This document shows positions 1 through 64,000 of a stretch of 64,000 bases of DNA, piece by piece; position 1 is the stretch's first letter, and the number at the start of each line of letters is the position of its first letter. The notes beneath the pieces are model-generated. The model saw only the letters and a program-made list of their open reading frames with translations, had not been told where the DNA came from and made no database searches. This DNA is from Rhizobium sp. NLR16a. GTDB taxonomy: Bacteria; Pseudomonadota; Alphaproteobacteria; Rhizobiales; Rhizobiaceae. The position numbers and the translations under genes are program-made. The stretch spans positions 310,001 to 374,000 of the forward strand of contig NZ_CP072865.1 in the NCBI RefSeq assembly GCF_017948245.1, given 5' to 3'.

Positions 1-690
1 CATGCGGCCCTTCGGCATCTTGGAGATGAAGCGGTTGAGCGGCTCCTCCTTGTCCATGCCGAGGGAGGAATCGTAATCGCCGCACATGCCGGCATCCGAC
101 ATATAGGCGGTGCCGCCGTTCAGGATCTGCGCGTCGGCGGTTGGCACGTGAGTGTGGGTGCCGACGACGAAGCTGGCGCGGCCATCGACGAAATGTCCGA
201 AACATTGCTTCTCGCTGGTCGCTTCCGCGTGGAAATCGAAAATGATCGCATCGGCCTGCTCCTTCAGCGGGCAGGCGTCGAGGATCACTTCGGCCGATTT
301 GAAGGGGTCGTCGAGCTCCGGATGCATGAACACCCGGCCCATGACATTGGCAACGAGCACGCGCGCGCCGTTCCTGGCATAGAAAAGTCCGGAGCCGCGG
401 CCGGGTGTGCCTTGCGGATAATTGGCCGGCCGCAGGAACTGATCATGCCGCCCGGCAAAAGCGACGGCCTCCTTCTGGTCCCATACGTGATTGCCGGTCG
501 TCACCACATCGGCGCCGGCATTGATCGTTTCGAGAAAGATGTCCTCGGTGATGCCGAAACCGCCGGCGGCATTCTCGCCGTTGACGACGACGAAATCGAG
601 CCTGAGGTCGGAGATCAGACCGGGTAGCCGGTCCCAGACCGCCGTGCGTCCCGTCTTGCCGACCATGTCACCCAAAAAAAGCAGCCGCAT
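1..690 (-). CDS. YmdB-family metallophosphoesterase (C-terminus cut by window edge)
   Basis: The frame opens at the ATG ending at 690 and runs off the window start, giving 230 visible residues; the family is about 260-280 long, so a short C-terminal part is missing. The metal-binding signature of the YmdB/TIGR00282 phosphoesterases is visible in order: GD at residues 7-8, GEN at 38-40, GNHVWD at 66-71, and GTHTH in the last quarter. Family members hydrolyse cyclic nucleotides or act as cytoplasmic phosphodiesterases; the physiological substrate in rhizobia is not something I can infer. It starts 3 bases after the stop of the folate cyclo-ligase gene, so the two are almost certainly co-transcribed. 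The family assignment is strong; the function is open. Confidence 0.9.
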   Translation of the reverse strand, partial: MRLLFLGDMVGKTGRTAVWDRLPGLISDLRLDFVVVNGENAAGGFGITEDIFLETINAGADVVTTGNHVWDQKEAVAFAGRHDQFLRPANYPQGTPGRGSGLFYARNGARVLVANVMGRVFMHPELDDPFKSAEVILDACPLKEQADAIIFDFHAEATSEKQCFGHFVDGRASFVVGTHTHVPTADAQILNGGTAYMSDAGMCGDYDSSLGMDKEEPLNRFISKMPKGRM

Positions 691-693
691 TCC

Positions 694-1281
694 CTATCCA
701 ATCCAAGAGGCAAAAAAGCGAAGGCCGCTTTCTGTCAGGATGGCATCCAGGCTTATGTCATGCGGCTCGTCGGGCACATGTGCCACTTCCTGGCAGTCGA
801 ATGCAATGCCGATCAGCTTGGGATGCAGGTCTTTCTCTCTTAGCCGGCTGATGGCGCGGTCGTAGTAGCCGGCGCCGTAGCCGATGCGATGGCCTCTGAC
901 ATCGAAGGCCGAAAGCGGCACGAGCATGATCTCGGGATCGAGGACGGCCGCGTGTTCGGTGGGGCCGACCGTGCCGAACCCGGTCGCGACAAGCGGTGCG
1001 TCTTCCGCCAGTTCGCGAAAGACGATGGTCTGCTTGTCGAGGATCGCCGGCACGCAGAGCCGCGCACCGCGTGCTGCAAAGCGCGCCATCAGCGGCCTGA
1101 GATCGGCCTCCGATCGGATCGGCAGGAAGCCGGAGATGATGGTGCCTGGCTCGAAAGCAACCGCCTCGCCGGCGTGATCGGCCATTGCGAGGCTTTTGGC
1201 GGTGCGCTCTTCAGGAGTGACGGCATCGCGGGCGGCCAGGCGTTCGTTGCGCAGCTGCGCTTTCAGTTCTTTTGCGGTCAT
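694..1281 (-). CDS. 5-formyltetrahydrofolate cyclo-ligase
   Basis: Converts 5-formyl-THF to 5,10-methenyl-THF with ATP in cytoplasmic one-carbon metabolism. The product is 195 residues, the usual size. It has a basic N-terminal helix (KxxLR-type), a G-F-L-P-I-R-S-E-A-D substrate segment near 51-60, and the diagnostic GYGAGYYDR nucleotide-binding loop at 134-142. I chose the ATG at 1281 because the family begins about 10 residues before the first conserved K/R helix; the frame stays open upstream to 1371, but that extension has no family character. It lies directly upstream of the YmdB-type gene with a 3-base gap. Confidence 0.93.
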   Translation of the reverse strand: MTAKELKAQLRNERLAARDAVTPEERTAKSLAMADHAGEAVAFEPGTIISGFLPIRSEADLRPLMARFAARGARLCVPAILDKQTIVFRELAEDAPLVATGFGTVGPTEHAAVLDPEIMLVPLSAFDVRGHRIGYGAGYYDRAISRLREKDLHPKLIGIAFDCQEVAHVPDEPHDISLDAILTESGLRFFASWIG

Positions 1282-1436
1282 ACGATCTGCCGGATTGAGA
1301 GGTTCGACCGAGCATAACCGGCCGGAGACCCGATGCAAATGCCGGCTGCGACAGGGCTGCGCCCGTTTCACGTCGTATCGGTCTGCGGTTGCCGATCGTC
1401 AGACGAGGATGTCCATCGACTCGGCGCAGATTCGTG

Positions 1437-2333
1437 TCACGGCGACACCGGCAAGGCAGCCGCCAGCCGCCGCATCGTTTCCTCGAACAAGGGGGCTCCA
1501 CCTGGCATCCAGCCGAGAGCGCGGATTTTTGCAGTGCTCATCGGATTAAGGGCAGCCTTGTCGGCGGGAGGCGGCAACGCGTGACGACAGCCCGTTTCAC
1601 GGCGGATAGGCGCAAGAATGTCGCGTGTGTCTACCGATATGTCCGATATGTTAAAGACCTCGCCCGAGATGCGGGTGCTTTCCGTCTCCAGCATCAGTCG
1701 CACCGCGCGGCCGATGTCGCGGCCATGAACCTCCGTCCCGGCGCGCGCAGCAACCGGCCGACCGGCGAGATAATCGGCGATGAGACCATCCCATTTGTTC
1801 GGCGTGAGATCGCCATAGACACCGGTCGCCCTCAGGCTTACGCCGGCAAAACCCGGCGTCGAGAGATGGCTAAGCGCACCTTCGGCGTCGAATTTGATCT
1901 GGCCGTAGAGCGTCTCCGGCTTTGGCAGCATCGTTTCGACAAGCTCGGTTCCCGGTGGGTGGTCGCCATAGGCAGCGCGGCTGGACAGGAAGACGCAACG
2001 GCGCGTGCCGGCGCGTTTGGCCGCTTCGAAAAGTCGGACGGTGCCGTCGAGGTTCAATCTCTGGAAGCTCTTGGGATCGTCGCCCTCGCCGCCGCGATAT
2101 TTGCCGGGAACATGGCTGAAGGCGGCGTGGACGAAGAAATAAGCGTCGTCGAAGACGTCGATCTGATCCTTTTCGGGGTCGAGGGGGAGTGCTGTGAATT
2201 CGACCGGGCGGGAGAAGAAGCGCGGCAGCGGCGCCCGGCGCCCGCCGACAATCACGTGATAGCCGGCGGTCAGCAGCTCCTCGACGACGTACCGGCCGAC
2301 GAGACCCGTTCCCCCGGATACCAATACTTTCAT
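1437..2333 (-). CDS. sqdC: SqdC, NAD-dependent epimerase/dehydratase-like sulfolipid protein
   Basis: A 298-residue extended SDR protein. It has GGTGLVG at residues 7-13 (dinucleotide loop), an LSSRAAYG strand, and YGQIK as the YxxxK catalytic pair around 143-147. Its identity rests on context. It is the third gene of a sqdB-sqdD-sqdC set, the order known for Rhodobacter and Sinorhizobium sulfolipid operons, where SqdC is a reductase-like protein affecting sulfoquinovosyl lipid formation. The ATG at 2333 overlaps the sqdD stop in an ATGA arrangement, which indicates translational coupling. The frame is open 40 codons further upstream, but only this start places the glycine motif at the N-terminus. 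Without the neighbours I would call it only an NAD-dependent epimerase. Confidence 0.85.
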   Translation of the reverse strand: MKVLVSGGTGLVGRYVVEELLTAGYHVIVGGRRAPLPRFFSRPVEFTALPLDPEKDQIDVFDDAYFFVHAAFSHVPGKYRGGEGDDPKSFQRLNLDGTVRLFEAAKRAGTRRCVFLSSRAAYGDHPPGTELVETMLPKPETLYGQIKFDAEGALSHLSTPGFAGVSLRATGVYGDLTPNKWDGLIADYLAGRPVAARAGTEVHGRDIGRAVRLMLETESTRISGEVFNISDISVDTRDILAPIRRETGCRHALPPPADKAALNPMSTAKIRALGWMPGGAPLFEETMRRLAAALPVSP

Positions 2334-3154
2334 GCCGTCCCTTCCGGATTTCTCAGCGCCGTGATCTCGGGCATATCGCCGCTCTCGTGTATACGGTGCC
2401 ATAGATCGATTAAAGGTTGTAGCTGTTTTGCCTTGGAATGATCCTTTTCCCACGGTTTCTCATACTGGTAGTGCAGGATCGAAATGCTCTTCCAGTCCCA
2501 AAGCTCCGGCATGGTGAACCAGACATATTGCAGCATGTTGAAATAAACCGGCAGGCCGTGCCATTCGGGGAAGAACGTCTCAAGAAAGGTCTGATCGGTG
2601 CGTCGCCAGAAGGCCTCCGGCCTGTCGAGGCGTTCGAGCATGTGCCGGAATGTCTCACGCGAGGGCGTGGCGACGAAGACGCCGGAATTCATGCGGCGAA
2701 AATCGGCAAGGCTCTCATAGACGTTGGGAGCGGCAGAAAGTTCCGGATAGAGGAAGAGCCTGTCGACGTTCTTCAGCACGAGGGCGTCGGCGTCGATGAA
2801 GACGCAGCGCTCATATTCCACCAGCTGCCAGAGCCTGAGCTTGCAGAAATTGTCGAGTGGCGAATGGAAGTCCGGCTTGCGGCCTTTGGTGAAGGGGGCC
2901 GCGGCATGGAGATGGCCACGGGCGTGGCGCTCGTTGAAGGTATCGGAGAGGGGCAGGTGCTCGACTTGGATCAGGCGACAGTCGAGGGTCTTGAGCGGGG
3001 CGAGGGCGGCCGCGTCAACGCCGCCGGTGTGGAGGACGACGATATCGGCGCCGGTGCCGGTGCGGCGCAGGGAGCGGGCGAGGGCGGTGGCGCCCATGGC
3101 ATAGTCGGCGTTGGTGACGAGGGTGACGTAGGCTAGTTTCGAGGTAGAAGTCAT
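2330..3154 (-). CDS. sqdD: SqdD, GT8-family (glycogenin-like) glycosyltransferase of sulfolipid synthesis
   Basis: A 274-residue GT8-type glycosyltransferase. It opens with the typical Y-V-T-L-V-T-N strand for nucleotide-sugar binding, carries the metal-binding D-A-D triplet at 121-123 (in FIDADALVL), an MNSGVFV acceptor segment near 155, and the late H-x-Q/Y-x-E-K-P-W motif typical of glycogenin relatives. In sulfolipid-making alphaproteobacteria SqdD is the glycogenin-like protein proposed to transfer sulfoquinovose from the UDP-sugar to diacylglycerol at the membrane. It lies between sqdB and sqdC and overlaps sqdC by 4 bases. The 202-base gap to sqdB holds a palindromic repeat (3178-3314). 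Family and pathway are well supported by order; substrate specificity is by analogy. Confidence 0.87.
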   Translation of the reverse strand: MTSTSKLAYVTLVTNADYAMGATALARSLRRTGTGADIVVLHTGGVDAAALAPLKTLDCRLIQVEHLPLSDTFNERHARGHLHAAAPFTKGRKPDFHSPLDNFCKLRLWQLVEYERCVFIDADALVLKNVDRLFLYPELSAAPNVYESLADFRRMNSGVFVATPSRETFRHMLERLDRPEAFWRRTDQTFLETFFPEWHGLPVYFNMLQYVWFTMPELWDWKSISILHYQYEKPWEKDHSKAKQLQPLIDLWHRIHESGDMPEITALRNPEGTA

Positions 3155-3177
3155 CGGCGTCGGCCGCTTCCACCCAC

Positions 3178-3314
3178 GCCCTCGTTCCTGTGCCTGTCAC
3201 AGGAATCCAGCCACGGCGCGTCCGCGCCGTGAATGACTCTCCTGCGCCCAATGACCTGGGCGCGCTGGATTCCTGTGACGTCCCTCGGGCTAAGCCCGAG
3301 GAAGGGAATGAGGG
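3178..3314. repeat. Nested palindromic repeat element, copy 1 (between sqdB and sqdD)
   Basis: The element is bounded by CCCTCGTTCCTGTG on the left and GGGAATGAGGG on the right. It contains a self-paired CCTGTGCCTGTCACAGG hairpin, an inner GGCGCG/CGCGCC pairing and a conserved TGCGCCCAA...GGCGCGCTGGA block. A second copy with the same blocks in the same order lies inside tilS at 12603-12742. Here it sits in the untranslated gap of the sqd operon, where the RNA hairpin could influence sqdD relative to sqdB. Copy number in the genome cannot be judged from this window. Confidence 0.8.
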
Positions 3315-3356
3315 GGAGATCGTGGGACTGGCAGGGCTTCAATAGTAAGCCCTCAC

Positions 3357-4577
3357 TCACGATACCGACTTCAGCCGCTTGCCTTCCGGATCGTGATCAA
3401 TCGTCGCGGCTATGTCCCTGGTCCAGGCGGAGACGGCCGGCACGCGGGAGCGGTCGACGCGATAGGCGAATTTCTTCGCCACGTCGACGATTTCGCCCAG
3501 CAGCCCGGCTTCCAGCGTGGTCGGTTCGAGGCCAAGGTCGAGGAACTTTTCGTTCCGGACGATCAGCTCGTTTTCGGCGGCCTCCTTGCGCGGGTTGGGC
3601 AGCCAGGCGATCTTGGCGCCGCTCATCCTGGCGATCATCTCGGCGAGGTCGCGCACCCGGTGGGTTTCCGTCATTTGATTGAAGATCTCGACGCGGGCGC
3701 CACGGGCGGGCGGGTTCTTCAGCGCCAGCTCGATGCAGCGCACGGAATCCTGGATGTGGATGAAGGCGCGGGTCTGGCCGCCGGTGCCATGCACCGTCAG
3801 CGGATAATCGATCGCTGCCTGAATGAGGAAACGGTTCAGCACCGTGCCGTAATCGCCGTCGTAATCGAAACGATTGATCAGCTGAGCGTGGCGGCGCGTC
3901 TGCTCGGTATGCGTTCCCCAGACGATGCCCTGATGCAGGTCGGTGATTCGCAAGCCGTCATTCCTGGCGTAGAACTGGAACAGAAGCTGATCCAGGCACT
4001 TGGTCATGTGGTAGATCGAGCCCGGATTGGAAGGGTAGAGAATTTCCTGGCTTACCGTCTCGCCCGTCGGCGTTTCGATGCCAACCGGCAGGTAGCCTTC
4101 AGGGATTGCCGCGCCGACCGTCGAGTAGCCATAGACGCCCATGGTGCCGAGATGGATGAGGTGGGCGTCGAGATTGAGCTCGGTCAGCGCGTTCAGCAGG
4201 TTATGCGTGGCGCTGACATTGTTGTTAACCGTGTAGTTCTTGTGGCGGTCGCTCTTCATCGAATAGGGCGCGGCGCGCTGTTCGGCGAAATGGATGATGG
4301 CATCCGGCCGGTGTTCCGAAAGCCATTTCTTCAGAAGTTCGTAATCCTTGGCGAGATCGATCAGATTGAAGTGGATACGGCGTCCGGTTTCGGCATGCCA
4401 GATGCGCGTGCGCTCCTGGATCGAATCCATCGGAGTGAGCGACTGAACGCCGAGTTCGGTGTCGATCCAGCGGCGCGAGAGATTGTCGAGAATATGGATA
4501 TCGTGACCGGCATCGGAAAGGTGGAGCGAGGTGGGCCAACCAATGAAACCGTCTCCGCCCATAACCGCAATCTTCAT
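3357..4577 (-). CDS. sqdB: UDP-sulfoquinovose synthase
   Basis: Makes UDP-sulfoquinovose from UDP-glucose and sulfite, the first committed step of sulfolipid (SQDG) synthesis, in the cytoplasm. The 406-residue protein has GGDGFIG at 7-13, the family-specific DNLSRRWIDTELG segment at 31-43, EQRAAPYSMKSD near 99-110, LGTMGVYGYSTVGAAIPEGY around 143-162 (T145 as catalytic Thr), and Y189-H-M-T-K193 as the catalytic pair. These segments are distinctive enough to name the enzyme. It is the first gene of sqdB-sqdD-sqdC. A plausible promoter lies at 4603-4632, and three 22-bp direct repeats lie just beyond. In related bacteria sulfolipid replaces phospholipid under phosphate limitation; I found no clear PhoB box here. 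Confidence 0.96.
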   Translation of the reverse strand: MKIAVMGGDGFIGWPTSLHLSDAGHDIHILDNLSRRWIDTELGVQSLTPMDSIQERTRIWHAETGRRIHFNLIDLAKDYELLKKWLSEHRPDAIIHFAEQRAAPYSMKSDRHKNYTVNNNVSATHNLLNALTELNLDAHLIHLGTMGVYGYSTVGAAIPEGYLPVGIETPTGETVSQEILYPSNPGSIYHMTKCLDQLLFQFYARNDGLRITDLHQGIVWGTHTEQTRRHAQLINRFDYDGDYGTVLNRFLIQAAIDYPLTVHGTGGQTRAFIHIQDSVRCIELALKNPPARGARVEIFNQMTETHRVRDLAEMIARMSGAKIAWLPNPRKEAAENELIVRNEKFLDLGLEPTTLEAGLLGEIVDVAKKFAYRVDRSRVPAVSAWTRDIAATIDHDPEGKRLKSVS

Positions 4578-4602
4578 CGCATCGTCTCCTGATCGGTCGC
4601 TT

Positions 4603-4632
4603 ATTATCGGGAATAGTTAGGAATTATGACAA
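4603..4632 (-). promoter_or_regulatory. Predicted sigma-70-type promoter for sqdB
   Basis: Reading the minus strand, TTGTCA (4632-4627) and GATAAT (4608-4603) are separated by 18 bases, and the -10 lies about 25 bases before the sqdB ATG. The match to consensus is good, but no transcription data are available here. Confidence 0.5.
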
Positions 4633-4633
4633 T

Positions 4634-4699
4634 CATTCAATGCCTGCCGGCGGCGCATTCAATGGCTGCCGGCCGGGCATTCAATGCTTGCCTGCCGCG
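4634..4699. repeat. Three direct repeats of 22 bp between sqdB and ybgC
   Basis: Three consecutive copies begin at 4634, 4656 and 4678, each starting CATTCAATG followed by a C/G/T, TGCC and a G/C-rich tail. The period is exactly 22 bases, about two helical turns. They lie directly upstream of the sqdB -35 and about 40 bases before the ybgC start. That is the geometry of a multi-site operator for one or both divergent units, though a simple tandem duplication is also possible. Confidence 0.75.
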
Positions 4700-4740
4700 A
4701 AGCGTTGCGCCAAAGAGGGCACCTCACTTTGGAGAAAATT

Positions 4741-5196
4741 ATGACGGAACGCCCTTTTTCCATTTCGGGAGAGCTGACGGAGGCTGGACACCGCCTCGTC
4801 CAGCGGGTCTATTATGAAGATACGGATTTCTCCGGCCTGGTCTATCACGCCCGCTACCTGCACTTCCTCGAGCGCGGCCGTACCGACTATCTGCGCTGCC
4901 TCGGTGTCGAGCAGCGCGAACTCGTCAGCGCCGACGAGGAAGGCCTCGTCTTCGTCGTTCATCGCATGGAGATCGATTTCAAGAGCCCCGCGCGCATGGA
5001 TGACGTGCTGACGATCCTGACGCATACGGAAAAGGCCGGAGGCGCCAAGATGGTGCTCAACCAGCAGATCCGTTCAGGCGAAAGCCTGCTGATTGCAGCC
5101 AGGGTGATCATCGCCGTCATCAACGCCAAGGGGCGGCCACGGCGGCTGCCGGAAACGCTGGCGGCAAAATTCCTGGAAGGCAGCCATCCTTTGTAG
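4741..5196 (+). CDS. ybgC: Tol-Pal-associated acyl-CoA thioesterase YbgC
   Basis: A 151-residue single hot-dog-fold thioesterase. It has the YbgC/4-hydroxybenzoyl-CoA thioesterase signature Y-Y-E-D-T-D-F-S-G-L-V-Y-H-A-R-Y at about 24-39, with the Asp in TDFSG as the expected catalytic acid and H-F-L-E-R-G-R following. YbgC heads the tol-pal cluster in most Gram-negatives and hydrolyses acyl-CoA or acyl-ACP near the inner membrane; its link to Tol function is not settled. The ATG at 4741 follows GGAG at an acceptable distance; the frame is open 19 codons upstream but without family similarity. A 365-base gap separates it from tolQ, larger than usual for this operon. Confidence 0.93.
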   Translation: MTERPFSISGELTEAGHRLVQRVYYEDTDFSGLVYHARYLHFLERGRTDYLRCLGVEQRELVSADEEGLVFVVHRMEIDFKSPARMDDVLTILTHTEKAGGAKMVLNQQIRSGESLLIAARVIIAVINAKGRPRRLPETLAAKFLEGSHPL

Positions 5197-5347
5197 TGCC
5201 GAACCAGGCCTTGTCAAAACTTGAACTTTATGTGAAGGAATTCCCGCGCCGCAGGATGAGCGCTCTTTCGGCAGCCGGCCCATGCTCCGGTCAAGTAATC
5301 CACGGAACAAAATCTTCCGAACGCAGGCTTGCTGTCATAGTCCGGCA

Positions 5348-5366
5348 CTAACGATCTATTAACCAT
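5348..5366 (+). promoter_or_regulatory. CtrA-like binding site upstream of tolQ
   Basis: CTAA (5348-5351), seven bases, then TTAACCAT (5359-5366) closely matches the alphaproteobacterial CtrA box TTAA-N7-TTAA and the TTAACCAT half-site. It lies about 200 bases before the tolQ start in the 365-base ybgC-tolQ gap, which holds no other gene I can support. A second TTAACCAT precedes pal, and a perfect box precedes the outer membrane protein gene at 16875. Confidence 0.5.
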
Positions 5367-5561
5367 AATAGTGTCTTACTGGGAAAGTCGGAGTTTGTGC
5401 GGTGCACGCCTTCCTTTGACCAAATTTGACGGCAAGAAGGCGGAAGAAGAGCTTGGAAGCTTGACCAGGGCTTTGGGCGGCGGTCGCCGGACACTTCTTG
5501 CGAGATCATTTTGTGCCGCCCGGTCCAGCGCCGGGCGTTTGGATTCGGGGATTTTGGATCA

Positions 5562-6281
5562 ATGGAACAAGTAGGATTGGCAGCAGCCACGACGGACGTC
5601 AGCCTCTGGTCGCTTTTCATGCAGGCCGGCATCGTCGTCAAGCTCGTCATGCTCGGGCTCATCGCAGCCTCGGTCTGGACGTGGGCGATCGTCATCGACA
5701 AGTATCTGGCCTATGGCCGCGCACGGCGCCAGTTCGACAAGTTCGAACAGGTTTTCTGGTCAGGCCAGTCGCTGGAAGAACTCTACCGCTCGCTGTCGGA
5801 ACGCAACAATACCGGCCTGGCGTCGATCTTCGTCGCGGCCATGCGCGAATGGAAGAAATCCTTCGAGCGCGGTGCGCGCTCGCCGATCGGCCTGCAGATG
5901 CGTATCGACCGCGCCATGGACGTGACGCTCGCCCGCGAAACCGAATATCTCGGCGCCCGTTTGGGATCGCTCGCGACCATCGGTTCGGCCGGTCCGTTCA
6001 TCGGTCTCTTCGGCACGGTCGTCGGTATCATGACCTCATTCCAGGCGATCGCCGGCTCGAAGTCGACGAACCTCGCGGTCGTCGCACCCGGTATCGCCGA
6101 AGCGCTGCTCGCCACAGCGATCGGCCTCGTCGCCGCTATTCCGGCCGTTATCGCCTACAACAAGTTCTCTGCCGATGCCGGCAAGCTTTCGGCCCGCATG
6201 GAAGGTTTCGCGGACGAATTCTCCGCCATACTTTCGCGCCAGATCGACGAGAAGCTGCAGCCGCGCGCTGCCGCTCAGTAA
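5562..6281 (+). CDS. tolQ: TolQ, inner-membrane motor protein of Tol-Pal
   Basis: A 239-residue ExbB/TolQ protein. It has one N-terminal membrane segment (about 15-45), a large cytoplasmic loop rich in charged residues, and two closely spaced C-terminal helices; the first contains G-L-F-G-T-V-V-G-I-M and the second APGIAEALLATAIGLVAAIPAV. With TolR it forms the proton channel that energises TolA for outer-membrane constriction at division. I chose ATG 5562 because it places the first helix at the usual distance and has a GGAT-type ribosome site upstream; 17 more codons are open upstream. tolR follows after an 18-base gap. Confidence 0.95.
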   Translation: MEQVGLAAATTDVSLWSLFMQAGIVVKLVMLGLIAASVWTWAIVIDKYLAYGRARRQFDKFEQVFWSGQSLEELYRSLSERNNTGLASIFVAAMREWKKSFERGARSPIGLQMRIDRAMDVTLARETEYLGARLGSLATIGSAGPFIGLFGTVVGIMTSFQAIAGSKSTNLAVVAPGIAEALLATAIGLVAAIPAVIAYNKFSADAGKLSARMEGFADEFSAILSRQIDEKLQPRAAAQ

Positions 6282-6299
6282 CCAACGGAGTATTCTCAG

Positions 6300-6755
6300 A
6301 TGGGTATGGCTGTTGGAGGCAATGGCGGCGGGGGCGGCGGACGCCGCCGTCGCGGCGGTCGGAATAAGGCCGTCATTTCTGAAATCAACGTGACGCCGCT
6401 CGTCGACGTCATGCTCGTGCTTTTGATCATCTTCATGGTCGCCGCACCGATGATGACCGTCGGCGTGCCGATCGACCTGCCGGAAACGCAGGCCAAGGCG
6501 CTGAATTCCGAGACGCAGCCGATCACGATCTCGGTCAAGAACTCCGGCGAAGTCTACCTGCAGGAAACGCCGATCCCGGCCGCCGAGATCGCCGCCAAGC
6601 TCGAGGCGATCGCTACCACCGGCTACAATGAACGCATCTTCGTGCGCGGCGACGCGACGGCGCCTTATGGTGTCATCGCCGACGTGATGGCTCGCATCCA
6701 GGGGGCCGGTTTCAAGAATATCGGCCTCGTGACGCAGCAGAAGAAGGACCAATAG
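6300..6755 (+). CDS. tolR: TolR, inner-membrane motor protein of Tol-Pal
   Basis: A 151-residue ExbD/TolR protein with one transmembrane helix. The N-terminal cytoplasmic tail is unusually rich in glycine and arginine (residues 6-21). Next comes the conserved N-V-T-P-L-V-D-V segment, whose D36 sits at the head of the helix and is the proton-carrying residue of the family. The periplasmic part (about 55-151) ends in the IGLVTQ-type strand shared with ExbD. It lies 18 bases after tolQ and 8 bases before tolA, consistent with one transcript. Confidence 0.95.
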   Translation: MGMAVGGNGGGGGGRRRRGGRNKAVISEINVTPLVDVMLVLLIIFMVAAPMMTVGVPIDLPETQAKALNSETQPITISVKNSGEVYLQETPIPAAEIAAKLEAIATTGYNERIFVRGDATAPYGVIADVMARIQGAGFKNIGLVTQQKKDQ

Positions 6756-6763
6756 CGTTCAAG

Positions 6764-7909
6764 ATGAAGACCAGCGTCGTCACATCTGCTGTTCTGCATT
6801 GCCTGGTGCTCACCTGGGCGATGGTGTCGCTGAGTGCGCCAGAATCCTTCAAGGTCGAGGATTTCGAGGCGATGCCGGTCGATCTCGTGCCGGTGGAATC
6901 GATCACCCAGATGCAGCAGGGCGACAAGAAAGCTCCGAAGAAGGAGACGTCCGCGCCCGTGCCGACGACACGGCCGCCGATCGCGCAGCCGTCTGAGAAT
7001 GCCGGCGACAACAATGCCGACCTGAAGACGCCGCCGGTCCCGAACGCCAAGCCCAGCAACAGCGAAGCTGCGGCGGCGAATTCGAGCGAGAAGCCACTGC
7101 CGACGATCGATCCCAAGCCGAACGACGTCAAGGAAGTCAACAAGGAAGAGACCGAGGTCGAGCAGCCGAAGGAGGTTGCCTCCATTCCGCCGCCAAAGCC
7201 CGTCGAAGTGACGCCGCCGCCGAAGCCGGAGGAAAAGCCGCCGGAAGAGCAGGCCAAGCCGGAGGAGCCGCCGAAGCCGGATGCCGAGGCGTTGCCGGAC
7301 AAGGTACCGACACCGGTCGTCAAGCCGCAGGTAAAGCCGCCTGAGCCCCAAAAAGCCGCCGAGAAGCCGCCTGAGAAGCCTGCGGACGAACCCAAGGCCG
7401 CCGACAAACCGACGGACAAGAAGAAGGCCGACAAGAAGCAGGAAGTGGCGAAATCGGCCTCGACGATGAAGAGCGATTTCAATGCCGATGAGATTTCGGC
7501 TCTGCTGAACAAGACCGATCCTTCCGCCGGCGGCGCCAAGCGCTCGACGCAGGAGGCCTCGCTGGGGAACAAGAAGAGCAACAGCGGAACCAAACTCAGC
7601 CAGAGCGAGGAGGATGCTGTAAAGGGCCAGATTTCGAGCAACTGGAGTGTTGTTTCAGGGCTAGCAGGTGCTAGCGAAGTGCAGCTTAAGGTTCGTTTTC
7701 AACTCGATCAGGCCGGCAATGTGGTTGGCGATCCAGAGGTCATTGCGACAGGTGGGCCGGATTCGACACGTCAAGCTCTTAAGAGCAGCGTTTATCGCGC
7801 TGTCATGAAATCATCTCCTCTCAAGAACTTACCAGCAGATAAGTATGAGGGCGAGAACGGCTGGAACGAAATGCTTCTTACCTTCGACGCAAGCGATTTT
7901 GGAATCTAG
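6764..7909 (+). CDS. tolA: TolA, periplasm-spanning Tol-Pal linker
   Basis: 381 residues in the classic three parts. The first is a single N-terminal membrane anchor (about 5-24). The second is a long low-complexity Pro/Lys/Glu/Ala domain II (about 50-240). The third is a C-terminal TolA-III/TonB-like globular domain (about 285-381) with K-V-R-F-Q-L-D-Q-A-G and a W-N-E-M-L-L-T-F-D end. It couples TolQR to TolB and Pal. From roughly 7640 onward, the third domain's base composition changes sharply: the 60 bases from 7801 are 45% G+C by my count, against 63% for the 60 bases from 8881 in tolB. The same low-GC style continues into the next gene, which suggests that domain III and that gene were acquired or replaced together. 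Confidence 0.95.
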   Translation: MKTSVVTSAVLHCLVLTWAMVSLSAPESFKVEDFEAMPVDLVPVESITQMQQGDKKAPKKETSAPVPTTRPPIAQPSENAGDNNADLKTPPVPNAKPSNSEAAAANSSEKPLPTIDPKPNDVKEVNKEETEVEQPKEVASIPPPKPVEVTPPPKPEEKPPEEQAKPEEPPKPDAEALPDKVPTPVVKPQVKPPEPQKAAEKPPEKPADEPKAADKPTDKKKADKKQEVAKSASTMKSDFNADEISALLNKTDPSAGGAKRSTQEASLGNKKSNSGTKLSQSEEDAVKGQISSNWSVVSGLAGASEVQLKVRFQLDQAGNVVGDPEVIATGGPDSTRQALKSSVYRAVMKSSPLKNLPADKYEGENGWNEMLLTFDASDFGI

Positions 7910-8347
7910 ATGCTGAGAAGCTTATGCCATCTCCCGAAAGCCATTGGGATACTGACGATGTTCATCGCCACTTTTGCGCTTCCGCTCAGCGTGTATGCCG
8001 AGACGAAAAGCGGTGAAGAAAGCGATCAAAAAGCACCGATTTTAACCGTGGCAGTTATCAATGCGATGCGAAATGCCATTCAAAATCGTTTTTTCCTTCC
8101 CGGCGACCTAAAGGACGCGGGAACCGTTCATCTAAGCTTTCATGTGCACCTTGATAAGGACGGTCGCGTTATAGGCACTCCTGAGACGGAGGTCAGTGGC
8201 GGTAGCGAGCGCACACGGAAAATCATTACCGACGCCGCTCTTCGCGCAGTTACCCGCGCAGCTCCTTACACGATGTTTCCAAAAGACAAATACGATGCCT
8301 GGGAGGAAGTCATTTTGAACTTCGACGCCAGCCAACTGAACCTATAA
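7910..8347 (+). CDS. Stand-alone exported TolA domain III paralogue
   Basis: A 145-residue protein starting immediately after the tolA stop. It has a signal peptide (basic start, hydrophobic core about 10-28, cleavage near VYA-E) and no TolA-like anchor or domain II. Its mature part (about 45-145) aligns with the C-terminus of the neighbouring Tol[15 protein letters not shown] against F-Q-L-D-Q-A-G-N-V-V-G-x-P-E, and [11 protein letters not shown] against W-N-E-M-L-L-T-F-D-A-S. The G+C is low (40% in the 60 bases from 8041). It would be a soluble periplasmic TolA-III domain that could compete for Pal, TolB or phage/bacteriocin contacts; that role is inference. Operon membership is clear. Confidence 0.85.
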
Positions 8348-8369
8348 AGTGCTGAAAGGCTTGTTTGAC

Positions 8370-9680
8370 ATGGTCAAGTGTTCCCTCATCCGCGCCCTGA
8401 TGGTCGTCGCCGGTCTAGTCGGGGCCGCAGCCTTTACGACTCCGGCCAACGCTCTTGTCGAGCTCAATATCAACAAAGGTAATATTCAGCCGCTGCCGAT
8501 CGCGGTGACGGACTTCCTGCAAGGTGATATGGGCGCGCAGGTTTCGCAGGTTATTGCTGCCGACCTGCAGCGATCCGGTCTGTTTGCACCGATCAACAAG
8601 ACGGCCTTCATCGAGAAAATCTCCAATCCGGACGCGGCGCCTCGCTTCGAAGACTGGAAGGTCATTAATGCTCAGGCTTTGGTGACCGGCCGCGTCACCC
8701 AGGAAGCGGATGGCCGCCTTCGTGCCGAATTCCGTCTCTGGGATACGTTTGCCGGGCAGCAGATGACCGGGCAGCAGTTCTATACGCAGCCGGAGAATTG
8801 GCGCCGTGTGGCCCACATCATCGCCGACGCGATCTACAAGCAGATCACCGGCGAGGAAGGCTATTTCGACACCCGCGTCGTCTTCGTCTCCGAATCCGGC
8901 ACCAAGCAGCAGCGCAAGCGCCAGCTGGCGATCATGGACCAGGACGGTTTCAACGTGCGGACGCTGACCGACGGCAGCGATCTCGTGTTGACGCCGCGCT
9001 TCTCGCCGAGCCGGCAGGAAGTCACCTACATGTCCTTCGCCAACCAGCAGCCGCGCGTCTACCTGCTGCAGCTCGAAACCGGGCAGCGTGAAGTCGTTGG
9101 CAACTTTCCCGGCATGACCTTCTCGCCGCGTTTTTCGCCTGATGGCCAGAAGGTGATCATGAGCCTCCAGCAGGAAGGCAATTCCAACATCTATACGATG
9201 GACCTGCGCTCGCGCACGACGACGCGGCTGACCTCGACGGCGGCGATCGATACCTCGCCCTCCTATTCGCCTGACGGTGCACGCATCAGCTTCGAAAGCG
9301 ACCGAGGCGGCAAGCCGCAGATCTATGTGATGAACGCCGATGGCTCGGGCCAAACCCGTATTTCCTTCGGGGACGGCTCCTATTCGACGCCGGTTTGGTC
9401 GCCGCGCGGGGATCTCATCGCCTTCACCAAACAGTCCGGCGGCAAGTTCTCGATCGGCGTGATGAAGCCGGATGGCTCGGGCGAGCGCATCCTGACGTCC
9501 GGCTTCCACAATGAAGGCCCGACCTGGGCGCCGAACGGCCGTGTGCTGATGTTCTTCCGCCAGGCGGCAGGCGCGGGTGGCCCGCAACTCTATTCGATTG
9601 ATCTGACCGGTTATAACGAGCAGCTGGTGAAGACGCCGAGCTATGCTTCCGACCCGGCATGGTCGCCGCTGCTGGAGTAG
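8370..9680 (+). CDS. tolB: TolB, periplasmic beta-propeller of Tol-Pal
   Basis: 436 residues: a signal peptide (about 1-30, cleavage near ANA-L), an N-terminal alpha/beta domain with the TolA box following the signal, and a six-bladed WD40-like propeller. The blades are recognisable by repeated F-S-P-x-x-Q/D-G and D-x-x-S-x-x-x-x-L-T patterns from about residue 190 to the end. It binds Pal and TolA in the periplasm. I prefer ATG 8370, which gives a standard signal peptide; a GTG at 8349 in the same frame would add seven residues. The gene returns to the high-GC style of the operon after the low-GC gene before it. Confidence 0.95.
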
Positions 9681-9752
9681 CGAGTGCATCAATGCCTTTA
9701 TGTCGCCTCAAAGTCGTGGAAACCGGGCGACACGGGACAAATCAGTAAATTG

Positions 9753-9782
9753 TTAACCATAATCTTTGAGGGGCGGTTAACC
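9753..9782 (+). promoter_or_regulatory. Paired TTAACC (CtrA-like) motifs upstream of pal
   Basis: TTAACCAT at 9753-9760 and a second TTAACC at 9777-9782, 24 bases apart, lie 50-80 bases before the pal start in a 152-base gap. TTAACCAT is the CtrA half-site described in alphaproteobacteria; the spacing is not the canonical N7. This suggests that pal has its own promoter in addition to the operon promoter. Confidence 0.4.
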
Positions 9783-9832
9783 GAGTGCGGTTACTGTCCG
9801 GAAACCCTGATGAACTCGCAAGGAGACCGGCC

Positions 9833-10369
9833 ATGAGCCGAATTCATACCCCGGCAATGAGCCGTATGCAGAATTTTGCCCGCAACCCCGTCATGATCGC
9901 GCTTGTCGCCGGTCTCGCGCTTGCAAGCTGCGCGAACAAGAAGAACGGCGGCATGCCGAACAGCGCCGGCGACATGGGTCTCGGCGCAGGCGCCGCGACG
10001 CCGGGCTCGACCCAGGACTTCACGGTCAATGTCGGTGACCGCATCTTTTTCGATACCGACTCCACGTCGATTCGCGCCGATGCCGCTCAGACGCTCGACC
10101 GTCAGGCACAGTGGCTCGGCCGTTATCCGAACTACCAGATCACCGTTGAAGGCCATGCCGACGAACGCGGCACCCGCGAATATAACCTCGCCCTTGGCGC
10201 CCGTCGCGCTGCTGCCACCAAGGACTACCTCGCTTCGCGCGGCGTTCCGGCGCAGCGCATGAAGACGATCTCCTACGGCAAGGAACGGCCGGTCGCCGTC
10301 TGCGACGATATTTCCTGCTGGTCGCAGAACCGCCGCGCGGTCACCGTGCTCGGCGGCGCCGGCATGTAA
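9833..10369 (+). CDS. pal: Pal, peptidoglycan-associated lipoprotein
   Basis: 178 residues with a lipoprotein signal ending L-A-S-C (lipidated Cys33), a short flexible Gly/Ala linker, then an OmpA-like peptidoglycan-binding domain (about 63-175). That domain shows I-F-F-D-T-D-S at 71-77, GHADERGT at 107-114 and N-L-A-L-G-A-R-R at 118-125, the diaminopimelate-binding signature. Pal anchors the outer membrane to the wall and is bound by TolB and TolA. ATG 9833 has AAGGAG upstream; an in-frame ATG at 9857 would shorten the N-region but leave the lipobox intact. A strong terminator follows. Confidence 0.96.
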   Translation: MSRIHTPAMSRMQNFARNPVMIALVAGLALASCANKKNGGMPNSAGDMGLGAGAATPGSTQDFTVNVGDRIFFDTDSTSIRADAAQTLDRQAQWLGRYPNYQITVEGHADERGTREYNLALGARRAAATKDYLASRGVPAQRMKTISYGKERPVAVCDDISCWSQNRRAVTVLGGAGM

Positions 10370-10394
10370 TTTCCAGTTATAATTGGTTTTACGG

Positions 10395-10427
10395 AGGCGG
10401 TCCCATCCGGGGCCGCCTTTTCTTTTT
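10395..10427 (+). terminator. Rho-independent terminator after pal
   Basis: A 10-bp stem, AGGCGGTCCC pairing with GGGGCCGCCT around an ATCC loop, is followed by a T-rich run to 10427. It separates pal from cpoB, so cpoB may depend on read-through or its own start site. Confidence 0.85.
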
Positions 10428-10528
10428 GACCACACTTTGGCCAGACTCCGTTGCTTTTTGACAGCAATTGGAAAAATCTCCTGTTCGTGCCTCACGGCGC
10501 GAAGAATCACTGGGACAGGACGATACAT

Positions 10529-11518
10529 ATGAAGAAACTTGTCGTGGCAGGCATGCTGTGCCTGGCGGCTATGACCGGGAGCGAACGAGCGGCTTACTCG
10601 GCCTCGTTCTTCGGGCTGCATCTTGGCGGCCGATCCGCGGAACAGCAGCCGGCCCCTCCCGTCGTCAGGGTGCAGAGCGGGGACGCGGAAATCCGTGTGC
10701 AGCAGCTCGAAGAGCAAATGCGGCAGCTGAACGGCCGAATCGAGGAGATGAGCTTTCAGCTCCTGCAGATGCAGGAGACGATCCGCAAGCAGCAGGAAGA
10801 CAATGAATTCCGCTTCCAGCAGCTCGAAAAAACCGGTAGCGGCGGCGGTGGCGCCAAGGCTCCGGTCAAAAAGAGCGAGACCGATGTCGCTCCGGCAGCG
10901 TCCGGGAGCGACGACGTCGCCAGGGTGATCCAAGCACCGCAGGGGGCCGAAACGGCTCCCTCCACCGATGTGCCCAGTAATACCGGCCTCGGCCAGCCTC
11001 CGAAGCAGCTCGGCTCGATCGACTTCGATCAGAACGGCAACGCGATCGGCGGAAGCGTCGACGAAAACGCCACTATCGGTTCCGCCCCGATTCCCAATGC
11101 CAATAGCGGGACGCCGCAGCAGACGGCCTCGCTCGGCAACGAGGCGGATCAGTACAAGTCAGCCTACGGCCACGTATTGTCAGGCGATTACGGCACGGCC
11201 GAGCAGGAATTCAACCAGTACATCGCCCGTTACCCGAGCAGTGCGCGGGCGGCGGACGCCAATTTCTGGCTCGGCGAGGCGCTTTATTCACAGGGCAAAT
11301 ACAACGAGGCGGCCAAGACTTTCCTCAACGCGCATCAGAAATACGGTAGCTCGGAAAAAGCGCCGGAAATGCTGCTGAAGCTCGGCATGTCGCTTGCGGC
11401 CCTCGACAATAAAGAGACGGCCTGCGCGACCCTGCGCGAAGTCTCGAAGCGTTATCCCAAGGCGTCACGCGCCGTCATAAGCAAGGTTGCGAGCGAACAG
11501 AAACGCCTCGCCTGCTGA
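10529..11518 (+). CDS. cpoB: CpoB (YbgF), Tol-Pal-associated TPR protein
   Basis: A 329-residue periplasmic protein with a signal peptide (about 1-25), a coiled-coil segment rich in Gln, Glu and Leu (about 50-105), a low-complexity linker, and C-terminal tetratricopeptide repeats (about 205-325). The TPR part contains A-Y-x-x-V-L-S-G-D-Y-x-x-A-E-x-x-F, F-W-L-G-E-A-L-Y-S-Q-G-K-Y and K-A-P-E-M-L-L-K-L-G-M-S-L. This layout is that of CpoB, which coordinates Tol-Pal with peptidoglycan synthesis. ATG 10529 gives the signal peptide; the frame is open from 10451. It follows the pal terminator, so its coupling to the operon is weaker than for the genes before. Confidence 0.93.
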   Translation: MKKLVVAGMLCLAAMTGSERAAYSASFFGLHLGGRSAEQQPAPPVVRVQSGDAEIRVQQLEEQMRQLNGRIEEMSFQLLQMQETIRKQQEDNEFRFQQLEKTGSGGGGAKAPVKKSETDVAPAASGSDDVARVIQAPQGAETAPSTDVPSNTGLGQPPKQLGSIDFDQNGNAIGGSVDENATIGSAPIPNANSGTPQQTASLGNEADQYKSAYGHVLSGDYGTAEQEFNQYIARYPSSARAADANFWLGEALYSQGKYNEAAKTFLNAHQKYGSSEKAPEMLLKLGMSLAALDNKETACATLREVSKRYPKASRAVISKVASEQKRLAC

Positions 11519-11529
11519 GGTCTTCCGGA

Positions 11530-12990
11530 ATGTCTCCGGAAGCCGCATCGCCTCGAGAGGCAATCCTTCAGTTTCTCGCATCGCTTCGAAGTCCTGCGCG
11601 TATTCTCGTCGCGATCTCGGGCGGCAGCGATTCCAGCGGCCTGCTTCTCCTCCTCGATGAAGCCGTGAAGGCCGCGCCCCATCTTGAAATTTCCCTTTGT
11701 GCCGCGACGGTCGACCACGCGCTACGCGCCGGCTCCGCAGACGAGGCGCGAGAGGTCGCAGCCCTCTGTGCATCCCTCGGCATTCCCCATATTATCTCGA
11801 CATGGCAAGGCGAAAAGCCGAAAACCGGCATCATGGCTGCGGCCCGCGAAGCCCGTTACAGCCTTCTGGCCGAGGCAGCGGAAGCGTTCGGCGCCAATCT
11901 TATCGTCACCGGCCATACGCTGGACGACCAGCGTGAAACGCTGCGGATGCGCGGGATGCGAACAGAGCAACTTTCGAGCGGTATCGCCGACGCCGTGCTC
12001 TTCGACCGGCGCCTCTGGATCCTGCGGCCGCTTCTTTTTGTCGCGCGGGCGGATATACGCGCTTTCCTGCGGGCGCGGGGCGTGCGGTGGATCGACGATC
12101 CGAGCAATGAGGATACCAAGTACGAGCGTGTGCGGATGCGCCGGCAGCTGTCTGCCGGTCCTGCGGCGGAGACGGATATTCGCGCAGTCTGGGAAGAAAG
12201 GCTGGCCCTGTCGTCTCGAGCCGCCGAGTGGCTGGATTGTCATTTCCAGCTTCACGGCGGCGTGCTTGGGCAGGTAATGCCCGACGGGTTGCGGCAGGAC
12301 CATGCGGTCCTCGACTATACGCTCGGCCGCCTGACAGCCGTGTTCGGCGGGCAGCCATTCGCGCCGGGCAGGGTGCAGATGGACCGTGTTCTCGCATTCG
12401 CCGCCGGCAGCGAGCCGGGACGGATGACCACCGGCCGAGTGGTGTTCGATCTCAGGTGCGATGGGCTTTATCTGGCGCGGGAGAACCGGGGGATAATGCC
12501 GCTGGTGTTGCGGCCGGGGGAGGCTGGGGTTTGGGATGGGAGGTTCCGTGTTGAAAACCGGCTACGAACGACCATGAGGGTGGAAGCTCAGGCCACGCGC
12601 TCCGCCCTCATTCCTGTGCCCGTCACAGGAATCCAGCCGCCGCGGGTCGGCGCGGCGAATGACTCATCGATGCGTAACAAGTCTTCTGCGCCCAAGGACT
12701 TGGACGCGCTGGAATCCTGTGACGGGCACAGGAATGAGGGAGGGCGGGACAGGGGGCTTCCCAAATCCGCATGGAAACGCGTAATCGAGTCGGCGCCCGC
12801 CTTATCCTCAGATGGAGCCTATTTATCTCCAGAATCCGCTTCAATGGTTGAATTGACGCCCTATTTCGCACCCTTCGACCGCTTTTTGACACGATTTGAT
12901 TTCATCTTTGCCGACAGGCTTTCGGCGGTTTTCGCGATGGCGCCCTATGCGGGGCTGCCTTTAAGAAGTATTGACGGAAAAACCATCTGA
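11530..12990 (+). CDS. tilS: tRNA(Ile)-lysidine synthetase TilS carrying an in-frame palindromic insertion
   Basis: Modifies C34 of tRNA-Ile2(CAU) to lysidine with ATP, so AUA is read as isoleucine. The PP-loop SGGSDS lies near residues 29-34, with the following DHALR and GHTLDDQ N-type ATPase motifs intact. The C-terminal part is divergent, as in other alphaproteobacteria. The protein is 486 residues, longer than the usual 430-odd. The excess maps to residues about 357-405, where the DNA is a nested palindrome (12603-12742) shared with the sqd operon gap. The frame stays open across it, so the element adds about 46 low-complexity residues between the core and a conserved-looking C-terminus. 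It begins 11 bases after cpoB. Confidence 0.9.
   Translation: MSPEAASPREAILQFLASLRSPARILVAISGGSDSSGLLLLLDEAVKAAPHLEISLCAATVDHALRAGSADEAREVAALCASLGIPHIISTWQGEKPKTGIMAAAREARYSLLAEAAEAFGANLIVTGHTLDDQRETLRMRGMRTEQLSSGIADAVLFDRRLWILRPLLFVARADIRAFLRARGVRWIDDPSNEDTKYERVRMRRQLSAGPAAETDIRAVWEERLALSSRAAEWLDCHFQLHGGVLGQVMPDGLRQDHAVLDYTLGRLTAVFGGQPFAPGRVQMDRVLAFAAGSEPGRMTTGRVVFDLRCDGLYLARENRGIMPLVLRPGEAGVWDGRFRVENRLRTTMRVEAQATRSALIPVPVTGIQPPRVGAANDSSMRNKSSAPKDLDALESCDGHRNEGGRDRGLPKSAWKRVIESAPALSSDGAYLSPESASMVELTPYFAPFDRFLTRFDFIFADRLSAVFAMAPYAGLPLRSIDGKTI
12603..12742. repeat. Nested palindromic repeat element, copy 2 (inside tilS)
   Basis: The left arm (12605-12636) starts CCCTCATTCCTGTG and the right arm ends CACAGGAATGAGGG near 12740; the 32-base arms are inverted complements with about one mismatch. 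Inside are a CCTGTGCCCGTCACAGG hairpin and the TGCGCCCAAGGAC...GGACGCGCTGGA block. Copy 1 at 3178-3314 has the same blocks in the same order. This copy is translated in frame as part of tilS, with no stop codon, resembling the protein-coding palindromes described in Rickettsia. Confidence 0.85.
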
Positions 12991-13003
12991 CTTGGGGGAT
13001 TGC

Positions 13004-13035
13004 CTTGGCAATAGCGCGGCGCAACCCTATGTTAG
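13004..13035 (+). promoter_or_regulatory. Sigma-32 (RpoH) type promoter for ftsH
   Basis: CTTG (13004-13007), 18 bases, then CCTATGTTAG (13026-13035) matches the alphaproteobacterial RpoH consensus CTTG-N17/18-CYTATNTNNG at every specified position. It lies 54 bases before the ftsH ATG. Heat-shock control of ftsH is established in other proteobacteria. Confidence 0.75.
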
Positions 13036-13088
13036 AACCTAATTAAGACGGTCGCCATGAGGCGGCTGTTGCAGTGCTGGGGAGTTCA

Positions 13089-15020
13089 ATGAACCCTAAC
13101 TTACGTAATTTCGCATTGTGGGCGATCATCGCGCTTCTGCTGATCGCCCTTTTCAGCATGTTTCAGACGGCGCCGGCGCAGACGGGTTCCCGCGATATCC
13201 CTTATTCGCAGTTTCTGCGTGAGGTTGATGCGGGCCGTGTGAAGGAAGTCGTGGTCACGGGCAACCGTGTCTCGGGAAGCTATGTTGAAAATGGCTCCAC
13301 CTTCCAGACCTATTCGCCTGTCATCGACGACAGCCTGCTTGATCGCCTGCAGCAGAAGAATGTGCTGGTTTCCGCCCGTCCAGAAACGGATGGTTCTTCG
13401 GGTTTTTTGAGCTATCTCGGCACGCTGTTGCCGATGCTTCTCATTCTCGGCGTCTGGCTGTTTTTCATGCGACAGATGCAGGGCGGCTCCCGCGGCGCGA
13501 TGGGTTTCGGCAAGTCCAAGGCCAAGCTGCTGACGGAAGCGCATGGCCGGGTGACCTTTGAAGACGTCGCCGGCGTCGACGAGGCCAAGCAGGATCTCGA
13601 GGAAATCGTTGAATTCCTGCGTGATCCGCAGAAGTTCCAGCGTCTCGGTGGCAAGATCCCGCGCGGTGTGCTGCTGGTCGGCCCTCCGGGCACCGGTAAG
13701 ACGCTGCTCGCCCGCTCTGTCGCCGGCGAAGCCAACGTGCCCTTCTTCACCATTTCGGGTTCCGACTTCGTCGAAATGTTCGTCGGCGTCGGTGCAAGCC
13801 GCGTGCGCGACATGTTCGAGCAGGCGAAGAAGAATGCGCCCTGCATCATCTTCATCGACGAAATCGATGCCGTCGGCCGCCATCGCGGCGCCGGTCTCGG
13901 CGGTGGCAACGACGAACGCGAGCAGACGCTGAACCAGTTGCTGGTCGAGATGGATGGTTTCGAGGCGAATGAAGGCGTGATCCTGATTGCCGCCACCAAC
14001 CGCCCCGACGTCCTCGACCCGGCGCTGCTGCGTCCCGGCCGTTTCGACCGCCAGGTCGTGGTGCCGAACCCCGACATCGTCGGCCGGGAGCGCATCCTCA
14101 AAGTGCATGCCCGCAACGTTCCGCTGGCGCCGAATGTCGATCTCAAGGTTCTTGCCCGCGGCACGCCCGGTTTCTCCGGTGCCGATCTGATGAACCTCGT
14201 CAATGAAGCCGCCCTCATGGCTGCCCGCCGCAACAAGCGTGTCGTCACCATGCAGGAGTTCGAGGACGCCAAGGACAAGATCATGATGGGCGCCGAGCGC
14301 CGTTCCTCGGCAATGACCGAAGCGGAGAAGAAGCTCACCGCCTACCACGAGGCCGGCCACGCCATCACCGCGCTTAACGTCGCTGTTGCCGATCCGCTGC
14401 ACAAGGCGACGATCATTCCGCGCGGCCGTGCGCTCGGCATGGTCATGCAGCTTCCCGAGGGCGATCGCTACTCGATGAGCTACAAATGGATGGTCTCGCG
14501 CCTCTGCATCATGATGGGCGGCCGTGTCGCCGAGGAACTCACCTTCGGCAAGGAGAACATCACTTCAGGCGCGTCTTCAGACATCGAGCAGGCCACCAAG
14601 CTTGCCCGCGCCATGGTCACGCAGTGGGGCTTCTCCGATCAGCTCGGTCAGGTCGCTTATGGCGAGAATCAGCAGGAAGTCTTCCTCGGTCACTCGGTTT
14701 CGCAGTCGAAGAATGTTTCAGAGGCGACCGCGCAGAAGATCGACAACGAAGTGCGCCGCCTGATCGACGAAGCCTATTCGCAGGCCCGAACGATCCTGAC
14801 GGAAAAGCACGACGAATTCGTCGCCCTTGCCGAAGGTCTGCTCGAATACGAGACCTTGACCGGTGATGAGATCAAGGCGCTGATCCGCGGTGAGAAGCCC
14901 TCCCGCGATCTCGGCGACGATTCGCCGCCGAGCCGTGGATCGGCGGTTCCGAAGGCCGGCGTGCGGCCTGCCACCAAGGGTGATGAGCCCGAAGCCGGTC
15001 TCGAACCGCAGCCGCATTGA
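13089..15020 (+). CDS. ftsH: FtsH, ATP-dependent membrane zinc metalloprotease
   Basis: A 643-residue AAA+ protease anchored by two N-terminal helices (about 8-24 and 110-128) around a periplasmic domain. It has Walker A GPPGTGKT at about 198-205, Walker B I-I-F-I-D-E-I-D near 253, the second-region-of-homology R-P-G-R-F-D-R-Q, and zinc site H420-E-A-G-H424 with the distal Asp region. It degrades misfolded membrane proteins and regulators such as LpxC-type targets. ATG 13089 has GGGGAG upstream. The Gly/Pro/Ser-rich C-tail is typical of rhizobial FtsH. A sigma-32-type promoter precedes it and a terminator follows. Confidence 0.97.
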
Positions 15021-15043
15021 AGCTGTGACAGCATCTCGAAAAC

Positions 15044-15080
15044 AGGCCGGATTTCCGCTATGGGAGATCCGGCCTTTTTT
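15044..15080 (+). terminator. Rho-independent terminator after ftsH
   Basis: A 9-bp stem, AGGCCGGAT pairing with ATCCGGCCT around a 13-base loop, is followed by six or more T residues. It ends the ftsH transcript before the 240-base gap to glmM. Confidence 0.85.
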
Positions 15081-15262
15081 ATTGGTAACGGGATATAATC
15101 ATTTTTCTCGCTAATTTACGTGCCGATTGCCGCAATTTGTGGCATTCCGCTGAAGAGAAGCAAGCATGAATCACGCTCCTGGACTGACGACAATCCACTG
15201 AAGCCGGATTTGCTTGGAACGATGCGCTGCCTGGAATGGCGCGCCAAAGCGCAGGAGTGCAG

Positions 15263-16615
15263 ATGAAAAGACGCTATTTCGGTACGGACGGTATTCGCGG
15301 TCAATCCAACGTCTTCCCGATGACGCCGGATCTCGCCATGCGGGTCGGCATCGCCGCCGGCACGATCTTCCGCCGGGGCAACCACCGTCATCGCGTTGTC
15401 ATCGGCAAGGATACGCGCCTTTCCGGCTATATGCTTGAGAACGCCATGGTGGCAGGCTTCACGGCTGCGGGCCTCGACGCCTTCATTCTCGGCCCGATTC
15501 CGACGCCTGCCGTCGCCATGCTGACGCGTTCGCTGCGCTGCGATATCGGCGTGATGATCTCCGCTTCGCACAATCCTTATGAAGATAACGGCATCAAACT
15601 GTTCGGCCCCGACGGCTACAAGCTTTCGGACGACATCGAGGCCGAGATCGAGGACCTGCTCGAAAAGGATCTGAACGCGCAGCTTGCCAAGTCCGACGAT
15701 ATCGGCCGCGCCAAACGCGTCGACGGCGTGCATGATCGTTATATCGAACATGCCAAGCGCACACTGCCGCGCGACGTGACGCTGCAAGGGCTGAGGGTCG
15801 CGATCGATTGCGCCAATGGTGCTGCCTACAAGGTGGCGCCCGCCGTGCTCTGGGAGCTCGGCGCCGATGTCGTTACCATCGGCAACGAACCGAACGGCAC
15901 CAATATCAATCTCAATTGCGGTTCCACCAGTCCCGTCGCATTGCAGAAGAAAGTCGATGAGGTTCGCGCCGATATCGGTATCGCGCTCGACGGCGACGCG
16001 GACCGCGTCATCATTATCGACGAGAACGGTTCGATCGTTGACGGCGACCAGCTGATGGCCGTCATCGCCGAGAGCTGGGCCGAGAGCCAGCAGCTGCGCG
16101 GCAACGGTATCGTCGCCACTGTCATGTCCAATCTCGGCCTCGAGCGTTTCCTCGACGAACGCGGCATGGCGCTTGCCCGCACAAAGGTCGGCGACCGCTA
16201 CGTTGTCGAGCATATGCGCCAGCACAATTACAATGTCGGCGGCGAGCAATCGGGACACATCGTGCTTTCGGATTACGGTACGACAGGCGACGGTCTGGTC
16301 GCAGCGCTGCAGATCCTTGCCGCGGTCAAGCGCACCGGCCGCACCGTCAGCGAAGTCTGCCGGCGCTTCGAGCCGGTGCCGCAGCTCCTGCGCAATGTCC
16401 GCATCAGCGGCGGCAAGCCGCTGGAGGATATTCAGGTACAGAAGGCGATTGCCGATGCCGAAGCCGAGCTCGCCAGAAACGGCCGCCTCGTCATCCGGCC
16501 TTCGGGCACCGAGCCGTTGATCCGCGTCATGGCCGAGGGCGACGACCGCACTCAGATCGAGCGCATCGTCAACGAGCTGATCGGGATGATCTCGAATGTC
16601 CGGACCGCTGCCTGA
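15263..16615 (+). CDS. glmM: Phosphoglucosamine mutase
   Basis: Interconverts glucosamine-6-phosphate and glucosamine-1-phosphate for UDP-GlcNAc, and hence peptidoglycan and LPS precursors. It is 450 residues, the standard size for the alpha-D-phosphohexomutase superfamily. It starts with the [10 protein letters not shown] signature, has the phosphoserine loop I-S-A-S-H-N-P with S102, the metal-binding DGDADR near 243-248, the sugar-binding G-E-Q-S-G-H segment, and the C-terminal R-P-S-G-T-E-P phosphate loop. ATG 15263 has an AGGAG ribosome site. The ftsH-glmM adjacency is common in proteobacteria. Confidence 0.97.
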
Positions 16616-16639
16616 CACTCTGTGTGAACAGATAATCAA

Positions 16640-16669
16640 AAGGCCGGTGCGTGAGCGCCGGCTTTTTTG
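16640..16669 (+). terminator. Rho-independent terminator after glmM
   Basis: An 8-bp stem, GCCGGTGC pairing with GCGCCGGC around a GTGA tetraloop (16643-16662), is followed by TTTTTT. Confidence 0.88.
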
Positions 16670-16774
16670 TTGTGCACGTCGGCGGCATGTATCTCTGCTC
16701 AAACCATTTTCCGACGCAGTCGATCTTCTGTTTCATGCGACTTCGATGCTTGAAATCAAAGTAAATAAGCGTGG

Positions 16775-16790
16775 TTAAGCAGCTTTTAAC
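16775..16790 (+). promoter_or_regulatory. Perfect CtrA box upstream of the outer-membrane protein gene
   Basis: TTAA (16775-16778), seven bases, TTAAC (16786-16790) is an exact TTAA-N7-TTAAC box, 85 bases before the start of the beta-barrel protein gene. CtrA control of the related Omp25 is known in Brucella. Confidence 0.6.
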
Positions 16791-16874
16791 GTTTTCAATT
16801 CATTATCCATGCCAAGCGTATCAGATTGGCAGCGACTGAGCCTGCCGACGCAACGGGATTTTGGAGTGAAATCC

Positions 16875-17711
16875 ATGAAGAGAAGCTTGTCCGGCATCCT
16901 CGCAGCATTGTTGATAGCGACAAACGCCTATTCCGCGGATCTCGCCCCTGCCGAACCCATCCCTGAACAGCCGCCGGAGGTGGCGGTTGCCGAAGCGACC
17001 GGCTGGTATCTGCGCGGCGACGTCGGTTATGCCTTCACCGATCTGCGCGGCGCGCGCTATTTCCAAGGCAGCAACGCCACGGAGGTCGATTTCGACGACG
17101 CCGATGTCGACGACGCATGGACGGTTGGCGGCGGTGTCGGTTATCAGATCAACAGCTATCTGCGCACCGATCTGACCTTCGACTATCTCACCCAGGCGGA
17201 TTTCAATGGCTCGACATCCGGGCAGTGCGGCTTCCCGCTGGTGGATTGCACCTCGCGCGACCGCTCTTCGCTGACCGCCTATACGCTGCTGGCCAACGCC
17301 TATGTCGATCTCGGCACCTACGGCTATGTGACGCCGTATGTCGGCGCCGGTATCGGCGGCTCCTACGTCAAGTGGAAAAACCTGCGCAATGTCGCCTGCG
17401 CCGATGACGGCAGCTTCTGCGACGACGAGGTCACCCACGGCGGCAAGGGCAACTGGCGCTTCACCTACGCCCTCATGGCCGGCGCCTCGGTCGACGTCAC
17501 CTGCAACTTCAAGGCCGATGTCGGCTACCGATACCTGCATATCGATGGCGGCAACATGTTCGGCTATGCCGAAAATGGCGGTCCGGGCCGCGACAGGGGC
17601 CTCAGCGCCCATGAAGTCCGCGTCGGTGGCCGCTACCTCTTTGGCGGATGCGCTCAGCCGGTCGCCTACGAGCCGCCGGCAATCCCGCTGCAGCAGCCGG
17701 TCTACAAGTAA
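16875..17711 (+). CDS. Outer-membrane beta-barrel protein, Omp25/RopB-like
   Basis: 278 residues with a signal peptide (about 1-20, cleavage near AYS-A) and a Pro/Glu-rich linker. An eight-strand-type barrel follows, beginning G-W-Y-L-R-G-D-V-G-Y-A-F and ending with V-G-G-R-Y-L-F-G, after which comes a proline-rich tail ending in Y-K. Alternating hydrophobic strands and the L-R-G-D-V-G-Y opening are those of the alphaproteobacterial Omp25/Omp31/RopB family of abundant surface proteins. Two pairs of Cys in surface-loop positions are unusual for the family. ATG 16875 has GGAG upstream; the frame is open from 16809. It is a single-gene unit between two terminators, with a perfect CtrA box upstream. 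Confidence 0.85.
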   Translation: MKRSLSGILAALLIATNAYSADLAPAEPIPEQPPEVAVAEATGWYLRGDVGYAFTDLRGARYFQGSNATEVDFDDADVDDAWTVGGGVGYQINSYLRTDLTFDYLTQADFNGSTSGQCGFPLVDCTSRDRSSLTAYTLLANAYVDLGTYGYVTPYVGAGIGGSYVKWKNLRNVACADDGSFCDDEVTHGGKGNWRFTYALMAGASVDVTCNFKADVGYRYLHIDGGNMFGYAENGGPGRDRGLSAHEVRVGGRYLFGGCAQPVAYEPPAIPLQQPVYK

Positions 17712-17734
17712 GCCTCTCAAGCCATCGCATCAGA

Positions 17735-17762
17735 AGCCGCCCCCGCTCCGGGCGGCTTTTTC
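17735..17762 (+). terminator. Rho-independent terminator after the barrel-protein gene
   Basis: AGCCGCCC (17735-17742) pairs with GGGCGGCT (17750-17757), followed by a T run. Confidence 0.85.
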
Positions 17763-17849
17763 ATTTTTCGCCACCCTGCCTGCGTCAAAATATCTACAGC
17801 TTGCGACACTTCGATCTTGACTATGAAGCTTCCGATCCATACACACGGC

Positions 17850-17900
17850 GGCGGGACACCCTTCCCCAACGAAGGGCTTTCTATCTGAGAGGATAGCATC
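17850..17900 (+). ncRNA. Candidate serC leader RNA (serC motif)
   Basis: Immediately before serC lie two small hairpins. One is CCCTT/AAGGG (17859-17876). The other is CTATC/GATAG (17881-17896), whose loop holds GAGAGG, the probable ribosome site. A conserved two-hairpin serC leader of this kind is described upstream of serC in alphaproteobacteria. I recognise the overall arrangement but could not align it to a covariance model. Confidence 0.6.
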
Positions 17901-19079
17901 ATGGCGAAGACCGCAAAGCCGGACATCCGTCCGCACAATACCCATTTTTCTTCTGGCCCCTGCTCGAAGCGCCCCGGTTGGTCGCTCGAAGCCCTTTCCG
18001 ACGCGGCCCTCGGCCGTTCGCATCGTGCGAAGGTCGGCAAGGCCAAGCTCAAGCAGGCCATCGACCTTACCCGTGAAATTCTCGAAGTGCCGGCGGATTA
18101 CCGCATCGGCATCGTTCCGGCCTCCGACACCGGCGCCGTCGAAATGGCGCTCTGGTCGCTGCTCGGCGAACGCGGCGTCGACATGCTCGCCTGGGAAAGC
18201 TTCGGCGCCGGCTGGGTAACCGATGTGGTCAAGCAGCTGAAGCTCAAGGATGTGCGCAAGCTCGAAGCGGGTTACGGCGAGCTTCCCGATCTTTCCGCCG
18301 TCGATTTCGACCGCGACGTCGTCTTCACCTGGAACGGCACGACCTCGGGCGTGCGCGTCCCGAATGCCGATTTCATTCCTGCCGACCGCAAGGGTCTGAC
18401 GATCTGCGACGCCACCTCGGCCGCTTTTGCCCAGGAGCTCGATTTCGCCAAGCTCGACGTCGTCACCTTCTCCTGGCAGAAGGTGCTGGGCGGCGAAGGG
18501 GCCCACGGTGTCATCATTCTCTCGCCGCGTGCCGTCGAGCGTCTCACCACCTACACGCCGGTCTGGCCGCTGCCGAAGATCTTCCGCATGACCTCGGGCG
18601 GCAAGCTGACGGAAGGCATCTTCCAGGGCGAGACGATCAACACGCCGTCGATGCTCTGCGTCGAGGACTATATCGATGCGTTGCTTTGGGCCAAGGAGCT
18701 CGGCGGTCTTCAGAGCCTGATCGCTCGTGCCGATGCCAATGCCAAGGTCATCCACGATTTCGTCGCGGCAAACGACTGGATCGCCAATCTCGCCGTCAAG
18801 GCGGAAACGGCCTCCAACACCTCCGTCTGCCTGAAGATCGTCGACAAGGACATCACGGCGCTCGATGACGACGGCCAGGCGAATTTCGCCAAAGGCCTCG
18901 TCGGCCTCCTGGAAAAGGAAGGTGTCGCCTATGACATCGGTCATTACCGCGACGCGCCGTCGGGCCTGCGCATCTGGGCCGGCGCCACGATCGAGGCGTC
19001 CGACATGCAGAAGCTGATGCCCTGGCTTTCCTGGGCCTTCGAAACGCAGAAGGCGCAGCTTGCTCAGGCCGCCGCCTGA
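17901..19079 (+). CDS. serC: Phosphoserine aminotransferase
   Basis: A PLP enzyme converting 3-phosphohydroxypyruvate and glutamate to phosphoserine, the second step of serine synthesis. The 392-residue protein starts [12 protein letters not shown] ([10 protein letters not shown]) and has G-T-T-S-G-V near 148-153. The PLP lysine is K194 in F-S-W-Q-K-V-L-G-G, and an R-I-W-A-G-A-T substrate-binding segment lies near the C-terminus. This is the alphaproteobacterial SerC subtype rather than the E. coli one. It forms a unit with serA 85 bases downstream and is preceded by a candidate leader RNA. Confidence 0.96.
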
Positions 19080-19164
19080 CGTGATCGCGTCCGGCTTCGC
19101 CACGTCCGGCGGAGCCCAGCATTCCATTTTCATTCATCGCTGAACACTTTTGAAGGAGGCCACA

Positions 19165-20760
19165 ATGGCACCTCGCGTTCTCGTATCCGACGAATTGTCG
19201 GAAACCGCCGTCCAGATCTTCCGCGACCGCGGCGTCGAAGTCGATTTCGAACCGCAGCTCGGCAAGGACAAGGACCGTTTGCTCGCAGTCATCGGCAAAT
19301 ATGATGGTCTGGCCATCCGCTCAGCCACCAAGGTGACGGAAAAGATCATCGAAGGGGCGAAGAACCTCAAGGTTGTCGGCCGCGCCGGCATCGGCGTCGA
19401 CAATGTCGATATCCCGGCCGCCTCGCGCCGCGGCATCATCGTCATGAACACGCCTTTCGGCAATTCGATCACGACCGCCGAACACGCCATCGCCCTGATG
19501 CTCGCCGTCGCCCGCCAGCTTCCGGCCGCCGATGCCTCGACGCAGGCTGGCAAATGGGAGAAGTCGAAATTCATGGGCGTCGAGATCACCGGCAAGACGC
19601 TCGGCGTCATCGGCGCCGGCAATATCGGCTCGATCGTCTGCTCCCGCGCCATCGGTCTGAAGATGCATGTCGTCGCCTATGATCCGTTCCTTTCCAAGGA
19701 GCGCGCGGAGGAGATGGGCGTCACCAAAGTCGAGCTCGACGAGCTTTTCGCCCGCGCCGATTTCATCACACTGCACGTGCCGATGACCGACAAGACGCGC
19801 GGCATCCTCAACAAGGAAGCGCTGGCAAAGACGAAGCCCGGCGTGCGCATCATCAATTGCGCCCGCGGTGGCCTGGTCGATGAAGCGGCACTTGCCGAAG
19901 CCATCAAGTCCGGCCACGTCGCCGGTGCCGCCTTCGACGTCTTCGAAGTCGAGCCCGCCAAGGAAAGCCCGCTCTTCGGTCTGCCGAACGTCGTTTGCAC
20001 GCCGCATCTCGGCGCTTCGACGACCGAGGCGCAGGAAAATGTCGCGCTGCAGGTTGCCGAACAAATGTCGGACTACCTTGTCAACGGCGCGGTCTCCAAC
20101 GCCATCAACATGCCGTCGATCACGGCTGAGGAAGCGCCGATCCTGAAGCCCTTCATCCGTCTTGCCGACGTTCTCGGCGCCTTTGTCGGGCAGGTCACCG
20201 AGGAGCCGATCAAGGAAATCGAAATCCTCTATGATGGTGTGACCGCCAATATGAACACACGGGCGCTGACGAGCGCGGTTCTTGCGGGCCTGATCCGCTC
20301 GCAGGTCGCCGACGTCAACATGGTTTCCGCGCCGATCATGATCAAGGAAAAGGGCATCGTGCTTTCCGAGGTCAAGCGCGACAAGACGGGCGTCTTCGAT
20401 GGCTATATCAAGCTGACGGTGACGACCGAAAGCATGACGCGCTCCGTCGCCGGCACGGTGTTTTCGGATGGCAAGCCGCGCTTCATTCAGATCAAGGGCA
20501 TCAACCTTGATGCCGATGTCGGTTCGCACATGATCTACATCACCAATACCGACGTCCCCGGCATGATTGGCTTCATCGGCACGACGCTCGGCACTGCCGG
20601 TGTCAATATCGCCAACTTCCAGCTCGGCCGCGACAAGCAGGGTGGCGACGCAATTGCGCTGCTCTATGTCGACGGCGAGGTGGATGATGGCGTGCTCACG
20701 CAGTTGACGGCGCACCAGGCGATCCGCCAGGCAAAGCTGCTGACCTTCAATATCGACTGA
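19165..20760 (+). CDS. serA: D-3-phosphoglycerate dehydrogenase (long form with ASB and ACT domains)
   Basis: First enzyme of serine synthesis. At 531 residues it is the long form. It has a catalytic/NAD domain with the G-A-G-N-I-G-S dinucleotide loop near 153-159, C-A-R-G-G-L-V-D-E with the catalytic Arg region, a late P-H-L-G-A-S-T with the catalytic His, an intervening ASB domain (about 320-450), and a C-terminal ACT domain (about 455-531) expected to sense serine. ATG 19165 follows a near-perfect AAGGAGGCC ribosome site. It is co-directional with serC, so the first two serine-pathway steps are adjacent. Confidence 0.97.
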   Translation: MAPRVLVSDELSETAVQIFRDRGVEVDFEPQLGKDKDRLLAVIGKYDGLAIRSATKVTEKIIEGAKNLKVVGRAGIGVDNVDIPAASRRGIIVMNTPFGNSITTAEHAIALMLAVARQLPAADASTQAGKWEKSKFMGVEITGKTLGVIGAGNIGSIVCSRAIGLKMHVVAYDPFLSKERAEEMGVTKVELDELFARADFITLHVPMTDKTRGILNKEALAKTKPGVRIINCARGGLVDEAALAEAIKSGHVAGAAFDVFEVEPAKESPLFGLPNVVCTPHLGASTTEAQENVALQVAEQMSDYLVNGAVSNAINMPSITAEEAPILKPFIRLADVLGAFVGQVTEEPIKEIEILYDGVTANMNTRALTSAVLAGLIRSQVADVNMVSAPIMIKEKGIVLSEVKRDKTGVFDGYIKLTVTTESMTRSVAGTVFSDGKPRFIQIKGINLDADVGSHMIYITNTDVPGMIGFIGTTLGTAGVNIANFQLGRDKQGGDAIALLYVDGEVDDGVLTQLTAHQAIRQAKLLTFNID

Positions 20761-20785
20761 GTTTCCTTCCTCCAAGGAAAACAAG

Positions 20786-20816
20786 AGCCCGGCGCAGGAA
20801 ACGGCACCGGGCTTTG
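20786..20816 (+). terminator. Probable terminator after serA
   Basis: AGCCCGG (20786-20792) pairs with CCGGGCT (20807-20813) around a 14-base loop; the trailing T run is short (TTT). It may also serve the converging minus-strand gene that ends at 20835. Confidence 0.55.
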
Positions 20817-20834
20817 CTGCGTCAGGAACAGGTT

Positions 20835-21098
20835 TCAACGGTGCCGACGCCGCCGGACGATCCTGCCGAGACGGGCGGCTTCGTCCTGCGCCTTCGTACG
20901 GTGGAGGAAGGCGAGCCTGCTGCCGTCGAAACCCTGGAAGAACTCGTCCCAGGAAATCTCTTCCAGTGGCTCGGAGGAGAAATCGACGCGGACGGTTTCG
21001 CTGTCACGCGCGTCCTTTATGCGGGCGGGATGGCCGCCGCGCGCTTCGATCCAGTCTCTGATCCTGGTGTAATCCGTCGTCGTGCCGAACCTGGCCAT
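20835..21098 (-). CDS. Small conserved protein of unknown function
   Basis: An 87-residue acidic cytoplasmic protein with a T-T-T-D-Y-T-R-I-R-D-W-I-E-A-R-G-G-H-P-A segment (5-24), followed by V-R-V-D-F and the acidic S-W-D-E-F-F-Q-G-F patch, then a basic tail. I recognise this layout (TTD...W-E-x-R-G-G-x-P-A, then E-I-S-W-D-E-F-F) from a widespread family of small uncharacterised bacterial proteins, but know of no function. The start could be ATG 21098 or in-frame ATGs at 21128 or 21188; the first matches the family's N-terminus. It converges with serA. Confidence 0.7.
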   Translation of the reverse strand: MARFGTTTDYTRIRDWIEARGGHPARIKDARDSETVRVDFSSEPLEEISWDEFFQGFDGSRLAFLHRTKAQDEAARLGRIVRRRRHR

Positions 21099-21275
21099 GA
21101 AACCCTCCGCAGCATTCGATTGCGACATTGATCTTCGGCAACGCGTATCCGGCAGAATAGTTCCATAGGGCGAAATTATTTTTTTCACTGTTTGCAGTTG
21201 TGCCGGTCAGGCATTCGTTATTTTGAGAATGGCGGCCGGGAGCTGCGTAATTCGCATGGGCTGAAGGAGGATGAC

Positions 21276-21377
21276 ATGAAACACTATTCATTCTCGATAA
21301 TCGGACTGGCGCTGGCGGCTGTCGTCATCGCCAATCCAGGCATCGCATTCGCCTGCAACAAGCTGATCGGCGCCTGA
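21276..21377 (+). CDS. Very small exported peptide (33 residues)
   Basis: An ATG at 21276 follows AAGGAGGATGAC, a near-ideal ribosome site. The 33-residue product is essentially a signal peptide: two basic or polar residues, a hydrophobic core (8-22), A-F-A as a plausible cleavage site, then a seven-residue tail C-N-K-L-I-G-A. I do not recognise it. Support comes from the strong ribosome site, the complete signal-peptide pattern and its position in a gap between two real genes. It could be a released peptide, a membrane micro-protein, or a leader whose translation matters more than its product. Confidence 0.5.
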   Translation: MKHYSFSIIGLALAAVVIANPGIAFACNKLIGA

Positions 21378-21561
21378 GCAGTACCCCCCCGCTTCCAAGG
21401 CGTGGCTTCAGCCGCGCTTGCTTTCTCACGCGATTGCGAGCTGTCCGCCGCCGCCCCTTGCGTCGCGATACAATCCTTTCTATATCGGTCACCTACCGAA
21501 AAAGGCGGCCGATCCCGCCTGAGATCAGCAATCCGCCGCAATTGCAGCGCAAGGGCGGGTT

Positions 21562-22788
21562 ATGAGCGCGCAGAATTTGGCACCGCCGTTGAACACACTG
21601 GATTTTGACAAGAAGCCGGAAGAGACCCGCGTCGTCGTCGCCATGTCGGGCGGCGTCGATTCCTCCGTCGTGGCCGGCCTTCTCAAACAGCAGGGTTACG
21701 ACGTGCTCGGCATCACCCTGCAGCTTTACGATCATGGCGCCGCTGTTCACCGCGCCGGCTCCTGCTGCGCCGGCCAGGACATCGACGACGCCCGCCGCGT
21801 CTGCGAAACGCTGGGCATTCCGCATTACGTACTCGATTATGAAAAGCGTTTTCGCGAGACGGTGATCAATCCTTTCGCCGAAAGCTACGTGGCGGGCGAA
21901 ACACCGATCCCTTGTGTTTCCTGCAACCAGACCGTCAAGTTTGCCGATCTCTTGGCGACCGCCAAGGAGCTCGGCGCCGATGCGCTGGCGACGGGTCATT
22001 ATATCCGCTCGCGACCGAACCCTTCGGATGAGAAGCCCGGCCGCCGCGCGCTTTTCCGGCCGGCCGACGCCGACCGTGACCAGAGCTATTTTCTCTTCGC
22101 CACCACGCAGGAACAGATCGATTATCTGCGCTTTCCGCTGGGCGGCCTGCCGAAGGCCGAAACACGCAGGCTCGCCGAAGAGATGGGGCTCGTTGTCGCG
22201 AAGAAGGCCGACAGCCAGGACATCTGCTTCGTGCCGCAGGGCAAATATTCCGACATCATCACCAAGCTGAAGCCGAATGCGGCGCTCGCCGGCGAGATCG
22301 TCCATCTCGACGGCCGCGTATTGGGAAGCCATGAAGGCATCCTGCACTTCACCATCGGCCAGCGCCGCGGCATCGGCATCGCCACGGGCGAACCGCTTTA
22401 TGTCGTCTATCTCGATGCCCGCTCACGCCGCGTCATCGTCGGGCCGAAGGAAGCGCTGGAAACGCACCGCGTCTATCTGCGCGATGTCAATTGGCTGGGC
22501 GACGTTCCGCTCGCGGAGGCCGCTTCCGGCTGCGGTTTTGCCTGCTTCGCCAAGGTCCGTTCGACGCGGGCACCGGCGCCTGCCGTACTGCATGTTGATG
22601 CCACCGGCACCTATGTCGATCTGACCGTCGGCGAGGCGGGTATCGCGCCCGGCCAGGCCTGCGCGCTTTATTCGGCGCCCGGCGACGACGCCCGTGTCTT
22701 CGGCGGCGGTTTCATCGAACGCTCCGAACGCGAACCTTCGGCCGAAGCTTCGCTCAAGGCCTTGCTGGCCGGCCCCGTCGCTGCCTGA
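21562..22788 (+). CDS. mnmA: tRNA-specific 2-thiouridylase MnmA
   Basis: Installs the 2-thio group on U34 of tRNA-Lys, -Glu and -Gln using persulfide sulfur and ATP. It is 408 residues: PP-loop SGGVDS at 29-34, the catalytic Cys118 within P-C-V-S-C-N, and the second catalytic Cys222 in [11 protein letters not shown]. Next come G-Q-R-R-G-I-G and the C-terminal beta-barrel domain. The disulfide-forming Cys pair is intact, so the enzyme should be active. A good promoter and tRNA-Met follow downstream. Confidence 0.96.
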
Positions 22789-22841
22789 AACCCATCAGAA
22801 ACGATGGGCGGCAAAGCTCAGCGTTTTTCTCCATCCTGCGC

Positions 22842-22870
22842 TTGACACAAAGCCGAAGCGCACCTTATAA
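22842..22870 (+). promoter_or_regulatory. Strong sigma-70 promoter for tRNA-Met
   Basis: TTGACA (22842-22847) and TTATAA (22865-22870) are separated by exactly 17 bases, placing transcription start near 22877, about 48 bases before the tRNA 5' end. Confidence 0.75.
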
Positions 22871-22924
22871 GCCGCTCATCCCACGAGCCCGCAGCGCTTC
22901 GCGAGCAGGTATCGTTTGACCAGT

Positions 22925-23001
22925 GGCGGAGTAGCTCAGTAGGTCAGAGCAGAGGAATCATAATCCTTGTGTCGGGGGTTCAAATCCCTCCTCCGCTACC
23001 A
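22925..23001 (+). tRNA. tRNA-Met (CAT), elongator type
   Basis: A 77-base cloverleaf with encoded CCA. Acceptor GGCGGAG pairs with CTCCGCT (final G-U), the anticodon stem GAGGA/TCCTT encloses the loop ATCATAA with anticodon CAT, and the T-arm GGGGGTTCAAATCCCTC is standard. The acceptor pairing and overall sequence are those of alphaproteobacterial elongator Met rather than initiator or lysidine-modified Ile2. The next 2.7 kb are accessory-looking. Confidence 0.95.
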
Positions 23002-23113
23002 CTTCAACAGCCGACAATTCCGGTCCGGTAATTTCCCTCCAGCGGCGGAGGCGATGACCTCAAACGCGGGGTTCGAGCTGTTCCGGGCGTTTGCTACAAT
23101 TCGATGACAATCC

Positions 23114-23992
23114 CTAACGATAAAGCGCGTCGAAGAAAGCAACCATTGGCTCGCAATCAGCACGAAGAGTGAGTCCTTTTATCGCACTGTCGGAGACGGG
23201 GACGAAGCTTTGGGCGAAGTAGGTCCAGTTGTACAACCGGTCCCCCTCATCATGCCTGACCACGAGCACTGCGTGAAACGCGAACTGGTAGTCAGTGGAA
23301 CCACCGCCATTTGTAAACGGTGTCCGCATCCTCAACCCCCCCAATTCAGCCCGTCGGGTTACTGCCTTGTACTGCCCGAGATAATCCTTGGGCACCTGCA
23401 CGCAATAGGGATGTGAACCGGAGACCGCGAGTGCACGCCACTCCACAATCTTGATGTTGAGGGCGGACCAAAGAAAGAGGGCGGCAATAGGTCCTGCAAC
23501 CGACGACACAACCACCATGTGTAGCAGTTTGACCGCTCTCTGGCTATCGATCCGGCCTGGCGCGAGCGCAAGGATCGGCAGATCGACCAGCGCAGCCAGC
23601 AACAACCAGATGGCGGGACCAAACTGATCTGTCAACAATACCACTAGGCCAACAGCCAGACTTACCCCGAAGTGCACAGCGGCGGCTCGCTTCATTAGGC
23701 GAGAAGCCGGTTGATCCAGAATAAGTGCACCGGCCGAAATGGCAAAAGCCAAAAGCGGACCCGAAAACCACAACAAACTAATAAGGACAGGGGTGATGTG
23801 CCAACTGTCGTAGGCGATCGGATGGAGTGACCATAGTAAAATCCCTGCCATCAAAGAGACCCAGCCGCAGAGCAGGATTAAGCGGAGTACCGGCAATGGG
23901 CTTCGCCATGAAGATATCCCGTGCAAGTCCTGACCAATGGTCATTTGGCCCATCAAGCTTCCCCATCCCCTTCGCCATTGCGTCCAGCTCAT
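23114..23992 (-). CDS. Unrecognised membrane protein
   Basis: A 292-residue protein I cannot assign. After a short cytoplasmic start it has about five hydrophobic helices (roughly 35-55, 65-90, 100-122, 125-142 and 155-178). A C-terminal soluble part follows (about 180-292) with C-V-Q-V-P-K-D-Y-L, a glycine-rich T-N-G-G-G-S segment and a final C-E-P-M-V-A-F-F-D. Base composition is more balanced than in its neighbours, and it lies directly downstream of tRNA-Met in a sparse region, which suggests acquisition at the tRNA. No integrase or clear attachment repeat is visible. The start is uncertain; ATGs at residues 14 and 17 are alternatives. Confidence 0.6.
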   Translation of the reverse strand: MSWTQWRRGWGSLMGQMTIGQDLHGISSWRSPLPVLRLILLCGWVSLMAGILLWSLHPIAYDSWHITPVLISLLWFSGPLLAFAISAGALILDQPASRLMKRAAAVHFGVSLAVGLVVLLTDQFGPAIWLLLAALVDLPILALAPGRIDSQRAVKLLHMVVVSSVAGPIAALFLWSALNIKIVEWRALAVSGSHPYCVQVPKDYLGQYKAVTRRAELGGLRMRTPFTNGGGSTDYQFAFHAVLVVRHDEGDRLYNWTYFAQSFVPVSDSAIKGLTLRADCEPMVAFFDALYR

Positions 23993-24245
23993 ACATCGGC
24001 AGATAGGTGTTCTACTTCATCCACTCCCGTACGACATACCTGATCGCGTCCTAGCGCGTCAGCACCAATTCACTGCATAGATTACGAATCGCCTCAAGTC
24101 GTCGTCGAGGGCGATTGATCCGGCGTTGCGCAGCCGCAAAGCTGCCCGCCGAAGCATGATCTGCAGGTCAGCACGGAAATATCCGCGATCGGATCGGCGG
24201 CGTACTCGAGGAGAGTGGGGGGTGTCAGGTGCGCCGAGGACAGCT

Positions 24246-24374
24246 CTATCTGTAGAGCGCCAAATGCAATATCGGCATCTTCATCGCCCAAAGATGGGAT
24301 GCGGCAGCGATGATAACGGCCCATGCGGCCAGCGAAAACATGACCGCCGCTAACTTGATCCCGACTGGCTGCAT
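24246..24374 (-). CDS. Very small single-helix membrane protein (42 residues)
   Basis: On the minus strand GGAGGA precedes tandem ATGs; the second, ending at 24374, has the better spacing. The 42-residue product has one hydrophobic helix (about 5-26, K-L-A-A-V-M-F-S-L-A-A-W-A-V) followed by a short basic, His-containing tail. It is not recognisable by family. Support is the ribosome site, the clean hydrophobic pattern and the lack of any competing gene in 23993-24529. The rest of that 537-base gap shows nothing else I can support. Confidence 0.45.
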   Translation of the reverse strand: MQPVGIKLAAVMFSLAAWAVIIAAASHLWAMKMPILHLALYR

Positions 24375-24529
24375 CATTTCCTCCATCCCAGCATGATCGT
24401 GCTCCTCCGCACGATCGAAAGCTAGCAGGGTGCAGGTCGATCAGCTATCGCAAGAAATTGCTACCGGATGCCGCTGCGGTGCGCCGGAAAGATGCAAAGT
24501 TTTCGTGATGCGACGCTTCTCTCTATCCC

Positions 24530-25357
24530 TCAAACGACAAAGTAGAAACTGTCGTATTGCGCGCCGAAATAATCGGGACCGCTGTTTTCCGTGACGATCG
24601 GTTCGCTGTCGAGCAGGAGGTAATCGATATCGCCGTAGGCGCTGAGGTCGATCAGCTGGGGATTATCGATGCTGTCGGCGGTTATGGTCACGGTTGTGGA
24701 GAAGACGATGTTGCCGTTCAGCTGCCCTTCGATCGTCAGGACGTTGTCATAGTTCGATGTTCCGTTGGCAACTTCGAACTGCTTGATCTGGAAGGGGCCG
24801 CCATCCGCTGAATAGATGGGGGTCCAGAAGACGCCCCCACCCAGGTAGTGGTTGCCGTCGGCGTCCTCGCGCACTGTCGCGTCGTCGCCGTCTCGCCAGG
24901 CGCCCCAATCGAAGCCTTTGTAGCCGGTGGGAAAGTCGCTTTGGCCGACATCCTCGAAATTGACGAAGACGTCGCCGCGTTCCGGCAGATCGATTGCGAT
25001 ACTGAACGCACCGACATCGGTGGCGCCTTTGCCGTCGGATATCTTGAAAGTGAACTTCTCGACGAGCTGATCTCCCGGCCCGAGGGCGGCGACCTCCGGC
25101 TTGGAGTGATCGAGGGCGTAGGTGTACGTCCCGTCGGAAAAAATGGTGAGTGTGCCGTATTTTCCTTCGATGATGGTCTTTGTCGGCTGGCCTTCAGGAT
25201 CGGCCGGCTGCTTGATGCGCTGCCCGTTGACGAAATTCAGGCGCACCGAATCTCCGTCGGTATCGTAGGAGTTTTCGAGAACATCGCCGCTGATCGGATC
25301 GTCGAGATTGAAAACAGGCAGGTATACATTGCCCGCGAATGGTTTGTGGTTTGCCAT
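24530..25357 (-). CDS. Cadherin-like/VCBS-domain protein, possible secreted adhesin
   Basis: A 275-residue, Asp/Gly-rich acidic protein without a Sec signal peptide. Residues about 10-125 show the VCBS/cadherin-like repeat layout: I-S-G-D-V-L-E-N-S-Y-D-T-D-G-D-S, then Y-G-T-L-T-I-F-S-D-G-T-Y-T-Y-A, ending F-K-I-S-D-G-K-G-A-T. The remainder (about 130-275) looks like a beta-sandwich with G-G-G-V-F-W-T-P-I-Y. The rhizobial Rap adhesins exported by the PrsDE type I system have similar small cadherin-like architecture, so export by type I secretion is plausible. The C-terminus ends in aromatic and aliphatic residues (Y-D-S-F-Y-F-V-V). GGGAGG precedes the ATG at 25357. Confidence 0.7.
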   Translation of the reverse strand: MANHKPFAGNVYLPVFNLDDPISGDVLENSYDTDGDSVRLNFVNGQRIKQPADPEGQPTKTIIEGKYGTLTIFSDGTYTYALDHSKPEVAALGPGDQLVEKFTFKISDGKGATDVGAFSIAIDLPERGDVFVNFEDVGQSDFPTGYKGFDWGAWRDGDDATVREDADGNHYLGGGVFWTPIYSADGGPFQIKQFEVANGTSNYDNVLTIEGQLNGNIVFSTTVTITADSIDNPQLIDLSAYGDIDYLLLDSEPIVTENSGPDYFGAQYDSFYFVV

Positions 25358-25784
25358 TTCTACCTCCCGGCTAATGTGCTATGTGACTATGCAACCCTAT
25401 CTGGTGTCTGGCAACGAAAATTGAAGGAGCGTCAGATCAACTCTACCTGTTTAATTCCAGCAGATCTAAATCGCCTGCTGAACAAATATCCAGATAAAGA
25501 GATCCAACCGGCACCGACCCTGTCTATCGCCAAGATTTTTTGGCATGCCTTGCGATCACGGCGCTTCGTTCGCTCATGATGTTCATCGCCTCTTGAGGCG
25601 ATCTCTTGGTTTCTCGCGGACAACCCGTCTTTTCCGGAGAATAATGGTGGGTCAATGATGACATGGTCATGACGATATACTGATTCGCTGCTGGGGGACC
25701 TCAAACCAATCCTGGGGGGCGCTTTGGATCCACCGGCAATGCCGCTGGCTCTGCCTCCAACGGGCTCAGTACTAGCTCCAGGCG
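25358..25784. other. 427-base gap without a supportable gene
   Basis: I see only short open stretches without ribosome sites and one weak hairpin (ATCGCC/GGCGAT near 25587-25604). Base composition is lower in G+C than the flanking ABC genes. It may contain remnants, but nothing is recognisable. Confidence 0.5.
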
Positions 25785-26501
25785 TCAGTGCAAGCCGCCG
25801 ACCCCGAGCAGGCTTTCGACCGTTTGATGATCTCTCGACAGGCGTTCCGGCGTGCCTGTCCAGGCCAGTCGGCCGCGTTCGAGGATGATGACGTGATCGG
25901 CGAAATCGAGCGCGCTCTGGATGCGCTGTTCGACAAGAAGGATGGTCATATCGCCCTTCTTGGCGAGATCGGCGAAGGCAGCCATCAGTTCCTCGCAAAT
26001 GACAGGCGCTAGGCCCTCGAGCGGTTCGTCGAGCAGCAGAACGGACGGGCGGCCGAGAATGGTGCGGGCTGTTGAAAGCATCTGCTGCTCGCCGCCGGAG
26101 AGCTGGTTGCCGAGGTTTCGGCGGCGCTCCTTCAGGCGCGGGAACATGGCATAGGCTTCCTCCAGCGCCGTCTTCGGCCGCGCCTTCAGACCGACGAAAA
26201 GGTTCTCTTCGACCGTCAGCGTGGGAAAGACGCAGCGCGTCTGAGGCACATAGCCGAGGCCCCTATGGGCGCGCATTGCGCTCGGTGCTGCGGTGACATC
26301 CGAACCACCGAGGTGGATCTGGCCTTGATACCGCCTGGTCTGGCCGGCAAGCGTTGCCAGGAGCGTGGTCTTGCCCATGCCGTTACGGCCGAGCACGGCT
26401 AGACGGGCGCCTGCCGGCACGGTGAAGGAGATGCCTTCGAGCACCCGCGTCGGCCCGTATCCGGCCGACAGGTTTTCAACCTCAAGCGACAGGGCTGGCA
26501 T
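25785..26501 (-). CDS. livF: LivF-type ABC transporter ATPase
   Basis: The second ATPase of a branched-chain-amino-acid-type importer, 238 residues. It has Walker A G-R-N-G-M-G-K-T-T near 37-45, signature L-S-G-G-E-Q-Q, and Walker B V-L-L-L-D-E-P-L-E-G-L-A-P, the last being typical of LivF. The frame is open to 26612. ATG 26501 (or 26507) follows GGGAG inside the livG end, an overlap typical of these operons. The context, last in a pobA-livJHMGF row, points to aromatic-acid rather than amino-acid uptake. Confidence 0.93.
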   Translation of the reverse strand: MPALSLEVENLSAGYGPTRVLEGISFTVPAGARLAVLGRNGMGKTTLLATLAGQTRRYQGQIHLGGSDVTAAPSAMRAHRGLGYVPQTRCVFPTLTVEENLFVGLKARPKTALEEAYAMFPRLKERRRNLGNQLSGGEQQMLSTARTILGRPSVLLLDEPLEGLAPVICEELMAAFADLAKKGDMTILLVEQRIQSALDFADHVIILERGRLAWTGTPERLSRDHQTVESLLGVGGLH

Positions 26502-27246
26502 TGGCATAGCTCCCGAGATAGGCCTCGCGCACGCGGGCATCCTTGGTGACATCGGCCGGCAGGCCGTCGAAGATGATCGCGCCGGCCGCCAGCACGATGA
26601 CGCGCTTGGCAAAACGGAAGACGAGGTCCATGTCGTGTTCGATCATCAGGACGGCGAGATCGGCGGGAAGGTCGGCCAGCGCCTGTTCGATTCGGCCGGT
26701 ATCGCTTTGCGGCACGCCGGCCGCAGGCTCGTCGAGCAGCAGCACCTTCGGCCTCAGCGCCAGCGCCACGGCGATTTCGAGGAGCCGCTGCTGGCCATAG
26801 GCGATCTCGCTGACTCTGCGATGCATCAGCGAGGCCAGCCCGAGTTTACCCAGGAGATCGTCGACCTCCGCCATGACGTCGGGCATGGCGAGGAAATTCC
26901 CGAACATCTTGCGGGTCTTTCCGTCACGCTGAAGGACGGCGAGCCCCACATGTTCGGCGGGCGTCATATCCTGAAAAAGCCGCGTCACCTGAAAGGATCG
27001 GACGAGGCCGCGTTTGACCCTGCCGATCGCATCCACCTTCGTCACCGCCTCGCCGCCGAGGCGAACCTCGCCGGAATCGGGGGAGAGATTGCCGGTGACG
27101 AGGTTGACGAAGGTGGTCTTGCCGGCGCCGTTCGGGCCGATCAGCGCGATGCGGTCGCCGGGCGCCATTGCCAGCGAGACATCATTGGTGACGGCAAGGC
27201 CGCCGAAGGCTTTCCTGAGATTGGTTACTTCGAAGACCGGGCTCAT
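26482..27246 (-). CDS. livG: LivG-type ABC transporter ATPase
   Basis: A 254-residue ATPase with Walker A G-P-N-G-A-G-K-T-T near 38-46, the LivG-specific long insertion after the Q-loop (F-Q-V-T-R-L-F-Q-D-M-T), and the atypical signature I-A-Y-G-Q-Q-R in place of LSGGQ, normal for LivG. The Walker B glutamate is present in L-L-D-E-P-A-A-G. Its ATG overlaps the livM stop by 4 bases (ATGA), indicating coupled translation. Confidence 0.94.
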   Translation of the reverse strand: MSPVFEVTNLRKAFGGLAVTNDVSLAMAPGDRIALIGPNGAGKTTFVNLVTGNLSPDSGEVRLGGEAVTKVDAIGRVKRGLVRSFQVTRLFQDMTPAEHVGLAVLQRDGKTRKMFGNFLAMPDVMAEVDDLLGKLGLASLMHRRVSEIAYGQQRLLEIAVALALRPKVLLLDEPAAGVPQSDTGRIEQALADLPADLAVLMIEHDMDLVFRFAKRVIVLAAGAIIFDGLPADVTKDARVREAYLGSYANASPVA

Positions 27247-28244
27247 GCGCGCGTCTCCTTCCGGCGGCAGATCAAGGCGGCGGCCGTTCCGTAGAGGCCT
27301 TTCGGCGCAAACAGCACGACGGCGATCAGCAGGGCGCCGACCATGGTCAGCCAGTGAAAGGGGTTGGCGGCCGAGACATAATCCTCGAAGAACATGAAGA
27401 TGACGGTGCCGGAGAGCGCGCCGAACAGGGAACCGGTGCCGCCGAGCACGAGCATGACAAGCGCTTCGGCCGATTGCGTGAAGGACAGGCTGTCGAGCCC
27501 GACGACCTGGGTCGAGATCGCATTCAGCGCGCCGCCGACGCCGGCAACGGCGCCTGAGATCACGTACATCTTGATGAGAGCGGCCTTCGGCGAGCCGCCC
27601 ATGGCGCGGATGCGCAGCGGGTCTTGCCGGATGCCGCGGCAGAGCATGCCGAAGGGTGAGCGAACCAGCAATCGCAGCAGCATGAAGACGATGACGAGCA
27701 GTGTCGTTCCGAAGAAGAAGGCGGTATGGCCGTAGAGATCGAATTCGAAAATGCCGAATATCGGGTCCGGCGCAATGCCGGAAAGCCCGTCGCTGCCTCC
27801 CGTCCAGGAGGAGGCCTTGTTGGCAAATTCATGGAAGAGGTGGATGAGCGCAATCGACAGCACGAGTTGCGGCAGCCCATGCGCGCGCAGGATGATCGCG
27901 CCGCAGAGCAGCCCGGCAACCGCGCCCCCTGTTATGCCGGCAAGCATCATCAGCAGCGGGTCGTTGATGCCGTAATGCGCCGACAGGATCCCGGCGGCAT
28001 AGGCGCCGGAGCCGAAGAGCGCGGCATGGCCGAGCGTTGCGACGCCGCAATAACCGGTCACGAGATCGAGCGACAGGACGAGCAGGGCGATCGTGATCAT
28101 CCGCGTCAGAAGCGCCAGATTGTCGGGTAAGGCGAAATAGCCGATCGCGGCGATGGCCGTGATGGCCGCTACTCCGAGAAGATCGGCATTCACTGCGCGC
28201 CGATGCCGGAGGCGTTCGGTTTCGTTGTTCATGACGAGCGTCAT
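27243..28244 (-). CDS. livM: LivM-type ABC transporter permease
   Basis: A 333-residue polytopic inner-membrane permease with about nine to ten helices and the LivM/LivH-family cytoplasmic loop G-R-x-x-x-A-I-R-like G-I-R-Q-D-P-L-R-I-R-A-M-G near the middle, which contacts the ATPases. The C-terminus carries the glycine-rich G-G-T-G-S-L-F-G-A motif shared with LivH. It starts 1 base after the livH stop; an in-frame ATG four codons later is an alternative. Confidence 0.93.
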   Translation of the reverse strand: MTLVMNNETERLRHRRAVNADLLGVAAITAIAAIGYFALPDNLALLTRMITIALLVLSLDLVTGYCGVATLGHAALFGSGAYAAGILSAHYGINDPLLMMLAGITGGAVAGLLCGAIILRAHGLPQLVLSIALIHLFHEFANKASSWTGGSDGLSGIAPDPIFGIFEFDLYGHTAFFFGTTLLVIVFMLLRLLVRSPFGMLCRGIRQDPLRIRAMGGSPKAALIKMYVISGAVAGVGGALNAISTQVVGLDSLSFTQSAEALVMLVLGGTGSLFGALSGTVIFMFFEDYVSAANPFHWLTMVGALLIAVVLFAPKGLYGTAAALICRRKETRA

Positions 28245-28245
28245 C

Positions 28246-29109
28246 CTATTTCATCCTTCCGGCAAGGCCGCGCGGGAAGATGCAGATGATGGCGATCACG
28301 GCGAGATAGAAGAAGAATTCCCCGAATTCCGGCATCAGATAGCGTCCCGTCGTATCGATGGCGCCAAGCAGCAGGCAGGCAATCAGCGCGCCCGGAATGG
28401 AGCCGGCGCCGCCGACGGAGACGACGACGAGGAAGGTCACCATGTAACGCAGCGCATAATAGGGCTCGACCGGCAGGAGTTCGGCGCCGACCACGCCGCC
28501 GAAGGCGGCAAGCCCGACGGCAACGGCAAAGCTCACCGCATAGATGATCTCTGTGCGCACGCCGAGTGCGGCAGCCATCGCCGCATCGTCGACGGAGGCG
28601 CGCAGCTTGACCCCGAAGCTCGTTCGCTCGATCGCGAACCACAGGGCGAGCGCAACGGCGAGGCCGCAGAAGATGACGAAAAGCCGGTGCACGGGAATGG
28701 TGCGGAATCCGAGATCGGCCGATCCCTGCAAGGTGCCGGCAAGCGGTATCGTCTTCAGCGTCGGTCCCATCACGTAGTTCGCGATGCCGATGACGCAGAA
28801 AGTGATGCCGATTGTCATCAGCACCTGGGTCAGTTCAGGGGCGCCATAGATCCGGCGGTAGAGAAAACGCTCGAGCGGAATTGCGATGATGATCGTGACG
28901 ACGACGGCCGCGACGACTGCGACAGCATAACTAAGACCGAGGTCACGGGCGGCATAGGAGGCGATGTAGCCTCCGATCATGGCGAAGGCGCCATGAGCCA
29001 GGTTGACGACACGCATCAGCCCCATGGTCACGGAAAGGCCGATCGAGATCACGAAGAGCGCCATGCCATAGGCAAAGGCGTCGACGGCGATGCTGAAGAC
29101 TGTCTGCAT
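28246..29109 (-). CDS. livH: LivH-type ABC transporter permease
   Basis: A 287-residue permease with about eight helices. Features are the R-V-V-N-L-A-H-G-A-F-A-M-I-G-G-Y segment typical of LivH near 33-48, D-D-x-x-M-A-A-A-L-G-V in the coupling loop, and the late G-G-A-G-S-I-P-G-A-L motif. It follows livJ with a 69-base gap and is tightly linked to livM. Confidence 0.93.
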   Translation of the reverse strand: MQTVFSIAVDAFAYGMALFVISIGLSVTMGLMRVVNLAHGAFAMIGGYIASYAARDLGLSYAVAVVAAVVVTIIIAIPLERFLYRRIYGAPELTQVLMTIGITFCVIGIANYVMGPTLKTIPLAGTLQGSADLGFRTIPVHRLFVIFCGLAVALALWFAIERTSFGVKLRASVDDAAMAAALGVRTEIIYAVSFAVAVGLAAFGGVVGAELLPVEPYYALRYMVTFLVVVSVGGAGSIPGALIACLLLGAIDTTGRYLMPEFGEFFFYLAVIAIICIFPRGLAGRMK

Positions 29110-29178
29110 GAAGTTACCTTACTTCGATGCGGCGGCCGCGATGCGCGAGACCCCGCCGCCGGTCCGGATGCCGCAATC

Positions 29179-30351
29179 TTACTTGGCCGCCGCAAGGCCC
29201 GGGTCGCTCTGTTTCTCGAACGTCTGGATCTCCTTGTTGAAGTACGTCCCGTCATCGGCCTTGGCGACTTCGCGCAGATAGATGTTCTGAGTAATATGCC
29301 GGCTTTCCGGATCGATCGAGACCGGGCCGCGCGGGCTCACCCACGCAAGGCCCTTGACCGCGTCGACCGCTTTCTCGGCGTCCTGCTTGCCGCCCGTCGC
29401 CTCGATCATCTTGTAGATGACATACATGCCGTCATAGGCGCTGACCGCAGGGAAGGAGATTTCGGCCTTGTTGCCGATCGCCTTGGCGGCAGCCTCGACA
29501 AAAGCCTTGTTCTCGGGCGAGTCGTGCGACACGGCATAGTGGAAGGTCGTCTTGATGCCGAGTGCGGCGTCGCCGAGCGCCGGCAGATCGGATTCCTGCG
29601 TCAGATCGCCAGGCGCGAAGAACTTGATGCCGGCGGCCTTCAAGCCGTTCTCGTTATAAGCCTTGACGAAGCCAAGCGTCGTCGGGCCCGATGGCAGGAA
29701 GGCGAAGACGCCCTCGGCGCCGGAATCCTTGATGCGCTGCATAATCGGGCTGAAGTCGTTGGTCGCGAGCGGCATGCGGATCGCCTCGACCACCTGACCG
29801 CCGGCCTTCTCGAAACCGGCCTTAAACGCATTCTCGGCGTCGATACCCGGGCCGTAATCGCTGACGACCGAAATCACCTTCTTGACGCCGGTGTCGAAGG
29901 CAACCTTGGCGATCGGCGTCGAGGTCTGCCATGTTGTAAACGAGGTGCGTACGACAAGCGGGCTCTTGGTGACGATCGCCGAGGTGGCGGCGTTCATGAT
30001 GACCATCGGCACGTTGCCCTGCTTCAGGATCGGCGTCACCGCCATGGCGTCGGGGGTGAAATAGAAGCCGGCGAGATACTGGACCTTTTCCTTGACGATC
30101 AGTTCCTGCGCCAGCGCCTTGGATTGAGCCGGATCGGCCTGCGGCACGTCGCGGTAGACGATCTCGACCGTGTCGCTGCCGACCTTGTTGCCGTTGACAG
30201 CCATATAGGCGTCGATGCCGGCCTTGAAGTTCTTGCCCTGGAGCGCGAAGGGGCCGGAGAACGGCCCGATGACGCCGACCTTGATGGTGTCGGCACAGGC
30301 GCTGGTGCCCATAAGGATTGCCGCAGCGGCGGCCAGAAACAGCTTCCTCAT
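29179..30351 (-). CDS. LivJ-type periplasmic substrate-binding protein, probably for an aromatic acid
   Basis: A 390-residue type I periplasmic binding protein: signal peptide (about 1-20, cleavage near ACA-D), then the LivJ opening I-K-V-G-V-I-G-P-F-S-G-P-F-A, G-A-T/N-A-A-T-S segments at the ligand cleft, and an S-A-Y-D-G-M-Y hinge. It lies immediately downstream of pobA and heads livHMGF. In rhizobia and Rhodopseudomonas, LivJ-family proteins next to aromatic catabolic genes bind benzoates; 4-hydroxybenzoate is therefore the first ligand to consider, by context only. Confidence 0.88.
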   Translation of the reverse strand: MRKLFLAAAAAILMGTSACADTIKVGVIGPFSGPFALQGKNFKAGIDAYMAVNGNKVGSDTVEIVYRDVPQADPAQSKALAQELIVKEKVQYLAGFYFTPDAMAVTPILKQGNVPMVIMNAATSAIVTKSPLVVRTSFTTWQTSTPIAKVAFDTGVKKVISVVSDYGPGIDAENAFKAGFEKAGGQVVEAIRMPLATNDFSPIMQRIKDSGAEGVFAFLPSGPTTLGFVKAYNENGLKAAGIKFFAPGDLTQESDLPALGDAALGIKTTFHYAVSHDSPENKAFVEAAAKAIGNKAEISFPAVSAYDGMYVIYKMIEATGGKQDAEKAVDAVKGLAWVSPRGPVSIDPESRHITQNIYLREVAKADDGTYFNKEIQTFEKQSDPGLAAAK

Positions 30352-30534
30352 TCTTCTCTCTCCCTTTTCGGCGTACTCCAGCGCCGTATTGAATTTCAGG
30401 TTAGCTTGTCATGCGAAATGGTGATGTAAAATGAAATAAATCCCCAAACACATGATTTGCCGGTTATGGTTCTGTATCGTCCCGACTCTCGCTGTTCACC
30501 GGCGTATCGCAGCTTTCATCCCGCAATCTTCGTG

Positions 30535-31737
<1,203 letters not shown>

Positions 31738-31825
31738 TCAGATTCTGCCGCGCTGGCCGGATCGCCACAATGGACATTCCAGCCTAAAAATTGCACTAAT
31801 CGAACATTGGCGCAGGAGGGAGCCG

Positions 31826-32716
31826 ATGAGCAGACACATACCGACCTACGAACTCTACGGCGAAAACATCGGGCGGTCACCGGAATTCTGGTTGCATTGC
31901 GAAACAATCCGCTCCCGCAGCAGCCTGCATCAATGGGAGATTCGGCTTCATCGCCACGAGAGCTTCTTTCAGATATTATACATCGAAGCCGGCTCGGGCG
32001 ATGCGATCTTCAGCAAGAGGAGCCATGCCATCCGTCCGCCGGCGGTCATCACGGTTCCCCCTGGGCTCGATCACGGCTTTCGCTTCTCACGTGATATCGA
32101 CGGCCTCGTGATCACTATATTGAGGTCCCATCTCAGCCACCCGCCCGGCGAGCGAAGCCATCTCGGCGAGTGGCTGGCGATGCCGCATCTGACGCCGCTC
32201 GATCCCGGAAATGCCGAGGCTGCCTATGTCATGCAGACGCTGAGGCGGCTCGGCGACGAATTCGAAAACCGCCGCGGTGGCCGCAACGAGGTCTTGGCCG
32301 CCTATGTCGGGTTGGCGTTGCGGCTGACGGCGCGGATTTCCCATGAAGGATATGCGCAGGAGCTTCCGTCAAATGAGAACGAGCGGCGGATGGAGATGCT
32401 GGACGAACTGATCCAGCGGCATTTTCGATCGCACAGGCCGGCTTCCTTCTACGCCAGGGAACTTGGCATTTCGTCGACGCATCTCACCCGTATCGTTCGC
32501 TCGATGACGGGAAACACCCCGCATGAACTGATCGCCGGGAAACTGATCGAAGAGGCGAAGCGCCAGCTCGTCTTTACCATCGGCAGCGTTCAGGAGATAG
32601 GATTTCGCCTCGGCTTTGTCGATCCCGCCTATTTCTCGCGTTTCTTCCTGAAATATACCGGCGAAACGCCGCGGATTTGGCGGATGAACGAAAAAGCTCG
32701 GCTTGACCGGCCATAG
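31826..32716 (+). CDS. pobR: PobR-type AraC-family activator
   Basis: A 296-residue AraC/XylS regulator: an N-terminal cupin-like effector domain (about 35-110, with H-Q-W-E-I-R-L-H-R-H and P-P-G-L-D-H-G-F) and two C-terminal helix-turn-helices (about 195-290). The second carries G-S-V-Q-E-I-G-F-R-L-G-F-V-D-P-A-Y-F-S-R and the final T-G-E-T-P-R. Agrobacterium and rhizobial PobR is AraC-type and activates pobA in response to 4-hydroxybenzoate. It is divergent from pobA across 118 bases. AGGAGG precedes ATG 31826. By position it probably also controls the adjacent liv-type transporter. Confidence 0.88.
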   Translation: MSRHIPTYELYGENIGRSPEFWLHCETIRSRSSLHQWEIRLHRHESFFQILYIEAGSGDAIFSKRSHAIRPPAVITVPPGLDHGFRFSRDIDGLVITILRSHLSHPPGERSHLGEWLAMPHLTPLDPGNAEAAYVMQTLRRLGDEFENRRGGRNEVLAAYVGLALRLTARISHEGYAQELPSNENERRMEMLDELIQRHFRSHRPASFYARELGISSTHLTRIVRSMTGNTPHELIAGKLIEEAKRQLVFTIGSVQEIGFRLGFVDPAYFSRFFLKYTGETPRIWRMNEKARLDRP

Positions 32717-32759
32717 GGCATTCGGTCATCTCACATCGCGCGCGTCAGTCGCGAATGGC

Positions 32760-35147
32760 TCACGCCGCCGGCCACGTCCAGTCCCGCACCTCCGGCATGT
32801 CCTTGCCGTATTCCCTGACATAGTCGTGATGCTCCGCGAGCTTGCCGTGGAAGGCGGCAAGCGCGTCTTTCGCCTTCTCCTTCAGGCCCGGCACGCGCTC
32901 GATGGCTTCGATGGCGAGATGGTAGCGGTCGAGTTGGTTGAGCACGGTCATGTCGAATGGCGTGGTCGTCGTTCCCTCCTCGACAAAGCCGCGGACGTGG
33001 ATGTTCTCGTGGTTGGCCCGCTTATAGGTCAGACGATGAATGAGATAGGGATAGCCGTGATAGGCGAAAATGACCGGCTTGTCGGTGGTGAAGATCGCGT
33101 CGAAGGCCTCGTCGGAAAGGCCATGCGGATGCTGGTCACTGGATTGCAGCGCCAGGAGGTCGACGACATTGACAGTGCGGATCTTCAGCTCTGGAATGGC
33201 CTTGCGCAGGAGATCGACGGCGGCGAGCGTTTCCATCGTCGGGACATCGCCGGCGCAGGCCATGACGAGATCGGGCGAGATCGTGTCCTCCTCGTTGCTT
33301 GCCCAGTGCCAGATACCGATGCCGGCTTCGCAATGTTTCACCGCCTCGTCCATCGACAGCCATTGCGGCTCCGGCTGCTTGCCGGCGACGATGACGTTGA
33401 TGCGGTCATAGGTGCGCAGGCAATGATCGCCGACCCAGAGCAGGGTATTGGCATCCGGCGGCAGGTAGATGCGGACGACGTCGGCCTTCTTGTTGGCGAC
33501 GAGATCGACGAACCCCGGATCCTGGTGGCTGAAGCCGTTATGGTCCTGGCGCCAGACATGCGAGGTCAGCAGGTAGTTCAGCGATGAGATCGGTTTGCGC
33601 CATTCGATCTCGCGCGTCACCTTCAGCCATTTGGCGTGCTGGTTGAACATGGAATCGATGATGTGGATGAAGGCCTCATAGCAGGAAAAGAGGCCGTGCC
33701 GCCCGGTCAGCAGATAACCCTCCAGCCATCCCTGGCAGAGATGTTCGGAAAGCACCTCTACGACGCGTCCATCGCGGGAGAGATGGATATCATATGGTTC
33801 GATATCCTCCATCCACACGCGGTTGGTGACCTCGAAGACGCTGCCGAGGCGGTTCGACTCCGTCTCGTCGGGACCGAAAATGCGGAAGTTTGCCGCCTCC
33901 GCGTTGAGCTTCATCGTATCGCGCAGGTAATGGCCGAGGATCTCGGTCGATTGGGCGGCGACGCTGCCGCGCCTGCCGACGTCAACCGCATAGTCGCCTA
34001 TGGCGGGAACATCGAGCTCCCGGCGCAACAAGCCGCCATTGGCATGCGGATTGGCGCCCATGCGGCGTTTGCCGACGGGGGCCAGCGCCCGCAGGTCGGT
34101 TTTCAGCCGGCCGTCGGCATCGAACAGATCTTCGGGATCGTAGCTTTGCATCCAGTCCTCGAGAATCCTGCGATGGCCCTCATTCTCGCGGCAGTTGGAG
34201 ACCGGCACCTGGTGGGCTCGCCAGAAACCTTCCACCTTCTTGCCGTCGACCTCTTTCGGACCGGTCCAGCCCTTGGGGCTGCGCAGCACGATCATTGGCC
34301 AGCGCGGGCAGCCCGCCGCAGCCTTGCCGCTGCGGGCTTGCTCCTGAATCCCACGGATGCGGTCGAAGAGCTGATCCAGCGTCGCAGCCATCTGTTGATG
34401 CATGTCGCGCGGCTCATGGCCGTCGACGAAAAACGGCTCGTAGCCGTAGCCTTCGAAAAGACGTTTGAGCTCGTCGTCACCGGCCCGGCCGAGAATGGTC
34501 GGATTAGCGATCTTGTAGCCGTTCAGATGCAGGATCGGCAGAACGGCGCCGTCGCGGGCGGGATTGAGGAACTTGTTGGAATGCCAGCTGGCGGCGAGCG
34601 GCCCGGTTTCGGCCTCGCCGTCTCCGACGACGCAGGCGATGGTGAGGTCGGGGTTGTCGAAGGCGGCGCCATAGGCATGGACGAGGGCGTAGCCGAGTTC
34701 GCCGCCCTCGTGGATCGATCCCGGTGTTTCCGGCGCCGCATGGCTCGGAATGCCGCCCGGAAAGGAAAATTGGCGGAAGAGCCGGCGCATCCCTTCGGCG
34801 TCTTCGGTAATATCGGGATAGATTTCGCTGTAGGTGCCTTCGAGATAGGTGTTGGCGACCATTCCCGGCCCGCCGTGACCGGGGCCGCATATGTAGATGA
34901 TGTCGAGATCGCGGGCGCGGATGAGGCGGTTCAGATGCGCATAGATGAAGTTGAGGCCGGGTGTCGTGCCCCAGTGGCCGAGCAGGCGGGGCTTGATGTG
35001 CTCTGACTGCAGCGGCTCGCGCAGCAGCGGATTGGCAAGCAGGTAGATCTGGCCGACCGACAGATAGTTGGCCGCCCGCCAGTAGCGATCGATCAGGGTG
35101 AGTTCAGCATCGGTCAGGGCGGCGGCGGTCGAGACATGCTTTTCCAT
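32760..35147 (-). CDS. xfp: Xylulose-5-phosphate/fructose-6-phosphate phosphoketolase
   Basis: A ThDP enzyme cleaving xylulose-5-P (or fructose-6-P) with phosphate to acetyl-phosphate and a triose or tetrose phosphate. At 795 residues it is the normal length. It has the family signatures [11 protein letters not shown] near 57-67, G-P-G-H-G-G-P near 89, and E-G-G-E-L-G-Y-A-L near 146, with the ThDP segment G-D-G-E-A-E-T-G-P. Next come D-G-H-E-P and the C-terminal [15 protein letters not shown] 35147 follows GGGAGAAG; the frame is open ten codons upstream. It lies 72 bases after ackA, so acetyl-phosphate made here feeds acetate kinase. Confidence 0.97.
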
Positions 35148-35219
35148 GGGGCTTCTCCCGTTCGAAAACGCGTTCAACGTCAGTTCTAGCCGTTAGCGCG
35201 AGCGCGCCATTGATCTGGA

Positions 35220-36398
35220 TCAGCGGACGCGGAGAACGGACAGCGCCTCGTCGGCGATCACCTGTTCTTCGTCCGTGGCAACGACATGGGCGGCCATGCG
35301 GCTTTCCCCGGTGCTGATCGTGAATCTGTGGGCGGCGTTGGCCTTTTCATCAATCGAAAGGCCGAGCCAGGACAGGCGTTTCGCCACGCCGGCGCGGATT
35401 TCCGGCTGATGCTCGCCAATGCCGGCGGTGAAGACGACGGTATCGAGGCCGCCGAGTGTTACCGCCATGCGGCCGATCTCGCCGGCAATGCGCAGGATGA
35501 ACAGATCGATCGCCTGGCGCGCTTCCGGCCGTCCGTCCGTCAACAGATCGCGCGTATCGGCGCTGATGCCGGAAACGCCGAGCAGGCCTGAGCGTTGATA
35601 GAGCAGATCCTCGATCTCACCCAGCGATCGTTTTCTCTCTCCTGCCAGATGCAGGATCACGCCGGGATCGAGCCAGCCCGGGCGTGTCGCCATCGGGATG
35701 CCGTCGAGGGTGGAAAAGCCCATGCTGCAATCGCGGCTGATGCCGTTTTCCATCGCACAGAGGCTGGCGCCGCTGCCGAGATGGGCGACCACAGCCTTTG
35801 CCGCATGCGGCGCCTTGCGCGCGAGTTCACTGGCGATGAACTTGTAGGAAAGTCCGTGGAAGCCGTAACGCTTGATGCCCTCCTCATGCAGGGAACGGGG
35901 TATGGCGAGGCGGCGCACGAGATCGTCCTGCGTGGCATGGAAGGCCGTGTCGAAGGAGGCTGTCTGGACAAGATGTGGCTTCAGATGGCGGAGCGCGCGG
36001 ATGAAGCGCAGCGCTTGCGGTTGGTGCAGGGGTGCGAGCGGGATCAGCGCTTCGATCCCATCGGTGGCGGCGTCATCAAGCGCGACGGCGCTCGTGAAGC
36101 GCTCGCCGCCATGGACGACGCGGTGGCCGGCCGCGGCTGCGGCCGCCATATCGAAATGATCGGCGAGACGCGTGAAGGTCTCGTCGATGACTCCGTGCAG
36201 ATCGTCCGTCACCTCCGCCTTCAGCGGCATGTCGAATGTCTGCGATCCCTTGGTCAGGTCAAGCGAGAGCGGCTCGGCGCGGAGATCGATGACGCCCTTG
36301 CCGAGGCGTCGTGCCCCGGCGTCATCAATTGAGAAGACCCCGATCTTCACAGTCGATGAGCCGGCATTGAAGGTCAGGAGAAGGTCGGGGAATGACAT
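35220..36398 (-). CDS. ackA: Acetate kinase
   Basis: Converts acetyl-phosphate and ADP to acetate and ATP. It is 392 residues with the N-terminal F-N-A-G-S-S-T-V-K (normally N-x-G-S-S-S-x-K), H-R-V-V-H-G-G near 90, the active-site A-F-H-A-T region, H-L-G-S-G-A-S-L-C near 203, D-T-R-D near 280, and V-F-T-A-G-I-G-E-H near 320. All belong to the ASKHA acetate kinase family. Order ackA-xfp on one strand with a 72-base gap indicates an operon for a phosphoketolase shunt yielding ATP without the lower glycolytic steps. Confidence 0.96.
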   Translation of the reverse strand: MSFPDLLLTFNAGSSTVKIGVFSIDDAGARRLGKGVIDLRAEPLSLDLTKGSQTFDMPLKAEVTDDLHGVIDETFTRLADHFDMAAAAAAGHRVVHGGERFTSAVALDDAATDGIEALIPLAPLHQPQALRFIRALRHLKPHLVQTASFDTAFHATQDDLVRRLAIPRSLHEEGIKRYGFHGLSYKFIASELARKAPHAAKAVVAHLGSGASLCAMENGISRDCSMGFSTLDGIPMATRPGWLDPGVILHLAGERKRSLGEIEDLLYQRSGLLGVSGISADTRDLLTDGRPEARQAIDLFILRIAGEIGRMAVTLGGLDTVVFTAGIGEHQPEIRAGVAKRLSWLGLSIDEKANAAHRFTISTGESRMAAHVVATDEEQVIADEALSVLRVR

Positions 36399-36652
36399 GT
36401 CTTCAGAGAGCCCGCGCAGTCGTCACGATGGGCGAACCTAGCGCCGAAACTCCCGCTGGAAAGGCATCATTTGGCGGTTGCCTTTGCTTCGGTCGATCCC
36501 CACGCCTGTCAACCTCGCACGTGCGGTCATTGAGCATTGGCGGCACAATGGCGGCAAGAGCTCCAGCTGCAATAGCCCCCCGTGCGCAACAAGACGGTGC
36601 GTGGCGGCCGATCGGGACGCAAAAGCTTGGGTTCTGTTGAAATAAGCTGGGG

Positions 36653-38224
36653 TCAGGCCGTTGACGCCAGATTGACGTTGCGATCGCGGATGAAGATGCT
36701 CGCCTCGGCGGCGGGCATCGCCTTGCCGAAAAGGTAACCCTGGCCGATGTCGCAGCCGAGCTGCAGCAGGAAGGCAAGCTGGCCATGCTCCTCGACACCT
36801 TCCGCAGTCGTCTTGATATTGAGGCTTCTGCCGAGGCCAAGCATGGCGCGGACGATTTTTTCCTGGCGTTCGTCATCGCGATAGGTGGCGATGAAGCTTT
36901 TGTCGATCTTGATCTTGTCGAAGCGGTAGCGGGCGAGCTGGGCGAGGCTCGAATAGCCTGTGCCGAAATCATCGAGAGCGATCTGAATGCCGGCCGCGTG
37001 CAGCTCTTCGAGAATGACGGCGGCGATAGCGGGATCCTGAATCAGCGCGTTTTCGGTGATCTCAACTTCCAGGCGTTGCGGCGGTAGCCGGCTTGCCGAA
37101 AGGACCTTGAGGATGCGTGACGTCAGCAGCCTGTCTTCCATCTGCACCGGCGAGACGTTGAAGGACAACGTGACATGCTCCGGCCAGGTGAGCGCATCGC
37201 TGCAGGCCTGCGCAAGGAGATCCTCGAACAAGGCGGTGATCATCCCGGTTTCCTCGGCAATGTCGATGAAAACAGTCGGCGGAATGTTGACGCCATCCTC
37301 GCCGATCCAGCGCGCGAGGGCTTCGAAACCGCAAAGCTGGCCGGTCTTCAGATCAATCAGCGGTTGATAGAAAGGCTTGATCGCCTTATTGGCGATCGCG
37401 GCGCGCAGTCTGGTTTCCAAGGAGGCGCGTTCCGTTACCCTATCCTGCATCGAATTTTCGAAGACGAGATGATGGTTGGGGCCGCGTGATTTGGCCTCAT
37501 ACATGGCGAGATCGGCACGGTGGGCGGCGTCTTCCAGCGGCTCGCTGCCCTCGACCCAACGATCGTAGCCGACGCTGGCGCCGACTTCGACGGCAAAACC
37601 ATCGATATGAATCGGGCGGGTGACGGCCTGGATCAGCAGCTTGGCGAAGCGCTCCTCGCGTTGTGTCGTCAGGGCAAAGGCGACGACGATGAATTCGTCA
37701 CCGCCGAAGCGGTAGACGCAATCGGCATTGCCGAGCGCGCAGATGCGTTTGGCAACTTCGACCAACAAGACGTCGCCGCCCTTGTGGCCGACGAGATCGT
37801 TGACCTTTTTGAAGCCGTCGAGGTCGACGGAGAAGATGGTGACGTTTTGGTTCCATTCCTCGATTTCGGCCTCGTCGCTTCTGACCGGCCGTGAGAGGAT
37901 TTTGCGCTCGAAGGCATAGCGGTTCGGCAGCTTGGTCAGATGGTCGTGCGTTGCCGTCCAGTCGGCCTTTGCCTGGGCGGCGGCGCGCAGTTCCATTTCC
38001 TTGCGCAGATCGGCAATACGCAGCACCGAGTAGATGAAGCTCATGGTGCCGGCGATGCCGAGTCCCAGAACGAGCTTGTCGGCGCCGTATTCACGGAAAG
38101 CGGTCATGAAGGAAACCAGGCTGTCGTCGAACCGCAGCAATGTAGCTAGGAGCCAGAGGGTAATCCCCAAACCGACGATCGACATGCATTGCCTTCCGGC
38201 TCTGCTCTGGAAAAACACCGGCAT
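36653..38224 (-). CDS. Membrane-anchored GGDEF-EAL cyclic-di-GMP protein
   Basis: 523 residues: two N-terminal helices (about 15-32 and 50-68) with a tiny loop and no recognisable sensory domain. A GGDEF domain (about 88-250) follows with intact GGDEF at 174-178, and then an EAL domain (about 265-515) with G-F-E-A-L-A-R-W, D-D-F-G-T-G-Y-S-S and K-I-D-K-S-F intact. No RxxD inhibitory site lies just before GGDEF, so product inhibition at that site is unlikely. Both activities look possible; which dominates cannot be read from sequence. ATG 38224 has GGAGAAGG upstream; ATG 38185 with GGAAGG is an alternative. It is probably monocistronic. Confidence 0.9.
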   Translation of the reverse strand: MPVFFQSRAGRQCMSIVGLGITLWLLATLLRFDDSLVSFMTAFREYGADKLVLGLGIAGTMSFIYSVLRIADLRKEMELRAAAQAKADWTATHDHLTKLPNRYAFERKILSRPVRSDEAEIEEWNQNVTIFSVDLDGFKKVNDLVGHKGGDVLLVEVAKRICALGNADCVYRFGGDEFIVVAFALTTQREERFAKLLIQAVTRPIHIDGFAVEVGASVGYDRWVEGSEPLEDAAHRADLAMYEAKSRGPNHHLVFENSMQDRVTERASLETRLRAAIANKAIKPFYQPLIDLKTGQLCGFEALARWIGEDGVNIPPTVFIDIAEETGMITALFEDLLAQACSDALTWPEHVTLSFNVSPVQMEDRLLTSRILKVLSASRLPPQRLEVEITENALIQDPAIAAVILEELHAAGIQIALDDFGTGYSSLAQLARYRFDKIKIDKSFIATYRDDERQEKIVRAMLGLGRSLNIKTTAEGVEEHGQLAFLLQLGCDIGQGYLFGKAMPAAEASIFIRDRNVNLASTA

Positions 38225-38485
38225 TATGCCTTCTCCAACTCCACCCGCGCCGAGATATCACGAAAGTCTGAAATGTTCGTTGAAACCAGAAGGCGAATTA
38301 TCGGAGGGGGCGGTTTGCGGTGAGCCGCCGGCAGACGGATAGCGTTGCGATGCGGCCAGGACCGGCACTGCGGCTGTTTCGCCGGTCCCGTTCAGGAAGA
38401 ATGTTGCTACAGGTGATTGGGCCGAAAAGATGCCCAGAAGAACGAAGGCGAGCGTGCTGACGCATCGCTCGCCTTTTCCAGTGCT

Positions 38486-38602
38486 TCAGGCGGTGACGAT
38501 CAGCAGCGGAACGCTGAGGATGAGACCGGCCAAAACCGTGAACGTGGCGACGCGCATCAACCGCAGGCGCCGTGTACGCTCTCCACTCCAATCATATGTC
38601 AT
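38486..38602 (-). CDS. Very small single-helix membrane protein (38 residues)
   Basis: AAGGAGATGGAAG precedes the ATG ending at 38602, an excellent ribosome site. The product has an Arg-rich N-terminal segment (M-T-Y-D-W-S-G-E-R-T-R-R-L-R) and one hydrophobic helix (about 18-37, ending L-L-I-V-T-A), the layout of a positive-inside single-span protein. I do not recognise the family. Flanking gaps (38225-38485 and 38603-38704) show nothing else. Confidence 0.55.
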   Translation of the reverse strand: MTYDWSGERTRRLRLMRVATFTVLAGLILSVPLLIVTA

Positions 38603-38704
38603 TCTTCCATCTCCTTGGGACAAGGAAGTAGTCCCCGCAAAACCGGGTTCAACAGCAATGACGCGATTTGCTTGTGCAAGGCTGGATAAAATAAGGAATC
38701 TCTA

Positions 38705-39250
38705 ATGCTGGAAGCGCAGCGACCAGCGGCTTCCGTTGCTGGTCATCCGAAGGATGGCGAGTGGCTCGACGTCGCTCAGCCAGAAGGAGGAGGGTGGCGC
38801 CTGAAGCACGTGGGCGACTGCAGCCCGGATGACGGCCGCGTGGCTGATGGCGATCACGTGACCGCTTCGGGCGGACTGGGCATCCATCCAGCCAGCGACG
38901 CGCTTTCGCAGGTCGAAAACACTCTCGCCGCCGTGAGGGGCCACCCCCGGCTCGGTCATCCAGGCCGTGAGGTTTTCCGGCTCTTCCGCCTCGATCGCCT
39001 CGATCGGCCTGCCAGCCCAGCGGCCATGGTCGCAATCTCGAAGCGACGGATCAATCTGCGCTTCGAGACGGAGCGCCTCAGCCGTCTGGAGGGCGCGCAT
39101 GGCGGGGCTTGTGACAATACGATCGGCGTGGGGGAGGGCGGCCATCCTGGCTGCTTCTTCCACGGCCTTTTCTTCCAGCGGTTCGTCGAGCGGAAACTGG
39201 GCCTTGCGGTTCGCCGACGTCGCGCCGTGGCAGATCCAGGTGAGGCGCAT
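38705..39250 (-). CDS. Histidine-phosphatase-superfamily protein with CHG in place of RHG
   Basis: A 181-residue protein with the phosphoglycerate-mutase/CobC fold. The N-terminal strand reads L-T-W-I-C-H-G-A-T-S-A-N-R, so the nucleophile His8 is kept but the preceding phosphate-binding Arg is Cys7. Later landmarks are intact: V-T-S-P-A-M-R-A-L-Q-T-A-E near 60-72, the catalytic acid D-C-D-H-G-R-W, H-G-G-E-S, and the second His in A-I-S-H-A-A-V-I-R. It faces away from a B12 riboswitch and cbtBA, so a CobC-like role in cobalamin metabolism is conceivable. The missing Arg makes reduced or different activity equally likely. Confidence 0.82.
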
Positions 39251-39317
39251 ATTCACGATTGTTCTGATCTCCGATGACGGGATGGGGACGGCCTTTGCCG
39301 GCTTCGTGAAGTTTCGT

Positions 39318-39445
39318 TGACAGTCTCTTCGGCGTGCAGATATAACCGTGCTGTTGCGGGTTTGGAAGCCGGTGGAAATCCGGCGCGGTCGCGCCACTGT
39401 GACCAGCGTGTCGAAACTTCTTCACGCTGGAAGTCAGACCCTGCC
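39318..39445 (+). ncRNA. Cobalamin (B12) riboswitch
   Basis: The order of conserved blocks is clear: a leading stem region around TGTTGCGGGTTTGGAAGC, then GCCGGTGGAAATCCGGC, the GCGCCACTG box, GTGACCAGC, a variable stem, and GCTGGAAGTCAGACC at the 3' side. The cbtB ATG lies about 45 bases downstream. Adenosylcobalamin would be expected to shut off cbtBA and the coupled third gene. Confidence 0.93.
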
Positions 39446-39488
39446 GCACAACACTCTTTCGACTGAACGCGTCATTCCGGAGGAATAC

Positions 39489-39698
39489 ATGTCTGACACC
39501 ACTTTCGCGCCTGTCGCGGCGCCGGCGCCGATCCCTGTAGGGGAAATCCTTCCCTGGGCGATCTTCGGCGGTCTGCTGATGCTCATCGTTCTTTATTTCG
39601 TCGGCACCGAGGAGGGCGCGATGGCGCTGTTCAACGGCATGTATGTGCACGAATTCGTGCATGACGGCCGCCATCTCCTCGGATTTCCCTGCCACTAA
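39489..39698 (+). CDS. cbtB: CbtB, small subunit of a predicted cobalt transporter
   Basis: A 69-residue protein with one transmembrane helix (about 20-42) and the C-terminal histidine motif of CbtB: Y-V-H-E-F-V-H-D-G-R-H-L-L-G-F-P-C-H, presumably metal-binding. CbtB and CbtA form a predicted B12-regulated cobalt import system. GGAGG precedes ATG 39489, directly after the riboswitch. A rhizobial repeat begins at its stop codon. Confidence 0.93.
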   Translation: MSDTTFAPVAAPAPIPVGEILPWAIFGGLLMLIVLYFVGTEEGAMALFNGMYVHEFVHDGRHLLGFPCH

Positions 39699-39792
39699 AG
39701 CGCATCGCGATCTTTCGGATTCGCTTCTCGCGCTTTAGGTCTTTGTTTTACGCATGTCGTTATCGCAAAACCGCTGCACAGTTTTGCGCGAC
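39696..39792. repeat. Rhizobial intergenic mosaic element-like repeat between cbtB and cbtA
   Basis: There are two hairpins. TAAAGCGC (39696-39703) pairs with GCGCTTTA (39730-39737). GTCG...CGCAAAAC pairs with GTTTTGCGCGAC (39756-39792). The sequence, with its CGCATGTCGTTATCGCAAAACC core, is one I recognise as a recurring rhizobial intergenic element (RIME-like). The first hairpin starts at the cbtB stop codon and the second ends 17 bases before cbtA, so it lies within the transcript. Confidence 0.65.
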
Positions 39793-39808
39793 AAGGGGGA
39801 ATACTGAC

Positions 39809-40543
39809 ATGGTTGGAAAGCTTCTGCTTCGCGGCATGCTCGCGGGCCTGATTGCTGGCATCCTCGTTTTCGCCTTCGCCCATACCTTCGGCGAGCCGCT
39901 GGTCGATGCGGCAATCGCCTTCGAGGAAGCGAGCGCCCAGGCGGCGGGCGAAGCTGCCGAACCTGAAATCGTCAGCCGGGCCACGCAGGCCGGCCTCGGC
40001 CTTTTCACAGGCGTCATGGCCTACAGCATCGCCGTCGGCGGGCTTTTTTCGCTCGCCTTCGCCTTCGTGCACGGCCGCTTCAGCAGCCTATCGGCGCGCG
40101 GCACCTCGGCCGTCATCGCCATTGCCGCCTTCGTGGCGGTCGTGCTCGTTCCCGCCATCAAATATCCGGCCAACCCGCCGGCTGTCGGCAATCCCGATAC
40201 GATCGGCGCCAGGACCGAACTGTTCTTCCTTATGATCGTTGTTTCGCTCGCGTCGCTGATTGCCGCGATCGCGCTGTCGCGCCGCCTTGGCGAGCGCTTC
40301 GGTCGCTGGAACGGCGCGATTATCGCCGGCGTCGCCTATCTCGTCTTCATCGGCTTCGTGCTTTATCTGCTGCCGCCGATCAATGAGGTGCCCGAGAATT
40401 TCTCGGCGATGGTGCTCTGGCGGTTCCGCACGACCACGCTCGGAATGCACGCGATCCTTTGGGCAACGCTCGGTCTGGTTTTCGGAGCGCTGGCCGAAAG
40501 ACGTCTTGCCGCCAAGAGCGGTCTGCGGCCGGCGTTCCGGTGA
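39809..40543 (+). CDS. cbtA: CbtA, membrane subunit of a predicted cobalt transporter
   Basis: A 244-residue inner-membrane protein with about five to six helices. It opens L-L-L-R-G-M-L-A-G-L-I-A-G-I-L-V-F-A-F-A and has A-G-L-G-L-F-T-G-V near 62, I-K-Y-P-A-N-P-P-A-V-G near 117-127 and a final helix V-L-W-R-F-R-T-T-T-L-G near 205. All are hallmarks of CbtA. It belongs to the riboswitch-controlled unit. ATG 39809 has GGGGGA upstream. Its stop overlaps the start of the next gene (TGATG). Confidence 0.93.
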   Translation: MVGKLLLRGMLAGLIAGILVFAFAHTFGEPLVDAAIAFEEASAQAAGEAAEPEIVSRATQAGLGLFTGVMAYSIAVGGLFSLAFAFVHGRFSSLSARGTSAVIAIAAFVAVVLVPAIKYPANPPAVGNPDTIGARTELFFLMIVVSLASLIAAIALSRRLGERFGRWNGAIIAGVAYLVFIGFVLYLLPPINEVPENFSAMVLWRFRTTTLGMHAILWATLGLVFGALAERRLAAKSGLRPAFR

Positions 40544-41166
40544 TGCGGCATATCGGCAGGTTTGCTTTTCTCGGTCTCATCGCGAGCCTGTTGCCAATGT
40601 TTATCGGAAATGCTCTCGCCCATGGGAGCAACTCTGGCGGCTCTCATCCCGGGCTCGATATTCCGGCAATTTCCCACGGCGAGATGGCGGTCATTTCGGA
40701 GTATCGCAGCAGCATCAGCATGCTGGCGTCGCGGGCGGCCGATACGAACGAATCGTTCCGGCGTGTCCTGAACTACTCGGAAATCCAGTATTCCTATTGC
40801 CTCTGGGGCCGGATGCCGGGCAGCGTGACGGACGAGGAAAGCCCTTTCAACGAATGCGCCCATGCCTATCTCGCGGCGACGAAAGCCGTGCTGATGGCGA
40901 TGCGTGAGATGCCGCGAGAGGCACCCGCGGCGGGCGAAATCATCTCGGCCATCGACGCCGACATGGCGGGCCGCGGACTTGCCTTCATCACCTGCCAGTT
41001 CAGCGGTGAGGCTTTCAACACCGCCGATATTATCAAGCCGAGCTGGAGCAAGGTGCCGCTTCATCCTGCCAGCATGGCGTCACTGACGGGGTTGGCCGCT
41101 CTGTTCGGTCTGGCCGTTCTCGCGCTTCGTCGCGTCTCGCGGCCGAAGGCTCAGTCGTCGGAATAG
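40543..41166 (+). CDS. Unrecognised exported, membrane-tethered protein coupled to cbtA
   Basis: 207 residues with a signal peptide (about 1-27, cleavage near ALA-H), then a His/Gly/Ser-rich mature N-terminus (H-G-S-N-S-G-G-S-H-P-G, later S-H-G-E-M). A helical soluble part contains Cys in Y-C-L-W-G, N-E-C-A-H-A-Y and I-T-C-Q-F-S. One C-terminal helix (about 178-198) ends in a basic tail. It would sit in the periplasm anchored at its C-terminus. Its start overlaps the cbtA stop by one base, so it is translated with the cobalt transporter under the B12 riboswitch. A metal-capture or accessory role is an inference from this linkage and the His/Cys content. Confidence 0.85.
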   Translation: MRHIGRFAFLGLIASLLPMFIGNALAHGSNSGGSHPGLDIPAISHGEMAVISEYRSSISMLASRAADTNESFRRVLNYSEIQYSYCLWGRMPGSVTDEESPFNECAHAYLAATKAVLMAMREMPREAPAAGEIISAIDADMAGRGLAFITCQFSGEAFNTADIIKPSWSKVPLHPASMASLTGLAALFGLAVLALRRVSRPKAQSSE

Positions 41167-41813
41167 CGCTGCTCGCGCCACGGATCGCCATACATATGGT
41201 AGCCGTTCTTTTCCCAGAAGCCGGCCTCGTCGGCGGCGATCAACTCGATGCGGCGCAGCCATTTGGCGCTCTTCCAGAAATAGAGATGCGGCACGACGAG
41301 CCGCAACGGGCCTCCGTGCTCCGGTGTCAGCGGCAGGCCTTCCCAGGAGGTCGCCAGGATCGCATCCTCGGCGGCGAAATCGGCGAGCGGCAGATTGGTG
41401 GTGTAGCCGTCGTAGCTCGTCAGCATCACGTAGGCTGCTTCCGGCCTCGGCATGGCGCGATCGAGCAGATCCCGCGTCGAAACGCCGTTCCATTTGTTAT
41501 CGTAGCGCGACCAGGTGGTGACGCAGTGGATGTCGCTGATCCTGGTGCTCTGCTCGATCGCCTGGAATTCCGTCCAGGTGAGGGTGAGTGTCGTTTCGAC
41601 CAGGCCGCGTACTTCAAGCCGCCAGCTCCCGGTTGAAATGACCGGTTGCTGGCCGAGATCGAGCACCGGCCAGTTCTTGACGAGGTGCTGGCCGGGCGGC
41701 AGGCGCTCGGCCTCGGGACGGCTGATGCGGCCGGTCAGGAACTTGCCCTCGGATGCCCAGCGGCGCTTGGAGTTTGTGAGCTTGCTGTCGGCGGGCGTCT
41801 GGTCGTCGCTCAT
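41151..41813 (-). CDS. Sulfite-oxidase-family molybdopterin oxidoreductase
   Basis: A 220-residue single-domain Moco protein of the sulfite oxidase/YedY superfamily. It has P-G-Q-H-L-V-K-N-W-P-V-L near 40-51, W-R-L-E-V-R-G-L-V, the Mo-ligand Cys97 in I-S-D-I-H-C-V-T-T-W-S, A-Y-V-M-L-T-S-Y-D-G-Y-T-T-N near 150, H-G-G-P-L-R-L-V-V-P near 187-196, and K-S-A-K-W-L-R-R-I-E. No Tat or Sec signal and no dimerisation domain are visible, so it may act in the cytoplasm; the substrate is unknown. AAGGAG precedes ATG 41813. Its end overlaps the preceding convergent gene by 16 bases. Confidence 0.88.
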   Translation of the reverse strand: MSDDQTPADSKLTNSKRRWASEGKFLTGRISRPEAERLPPGQHLVKNWPVLDLGQQPVISTGSWRLEVRGLVETTLTLTWTEFQAIEQSTRISDIHCVTTWSRYDNKWNGVSTRDLLDRAMPRPEAAYVMLTSYDGYTTNLPLADFAAEDAILATSWEGLPLTPEHGGPLRLVVPHLYFWKSAKWLRRIELIAADEAGFWEKNGYHMYGDPWREQRYSDD

Positions 41814-41922
41814 GAACGGGTCTCCTTGCGGTGCAGCAATAGGACATCCGTCCCTGCCGAGTGTCAAGTTTCGGCGAGCTCTTGGAAATCTTCGCTTGCC
41901 TCATTAGACTGGGCCGTCGGGC

Positions 41923-43793
<1,871 letters not shown>

Positions 43794-43797
<4 letters not shown>

Positions 43798-45128
43798 ACG
43801 AAGCCAAGATCCTGCTTGTCGACGACGAGGAGGAACTGCGCCGCTCGACGGCGCAGGCGCTGGAGCTCTCCGGCTTCAGCGTCGAAACTTTTTCGAGCGG
43901 CGATCATGTGCTGGAACTGATCGGCTACAGTTTTCCCGGCGTCGTCGTCAGCGATATCCGCATGCCCGGCATGGACGGCATGACTTTGATGCAGAAGATT
44001 CGTGAAATCGATCAGGAGGTGCCCGTTATCCTCGTCACCGGCCACGGCGATGTACAGCTAGCGGTCAAGGCGATGCGTGAAGGCGCCTATGATTTCATCG
44101 AGAAGCCGTTCACGACTGAAATGCTCGCCGGCGTCATTCGCCGGGCGATGGAGCGGCGCGGTCTCGTGCTTGAGAACCGGCTGCTGAAGGCGGTCGCCGG
44201 CAAACGCGACGATATCGAGGCGCGGCTGCCGGGGCGCACCCAGGTAATGGTGGATCTGCGCTACCGCATCCGCGCAATCGGCGCCAGCGATGCCGATACG
44301 CTCATCGTCGGCGAGACCGGGGCGGGCAAGGAGGTCGTGGCGCGTGCACTTCACGATATCAGCGCCCGGGCGAGCCGGCCGTTCATTGCGATCAATTGTG
44401 CCGCCCTGCCGGCGAACCTGATCGAGAGCGAGCTCTTCGGCCATGAGGCCGGCGCCTTTCCCGGCGCTGTCAGGCCGCGTTACGGCAAGTTCGAACATGG
44501 GCGCGGCGGCACCATCCTGCTCGACGAGATCGGCTCGATGCCCTTCGACCTGCAGGCGAAGTTCCTGCGGGTGTTGCAGGAGCGGGTGATCTCCAGGCTC
44601 GGATCGAACGAGGTCGTGCCGCTCGACGTGCGCTTCATCGCGACGAGCAAGGTGGATCTGGAGGCGGAGGTAGCCGCTGGCCGCTTCCGCGCCGATCTCC
44701 TCTACCGACTGAACGTCGCAACGCTGCATGTGCCGTCGCTATCGCAGCGGCGGGCAGACGTTCCGCTGCTCTTCCTGCAGCTGGTGCGGGAAGCGGCCGC
44801 CCGCTACGGCCGCGACGAGGTGGCCGTGCTGCCGGAGGTGATCTCCGACATCGCCCAGCGCGACTGGCCCGGCAATGTGCGTGAGTTGAGGAATGCCGCC
44901 GACCGTCTGGTCCTTGGGCTCGACAATGGTGGACGGCAGACCGAGGAGGCAACCGGGCTTGCGGAGCGGGTTGCCGAATTCGAGCGAGGGATTATCGCCA
45001 GCGCGCTGGTGGCGCATGGCGGCAGCCTCAGGCCGGTTTATGAATCCCTCGGCATCTCCCGCAAGACCCTGTACGAAAAGATGCAAAAATACGGCCTCGA
45101 TAAGCGGATACTGACCACCGAAAGCTGA
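43794..45128 (+). CDS. DctD-like sigma-54 activator with a GAFPGA loop
   Basis: 444 residues: receiver (about 1-120, phospho-acceptor D54 in V-S-D-I-R-M-P-G-M-D-G), AAA+ sigma-54-interacting domain (about 150-375), and C-terminal Fis-type HTH (about 400-440). The AAA+ domain has Walker A G-E-T-G-A-G-K-E and Walker B G-T-I-L-L-D-E-I-G. The sigma-54-contacting loop, normally GAFTGA, reads G-A-F-P-G-A at 220-225, so Thr is replaced by Pro. The rest of the machinery looks intact, including the arginine region R-A-D-L-L-Y-R-L. It is co-transcribed with the kinase and lies upstream of tctC. The change may alter sigma-54 contact or reflect a subfamily trait. Confidence 0.9.
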
Positions 45129-45186
45129 GTTCGGGTTCCGGTGATTCTCCGGGGCAACGGTGCCGCAGCCCTGGAACGTTGCGCGT

Positions 45187-45204
45187 TGGGTGGAAATCCA
45201 CCCA
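45187..45204. promoter_or_regulatory. Inverted repeat resembling a DctD upstream activator site
   Basis: TGGGTGG-AAAT-CCACCCA, with 7-bp arms. It lies 170 bases before tctC and resembles the dyad (G/C-rich arms around GAAATC) reported for DctD sites upstream of rhizobial dctA. It is a probable binding site for the adjacent regulator. Confidence 0.55.
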
Positions 45205-45251
45205 TCACCCATGCCGTTTGTTTCCAAATCGACCCATGCTGCATTGCACTG

Positions 45252-45270
45252 CCGCAGAATCATCTTGCGG
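45252..45270. promoter_or_regulatory. Second inverted repeat upstream of tctC
   Basis: CCGCA...TGCGG with a nine-base centre, about 65 bases downstream of the first dyad. It is a weaker candidate for a second activator site. I did not find a convincing -24/-12 (GG-N10-GC) promoter between the dyads and tctC. Confidence 0.35.
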
Positions 45271-45374
45271 AAGCGACGGTAGTGATTGCGGCTCGATTTC
45301 TCCCGGCGGCAAATAGGTCATCCCCGGCGCGGAGGATGTGTCGGCGGGCTTGCTGTTTCATCAGGGAGGAAACG

Positions 45375-46358
45375 ATGAAAATCCTGAAGGCCGTGCTCGG
45401 CCTGACCGCGGCTGCCGCGGTTTCTCTTCTCGCCGGTGTCGCATCGGCGCAGACCTATCCCGAGCGCACCATCACCATGGTCGTCCCCTTTGCGGCGGGC
45501 GGCCCGACCGATACCGTCGCGCGGCTGGTGGCTGAATCGATGTCGAAGGATCTCGGTCAGCAGATCGTCGTCGAAAATGTCGGCGGTGCCGGCGGCACGC
45601 TCGGCGCCGGCCGGGTGGCGAACGCTGACCCCGATGGCTACACCATTCTTTTGCACCATATCGGCATGGCGACAAGCGCCACGCTCTACCGCAAGCTCGC
45701 CTACGACACGCTCGGCGCCTTCGAGTATGTCGGCCTTGTCACCGAGGTGCCGATGACGATTGTCGCGCGCAAGGATTTCGAGCCGACCGATCTCAAGGGC
45801 CTGATCGATTACGTCAAGGCCAACAAGGACAAGGTCACCGTCGCCAATGCCGGTATCGGTGCGGCTTCGCATCTCTGCGGCATGATGTTCATGAGCGCCA
45901 TCCAGACGCAGCTCACGACCGTTCCTTACAAAGGAACCGGCCCGGCGATGACGGATCTGCTCGGCGGCCAGGTTGATATTATGTGCGACCAGACCACCAA
46001 CACCACGAAACAGATTAAGGGCGGCACGATCAAGGCCTATGCGGTGACTTCGCCGAAGCGCCTCGACGTGCTGAAGGATGTACCGACGGCTGTCGAAGCT
46101 GGCCTGCCGGGCTTCGAAGTCGGCATCTGGCACGGCATCTACACGCCGAAGGGTACGCCGGCCGCGATTAACGAACGCCTGTCGAAGTCGCTGCAGCTGG
46201 CGCTGAAGGATCCGAATGTCGGCGCCCGCTTCGCCGAACTCGGCACGGCGCCGTCCTCCGATGCAGATGCAACGCCTGCTGCTTTGAAAGCCAAGCTCGA
46301 AAGCGAAATCGCCCGCTGGAAGCCGGTGATCGAGGCCGCCGGGGAATACGCGGACTAG
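45375..46358 (+). CDS. tctC: TctC-type (Bug family) periplasmic tricarboxylate-binding protein
   Basis: A 327-residue Bug/TctC receptor with a signal peptide (about 1-26, cleavage near ASA-Q). It then has the family opening Y-P-E-R-T-I-T-M-V-V-P-F-A-A-G-G-P-T-D, E-N-V-G-G-A-G-G-T-L-G-A near 70-81, P-Y-K-G-T-G-P-A near 180, and G-G-Q-V-D-I-M near 194. It delivers substrate, typically citrate or related acids, to TctAB. AGGGAGG precedes ATG 45375. A palindromic repeat separates it from tctB. Confidence 0.94.
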   Translation: MKILKAVLGLTAAAAVSLLAGVASAQTYPERTITMVVPFAAGGPTDTVARLVAESMSKDLGQQIVVENVGGAGGTLGAGRVANADPDGYTILLHHIGMATSATLYRKLAYDTLGAFEYVGLVTEVPMTIVARKDFEPTDLKGLIDYVKANKDKVTVANAGIGAASHLCGMMFMSAIQTQLTTVPYKGTGPAMTDLLGGQVDIMCDQTTNTTKQIKGGTIKAYAVTSPKRLDVLKDVPTAVEAGLPGFEVGIWHGIYTPKGTPAAINERLSKSLQLALKDPNVGARFAELGTAPSSDADATPAALKAKLESEIARWKPVIEAAGEYAD

Positions 46359-46378
46359 TGAGGGATGTGCCAGGAATA

Positions 46379-46514
46379 GCCCCTCATCCTAACCCTCTCC
46401 CCGAAAACGGGGAGAGGGGACCTGCCCTGAGCAATTGCGGAAAAGGCGAGAGGCTTGCGGCATGTTCCCTTCTCCCCGCAAGCGGGGAGAAGGTGCCGGC
46501 AGGCGGATGAGCGG
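46379..46514. repeat. Rhizobial double-hairpin repeat between tctC and tctB
   Basis: Hairpin 1 is CCCTCTCCCCG with AAAA loop and CGGGGAGAGGG (46393-46418). Hairpin 2 is CCTTCTCCCCG with CAAG loop and CGGGGAGAAGG (46468-46493). The outer arms CTCATCC and GGATGAG bound the element. I recognise it as a common rhizobial intergenic repeat. It lies inside the tctCBA transcript, where stable hairpins could protect the 3' end of the tctC message and raise binding-protein levels over permease. Confidence 0.8.
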
Positions 46515-46566
46515 CAATCGCGGCAGCAGCGCGTCACGTGAACCATCTCCAACTCCAGGAGACACT

Positions 46567-47028
46567 ATGAAATCCATCAGTCTCGATAGCACCAATGCGA
46601 TCTGCGGCGCGCTTTTCGTCGCGACCGGCACTTTCTTTGCCTATCAGTCGGTCGGGCTCGACCTGGGTACGGCTTTGCGGATGGGTCCCGGTTATTTCCC
46701 GTTTATCCTTGCCTGCGCACTGATACTTCTCGGCGCGATCATCTTCTTTCAGGCGCTGCGTGTGGAAGGGGAGCCGGTCGATCCCTTCGCCTGGCGCGGC
46801 ATGCTCTTCATTCTGCCGGCTCCCGTCTTCTTCGGATTGACGGTGCGCGGGCTTGGATTTGCGCCGGCGCTGTTCTTCACAGCCTTCATCGCCTGCTTTG
46901 CGTCGCGCAAGATGAACCTGGTATTCGCGGTCATCCTGTCGCTGCTGCTGACAATCTTTTCGGTCGCCGTCTTCAGCTATGGGCTCGGACTGCCGTTCGA
47001 ACGCTTCGGCCCCTGGGTCCGGTTCTAG
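46567..47028 (+). CDS. tctB: TctB, small permease subunit of the tripartite tricarboxylate transporter
   Basis: A 153-residue membrane protein with four predicted helices (about 12-30, 40-60, 80-98 and a split pair 105-140) and the TctB pattern L-G-T-A-L-R-M-G-P-G-Y-F-P near 33-45. It partners TctA. AGGAG precedes ATG 46567. tctA starts 6 bases after its stop. Confidence 0.92.
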   Translation: MKSISLDSTNAICGALFVATGTFFAYQSVGLDLGTALRMGPGYFPFILACALILLGAIIFFQALRVEGEPVDPFAWRGMLFILPAPVFFGLTVRGLGFAPALFFTAFIACFASRKMNLVFAVILSLLLTIFSVAVFSYGLGLPFERFGPWVRF

Positions 47029-47034
47029 GAGGCG

Positions 47035-48543
47035 ATGGTGGATCTTTTCAGCAATCTCGCGCTCGGCTTTGCGACGGCGGCAACGTTCGACAATCTTCTC
47101 TTCTGCCTGATCGGCGTGCTGCTCGGCACGCTGATCGGCGTGCTGCCCGGCATCGGCGCCACGGCGACGATCGCCATGCTCTTGCCGATCACCTTCCAGC
47201 TCGAGCCGGTCTCCTCGCTCATCATGCTCGCCGGCATCTATTATGGCGCGCAATATGGCGGCTCGACAACGGCGATCCTCATCAACATGCCGGGCGAATC
47301 CTCCTCTGCCGTCACCGCGATCGACGGCTACCAGATGGCGCGCAAGGGCAGGGCGGGGGCGGCGCTGGCGATCGCGGCCCTCGGCTCGTTCTTCGCCGGA
47401 ACGGTCTCGACCTTTCTCGTTGCGGTCTTCGCGCCGCCGCTGACCGACATCGCACTGCAATTCGGATCGGCTGAATATTTCTCGTTGATGATCGTCGGCC
47501 TCGTTTCCTCGATCGCGCTGGCGCACGGCTCGGTCGTCAAGGCGCTGGCGATGGTGGCGCTCGGGCTGCTGCTCGGCCTTGTCGGCACCGATATCTATAC
47601 CGGCACGCCGCGTTTCACGCTCGGAATCCGTGAATATGCGGACGGCCTGAATTTTGTGGCGCTCGCCGTCGGCGTCTTCGGCGTCGCTGAAATCCTGCGC
47701 AATCTCGAGGGAGAGTCGACACGCACGGTGCTGATGGCCAAGGTATCGGGTCTCTTGCCTTCGCGCCAGGAATTCAAGGAGATGATTGCGCCCATCATCC
47801 GCGGCACCGCGATCGGTTCGGCGCTCGGCATCCTGCCCGGTGGTGGGGCGATCCTCGCTTCCTTCGCCTCCTATACGGTGGAAAAGCGCTTGTCGAAGAC
47901 GCCGAAGGAATTCGGCCAAGGCGCGGTCGCCGGCGTCGCAGGGCCGGAATCGGCCAATAATGCCGGAGCGCAGACCTCATTCATTCCGCTGCTGACGCTC
48001 GGTATTCCGGCCAATCCCGTCATGGCTCTGATGATCGGCGCGATGATCATCCAGGGCATCGTGCCGGGCCCGAACGTCGCCACCGAGCAGCCGGCGCTGT
48101 TCTGGGGCATCATCGCCTCGATGTGGATCGGCAATCTGATGCTCGTCATCCTCAACCTGCCGCTGATCGGGCTCTGGGTGAAGCTTTTGACGGTGCCTTA
48201 TTACGTACTCTTCCCCATCATCATGGCCTTCTGCTCGATCGGGGTCTACAGCGTCAATTCCAACGTCTACGACCTCTATGCCGTCGCCTTCTTCGGCCTC
48301 ATCGGCTACGTGCTGGCAAAGCTGCGCTGCGAGCCGGCGCCGCTGCTGCTCGGTTTCGTGCTCGGGCCGCTGCTGGAAGAGAACCTCAGACGCGCCATGA
48401 TCCTGTCGCGCGGTGACCCCAGCACCTTCATCACGCGGCCGATCAGCGCCACGCTTCTGGCAATCGCGGTCGCCGTACTGATCGTCGTCTTCCTGCCGAG
48501 CGTCAGGAAGAAGCGCGAGGAGGTGTTCGTCGAAGAAGCTTGA
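47035..48543 (+). CDS. tctA: TctA, large permease subunit of the tripartite tricarboxylate transporter
   Basis: A 502-residue permease with about twelve helices. The family motif G-V-L-P-G-I-G-A-T-A-T-I-A near 36-48 and its second-half repeat G-I-L-P-G-G-G-A-I-L-A near 262-272 are both present, as are Y-Y-G-A-Q-Y-G-G-S-T-T and G-P-E-S-A-N-N-A-G-A. AGGAGG lies immediately upstream. With TctB and TctC it forms a proton- or sodium-driven importer. The DctB/DctD-like pair upstream is the probable regulator. Confidence 0.95.
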   Translation: MVDLFSNLALGFATAATFDNLLFCLIGVLLGTLIGVLPGIGATATIAMLLPITFQLEPVSSLIMLAGIYYGAQYGGSTTAILINMPGESSSAVTAIDGYQMARKGRAGAALAIAALGSFFAGTVSTFLVAVFAPPLTDIALQFGSAEYFSLMIVGLVSSIALAHGSVVKALAMVALGLLLGLVGTDIYTGTPRFTLGIREYADGLNFVALAVGVFGVAEILRNLEGESTRTVLMAKVSGLLPSRQEFKEMIAPIIRGTAIGSALGILPGGGAILASFASYTVEKRLSKTPKEFGQGAVAGVAGPESANNAGAQTSFIPLLTLGIPANPVMALMIGAMIIQGIVPGPNVATEQPALFWGIIASMWIGNLMLVILNLPLIGLWVKLLTVPYYVLFPIIMAFCSIGVYSVNSNVYDLYAVAFFGLIGYVLAKLRCEPAPLLLGFVLGPLLEENLRRAMILSRGDPSTFITRPISATLLAIAVAVLIVVFLPSVRKKREEVFVEEA

Positions 48544-48589
48544 GGGTTGAACTCGCGAGTTGTTTGATGAACAACGAATGATCTGACGC

Positions 48590-48612
48590 GGGCGCCGTTC
48601 GGGCGCCCGTTT
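48590..48612 (+). terminator. Weak hairpin after tctA
   Basis: GGGCGCC (48590-48596) pairs with GGCGCCC (48602-48608) and is followed by GTTTC. The T run is too short for a strong terminator; it may be partial and allow read-through to the amidohydrolase gene. Confidence 0.35.
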
Positions 48613-48635
48613 CACATGGAGGGATATCCAGGCCC

Positions 48636-49805
48636 ATGAGCATTCCTGCCCGGATCAAGGACGATCTGCCGTTCCTCACCGCCTTGCGCCGCGATCTGCA
48701 CGCGCATCCGGAACTCGGTTTCGAGGAGGAGCGCACCGCCGGTATCGCCGCAAAGCTTCTCGAGGAGGCCGGCATCGCCGTGCATCGCGGGCTTGGCGGC
48801 ACCGGCGTGGTCGGCACCCTGCAAGTCGGCAACGGCACGCGCAGGATCGGGTTGAGAGCCGATATGGATGCGCTCGCCATGCCTGAGATGGCGGAGCGGC
48901 CCTATAAATCGACCGTACCGGGAAAGATGCATGCCTGCGGCCATGACGGCCATACGGCAATGCTGCTTGGCGCCGCGCGGCATCTGGCGGCGACGCTGAA
49001 TTTTTCCGGCACCGTGCATTTCATCTTCCAGCCGGCCGAAGAGGGCCGCGGCGGGGCGAAGCGCATGGTCGAGGAGGGGTTCTTCCGGCTTTTCCCCTGC
49101 GATGCCGTCTATGGCCTGCACAATATGCCGGGGCTTGCGGTCGACGAGATCGCCGTCGTCGAGGGACCGCAGCTCGCCTCCTCCGACAGCTGGCGCATCA
49201 CCTTTCGCGGCGTCGGCACGCACGGCGCCAAGCCGCATCTCGGCCGCGATCCGATCACGGCAGCCGGTACTTTCCTGTCATCGCTGCAGACGATCGTCGG
49301 CCGTGTTGTCGACCCGCTGCAGCCGGCGGTCGTCAGCGCCTGCTTCCTGCAGGCGGGCGATACGAAGGCGTTGAACGTCATTCCCGATATTGTGGAGATC
49401 GGCGGAACGGCACGGGCCTATTCGCCTGAGGTGCGCGACCAGCTGGAGACCGCGATCGCCCGGTTGGCGAGTGGGACGGCTGCGATGTATGGCATATCGG
49501 CCGACTATCATTTTGAGCGGCGGATACCGCCTGTCGTTAATGATGCGGATGCCACATCACGGGCGCTTGCCGCCGCCGGCACCGTCTTTGCTGAAAACGT
49601 GCGGAGGAGTTTTCCGCCGTCGACGGCTGGAGATGACTTTGCCTTCTTCGCGCAGAACGCGCCGGGCTGTTATGTCTGGCTGGGCAACGGACCGGCGGTT
49701 GACGGCGCGCTACACCACAACACGACTTATGATTTTAACGATGGGGCGCTTGGATACGGGGCGGCTTACTGGGTGGCGTTGGTGGAGGGGGAGTTGAAGG
49801 TTTGA
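48636..49805 (+). CDS. M20-family amidohydrolase (hippurate/N-acyl-amino-acid hydrolase type)
   Basis: A 389-residue M20D metalloenzyme. It has R-R-D-L-H-A-H-P-E-L near 18-27, R-A-D-M-D-A-L near 74-80, the metal Cys/His motif C-G-H-D-G-H at 101-106, F-Q-P-A-E-E-G with the catalytic Glu near 133-139, H-N-M-P-G, G-x-G-T-H-G-A-x-P in the lid, and the final H-x-x-x-Y-x-F-N-D. Relatives cleave N-acyl amino acids, hippurate or indole-acetyl conjugates; the specific substrate cannot be told. It lies 92 bases after tctA on the same strand, so it may hydrolyse a conjugate imported by TctCBA, which is inference. Confidence 0.92.
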   Translation: MSIPARIKDDLPFLTALRRDLHAHPELGFEEERTAGIAAKLLEEAGIAVHRGLGGTGVVGTLQVGNGTRRIGLRADMDALAMPEMAERPYKSTVPGKMHACGHDGHTAMLLGAARHLAATLNFSGTVHFIFQPAEEGRGGAKRMVEEGFFRLFPCDAVYGLHNMPGLAVDEIAVVEGPQLASSDSWRITFRGVGTHGAKPHLGRDPITAAGTFLSSLQTIVGRVVDPLQPAVVSACFLQAGDTKALNVIPDIVEIGGTARAYSPEVRDQLETAIARLASGTAAMYGISADYHFERRIPPVVNDADATSRALAAAGTVFAENVRRSFPPSTAGDDFAFFAQNAPGCYVWLGNGPAVDGALHHNTTYDFNDGALGYGAAYWVALVEGELKV

Positions 49806-49889
49806 GCGATGTCCATTGGTCCGTTTTCACTGTTTTGCGGCGCTGTGGCAGTGATGCACGACTTTCCGGAAGTGAGACGTCGTTCCACA

Positions 49890-51662
49890 CTAGTTGACGG
49901 GCCAGACAAATAGCAGCGCCGGCACGCTAACGAGAATAATCAACGCCGACAGCGGCAAGCCGAGACGCGGATAATCGGAAAACTTGTAACCGCCGGGACC
50001 GAAGACGAGCGTGTTGCATTGATGGCCGACAGGCGTGAGGAAGTCGCAACCCGCGCCAATGGCTACCGCCATCAGGAAGGCTTCCGGTCTGAAGCCTAGA
50101 CCCGTTGCAAAGCTGGCGGCGATCGGCGCCATGACAAGGACCGTCGCGGCGTTGTTGAGGAAGGGCGTAACGGCCATGGCGGTCACCAAAATCAGGCCGA
50201 GCGCACCCCATGCCGGCAGATTCATCGCCGCCCCACTCAGCCAGCCGGCAATCAAATCGCTGCCGCCGGAGGTGCGCAAGGAGTCCGAGACGGGAATAAG
50301 GGCCGCGAGCATCACCAGGATCGGTCCATCAACCGATTTATAGACATCCGCGAGTGGAACAGCTCGAAAAACGACCATGCCCAGGGCGGCTGCGAAGAAG
50401 GCCACCGGAACCGGCGCGAGACCGACCGCGGTCGTTGCCATCGCGAGCGCCAGGATAAGAAGCGGAATGAAGGCGCGGCGGCGGGTGCCGAGCAGCACCT
50501 CTCGCTGGGCGAGTGGCAGCAGGCCGAAATCCTGCAGAAGGGCAGTCAGGCTTCCCCGGCTGCCTTGCAGAAGGAGCACATCACCGGTGCTGATGGTCAA
50601 GCTTCCCAGCCGTTCCTTGAGGCGTTCACCGCGCCGGCTAATCGCCAAAAGGTTGACCCCGCGCGTATAGGAAAGCGCCAATTCTTTGGCGGAAAGGCCA
50701 GCGAGGGAGGATCCCTGACTAACGATTGCCTCAAGCGAAATGATGTCCGCCTCCGGGTGGCCGCCTTCTGCCAGAGGCTTGCCGGAAAGCTTCAACTTCC
50801 CCTGGGACACAATCCGGTCCATCGCTGCCGAAGGACCTTCCAGCAGGACAATGTCGTCAGAGCGGAGCGTGAGATCGGGGAACGGAGCCATTCGGGTACC
50901 GCCACGCAGTACGGCGGTGGCTATGACCTCACCATCACCGAGATTCAGGAGGTCACTCAATGCCTGCTCAAGCAGTGCTGACTGGGCCGTGATCGCGACT
51001 TCGCTGGTGTAATTCTTGATTTCGATCGCATCCTCGATCGAGCTGTTCTGCTTGGTGCGACTTGGCACCAACCAGTGGAAGAACAAGAGAAAGGTGATGC
51101 CGACAACCGTGAGAACACCGCCCATAGGCGTGAAGTCGAACATGGTGAAGGAGGCTCCTGTCATCTCCTCCCGCAGCCGCGACACGACGATATTGGGTGA
51201 GGTGCCGATCTGCGTCATCAATCCGCCAAGTAAAGCAGCAAACGACATCGGCATCAGGTATTTTGAGGGAGAGGCACCGGATTTTTTCGCGAACTTGAAG
51301 GCGACCGGCATCATGATGGCAAGCGCGCCGATATTTTTGATGAAAGCAGAAAGCATCGCCACCGCAATCATCAAGAGCGCAAGCTGCGTGTAAAGCGTGT
51401 TCAGATTCGGGAAAAATCTCTTAATGGCCGAATCCACAATGCCGGAGCGCGCTACGCCCGCGCTGACGACCAGCGCGCTGCCAACGATGATGACGATGTC
51501 ATCCGAAAACCCGGAGAACGCTTTTTCCGGTGGCACAATGCCGGTCCCGACTGCCAATACAAGCGCACAACACGCGACAACATCATAGCGGAAGCGATCC
51601 CAAATAAAGACTGCCATCATGAGAGCGATAACAGAAAATGCGATTATCTGTTGTGTTGTCAT
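49890..51662 (-). CDS. DASS/SLC13-type anion transporter with two TrkA-C domains
   Basis: 590 residues with the split-permease layout of the divalent anion:sodium symporter family: about five to six helices (1-190), two cytoplasmic TrkA-C/RCK-C domains (about 205-375), then another set of helices (about 390-590). The first half has A-I-M-M-P-V-A and G-G-L-M-T-Q-I-G-T-S-P-N-I-V-V-S-R-L; the second has N-N-A-A-T-V and the T-P-V-G-H-Q-C-N signature. Substrates in the family include sulfate, phosphate and dicarboxylates. ATG 51662 gives the usual N-terminus; the frame is open 12 codons further. Confidence 0.88.
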   Translation of the reverse strand: MTTQQIIAFSVIALMMAVFIWDRFRYDVVACCALVLAVGTGIVPPEKAFSGFSDDIVIIVGSALVVSAGVARSGIVDSAIKRFFPNLNTLYTQLALLMIAVAMLSAFIKNIGALAIMMPVAFKFAKKSGASPSKYLMPMSFAALLGGLMTQIGTSPNIVVSRLREEMTGASFTMFDFTPMGGVLTVVGITFLLFFHWLVPSRTKQNSSIEDAIEIKNYTSEVAITAQSALLEQALSDLLNLGDGEVIATAVLRGGTRMAPFPDLTLRSDDIVLLEGPSAAMDRIVSQGKLKLSGKPLAEGGHPEADIISLEAIVSQGSSLAGLSAKELALSYTRGVNLLAISRRGERLKERLGSLTISTGDVLLLQGSRGSLTALLQDFGLLPLAQREVLLGTRRRAFIPLLILALAMATTAVGLAPVPVAFFAAALGMVVFRAVPLADVYKSVDGPILVMLAALIPVSDSLRTSGGSDLIAGWLSGAAMNLPAWGALGLILVTAMAVTPFLNNAATVLVMAPIAASFATGLGFRPEAFLMAVAIGAGCDFLTPVGHQCNTLVFGPGGYKFSDYPRLGLPLSALIILVSVPALLFVWPVN

Positions 51663-51997
51663 GCGGACCTGGGAACGAGGCTGGGGTGTCGCCGACAACC
51701 GAGCGGAAGACGATATTCAGAAACGCTGTAACGTTGCGCAAGTTCCTCGGCACCACACTTCAGGGGCTTCGAACCTCCGGATCCAGCATCTGCGGTAGCC
51801 TCGACAGACCTGCAGCATGAAGTTGCATCATCCCACCCCTGAGCTCTCCAAGGATGATGGCTGAAATCTCGCCTTCGACCGGCGCCGAAGACACGCTGCG
51901 ACCCATCGACCGTGCAGCGAGCTGACAGACTTGCGATGTGTAAGGATGTCATCCTGCAGCTGTGAGCTTTGACCAGATCAGAGCATAACGATGCAGA
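51663..51997. other. 335-base gap without a supportable gene
   Basis: No open frame here has both a ribosome site and protein-like composition. I see no repeat family or RNA signature. Confidence 0.5.
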
Positions 51998-52201
51998 TCA
52001 GGCGGCGATCACGAGCGCAATCATCGCGATCGCACATGCGATACCCAAAACGTTGAAGCCCAACGAAACGAATTCGCTGAGTTGGTGCAGGTGATGACGA
52101 GGGTGCTCGGCAGTGCCCAGCACTGCAACAGCTCCTCCCATCATCCAACATGTCAATGTCAACGCACCGAAAAGCAGAGCCAGATTCATCACGACACTCA
52201 T
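51998..52201 (-). CDS. Small two-helix membrane protein
   Basis: A 67-residue protein with helix 1 (about 5-28, M-N-L-A-L-L-F-G-A-L-T-L-T-C-W-M), a His-rich turn (E-H-P-R-H-H-L-H-Q-L), and helix 2 (about 45-66). Hydrophobicity and the charged turn argue for a real gene; the ribosome site is weak. The start may be ATG 52201 or the in-frame ATG at 52189. The family is unknown. The 222 bases to the next gene contain no other candidate. Confidence 0.5.
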   Translation of the reverse strand: MSVVMNLALLFGALTLTCWMMGGAVAVLGTAEHPRHHLHQLSEFVSLGFNVLGIACAIAMIALVIAA

Positions 52202-52423
52202 TCTAATCTTTACGGTCCTTCGAACCGGCGCATCCTCGCTTTGTTCCCGCCTCAGCGTGTCATCCGATTTTGTACAACGCGTGAAAATTTGCCGGACGCG
52301 AACACGACCTCGACGGCAGGGCGCGGCGAGGGCGCAATTTCTCCGTGAAGGTTCTGAGTCTGCGCTGAAAAACTCAACCTTTGATAATCTTCCCCAGGCG
52401 TCAGCACCTCACCCATTTTGGTG

Positions 52424-54031
52424 ATGGAACCAAACTGCTTAGCCGTGGTTCGGCGGGCTTTCACGGTCTCGAAGCATAAGGGAAATCCTTTGAACGAGCT
52501 GCACCATGAATTCCAGCTGCGAAGAGATTTTCTGCCGAGAGCCGAGGAGGACGGGTGGCCTCAACCTGGACCCGCGGCATTGCCGGTGGACAGCCCACCG
52601 GTCCTGCAAACACCGCTGTCGCCCCGCCCGTTAGTGGTTGATCTCGACGGCACCCTCGTTCGATCGGACCTGCTGATCGAAACTGTCTTCTCGGAGCTTA
52701 GCCGTCGGCCCCTTTCCATCGTCGATTTCGTCAGTTCGCTGTCCGCCGGAAAAGCGTGTCTGAAGCACCGCCTTTCTCAACCAGCGGATTTCGACCCGGC
52801 TATTCTTCCCTATGACGCGGAAGTGCTGAACGTCATCAAGGCCGCACGGGAGGAGGGACGATCGGTTTACCTCGCTTCTGCAACCCACGAACGCCTGGTT
52901 TGCACGGTTGCCGACCACCTTGGCCTTTTCGCCGGCTGGTTTGCAACGAACGAGACGATGAACTGTGTCGGCGAGGCGAAGGCGGCAAAGCTCGTCGCCG
53001 CCTTCGGGGAGGGGGGCTTCGACTATATCGGCAATGACCCGGCCGACTTGTCAGTCTGGCGCCACGCCGCAAAGTCCTATGCCATAAGGACATCGGCGGC
53101 AGTTGCTCGAGAGCTTTCGCGCCAATGCGACAACGTCGAGCACCTTAGTCACGACAGACCGACATGGCGGATTTGGACGCGCTCGTTGCGGGTGCATCAA
53201 TACGTCAAGAACGGGTTGGTTTTTATCCCGCTACTGACAAATCAACTCTTTGACCTCCATAGCCTTACGAATGCCGGCCTGGCTCTGGCGGCTTTTTCGC
53301 TTTGTGCCTCGGGCGTTTATCTCCTGAACGACTTGGTCGATCTGCAGGACGACCGCCGTCATAAAACCAAATGCCGCAGACCGCTTGCCTGTGGCGAGAT
53401 CCCGCTGTTGCACGCTCTGTTGGCAATCCCGATCCTGCTTTTGCTGTCGCTTACGGTGGCCGCCATGGTGTCGCCCGTCTTCGTGCTCGTACTCGCGGGT
53501 TATTTCGCCTTGACCACCGCCTACTCGTTCTTCCTCAAGCGGAAGATGATCCTGGACGTGGTGGCTCTCGCCTCTCTTTACACCACGCGGGTGATCGGCG
53601 GCGCTGCCGCCGTCTCGGTGTGGCCATCTCCCTGGCTGCTTGCCTTCATGATGAGCTGGTTTCTCTCGCTCGCTTTGGTGAAGCGATACACCGAGCTCAT
53701 TTCACGCCGCGCCGCGCACCTGCCGGATTCCAAGAGCCGCGACTACAGGAAGGCGGATATTGGGATGGTGGGCGCCCTGGCAGCTGGAGCGGGAATGAAC
53801 GCGCTGACGTTATTTGCCCTCTATGCCGCAAGCGACAGTGCCCAAGACATCTACACCAGGCCAGCCATGCTGTGGTTGGCCGGACCGATCCTTGCCTGCT
53901 GGATTGCCCGCATCCTTATGCTCGCCCACCGGGGACAGATGCATGACGATCCAGTCGTCTTCGCGATCAAGGACAAGGTCAGCCTCGTCACGCTCGGCGT
54001 CGCCGGCGTACTTGTCATTGCCGCAATGTGA
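52424..54031 (+). CDS. HAD phosphatase-UbiA prenyltransferase fusion (DPPR-synthase-like)
   Basis: A protein of about 535 residues joining two enzymes. Residues about 70-240 form a HAD-superfamily domain with V-V-D-L-D-G-T-L-V (D73, D75) and D-Y-I-G-N-D. Residues about 250-535 form a UbiA-type polyprenyl transferase with eight to nine helices and the acidic motif N-D-L-V-D-L-Q-D-D-R-R-H near 302-313. T-K-C-R-R-P-L-A-C-G follows, close to mycobacterial DPPR synthase, which attaches phosphoribose to decaprenyl phosphate. The fused HAD could remove the 5-phosphate of that product. The start is uncertain: ATG 52424, GTG 52421, TTG 52418, or TTG 52490 with AGGG upstream. It is the first gene of a six-gene operon. 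NoeC of Azorhizobium (Nod-factor arabinosylation) is a UbiA-type relative. Confidence 0.85.
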   Translation: MEPNCLAVVRRAFTVSKHKGNPLNELHHEFQLRRDFLPRAEEDGWPQPGPAALPVDSPPVLQTPLSPRPLVVDLDGTLVRSDLLIETVFSELSRRPLSIVDFVSSLSAGKACLKHRLSQPADFDPAILPYDAEVLNVIKAAREEGRSVYLASATHERLVCTVADHLGLFAGWFATNETMNCVGEAKAAKLVAAFGEGGFDYIGNDPADLSVWRHAAKSYAIRTSAAVARELSRQCDNVEHLSHDRPTWRIWTRSLRVHQYVKNGLVFIPLLTNQLFDLHSLTNAGLALAAFSLCASGVYLLNDLVDLQDDRRHKTKCRRPLACGEIPLLHALLAIPILLLLSLTVAAMVSPVFVLVLAGYFALTTAYSFFLKRKMILDVVALASLYTTRVIGGAAAVSVWPSPWLLAFMMSWFLSLALVKRYTELISRRAAHLPDSKSRDYRKADIGMVGALAAGAGMNALTLFALYAASDSAQDIYTRPAMLWLAGPILACWIARILMLAHRGQMHDDPVVFAIKDKVSLVTLGVAGVLVIAAM

Positions 54032-54040
54032 GGTGGCCGA

Positions 54041-54472
54041 ATGGCTCGTCAGTCCTCAGAGCGAAGCACTTCCGCGGGCCTCGCAACCCGCTACCTCGCC
54101 TTCGCCATGCTCTCCACCGCCGCCAACTTCGCGGTCCAGGCCACTGTCATGCAGCTGGCGCCGTCGCCGAACCTTATGCCTTCGATGCTCGCAGGGACCG
54201 CTGCCGGCTTCGGCTTGAAATATCTCCTCGACAAAAAATGGATATTCTTCGACGGCTACACGTCGCACGGCGACGAGATGCTCAAGGTGGCGCTTTACGG
54301 CCTGTTCAGTGTTCTGACGACGCTCATATTCTGGGGGTTTGAAATTACTTTTTGGACGGTGTGGAAGACGGAGCTCGCAAAATACACCGGCGGAGCGCTC
54401 GGCTTGGCGATCGGCTATATTTCCAAATACGCGTTGGACCGGAAATTCGTCTTCAAACCAGAGGAGGCGTAA
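54041..54472 (+). CDS. GtrA-family membrane protein (candidate polyprenyl-phosphate-sugar flippase)
   Basis: A 143-residue protein with four helices: about 15-35, 42-60, 78-102 and 112-130. It has the GtrA-family pattern R-Y-L-A-F-A-M-L-S-T-A-A-N-F near 17-30, L-D-K-K-W-I-F near 63-69, and the C-terminal Y-A-L-D-R-K-F-V-F. GtrA proteins flip or assist flipping of polyprenyl-phosphate-linked sugars; in mycobacteria a GtrA-like protein sits beside the DprE genes. The ribosome site GAGG lies before ATG 54041, 9 bases after the UbiA-fusion stop. Confidence 0.9.
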   Translation: MARQSSERSTSAGLATRYLAFAMLSTAANFAVQATVMQLAPSPNLMPSMLAGTAAGFGLKYLLDKKWIFFDGYTSHGDEMLKVALYGLFSVLTTLIFWGFEITFWTVWKTELAKYTGGALGLAIGYISKYALDRKFVFKPEEA

Positions 54473-54479
54473 CAAACTC

Positions 54480-55802
54480 ATGGAGGGCTGGGGACGCTAT
54501 CCGCGCCATGAAAGCCAGGCAATCGACTGCAAGCGGCCGGAGGCGCTTGCAGGCACCGTGGCCGCCCGCATGGGACTGATCGGCCGCGGAAATGGGCGTT
54601 CATACGGTGACGCGGCGATCGGCGAACACTCCACCCTGATGTGCCGTGGACTGAGCCGAATGCGGAGCTTCGATCCGAACGATGCGACGCTGACCGTGGA
54701 AGGGGGCGTAATGCTCTCGGATATTCTGCGCGCTTTTGTTCCGAGAGGCTATTTTCCGCCTGTGGTGCCGGGCACGAAATATGTCACGGTCGGCGGGATG
54801 ATTGCCTCTGACGTGCACGGCAAGAACCATCATCGCGACGGCGGGTTCGGTGACCATGTCAGCGAGATCAAGCTGGTGGTCGCCAGCGGAGAGACCCTCA
54901 CCTGTAGCCGCGGGCGCAACGCCGATCTTTTCTTCGCGACGGTCGGTGGTATGGGTATGACCGGGATCATCGCGGAAGCGACTTTCCGTTTGAGACCGAT
55001 TGAATCCGCCTGGATCGCGCAAAAGACGATCGTCACGGAAAATCTTGGCGAGGCGTTGAAGGCGCTGCAGCAGACCGAGGATGTCACCTATTCGGTCGCC
55101 TGGATCGATTGCCTTTCGCAAGGCGCCTCTCTTGGACGCTCGCTGATCTTTGCCGGCGAACACGCGACGCTGGACCAGGTCGGCGGCATGCCGGGCGTAG
55201 ATCGCTTTGCAGCGAAAAACGCAGGGATGTTTTCACTGCCATTCGATCTGCCGCAATGGGTGCTCAACAAAACAAGCGTAACAGCCTTCAACGAGATCTA
55301 TTTCCGGGCGGGAGCGCGAAAGGCGGCCAAGACCTCGCTGGTCCACTGGGATAAATACTTCTTTCCACTGGACGGCATCCTCGAATGGAACCGGCTTTAT
55401 GGCAGGCGGGGCTTTCTGCAGCATCAGTGCGTGGTTCCAGCCGAGGACGCGCTTCCAGTCCTGAGCGGCATGCTCGAGCGTTTTGCGCGTTCGGGAAAAG
55501 GCTCCTTTCTTGCCGTTCTGAAGAAGCTAGGGGGCGGAAGCGGGCTGCTGTCCTTTCCTGCGCCGGGCTACACGCTGGCACTCGACCTTCCCGTCACGCA
55601 GGAGGTGTTCCGGCTGCTCGACGAAATCGATGAGCTGGTTGTCAAGGCAGGAGGGCGGCTCTATCTCGCCAAGGATGCACGACAGTCACGTCACACATTC
55701 GAGGCTGGCTACCCTCGGTTGGCTGCGTTCAAGGAGCTACGCAAGGCAACGGGCGCCGATCGTCACTTTAATTCCCGCTTGGCAAAGAGGCTCGGCATAT
55801 GA
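54480..55802 (+). CDS. DprE1-like FAD oxidase (decaprenyl-phosphoryl-ribose 2'-oxidase family)
   Basis: A 440-residue VAO-type FAD protein. It has FAD loop G-R-G-N-G-R-S-Y-G-D at 35-44, then the family hallmark V-V-P-G-T-K-Y-V-T-V-G-G, D-V-H-G-K-N-H-H at 111-118 and G-G-F-G-D-H-V. The C-terminal half keeps G-G-R-L-Y-L-A-K-D-A-R, with K398 matching the catalytic Lys418 of M. tuberculosis DprE1. The residue equivalent to DprE1 Cys387, 31 positions before that Lys, is Ala367 (in Y-T-L-A-L-D-L-P). The mycobacterial enzyme oxidises the 2'-OH of decaprenyl-phospho-ribose. The stop overlaps the next start (ATGA), as expected for a DprE1-DprE2 pair. The GGAGG ribosome site is about 10 bases upstream. 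Confidence 0.92.
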   Translation: MEGWGRYPRHESQAIDCKRPEALAGTVAARMGLIGRGNGRSYGDAAIGEHSTLMCRGLSRMRSFDPNDATLTVEGGVMLSDILRAFVPRGYFPPVVPGTKYVTVGGMIASDVHGKNHHRDGGFGDHVSEIKLVVASGETLTCSRGRNADLFFATVGGMGMTGIIAEATFRLRPIESAWIAQKTIVTENLGEALKALQQTEDVTYSVAWIDCLSQGASLGRSLIFAGEHATLDQVGGMPGVDRFAAKNAGMFSLPFDLPQWVLNKTSVTAFNEIYFRAGARKAAKTSLVHWDKYFFPLDGILEWNRLYGRRGFLQHQCVVPAEDALPVLSGMLERFARSGKGSFLAVLKKLGGGSGLLSFPAPGYTLALDLPVTQEVFRLLDEIDELVVKAGGRLYLAKDARQSRHTFEAGYPRLAAFKELRKATGADRHFNSRLAKRLGI

Positions 55803-56548
55803 AGGGGATCGGCAAGACCCTGCTCCTGATAGGCGGGACATCGGATATCGGTCGCGCGACGGCGCTGATCTATGCCGAGGCGGGATGGGACGTGCTTCTG
55901 ACCGGACGAAAGCGCTCTGCCGTACAACGCGAGGCCGACGACATCAGCGCGCGGACCGGCGCTAATGTCCTAGTTCACGAACTCGACATCCTCGCTACAA
56001 GCCGCTTTGAAGATTTCGTGGGCGCCGTTTCGCCTCTGCCCGACACGGCGGTCTGCGTCGTTGGCGAACTGGGCGAGCAGTCTCGCGCCGAACGGGAACT
56101 TGAGCATGCCGCCATGATCATGCGGACGAACTTTGAAGGGCCAGCTTTGCTTCTTGGCCTTCTGGCGGAACGTTTTGCGGCGAGAGGATCCGGAACCATC
56201 GTCGGCATTAGTTCCGTCGCCGGCGATCGCGGACGCGCGTCCAACTATGTCTATGGCGCCGGCAAAGCCGGGCTGACCGCCTTCTTGTCCGGCCTGAGGA
56301 ACCGGCTGTCCGGGTCCGGGGTGCGCGTGCTCACCGTGAAGCCCGGTTTCGTTCGGACACGCATGACGCATGGCATGAAGCTCCCGCCGCTTCTCACCGC
56401 CGAACCTCGGGAGGTCGCGCAGAAGATCTTTACTGTCGCCGAGGGAAGCAGAGGCGGGGACGTGGTCTATGTCAGACGAATATGGCGACCGCTGATGACG
56501 GCGATCCGGTCAATCCCGGAGCCGATCTTCAAGAGGTTGCGGCTGTGA
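55799..56548 (+). CDS. DprE2-like short-chain dehydrogenase
   Basis: A 249-residue classical SDR with dinucleotide loop G-G-T-S-D-I-G at 12-18, catalytic Ser in I-S-S-V-A-G-D-R-G-R (137-146), and Y152-G-A-G-K156. S-S-V-A-G-D-R-G-R is characteristic of DprE2, which reduces the 2'-keto intermediate to decaprenyl-phospho-arabinose. Pairing with the upstream DprE1-like gene through a 4-base ATGA overlap makes the call strong. The next gene begins in the same way inside its stop (GTGA). Confidence 0.9.
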   Translation: MKGIGKTLLLIGGTSDIGRATALIYAEAGWDVLLTGRKRSAVQREADDISARTGANVLVHELDILATSRFEDFVGAVSPLPDTAVCVVGELGEQSRAERELEHAAMIMRTNFEGPALLLGLLAERFAARGSGTIVGISSVAGDRGRASNYVYGAGKAGLTAFLSGLRNRLSGSGVRVLTVKPGFVRTRMTHGMKLPPLLTAEPREVAQKIFTVAEGSRGGDVVYVRRIWRPLMTAIRSIPEPIFKRLRL

Positions 56549-58179
56549 CGGAACCAGGCAATCACGCCGCGTACGCGGCCATCGGAACGGGAGCAGGCGC
56601 CAGCAAGCGACCGGCGGCGAGGATACGGCGGCTGCGCGCGGCGGAAGGTTTGATCATCCTGACAGCATTGGTCTCTGCGGCCATGCTTGCCTTGCCGGGA
56701 AGGACCATCAACGCCGCCTTTATCAATGACGTGCTGGTCTTTATCGACGGTGCGCACCGCATCACATTCGGTCAGGTGCCGAACCGCGATTTCCACACGG
56801 CGCTCGGGCCACTCGTCTTTTATCTTCCGGCGGCTGGATACCAACTGACGGGGAATTTCGGCGCTGCGATACCGGTTGGAATGGCTATCGTTGTCGTCGC
56901 CTTCATCCCCGCAATGATCCGCATTCTTGTGTCTCGCCTCAACCCGTCATTGGCGGCCGCGCTCGGCATATTCCTCATTCTCATCCTCGCGGCGCCTATC
57001 AATCTCGGCAGTTCCATCTGGTATCCTTCGTTCGCGATGTTCTATAATCGCATCGGTTGGGTCGCGCTCGGCTTGCTGCTGGTGATGTATCTGACGCCGC
57101 AGCCCGCGCGCGGGCGCAACGATGCCGCCGATGCTCTTGCCGCTGTCTTTCTTCTGCTCGTCTCATTCTACATCAAGGCGACTTACGGGCTCGCCGGAAC
57201 CGCCTTTCTCCTTGTCATCCTGTTGGATCGGCAGCAGCGCCGCTGGGTCGTGACTGCCCTGCTGCTGACGGGGCTGGCCATGATCGCCATCGAGTTCTTC
57301 TGGCGCGGAACCATTCAGCATATAGAGGATCTGCGGGCGGCGGCGCGTGTCAGCGGCGGCCATGACGTCGCCAGCATCCTGAAGAACCTGCGTGAGAACC
57401 TTTCCGACCTCATCGTGTTTGCGGCCTTCGCCTTGGTCGCCATCTGGCAAACCGGCAGCTTCCGCGATTTTCTCTTCTCCGGGTTCTGCATAGGCGCCGG
57501 CCTGGCGATCATCAATCAGAACGCCCACAGCTGGGGCATTATCACGCTCTACTGCGGCGCAGTCGCTCTGGTGCAGAAAGCCGCCTGGCCTCAGCAAGGC
57601 GATGACGGGAGAAGGACAGGAGGCTTGGCTCTTCCTGCCGGGGCTCTTCCGCTGCTCGCGGCCTTATTCCTGTCGCCGCCGATCGTACATCACGCCGCTG
57701 CCCTCATTCTGCATACATCGCTTGCGGCTGAGAAAGCTGGTCAATCGCTCGGGCTGCCACGTTTTGACGATGTTCGGGAAATCGATCCGCCTGGCGGCGA
57801 ACCTGACTTCATAAGGCGCTATCTCGACGACATCGTAACCGGGGGGGCGCTGCTGCAGGCGTTGCCCGTACTACCCGAACGCGTTTTTGTGCTTGATTTC
57901 GTCAATCCATTTTCAGCCGGCCTCGGAATTCGCCCGCCTACCGGTGACTCCGCCTGGTTTCACTGGAACCGCAATATCAACGAGAAGGCCTACATCCCAC
58001 CGGAAGTGCTCTTTGCGGATGTAAAGATCGTCATGGTGCCTAAAACCGGTATCAACAGCCTGCCCTTGCAGGAGCTGTACGGCCCATTTCTTTCGGCTCG
58101 GTTCGAGGTCGTTCAGAAGACATCGGAGTGGACGGTCTACCAGTGGCGTCAGGCGAAGGTGCAAAGCGAGGTGAAGTGA
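56545..58179 (+). CDS. Polytopic membrane protein, candidate GT-C-type glycosyltransferase (paralogue A)
   Basis: 544 residues, about ten to twelve helices. I place the start at GTG 56545, overlapping the DprE2 stop as GTGA with AGAGG upstream; the open frame from 56482 would overlap 67 bases. After helix 1 (about 35-51) the first outer loop holds F-I-N-D62-V-L-V-F-I-D68-G-A-H-R, then G-Q-V-P-N (76-80) and D-F-H (82-84). Acidic residues in the first periplasmic loop are typical of GT-C enzymes. A C-terminal soluble part carries V-L-D-F-V-N-P-F-S-A-G and P-P-T-G-D-S. The next gene is a clear paralogue. No family name is known to me. Transfer of a polyprenyl-phospho-pentose is inferred from context. 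Confidence 0.85.
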   Translation: MTEPGNHAAYAAIGTGAGASKRPAARIRRLRAAEGLIILTALVSAAMLALPGRTINAAFINDVLVFIDGAHRITFGQVPNRDFHTALGPLVFYLPAAGYQLTGNFGAAIPVGMAIVVVAFIPAMIRILVSRLNPSLAAALGIFLILILAAPINLGSSIWYPSFAMFYNRIGWVALGLLLVMYLTPQPARGRNDAADALAAVFLLLVSFYIKATYGLAGTAFLLVILLDRQQRRWVVTALLLTGLAMIAIEFFWRGTIQHIEDLRAAARVSGGHDVASILKNLRENLSDLIVFAAFALVAIWQTGSFRDFLFSGFCIGAGLAIINQNAHSWGIITLYCGAVALVQKAAWPQQGDDGRRTGGLALPAGALPLLAALFLSPPIVHHAAALILHTSLAAEKAGQSLGLPRFDDVREIDPPGGEPDFIRRYLDDIVTGGALLQALPVLPERVFVLDFVNPFSAGLGIRPPTGDSAWFHWNRNINEKAYIPPEVLFADVKIVMVPKTGINSLPLQELYGPFLSARFEVVQKTSEWTVYQWRQAKVQSEVK

Positions 58180-59744
58180 CTGTGCAAGCGGGAGACGGCG
58201 CATCGCGCCCGGCGTCACGGTTGAGTTGGTCGCAGGCTGTCATCTTCGGCACGGGTTTCGTTCTCGCCTGCCTTCTCGCTCTGCCCGGCCAAACGGCGAC
58301 GACCAAGTACGTCAACGACCTCTTCGTTTTCCTGGATGGTGCTCATCGCATCGTACATGGCCAGGTGCCGAATGTGGATTTCCATTCGCCACTCGGGCCG
58401 CTGACATTTTACATTCCCGCCGCCGGCTATGGCTTGTCGGGCAATATGGGCGGCGCGATGCCGGCTGGAATGGCGATAGTGGTTCTCCTGCTTGCGGCTA
58501 TCGCCGCGGAAATCGTGGGCAGCCGGATGCATATGGCGTTCGGACTGCCGCTTGCGATCTTCCTGCTCTTGATAGCTGCGGTTCCCGCAAATCCGGGCGA
58601 GCGGATAGGGGAGCTGACCTTTGCCATGTTCTACAACCGGATTGGATGGGCGTCGCTGGGCTTACTGCTGGTGATGTATTTGCCTCGCTTGCCGGCCTCC
58701 GGGAGTAGCAAGGCCGTCGACGCCGCATGCGCCAGTCTCCTTGTGTTGCTGATGCTCTACACCAAGATCACCTATGGCGTCGTAGGGCTTGGCTTCCTTT
58801 TGTTCATGCTTTTCGATCGTCGCCAGATCGGTTGGGTGAGGTTGGCGCTCGGGATGATCGCTTTCAGCGTTATCGCGACTGAAATCATCTGGGGCGGCGG
58901 GTTCAACTACCTTGCTGACCTTGGCCTTTCAGCAAAAAACAGCGGCGGCGTTCTCACGTTGACCGCCCTCGGTCACTTGGTACGGAACAATCACGCCGAC
59001 CTTCTTGTCTATCTGACGGTCGTGCTCGTCGTTCTCAACCTGACGCCGAGTTATCGGCATTTGCTCTTCGTTGCCTTCTGCGGCACAACCGGAATCCTCT
59101 TGATCGGGCAGAATTTCCAGACCGTCGGGATTCTGACGTTGGGTGCGGGCGCCGCCGTCATTACGGAAAGCCTCTTTCGCGCCAAGCTGCTCTCCCGATA
59201 CGGGAAGGCGCGGTTCGCCCTGCCATTACTCCTAGGGTTCCTGTTGTTGCCCTCCGCCGTCTGCAACGCTGCATCGCTCGCAATTCATGCCTATTATGCT
59301 GCCGGCGGCCGAGGCAAACCGATCCCGCTGCCGGCGTTTTCTGAGATCGGGCTCGTTGAGATGTGGAGCGCCGGCCAATACGAATACTTCGAGAGATACA
59401 ACAGGACATTGGCTGACGCTTCGGCTGCCCTGTCGCAACTGATGTCTGCTGACGAGCGCGTCGCGGTTCTCGATTTCGTCAATCCCTTCTCCGCCGGCAT
59501 GGGGCTGACACCGCCGGTGGGCGACAGCGTGTGGTATCATTGGGGGCGAACTCTTGGACCGGATGATCATCCGGCCGCGGAAGAGATGTTCGCCGACGTT
59601 GACCTTATCCTCGATCCGAAATGGCCGATCGAAATCTGGACGGGTAACGGCCTGCGCGACCTTTATGCCCACTATATCGCCCGCCACTATGTGCTGGTGC
59701 GGGAGACGGCCGATTGGCGCATTTATCGGAGAAAGGCTTTCTGA
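58176..59744 (+). CDS. Polytopic membrane protein, candidate GT-C-type glycosyltransferase (paralogue B)
   Basis: 522 residues, same architecture as the preceding gene. The start at GTG 58176 overlaps its stop as GTGA, with AGCGAGG upstream. Matching motifs are Y-V-N-D48-L-F-V-F-L-D54-G-A-H-R, G-Q-V-P-N (62-66), D-F-H (68-70), F-A-M-F-Y-N-R-I-G-W, and in the C-terminal part V-L-D-F-V-N-P-F-S-A-G followed by P-P-V-G-D-S. The conserved segments are the outer-loop acids and the FVNPFSAG region; the helices diverge, which suggests distinct specificities after a tandem duplication. It is the last gene of the DprE-type operon. Confidence 0.85.
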   Translation: MTVQAGDGASRPASRLSWSQAVIFGTGFVLACLLALPGQTATTKYVNDLFVFLDGAHRIVHGQVPNVDFHSPLGPLTFYIPAAGYGLSGNMGGAMPAGMAIVVLLLAAIAAEIVGSRMHMAFGLPLAIFLLLIAAVPANPGERIGELTFAMFYNRIGWASLGLLLVMYLPRLPASGSSKAVDAACASLLVLLMLYTKITYGVVGLGFLLFMLFDRRQIGWVRLALGMIAFSVIATEIIWGGGFNYLADLGLSAKNSGGVLTLTALGHLVRNNHADLLVYLTVVLVVLNLTPSYRHLLFVAFCGTTGILLIGQNFQTVGILTLGAGAAVITESLFRAKLLSRYGKARFALPLLLGFLLLPSAVCNAASLAIHAYYAAGGRGKPIPLPAFSEIGLVEMWSAGQYEYFERYNRTLADASAALSQLMSADERVAVLDFVNPFSAGMGLTPPVGDSVWYHWGRTLGPDDHPAAEEMFADVDLILDPKWPIEIWTGNGLRDLYAHYIARHYVLVRETADWRIYRRKAF

Positions 59745-59938
59745 GTCGGTGCGGTCTGTTGTTTCAGCTCCGCGATGATTAGGCCGATGAGCATCAGCAC
59801 GAGCGCCCAGGCGTAAATGGATCCTGCCGTCAGTTGGCCCAAGCTGGGAGCCCCAGCCAGGGCAAAGGCCTAGATCGCCAGCAGCGGGAGCTCCAAACCG
59901 CCGGCCGGTCTGTAGCAGCGCGGCCCGGTCGTCGCGAC
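59723..59938 (-). pseudogene. Possible remnant of a membrane-protein gene
   Basis: On the minus strand one frame reads L-E-L-P-L-L-A-I, a TAG, then A-F-A-L-A-G-A-P-S-L-G-Q-L-T-A-G-S-I-Y-A-W-A and a hydrophobic stretch L-V-L-M-L-I-G-L-I-I-A-E-L-K, ending at 59723. It looks like the C-terminal helices of an inner-membrane protein broken by one stop. There is no start or ribosome site, and its upstream part would have been replaced by the methyltransferase gene. Random translation of GC-rich DNA is the alternative. Confidence 0.3.
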
Positions 59939-60982
59939 TTACGACAGCCTCCTGATGGTGGCGTAAATAATGTTGCGATTGGCCCCGAACCAGACTGTCT
60001 TTTCAACCGTATTTTCCGCCGCACCGGCATTGGCTATACGCCACATGTCGGCATTGGATCGCTGGAGGAGCTCCCAGTTCATGTAGGATTCCATGTATCC
60101 GTCATCCGCCATCTCATCGGAGAAGTTGGCAAATAGAAAGACGCCGCCCGGTTTCAGCATTTCCATGCAAATCTGCGTGAGCCGGATTGCCACTTTATCG
60201 GCAAGGTAATCGTACAGCCCTGCTGCGTAGATCAGATCGAAGGTGCCAAGCTGATGCTTTCGCGCGAGCAAGCCGCGCACGGATCCGTCGATAGGCTCTA
60301 CAGAAGTCCCATGGAATTGACTGGCGATCGAGCCAATACTTTGGGGGTCCTGATCAAGAGCAACCCAGCGTTTAAGGCGGCCTTCTGCCAATGCTTTTGA
60401 TGTCTCCGCCTCCCGGAGGTGGCCGGCGGCGATGGCCAGCACCTCGGTATCCGAACCCGTTCGCGCAGCGGTGTCATCGACGTAGCGGGTCAGGATGTCG
60501 CGACGTTCCCTGACCGCTACCGGGCCGGGCGCGTTGATCGTGTATTCAAAGATATCCAGCCCGAGAAGGGTGGATCTGGCCACTTGTTCGGCCACCGCCG
60601 GATGGCCATAAATAAAGTCGATAAGACCGGCATCACCGGAATAGCCGCGAGGTTTTTCAAAGGACCAACGAGTGAACGGGCACTGCTGCAGGATCTTTGC
60701 CGAGGGATGGGCCTGAATAAATGGGATGAGCTTCTGCCATACAGCAGCACCGAATTTTTGACGGACGTCATGAAGCTGACCAATTAACCACTTGACTGCG
60801 CCAGGCAGGTCTTTCCCGGCACCGAACCGCTGCATTGCAATGTTGATGACAATCGCAAACTCAGCTTCTGCAGTTCGCAGCAGGTCCTTTTCATTATCGT
60901 GGTGAGGTGAGGGGAACTGATTGCTAACGGACTGCGGTGTAATCAAGCTTTGGCCATCAAGGGAAAAGAGGGGCTGAGCCAC
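59939..60982 (-). CDS. SAM-methyltransferase-fold protein, PhcB-like candidate
   Basis: 347 residues. An N-terminal helical region (about 30-160) contains C-P-F-T-R-W-S-F-E-K-P-R-G-Y-S-G-D at 101-117. A Rossmann-type methyltransferase domain follows (about 175-345) with L-A-I-A-A-G-H-L-R near 182-190 in the SAM loop, acidic D210-Q-D-P-Q-S-I, F-D-L-I-Y-A-A-G-L-Y-D-Y and L-K-P-G-G-V-F-L-F-A-N-F. The SAM loop lacks the usual GxGxG. The Y/P-R-G-Y-x-G-D segment resembles proteins annotated as 3-hydroxypalmitate methyl-ester synthases (PhcB-type), a quorum-signal enzyme in Ralstonia; this is a recollection of family layout and not proven here. It is divergent from a GGDEF-EAL gene. Confidence 0.75.
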   Translation of the reverse strand: MAQPLFSLDGQSLITPQSVSNQFPSPHHDNEKDLLRTAEAEFAIVINIAMQRFGAGKDLPGAVKWLIGQLHDVRQKFGAAVWQKLIPFIQAHPSAKILQQCPFTRWSFEKPRGYSGDAGLIDFIYGHPAVAEQVARSTLLGLDIFEYTINAPGPVAVRERRDILTRYVDDTAARTGSDTEVLAIAAGHLREAETSKALAEGRLKRWVALDQDPQSIGSIASQFHGTSVEPIDGSVRGLLARKHQLGTFDLIYAAGLYDYLADKVAIRLTQICMEMLKPGGVFLFANFSDEMADDGYMESYMNWELLQRSNADMWRIANAGAAENTVEKTVWFGANRNIIYATIRRLS

Positions 60983-61239
60983 GGAAACCTCATTGGGGAT
61001 AAAGATCTAAACATTGAATAAAATCTTCATCATTCTTTTAAGGTCAAGCGTCAAGGTTGGAACGCGGCCTCAGCGCACGCTTTAATTTTAGAAAATATTA
61101 GTGAACCCGACAGATACTCTGCCCGCTTGTGGCTCGGGGGAGCCTTATCGGTTGATGTGGAGTCTGCGCAGGGCTATCCAGCATCAGCCAGCAGTCTGCG
61201 TAGGGCAACTGTGGCAATATGTTGGGTGGCAGGGGCATG

Positions 61240-63213
61240 ATGCACGTGTTAGCCGAGACCGCAGTCGCCACAATAAGGCCGATGCTGTCGCCAGAACAGT
61301 TGCGCCGTCTTTATAAGCAGAAGAGCGAGAGCGGCCGAAAGACCGCTACGCGCAACGGCCTCTGGATAGCGGTGGCCGCTTACCTTGCATACTCTTTCAC
61401 CGATTATCTCTTTATTGGCGACGTGGTCCGGTACACGATCGCCGGTCGATTGGCGGTTGGCGCCGGTGCGCTGTGCGTGTTGGAACTCTTGCTCTACTGC
61501 AAGGCAAAAGCCGATACGGTCGATATGGCTGCGGCGGTGTCCGTGCTGGCAGCTTATCTTGTCTGGCTTCTCACCGCTCAGATGACCACGGTCACGGACG
61601 CCTTTTCATACTATATGGTTTTTGGCTCGATCTTTATGATGAGCGTCAACCTGTTCTTCAGTTTCCGGTTTCCGCTAGCTCTTGCGGCCTCCGTAACGAA
61701 CATGCTCATCTTCATCGGCGCCCTCTGTTTGTTCGCGCCGATGCTGCTTCTTCATAAGCTGATCCTCGGTGCGTTCTGCATTTCTTGCTTTATTTTTACC
61801 TCTTACGTGAACCTTCAACTCAACAGAGAGCGCTATAAAGTCTTCCTGAATGCTCTTGAAGCGAGTTTGCAGCAAGCTGCTGCCGACGAAAGAGGTAGGG
61901 CCCTTTTGCATCTCTCGAACACCGACTCGTTGACCGGGCTGGAAAATCGCCGGGCGATTGATCAACGTCTGCGTGACTACTGGCAACGCTGGCAGGACCA
62001 TAGGGCGCCCTTTGCCGTCCTGCTTATCGATGTCGATTATTTCAAACACTATAACGACTGCTACGGCCATCAAGAAGGTGACCGGTGCCTTGTCGCTGTC
62101 TCGCAGCTTCTCCAAAGCGTGGCCTCGTCCTGGGGCTCGATTATCGGGCGATACGGAGGTGAGGAATTCATCGTCATCACGCCAATGCCGAATTCGCAAA
62201 GAGCGACCGACCTGGCAGAAGCAATTTGTGCTGACGTCCGAGCGTTGGCCTGGCCACACGAGCACAGGCGGGACGGGACCGCCGTAATCACCGTGAGTGT
62301 CGGCGTGTCCTATACGCGGGATGAGACCAAACAGGTCGACAAGGTCGTCCATGAAGCCGATCGCGCGCTTTATGCCGCCAAGGCAACGGGTCGCAACACC
62401 CTCGTGGTCTTCGATCCCGAAGACCCGCAGAGTAGCGATGACAGCGAGGATATAGCCGCGACGTTGAAAATTGCGATTGAACACGGGCTTGTCTCACTCG
62501 TCTATCAGCCGATCCGCAACATTCAGACAGGCAAGACGGACGGCGTTGAAGCTTTGATGCGTTTGAGGATGTTGGACGGGACGCAGATACCACCTGCTAT
62601 GTTTATTCCAGTTGCGGAAAGGACAGGTTCGATTGTTGAACTCGGCCGGTGGGCAATCCGCACTGTTTGCCGAGACCTGTTGGCAACCGGCTTGGTGCAA
62701 GTTGCCAGCGTCAACGTTTCGCCGATTGAACTTAAACTGCCAGGTTTCGCCAGCTATGTCGCTGCGACGCTCGCAGAATTCGGCGTGACGGGTGCTCGGC
62801 TTGCTTTCGAAATTACAGAAGGCGTTGAGCTGGAAATCGACCAGACCGTGGTTCGTTGCATCAGCGACCTGAGAAAGCTAGGCGCTCAAGTCTGGCTGGA
62901 CGACTTCGGCACAGGGTTTGCCGGGCTCTCGTGGCTTCGCCTCATAGAATTCGACACAGTCAAGATCGATCGATCCTTCCTCCATGATTGCAACACGGAA
63001 AAAGGGAAGCGGATGTTGCTTGACATCATCAGCCTGCTGCGCAATCGCGGCGTAAGGATACTCATTGAAGGCGTTGAGACCATTGAACATCAGCGGCTGA
63101 TGCAGCAGTACGGAATCAACCAGATCCAAGGATATTACATCGGACGGCCCGCGTCGGCAGCTCAGCTTGAATCTGACAACGTGCTGCCGTTCGGCCTGGT
63201 CAGGAAGGTTTGA
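61240..63213 (+). CDS. Membrane-bound GGDEF-EAL cyclic-di-GMP protein
   Basis: About 657 residues: five to six N-terminal helices (about 38-190) forming a membrane sensory domain, a short coiled coil, and a GGDEF domain (about 215-385) with G-R-Y-G-G-E-E-F near 302-309. An EAL domain (about 400-650) follows with G-V-E-A-L-M-R, E-I-T-E-G-V-E-L, D-D-F-G-T-G-F-A-G-L and K-I-D-R-S-F. The GGDEF form is GGEEF, still active in many cyclases. No RxxD inhibition site precedes it. ATG 61240 has AGGGG at good spacing; ATGs at 61237 and 61219 are alternatives. It is divergent from the PhcB-like gene across about 250 bases in which I see no other gene. Confidence 0.9.
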   Translation: MHVLAETAVATIRPMLSPEQLRRLYKQKSESGRKTATRNGLWIAVAAYLAYSFTDYLFIGDVVRYTIAGRLAVGAGALCVLELLLYCKAKADTVDMAAAVSVLAAYLVWLLTAQMTTVTDAFSYYMVFGSIFMMSVNLFFSFRFPLALAASVTNMLIFIGALCLFAPMLLLHKLILGAFCISCFIFTSYVNLQLNRERYKVFLNALEASLQQAAADERGRALLHLSNTDSLTGLENRRAIDQRLRDYWQRWQDHRAPFAVLLIDVDYFKHYNDCYGHQEGDRCLVAVSQLLQSVASSWGSIIGRYGGEEFIVITPMPNSQRATDLAEAICADVRALAWPHEHRRDGTAVITVSVGVSYTRDETKQVDKVVHEADRALYAAKATGRNTLVVFDPEDPQSSDDSEDIAATLKIAIEHGLVSLVYQPIRNIQTGKTDGVEALMRLRMLDGTQIPPAMFIPVAERTGSIVELGRWAIRTVCRDLLATGLVQVASVNVSPIELKLPGFASYVAATLAEFGVTGARLAFEITEGVELEIDQTVVRCISDLRKLGAQVWLDDFGTGFAGLSWLRLIEFDTVKIDRSFLHDCNTEKGKRMLLDIISLLRNRGVRILIEGVETIEHQRLMQQYGINQIQGYYIGRPASAAQLESDNVLPFGLVRKV

Positions 63214-63325
63214 TTCCGAATGTCTATTTCGGAATAGGCCATATGTTATGTTGGTCACGGCGGCAGACGCCCGTGGGCGGATGGAGGGCTGCACGGCACT
63301 CCCCTCGCTTTGAGATGCGCTCGAC

Positions 63326-64000
63326 CTAGAAAATCTCCAGCACCGGACTTTCCACCACCTTCCCCGTCACCACATCCGCAATCCCCCGGTCCGTTAGGTG
63401 CGGACCCGCATTGCAGGCGAGTGTTGCGCCGAAACAGGCCTTGAAGACGCGGTAGGGTGGCTTCCAGTCGACGATTTTGTCCATGGCCTTGCGGATTTCG
63501 GCAAAGGCTGAGGCGGTGTCCTTCAGTGAGGCGTCGGTGACGAGGCCGGAGAGCGGGAGCGGCAGGATCGACTGGATTACGCCGTCCTTGGCGACTGCCA
63601 TGCCGCCGCCGGCTGCTATGACGGCGTTGGCGGCGAGCGCCATGTCGGCCGCATTGCCGCCGAAGACGGTGAGGTTGTGGCTATCATGCGAAACGGTGGT
63701 GCAGAAGGCGCCGCGCCATTCGCCCCAGCCGGTGAGAAAGCCGATGCGCGGGGTGCCTCCGGCCTTTCCGTGGCGATGGGCGACGGCGATCATGGCGCTG
63801 CCGGCCGGCGGCACGACGAAGCCGTCTTGGACTTCCGTTTCGGCTTCGCCCCATTGCGTGAAGCGCGGACGGTCGATGGTAGCGATGCGGACGCGCGCGC
63901 CCTTCGCAGGGACGCGGAAATCATTCTCCGTCAGCGGCGGTAGCTTGATGGAGTTGACGAGCGGCGCCGTATCGAACGGCTGAACGGCCGCCTCCATGCT
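63326..64000 (-). CDS. ade: Adenine deaminase, C-terminal part (N-terminus beyond the window)
   Basis: 224 visible residues of a gene entering from the right edge. They match the adenine deaminase C-terminal domain: V-A-H-R-H-G near 73, T-V-S-H-D-S-H-N-L-T-V near 100-112, D-M-A-L-A-A-N-A-V, G-G-G-M-A-V and L-P-L-P-L-S-G-L. The family enzyme converts adenine to hypoxanthine with a metal centre located in the missing N-terminal amidohydrolase domain. An internal ATG at 63997 should not be taken as the start, because the frame is still open at the window edge and the family is about 560-600 residues. Confidence 0.9.
   Translation of the reverse strand, partial: SMEAAVQPFDTAPLVNSIKLPPLTENDFRVPAKGARVRIATIDRPRFTQWGEAETEVQDGFVVPPAGSAMIAVAHRHGKAGGTPRIGFLTGWGEWRGAFCTTVSHDSHNLTVFGGNAADMALAANAVIAAGGGMAVAKDGVIQSILPLPLSGLVTDASLKDTASAFAEIRKAMDKIVDWKPPYRVFKACFGATLACNAGPHLTDRGIADVVTGKVVESPVLEIF

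Follow-up and report, generated by a model that had tools for sequence, protein, structure and literature searches.

The rare sugar D-arabinofuranose is known chiefly as a constituent of the walls of mycobacteria. The mycobacterial DPA pathway employs a UbiA phosphoribosyltransferase, an Rv3807c-type phosphatase, DprE1/DprE2 and GT-C enzymes. The noeCNHOP operon of Azorhizobium and of the IRBG74 plasmid (locus L059) has the order UbiA-GtrA-DprE1-DprE2-last gene and belongs to Nod-factor synthesis. Pilin D-arabinosylation in Pseudomonas aeruginosa is a Gram-negative use of the same donor pathway, and DprE1/E2 homologues have been tied to Araf-containing glycans, with several GT-Cs in some of the systems (PMC11127046). 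A three-component extracytoplasmic pentofuranose system has been described for Citrobacter youngae O1/O2, where the transferase GT136 accepts both Ribf and Xylf (PMC11127046).

Within the order Hyphomicrobiales, Devosia submarina makes a D-arabinan of alternating 2- and 5-linked α-D-Araf; the main text of that description contains neither "genome" nor "biosynth" and names no genes (PMC8707391). Searches of open-licence PMC returned no paper joining D-arabinan and alphaproteobacteria, and none on arabinofuranosyl, alphaproteobacteria, glycosyltransferase and polyprenyl together.

The pathway type is already published, in the noe genes, pilin arabinosylation and the three-component systems, and the combination of genes in the Rhizobium operon described here is less unprecedented than an earlier, sequence-only reading implied. 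What is new is the GT-C family, as judged against Pfam and NCBIfam profiles, together with its old triplication, its GT87 partner and its link to GH183.

Gene order and donor genes

The window, a 64,000-nucleotide stretch of Rhizobium sp. NLR16a (NZ_CP072865.1, positions 310,001 to 374,000), holds six intact open reading frames on the plus strand (Table 1). The co-directional genes joined by ATGA and GTGA overlaps or short gaps that had been noticed beforehand are borne out by these complete frames, whose junctions in gene order are +9, +7, -4, -4 and -4 bases, the three 4-base overlaps being ATGA, GTGA and GTGA. A gene-order search in relatives recovered HAD-UbiA > GtrA > DprE1 > DprE2 > GT-C on one strand in 48 of 55 homologous alphaproteobacterial loci, and an order so conserved marks the operon as more than a chance arrangement.

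Table 1. Features of the operon region (open reading frames spanning 52424-59744 of the window) and profile scores
Feature	Position	Strand	Length and basis
HAD phosphatase + UbiA fusion	52424..54031	+	535 aa; NF006088, 638 bits (cut-off 351, NCBIfam profile search); PF01040; PF12710, 35.2 bits (cut-off 27, Pfam)
GtrA-family small membrane protein	54041..54472	+	143 aa; PF04138, 37.9 bits; NF037976, 163 bits (cut-off 50)
DprE1-like FAD oxidase	54480..55802	+	440 aa; NF053785, 419 bits (below cut-off 500); PDB 4aut
DprE2-like SDR reductase	55799..56548	+	249 aa; PF00106; NF005489 (general SDR model), 358 bits (above cut-off 267); NF053786, 187 bits (below cut-off 250)
GTCa, predicted GT-C-fold membrane glycosyltransferase, paralogue group 2	56545..58179	+	544 aa, GTG start
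GTCb, predicted GT-C-family membrane glycosyltransferase, paralogue group 3	58176..59744	+	522 aa, GTG start; homology to GTCa
GT87 (PF09594) gene remnant, last 41 codons	59726..59848	-	tblastn, 68% over 41 aa, E 2e-11

The first gene product carries a DLDGT motif at residue 73 (with the HAD nucleophile Asp), NDLVDLQDD at 302 and KRYTEL at 420. Its UbiA domain can be aligned with the solved structure (8j8j/8j8k) of a decaprenyl-phosphate phosphoribosyltransferase and keeps the NDxxDxxxD motif, so that the protein may be regarded as a putative polyprenyl-phosphate phosphoribosyltransferase with a built-in 5'-phosphatase. The fusion of phosphatase to UbiA had been missed earlier. The DprE1-like and DprE2-like proteins are so named because each scores under the curated cut-off of its equivalog model, NF053785 and NF053786, respectively; the NF053785 cut-off is passed by none of 397 genomes of the window's taxonomic order, on the few first-look candidates scored per genome, and is passed by the control, C. 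glutamicum. Residues 2-438 of the DprE1-like protein nonetheless align nearly end to end with solved DprE1 (PDB 4aut, E 2e-86), HGKNHH and AKD stretches included, and the predicted activity is 2'-oxidation of polyprenyl-P-ribofuranose. The alignments to solved structures lend independent support to the UbiA and DprE1 identities first assigned. The GtrA protein is a putative flippase for the lipid-linked sugar.

Homologues of noeC, noeN, noeH and noeO occur in that order in the Rhizobium operon, and its first four products are 38%, 44%, 46% and 51% identical to those of IRBG74 (the last figure being DprE2-like against NoeO). The likeness to the Nod-factor arabinosylation operon holds for genes 1-4. 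The IRBG74 noeC product (387 aa), however, aligns with only the UbiA part of the HAD-UbiA protein, and NoeP (401 aa) gave no significant blastp or profile match to the GT-C family.

The GT-C family of the last two genes

GTCa and GTCb are paralogues, 41% identical, a homology that the earlier reading had passed over. Neither has a credible Pfam or NCBIfam match (the best being an Rnf model, E 0.012), and when Pfam was compared with 84 family members no Pfam family matched more than 2 of the 84, with a best E of 0.0036. The family profile found no match among PDB sequences, and among the best 120 of 421 UniRef matches a few members are named "Glycosyltransferase RgtA/B/C/D-like". The AlphaFold model of GTCa is confident (pLDDT 91) and has a GT-C glycosyltransferase fold, with a multi-helix membrane domain and, as in solved GT-C enzymes, an extracytoplasmic loop after helix 1. 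Among the closest folds in the structural matches listed is the mycobacterial arabinosyltransferase AftA, which matches over 437 residues; identity to mycobacterial Emb/Aft enzymes in such alignments is about 10%. At its C-terminal end the model has a small mixed alpha/beta stretch of 140 residues, and no separate beta-rich binding domain is apparent in its secondary structure. GTCb would share the fold by homology. The two polytopic proteins previously called unknown, and suspected of being transferases, thus have a GT-C fold in the GTCa model and homology to it in GTCb; members of the family are probably arabinosyltransferases.

The family falls into three paralogue groups, old and kept in a fixed order, of which the window holds groups 2 and 3; for 70 of 72 family proteins the best match in another genus sits at the same position. 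The tree behind this grouping was a quick one, without bootstrap and with flagged long branches, built from 114 proteins of 55 loci plus the two of the window; both window proteins are also in alignment A1, which keeps 84 of these 116 after near duplicates were left out. Copies with a match of less than 250 residues were left uncounted, start codons of relatives were picked automatically, and the loci of the window's own genome (L001-L003) were excluded from flank and tree work. The third-position protein of locus L040 groups with roseobacters in the tree. Sequence kinship of the family to GT87 enzymes (alignment A2) or to TMEM260-like enzymes (A3) was considered and set aside when profile comparison gave none.

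Proposed pathway

We place at roughly 0.8 the probability that the operon encodes a full set of proteins for making lipid-linked D-arabinofuranose and transferring it. The observed basis is homology, conserved motifs, gene order, the predicted GTCa fold and linkage to donor genes in distant relatives. The pathway would lead from PRPP to polyprenyl-P-ribofuranose, the fused HAD domain removing the 5'-phosphate. The DprE1-like oxidase and DprE2-like reductase would then invert C2 to give polyprenyl-P-D-arabinofuranose, which GtrA may help to flip across the inner membrane. In the periplasm, GTCa and GTCb would pass the sugar on to a glycan or glycolipid of the envelope, probably with different linkage or acceptor preferences. 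D-arabinofuranose is the most likely sugar, and it most probably ends up on a surface glycan, as a short D-arabinofuranosyl chain or as a side chain.

The gene set, previously proposed to be a pentofuranose system, matches the published three-component systems (PMC11127046): by sequence and model the operon has an NDxxDxxxD UbiA protein, a HAD phosphatase, a small membrane flippase candidate and a GT-C enzyme. A HAD-UbiA fusion, a small membrane flippase (a candidate in the present case) and a GT-C transferase are shared with the Citrobacter system, whereas the Rhizobium operon has GtrA in place of a MATE-type flippase protein, adds DprE1/DprE2, and carries two GT-C paralogues in the component role of Citrobacter ORF12/GT136. 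UbiA phosphoribosyltransferase, DprE1/DprE2 and GT-C enzymes are likewise held in common with mycobacteria, where the Rv3807c-type phosphatase stands in place of the HAD domain. No pilin gene, the counterpart of the Pseudomonas acceptor, was recognised by eye beside the operon.

Distribution, linked genes and the nature of the product

It is quite possible, if somewhat short of an even chance, that the operon serves to add single D-Araf residues to LPS O-antigen, core or capsule in the Citrobacter manner, the second paralogue serving a second site. The component logic is that of the published systems (PMC11127046), and the distribution would fit antigenic variation. The system is patchy, being present in at least 17 of 148 Rhizobium genomes, a lower bound, like the other carrier counts from genome searches, because only 3 to 10 first-look candidates were scored per genome. 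It is plasmid-borne in 30 Rhizobium records of a plasmid collection; the earlier description of the set as chromosomal stands for its own contig (C1, which extends past 3.16 Mb) and fails for these. R. etli CIAT 652 is one strain with the system on a plasmid. Across the window's taxonomic order, a family member lies within 10 kb of HAD-UbiA in 15 of the 25 genomes having one. Distant matches in Rhodobacteraceae mostly score under 90 bits (39 of 42; 9 loci were looked at). A distant relative sits in a Wzz/carbamoyltransferase cluster of Hyphomicrobium, which also speaks for side-chain addition. Against single side-chain residues, reading the translations from 49-63 kb of the window by eye revealed no O-antigen or capsule genes, no acceptor gene common to the flanks across genera was found (crude ORF calls, flanks up to 8 kb), and linkage to GH183 and GT87 suggests more than single residues.

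Possible as well, but more doubtful, is that the GT-C set polymerises D-Araf into a true capsular or lipid-anchored D-arabinan, with one linkage per paralogue as in mycobacteria and with GH183 trimming the polymer in roseobacters. Three paralogue groups kept in order would agree with this, as would additional linked GT-C enzymes. Of 42 non-roseobacter loci, 29 have a GT87 gene of nearly full length, which in 27 cases lies directly downstream in convergent orientation; another 6 have a partial gene, and in 7 none was found. In the window the gene persists only as a remnant. GT87 as a universal partner was dropped on these counts. A TMEM260-like GT-C enzyme is linked in 12 of 13 roseobacter loci, and DUF4185/GH183, the endo-D-arabinanase family, is found at the locus in 12 of 13 roseobacter genomes, a linkage that suggests D-arabinan; the Devosia polymer, known as a structure without genes named in the main text (PMC8707391), points the same way. 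On the other hand, roseobacters have a single GT-C copy and yet possess GH183, so the presence of the one does not follow the copy number of the other. In the window's Rhizobium genome GH183 had no match in a search that found DUF4185 elsewhere, a zero that is no proof of absence, and the analysis reveals no polymer in Rhizobium.

A periplasmic glucan (OpgGH or cyclic β-glucan) is an unlikely acceptor. It is suggested by 11 of 13 roseobacter loci, where MdoG/OpgG adjoins the GT-C gene in one of two arrangements and the MdoG copies are diverged, but 9 of these 11 neighbours are convergent and not co-transcribed with the GT-C gene, and MdoG had no match in any of six Rhizobiaceae genomes tested (the window's included) or in one of five roseobacters tested. 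With no match in the six Rhizobiaceae, OpgG as a universal partner was dropped as well. It is improbable that the donor remains ribofuranose or is turned into xylofuranose, with the DprE-like pair acting on another lipid or sugar: the sub-cut-off DprE scores, a related trio without DprE genes (L089) and acceptance of Ribf and Xylf by GT136 (PMC11127046) would allow it, but the near end-to-end DprE1 alignment with its conserved stretches and the GH183 association weigh against it.

Extended from Rhizobium to alphaproteobacterial operons in general, it may tentatively be proposed that they make genuine D-arabinan by means of a triplicated, unclassified GT-C family with one enzyme per linkage, with GT87 or TMEM260-like enzymes adding or priming further residues and GH183 remodelling the product in roseobacters. 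If true, Gram-negative bacteria would have in these operons their own equivalent of the mycobacterial arabinan machinery, and the operons would be candidates for making polymers like that of Devosia submarina. Among relatives of the operon there are hints that some Gram-negative bacteria have an arabinan resembling that of mycobacteria, and to judge from the GH183 link, endo-D-arabinanases may have a native substrate outside actinobacteria. The operon offers a set of candidate genes that can be tested for a part in D-arabinan formation in alphaproteobacteria, and a tractable soil bacterium in which to study the donor pathway along with a new family of GT-C enzymes, probably arabinosyltransferases.

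Operon layout and donor pathway

Three-component pentofuranose systems are already published, and the operon (window positions 52424-59744) is a new variant of them. New here are an unclassified GT-C family with an old triplication, a GT87 partner that has decayed in the window, and a linkage to GH183. Its six co-directional genes, which the sequence-only reading had described as joined by overlaps or gaps of 10 bases or less, do meet in this way, at junctions of +9, +7, -4, -4 and -4 bases. In gene 1, a HAD phosphatase domain at residues 72-210 is fused to a UbiA domain, whose best stretch is 280-424, and the two jointly match NF006088 at 638 bits; the gene is followed by GtrA, DprE1-like and DprE2-like genes and by the GT-C genes GTCa and GTCb. 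The contig extends past 3.16 Mb in a genome of 6.58 Mb, and the named species whose proteins come closest to GTCa are Rhizobium aethiopicum (strain SEMIA 4074, 94%) and R. esperanzae (92%).

The earlier assignments of UbiA and DprE1 are backed by alignment with solved proteins, that of UbiA also by the NF006088 match. The UbiA part of gene 1 aligns with the mycobacterial decaprenyl-phosphate phosphoribosyltransferase 8j8j (88.7 bits), with the ND..D...D and KRY.EL stretches kept, and residues 2-438 of the DprE1-like protein align with DprE1 4aut (E 2e-86). Scores for both DprE proteins lie under the NCBI equivalog cut-offs, for which reason their names carry "like". In the alignment with 4aut, the DprE1-like protein (window 54480-55802) has Ala in PGYTLALDLP at the position of the Cys in PGWNVCVDFP, which we take to be the residue bound by covalent DprE1 inhibitors.

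The HAD-UbiA fusion layout is that of ORF15 of Citrobacter youngae O1, reported to make lipid-phospho-ribofuranose from PRPP; the same report finds DprE1/E2 homologues in candidate Araf systems, and its main text does not mention rhizobia (PMC11127046). The proposal that the operon makes a lipid-linked pentofuranose and transfers the sugar is supported in kind.

The gene order is also shared by the arabinosylation operon on a plasmid of IRBG74 (L059: UbiA, GtrA, DprE1, DprE2, NoeP), whose first four genes are 38%, 44%, 46% and 51% identical to those of the window. NoeP has no detectable relation to GTCa or GTCb. Deletion of noeP is reported to abolish Nod-factor arabinose and deletion of noeN to lower it, with NoeN proposed as the missing phosphatase (PMC5080398). 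The second gene of this operon (L059:4576-4995), taken from its place to be noeN, matches GtrA PF04138 at 36.6 bits (Pfam cut-off 26.1). This match is consistent with NoeN being an auxiliary flippase, a role that would suit the partial phenotype better than that of a phosphatase.

GT-C paralogues and the GT87 partner

The last two proteins, earlier left unassigned to a family, have no credible match in Pfam or NCBIfam and are paralogues of 41% identity. Among 55 loci, GT-C copies number three in 24, two in 11 and one in 20, some counts being lowered by locus ends and broken copies. In a quick maximum-likelihood tree the proteins form three groups that follow gene position, with SH-aLRT support of 98 for the first group and 92-93 for the remaining two; the third-position protein of locus L040 alone falls outside its group. 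GTCa is in group 2 and GTCb in group 3. Three-copy loci contribute 72 proteins: the closest match from another genus occupies the same gene position for 70 of them, and for 53 it is nearer than any sibling within the locus. The Rhizobium loci near the window's (L004-L012, L017) yielded no copy of group 1. That the three types have been long maintained argues for different linkages or acceptors. At locus L072 the third-position gene (7155-8657) is split across several frames; each of the remaining five genes gives an unbroken match.

Of 42 non-roseobacter loci, 29 have a GT87-family gene of nearly full length and 6 a partial one; in the other 7 none was found. It is convergent and directly downstream of the GT-C genes in 27 of the 29, and upstream in L040 and L056. 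In the window the partner has decayed to a remnant, and two close relatives, L004 and L005, have GT87 matches of just 123 and 72 residues.

The GT87 remnant of the window and the loci departing from the common gene order
Feature	Position	Strand	Description
GT87 remnant	59726-59848	minus	last 41 codons; 68% identity, E 2e-11
L021, L044 (order exceptions)			short contigs
L048 (order exception)			without DprE1; DprE2 as a piece
L049 (order exception)			donor genes on opposite strand
L050 (order exception)			no donor gene in stretch examined
L056 (order exception)			donor genes ordered; adjoining GT-C piece short, full copies further on
L058 (order exception)			without GtrA, DprE1 and DprE2

Distribution and the wider family

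The 55 loci, from a scan of named species genomes, come from Rhizobium, Neorhizobium, Pseudorhizobium, Microvirga, Paracoccus, roseobacters and a few MAGs, and a search of the gene order across them found HAD-UbiA, GtrA, DprE1, DprE2 and GT-C in that succession in 48. At L058, HAD-UbiA precedes three GT-C paralogues, and none of the three missing genes is matched within 17 kb. Sulfotransferase (PF13469) and arylsulfotransferase-like (PF14269) genes lie directly upstream of the GT-C gene at L049 (4894-7718), and similar genes, judged by eye, lie near L057. The system is accessory within Rhizobium, occurring in at least 17 of 148 genomes (the window's counted), and is plasmid-borne in 30 Rhizobium records.

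Across 397 genomes of the window's order (carrier counts being lower bounds), GT-C family members or distant relatives occur in 25 and HAD-UbiA in 102. Of the 25, 21 also have HAD-UbiA (Fisher 4e-10), as do 17 of 21 once four close relatives are removed (Fisher 4e-8), and in 15 of the 25 it lies within 10 kb of the GT-C gene. A GT-C relative, HAD-UbiA and GtrA form a compact row at L089, with no DprE match within 19 kb: a bare three-component system. Counting against linkage, no donor gene was present in the stretch examined for any of nine Rhodobacteraceae loci with distant GT-C relatives, and the same holds for 6 of the 14 loci examined in the window's order. DprE1-like genes (E <= 1e-60) are widespread in the order (60 of 397 genomes) and occur in 11 of the 25 GT-C-positive genomes (Fisher 3e-4); 49 of the 60 have no match to the GT-C family and so presumably use other end transferases.

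GH183 and a possible D-arabinan

DUF4185 is GH183, an endo-D-arabinanase according to the published accounts (PMC10115798, PMC10509167). Exactly one match is present in 12 of 13 roseobacter genomes with a GT-C gene, 4.1-8.5 kb from it in all 12. Among 295 background genomes of the family there are five matches, two of them in genomes that carry a GT-C gene (G001, G006; Fisher 2e-4). In a third (L066), DUF4185 directly precedes HAD-UbiA-GtrA-DprE1-DprE2 with no GT-C match; in another (L067), none of the GT-C or donor genes lies within 17 kb; the fifth match is weak. Neither the window's genome nor any of the seven further non-roseobacter carriers tested has a DUF4185 match.

Each of the 12 roseobacter loci with DUF4185 also has, along with the operon, AsmA-family and TMEM260-like GT-C genes; L057, the thirteenth, lacks both, and its genome has no DUF4185 match. 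This joint presence and absence suggests a common task, in export or in lipid anchoring. MdoG is found at 11 of the 13 loci; it is unmatched in six Rhizobiaceae genomes tested, and an OpgG-glucan acceptor does not extend to those six.

Devosia submarina (Hyphomicrobiales) is reported to have a D-arabinan in which 2-linked and 5-linked alpha-D-Araf alternate (PMC8707391). Through the GH183 linkage, D-arabinan in alphaproteobacteria becomes a concrete hypothesis.
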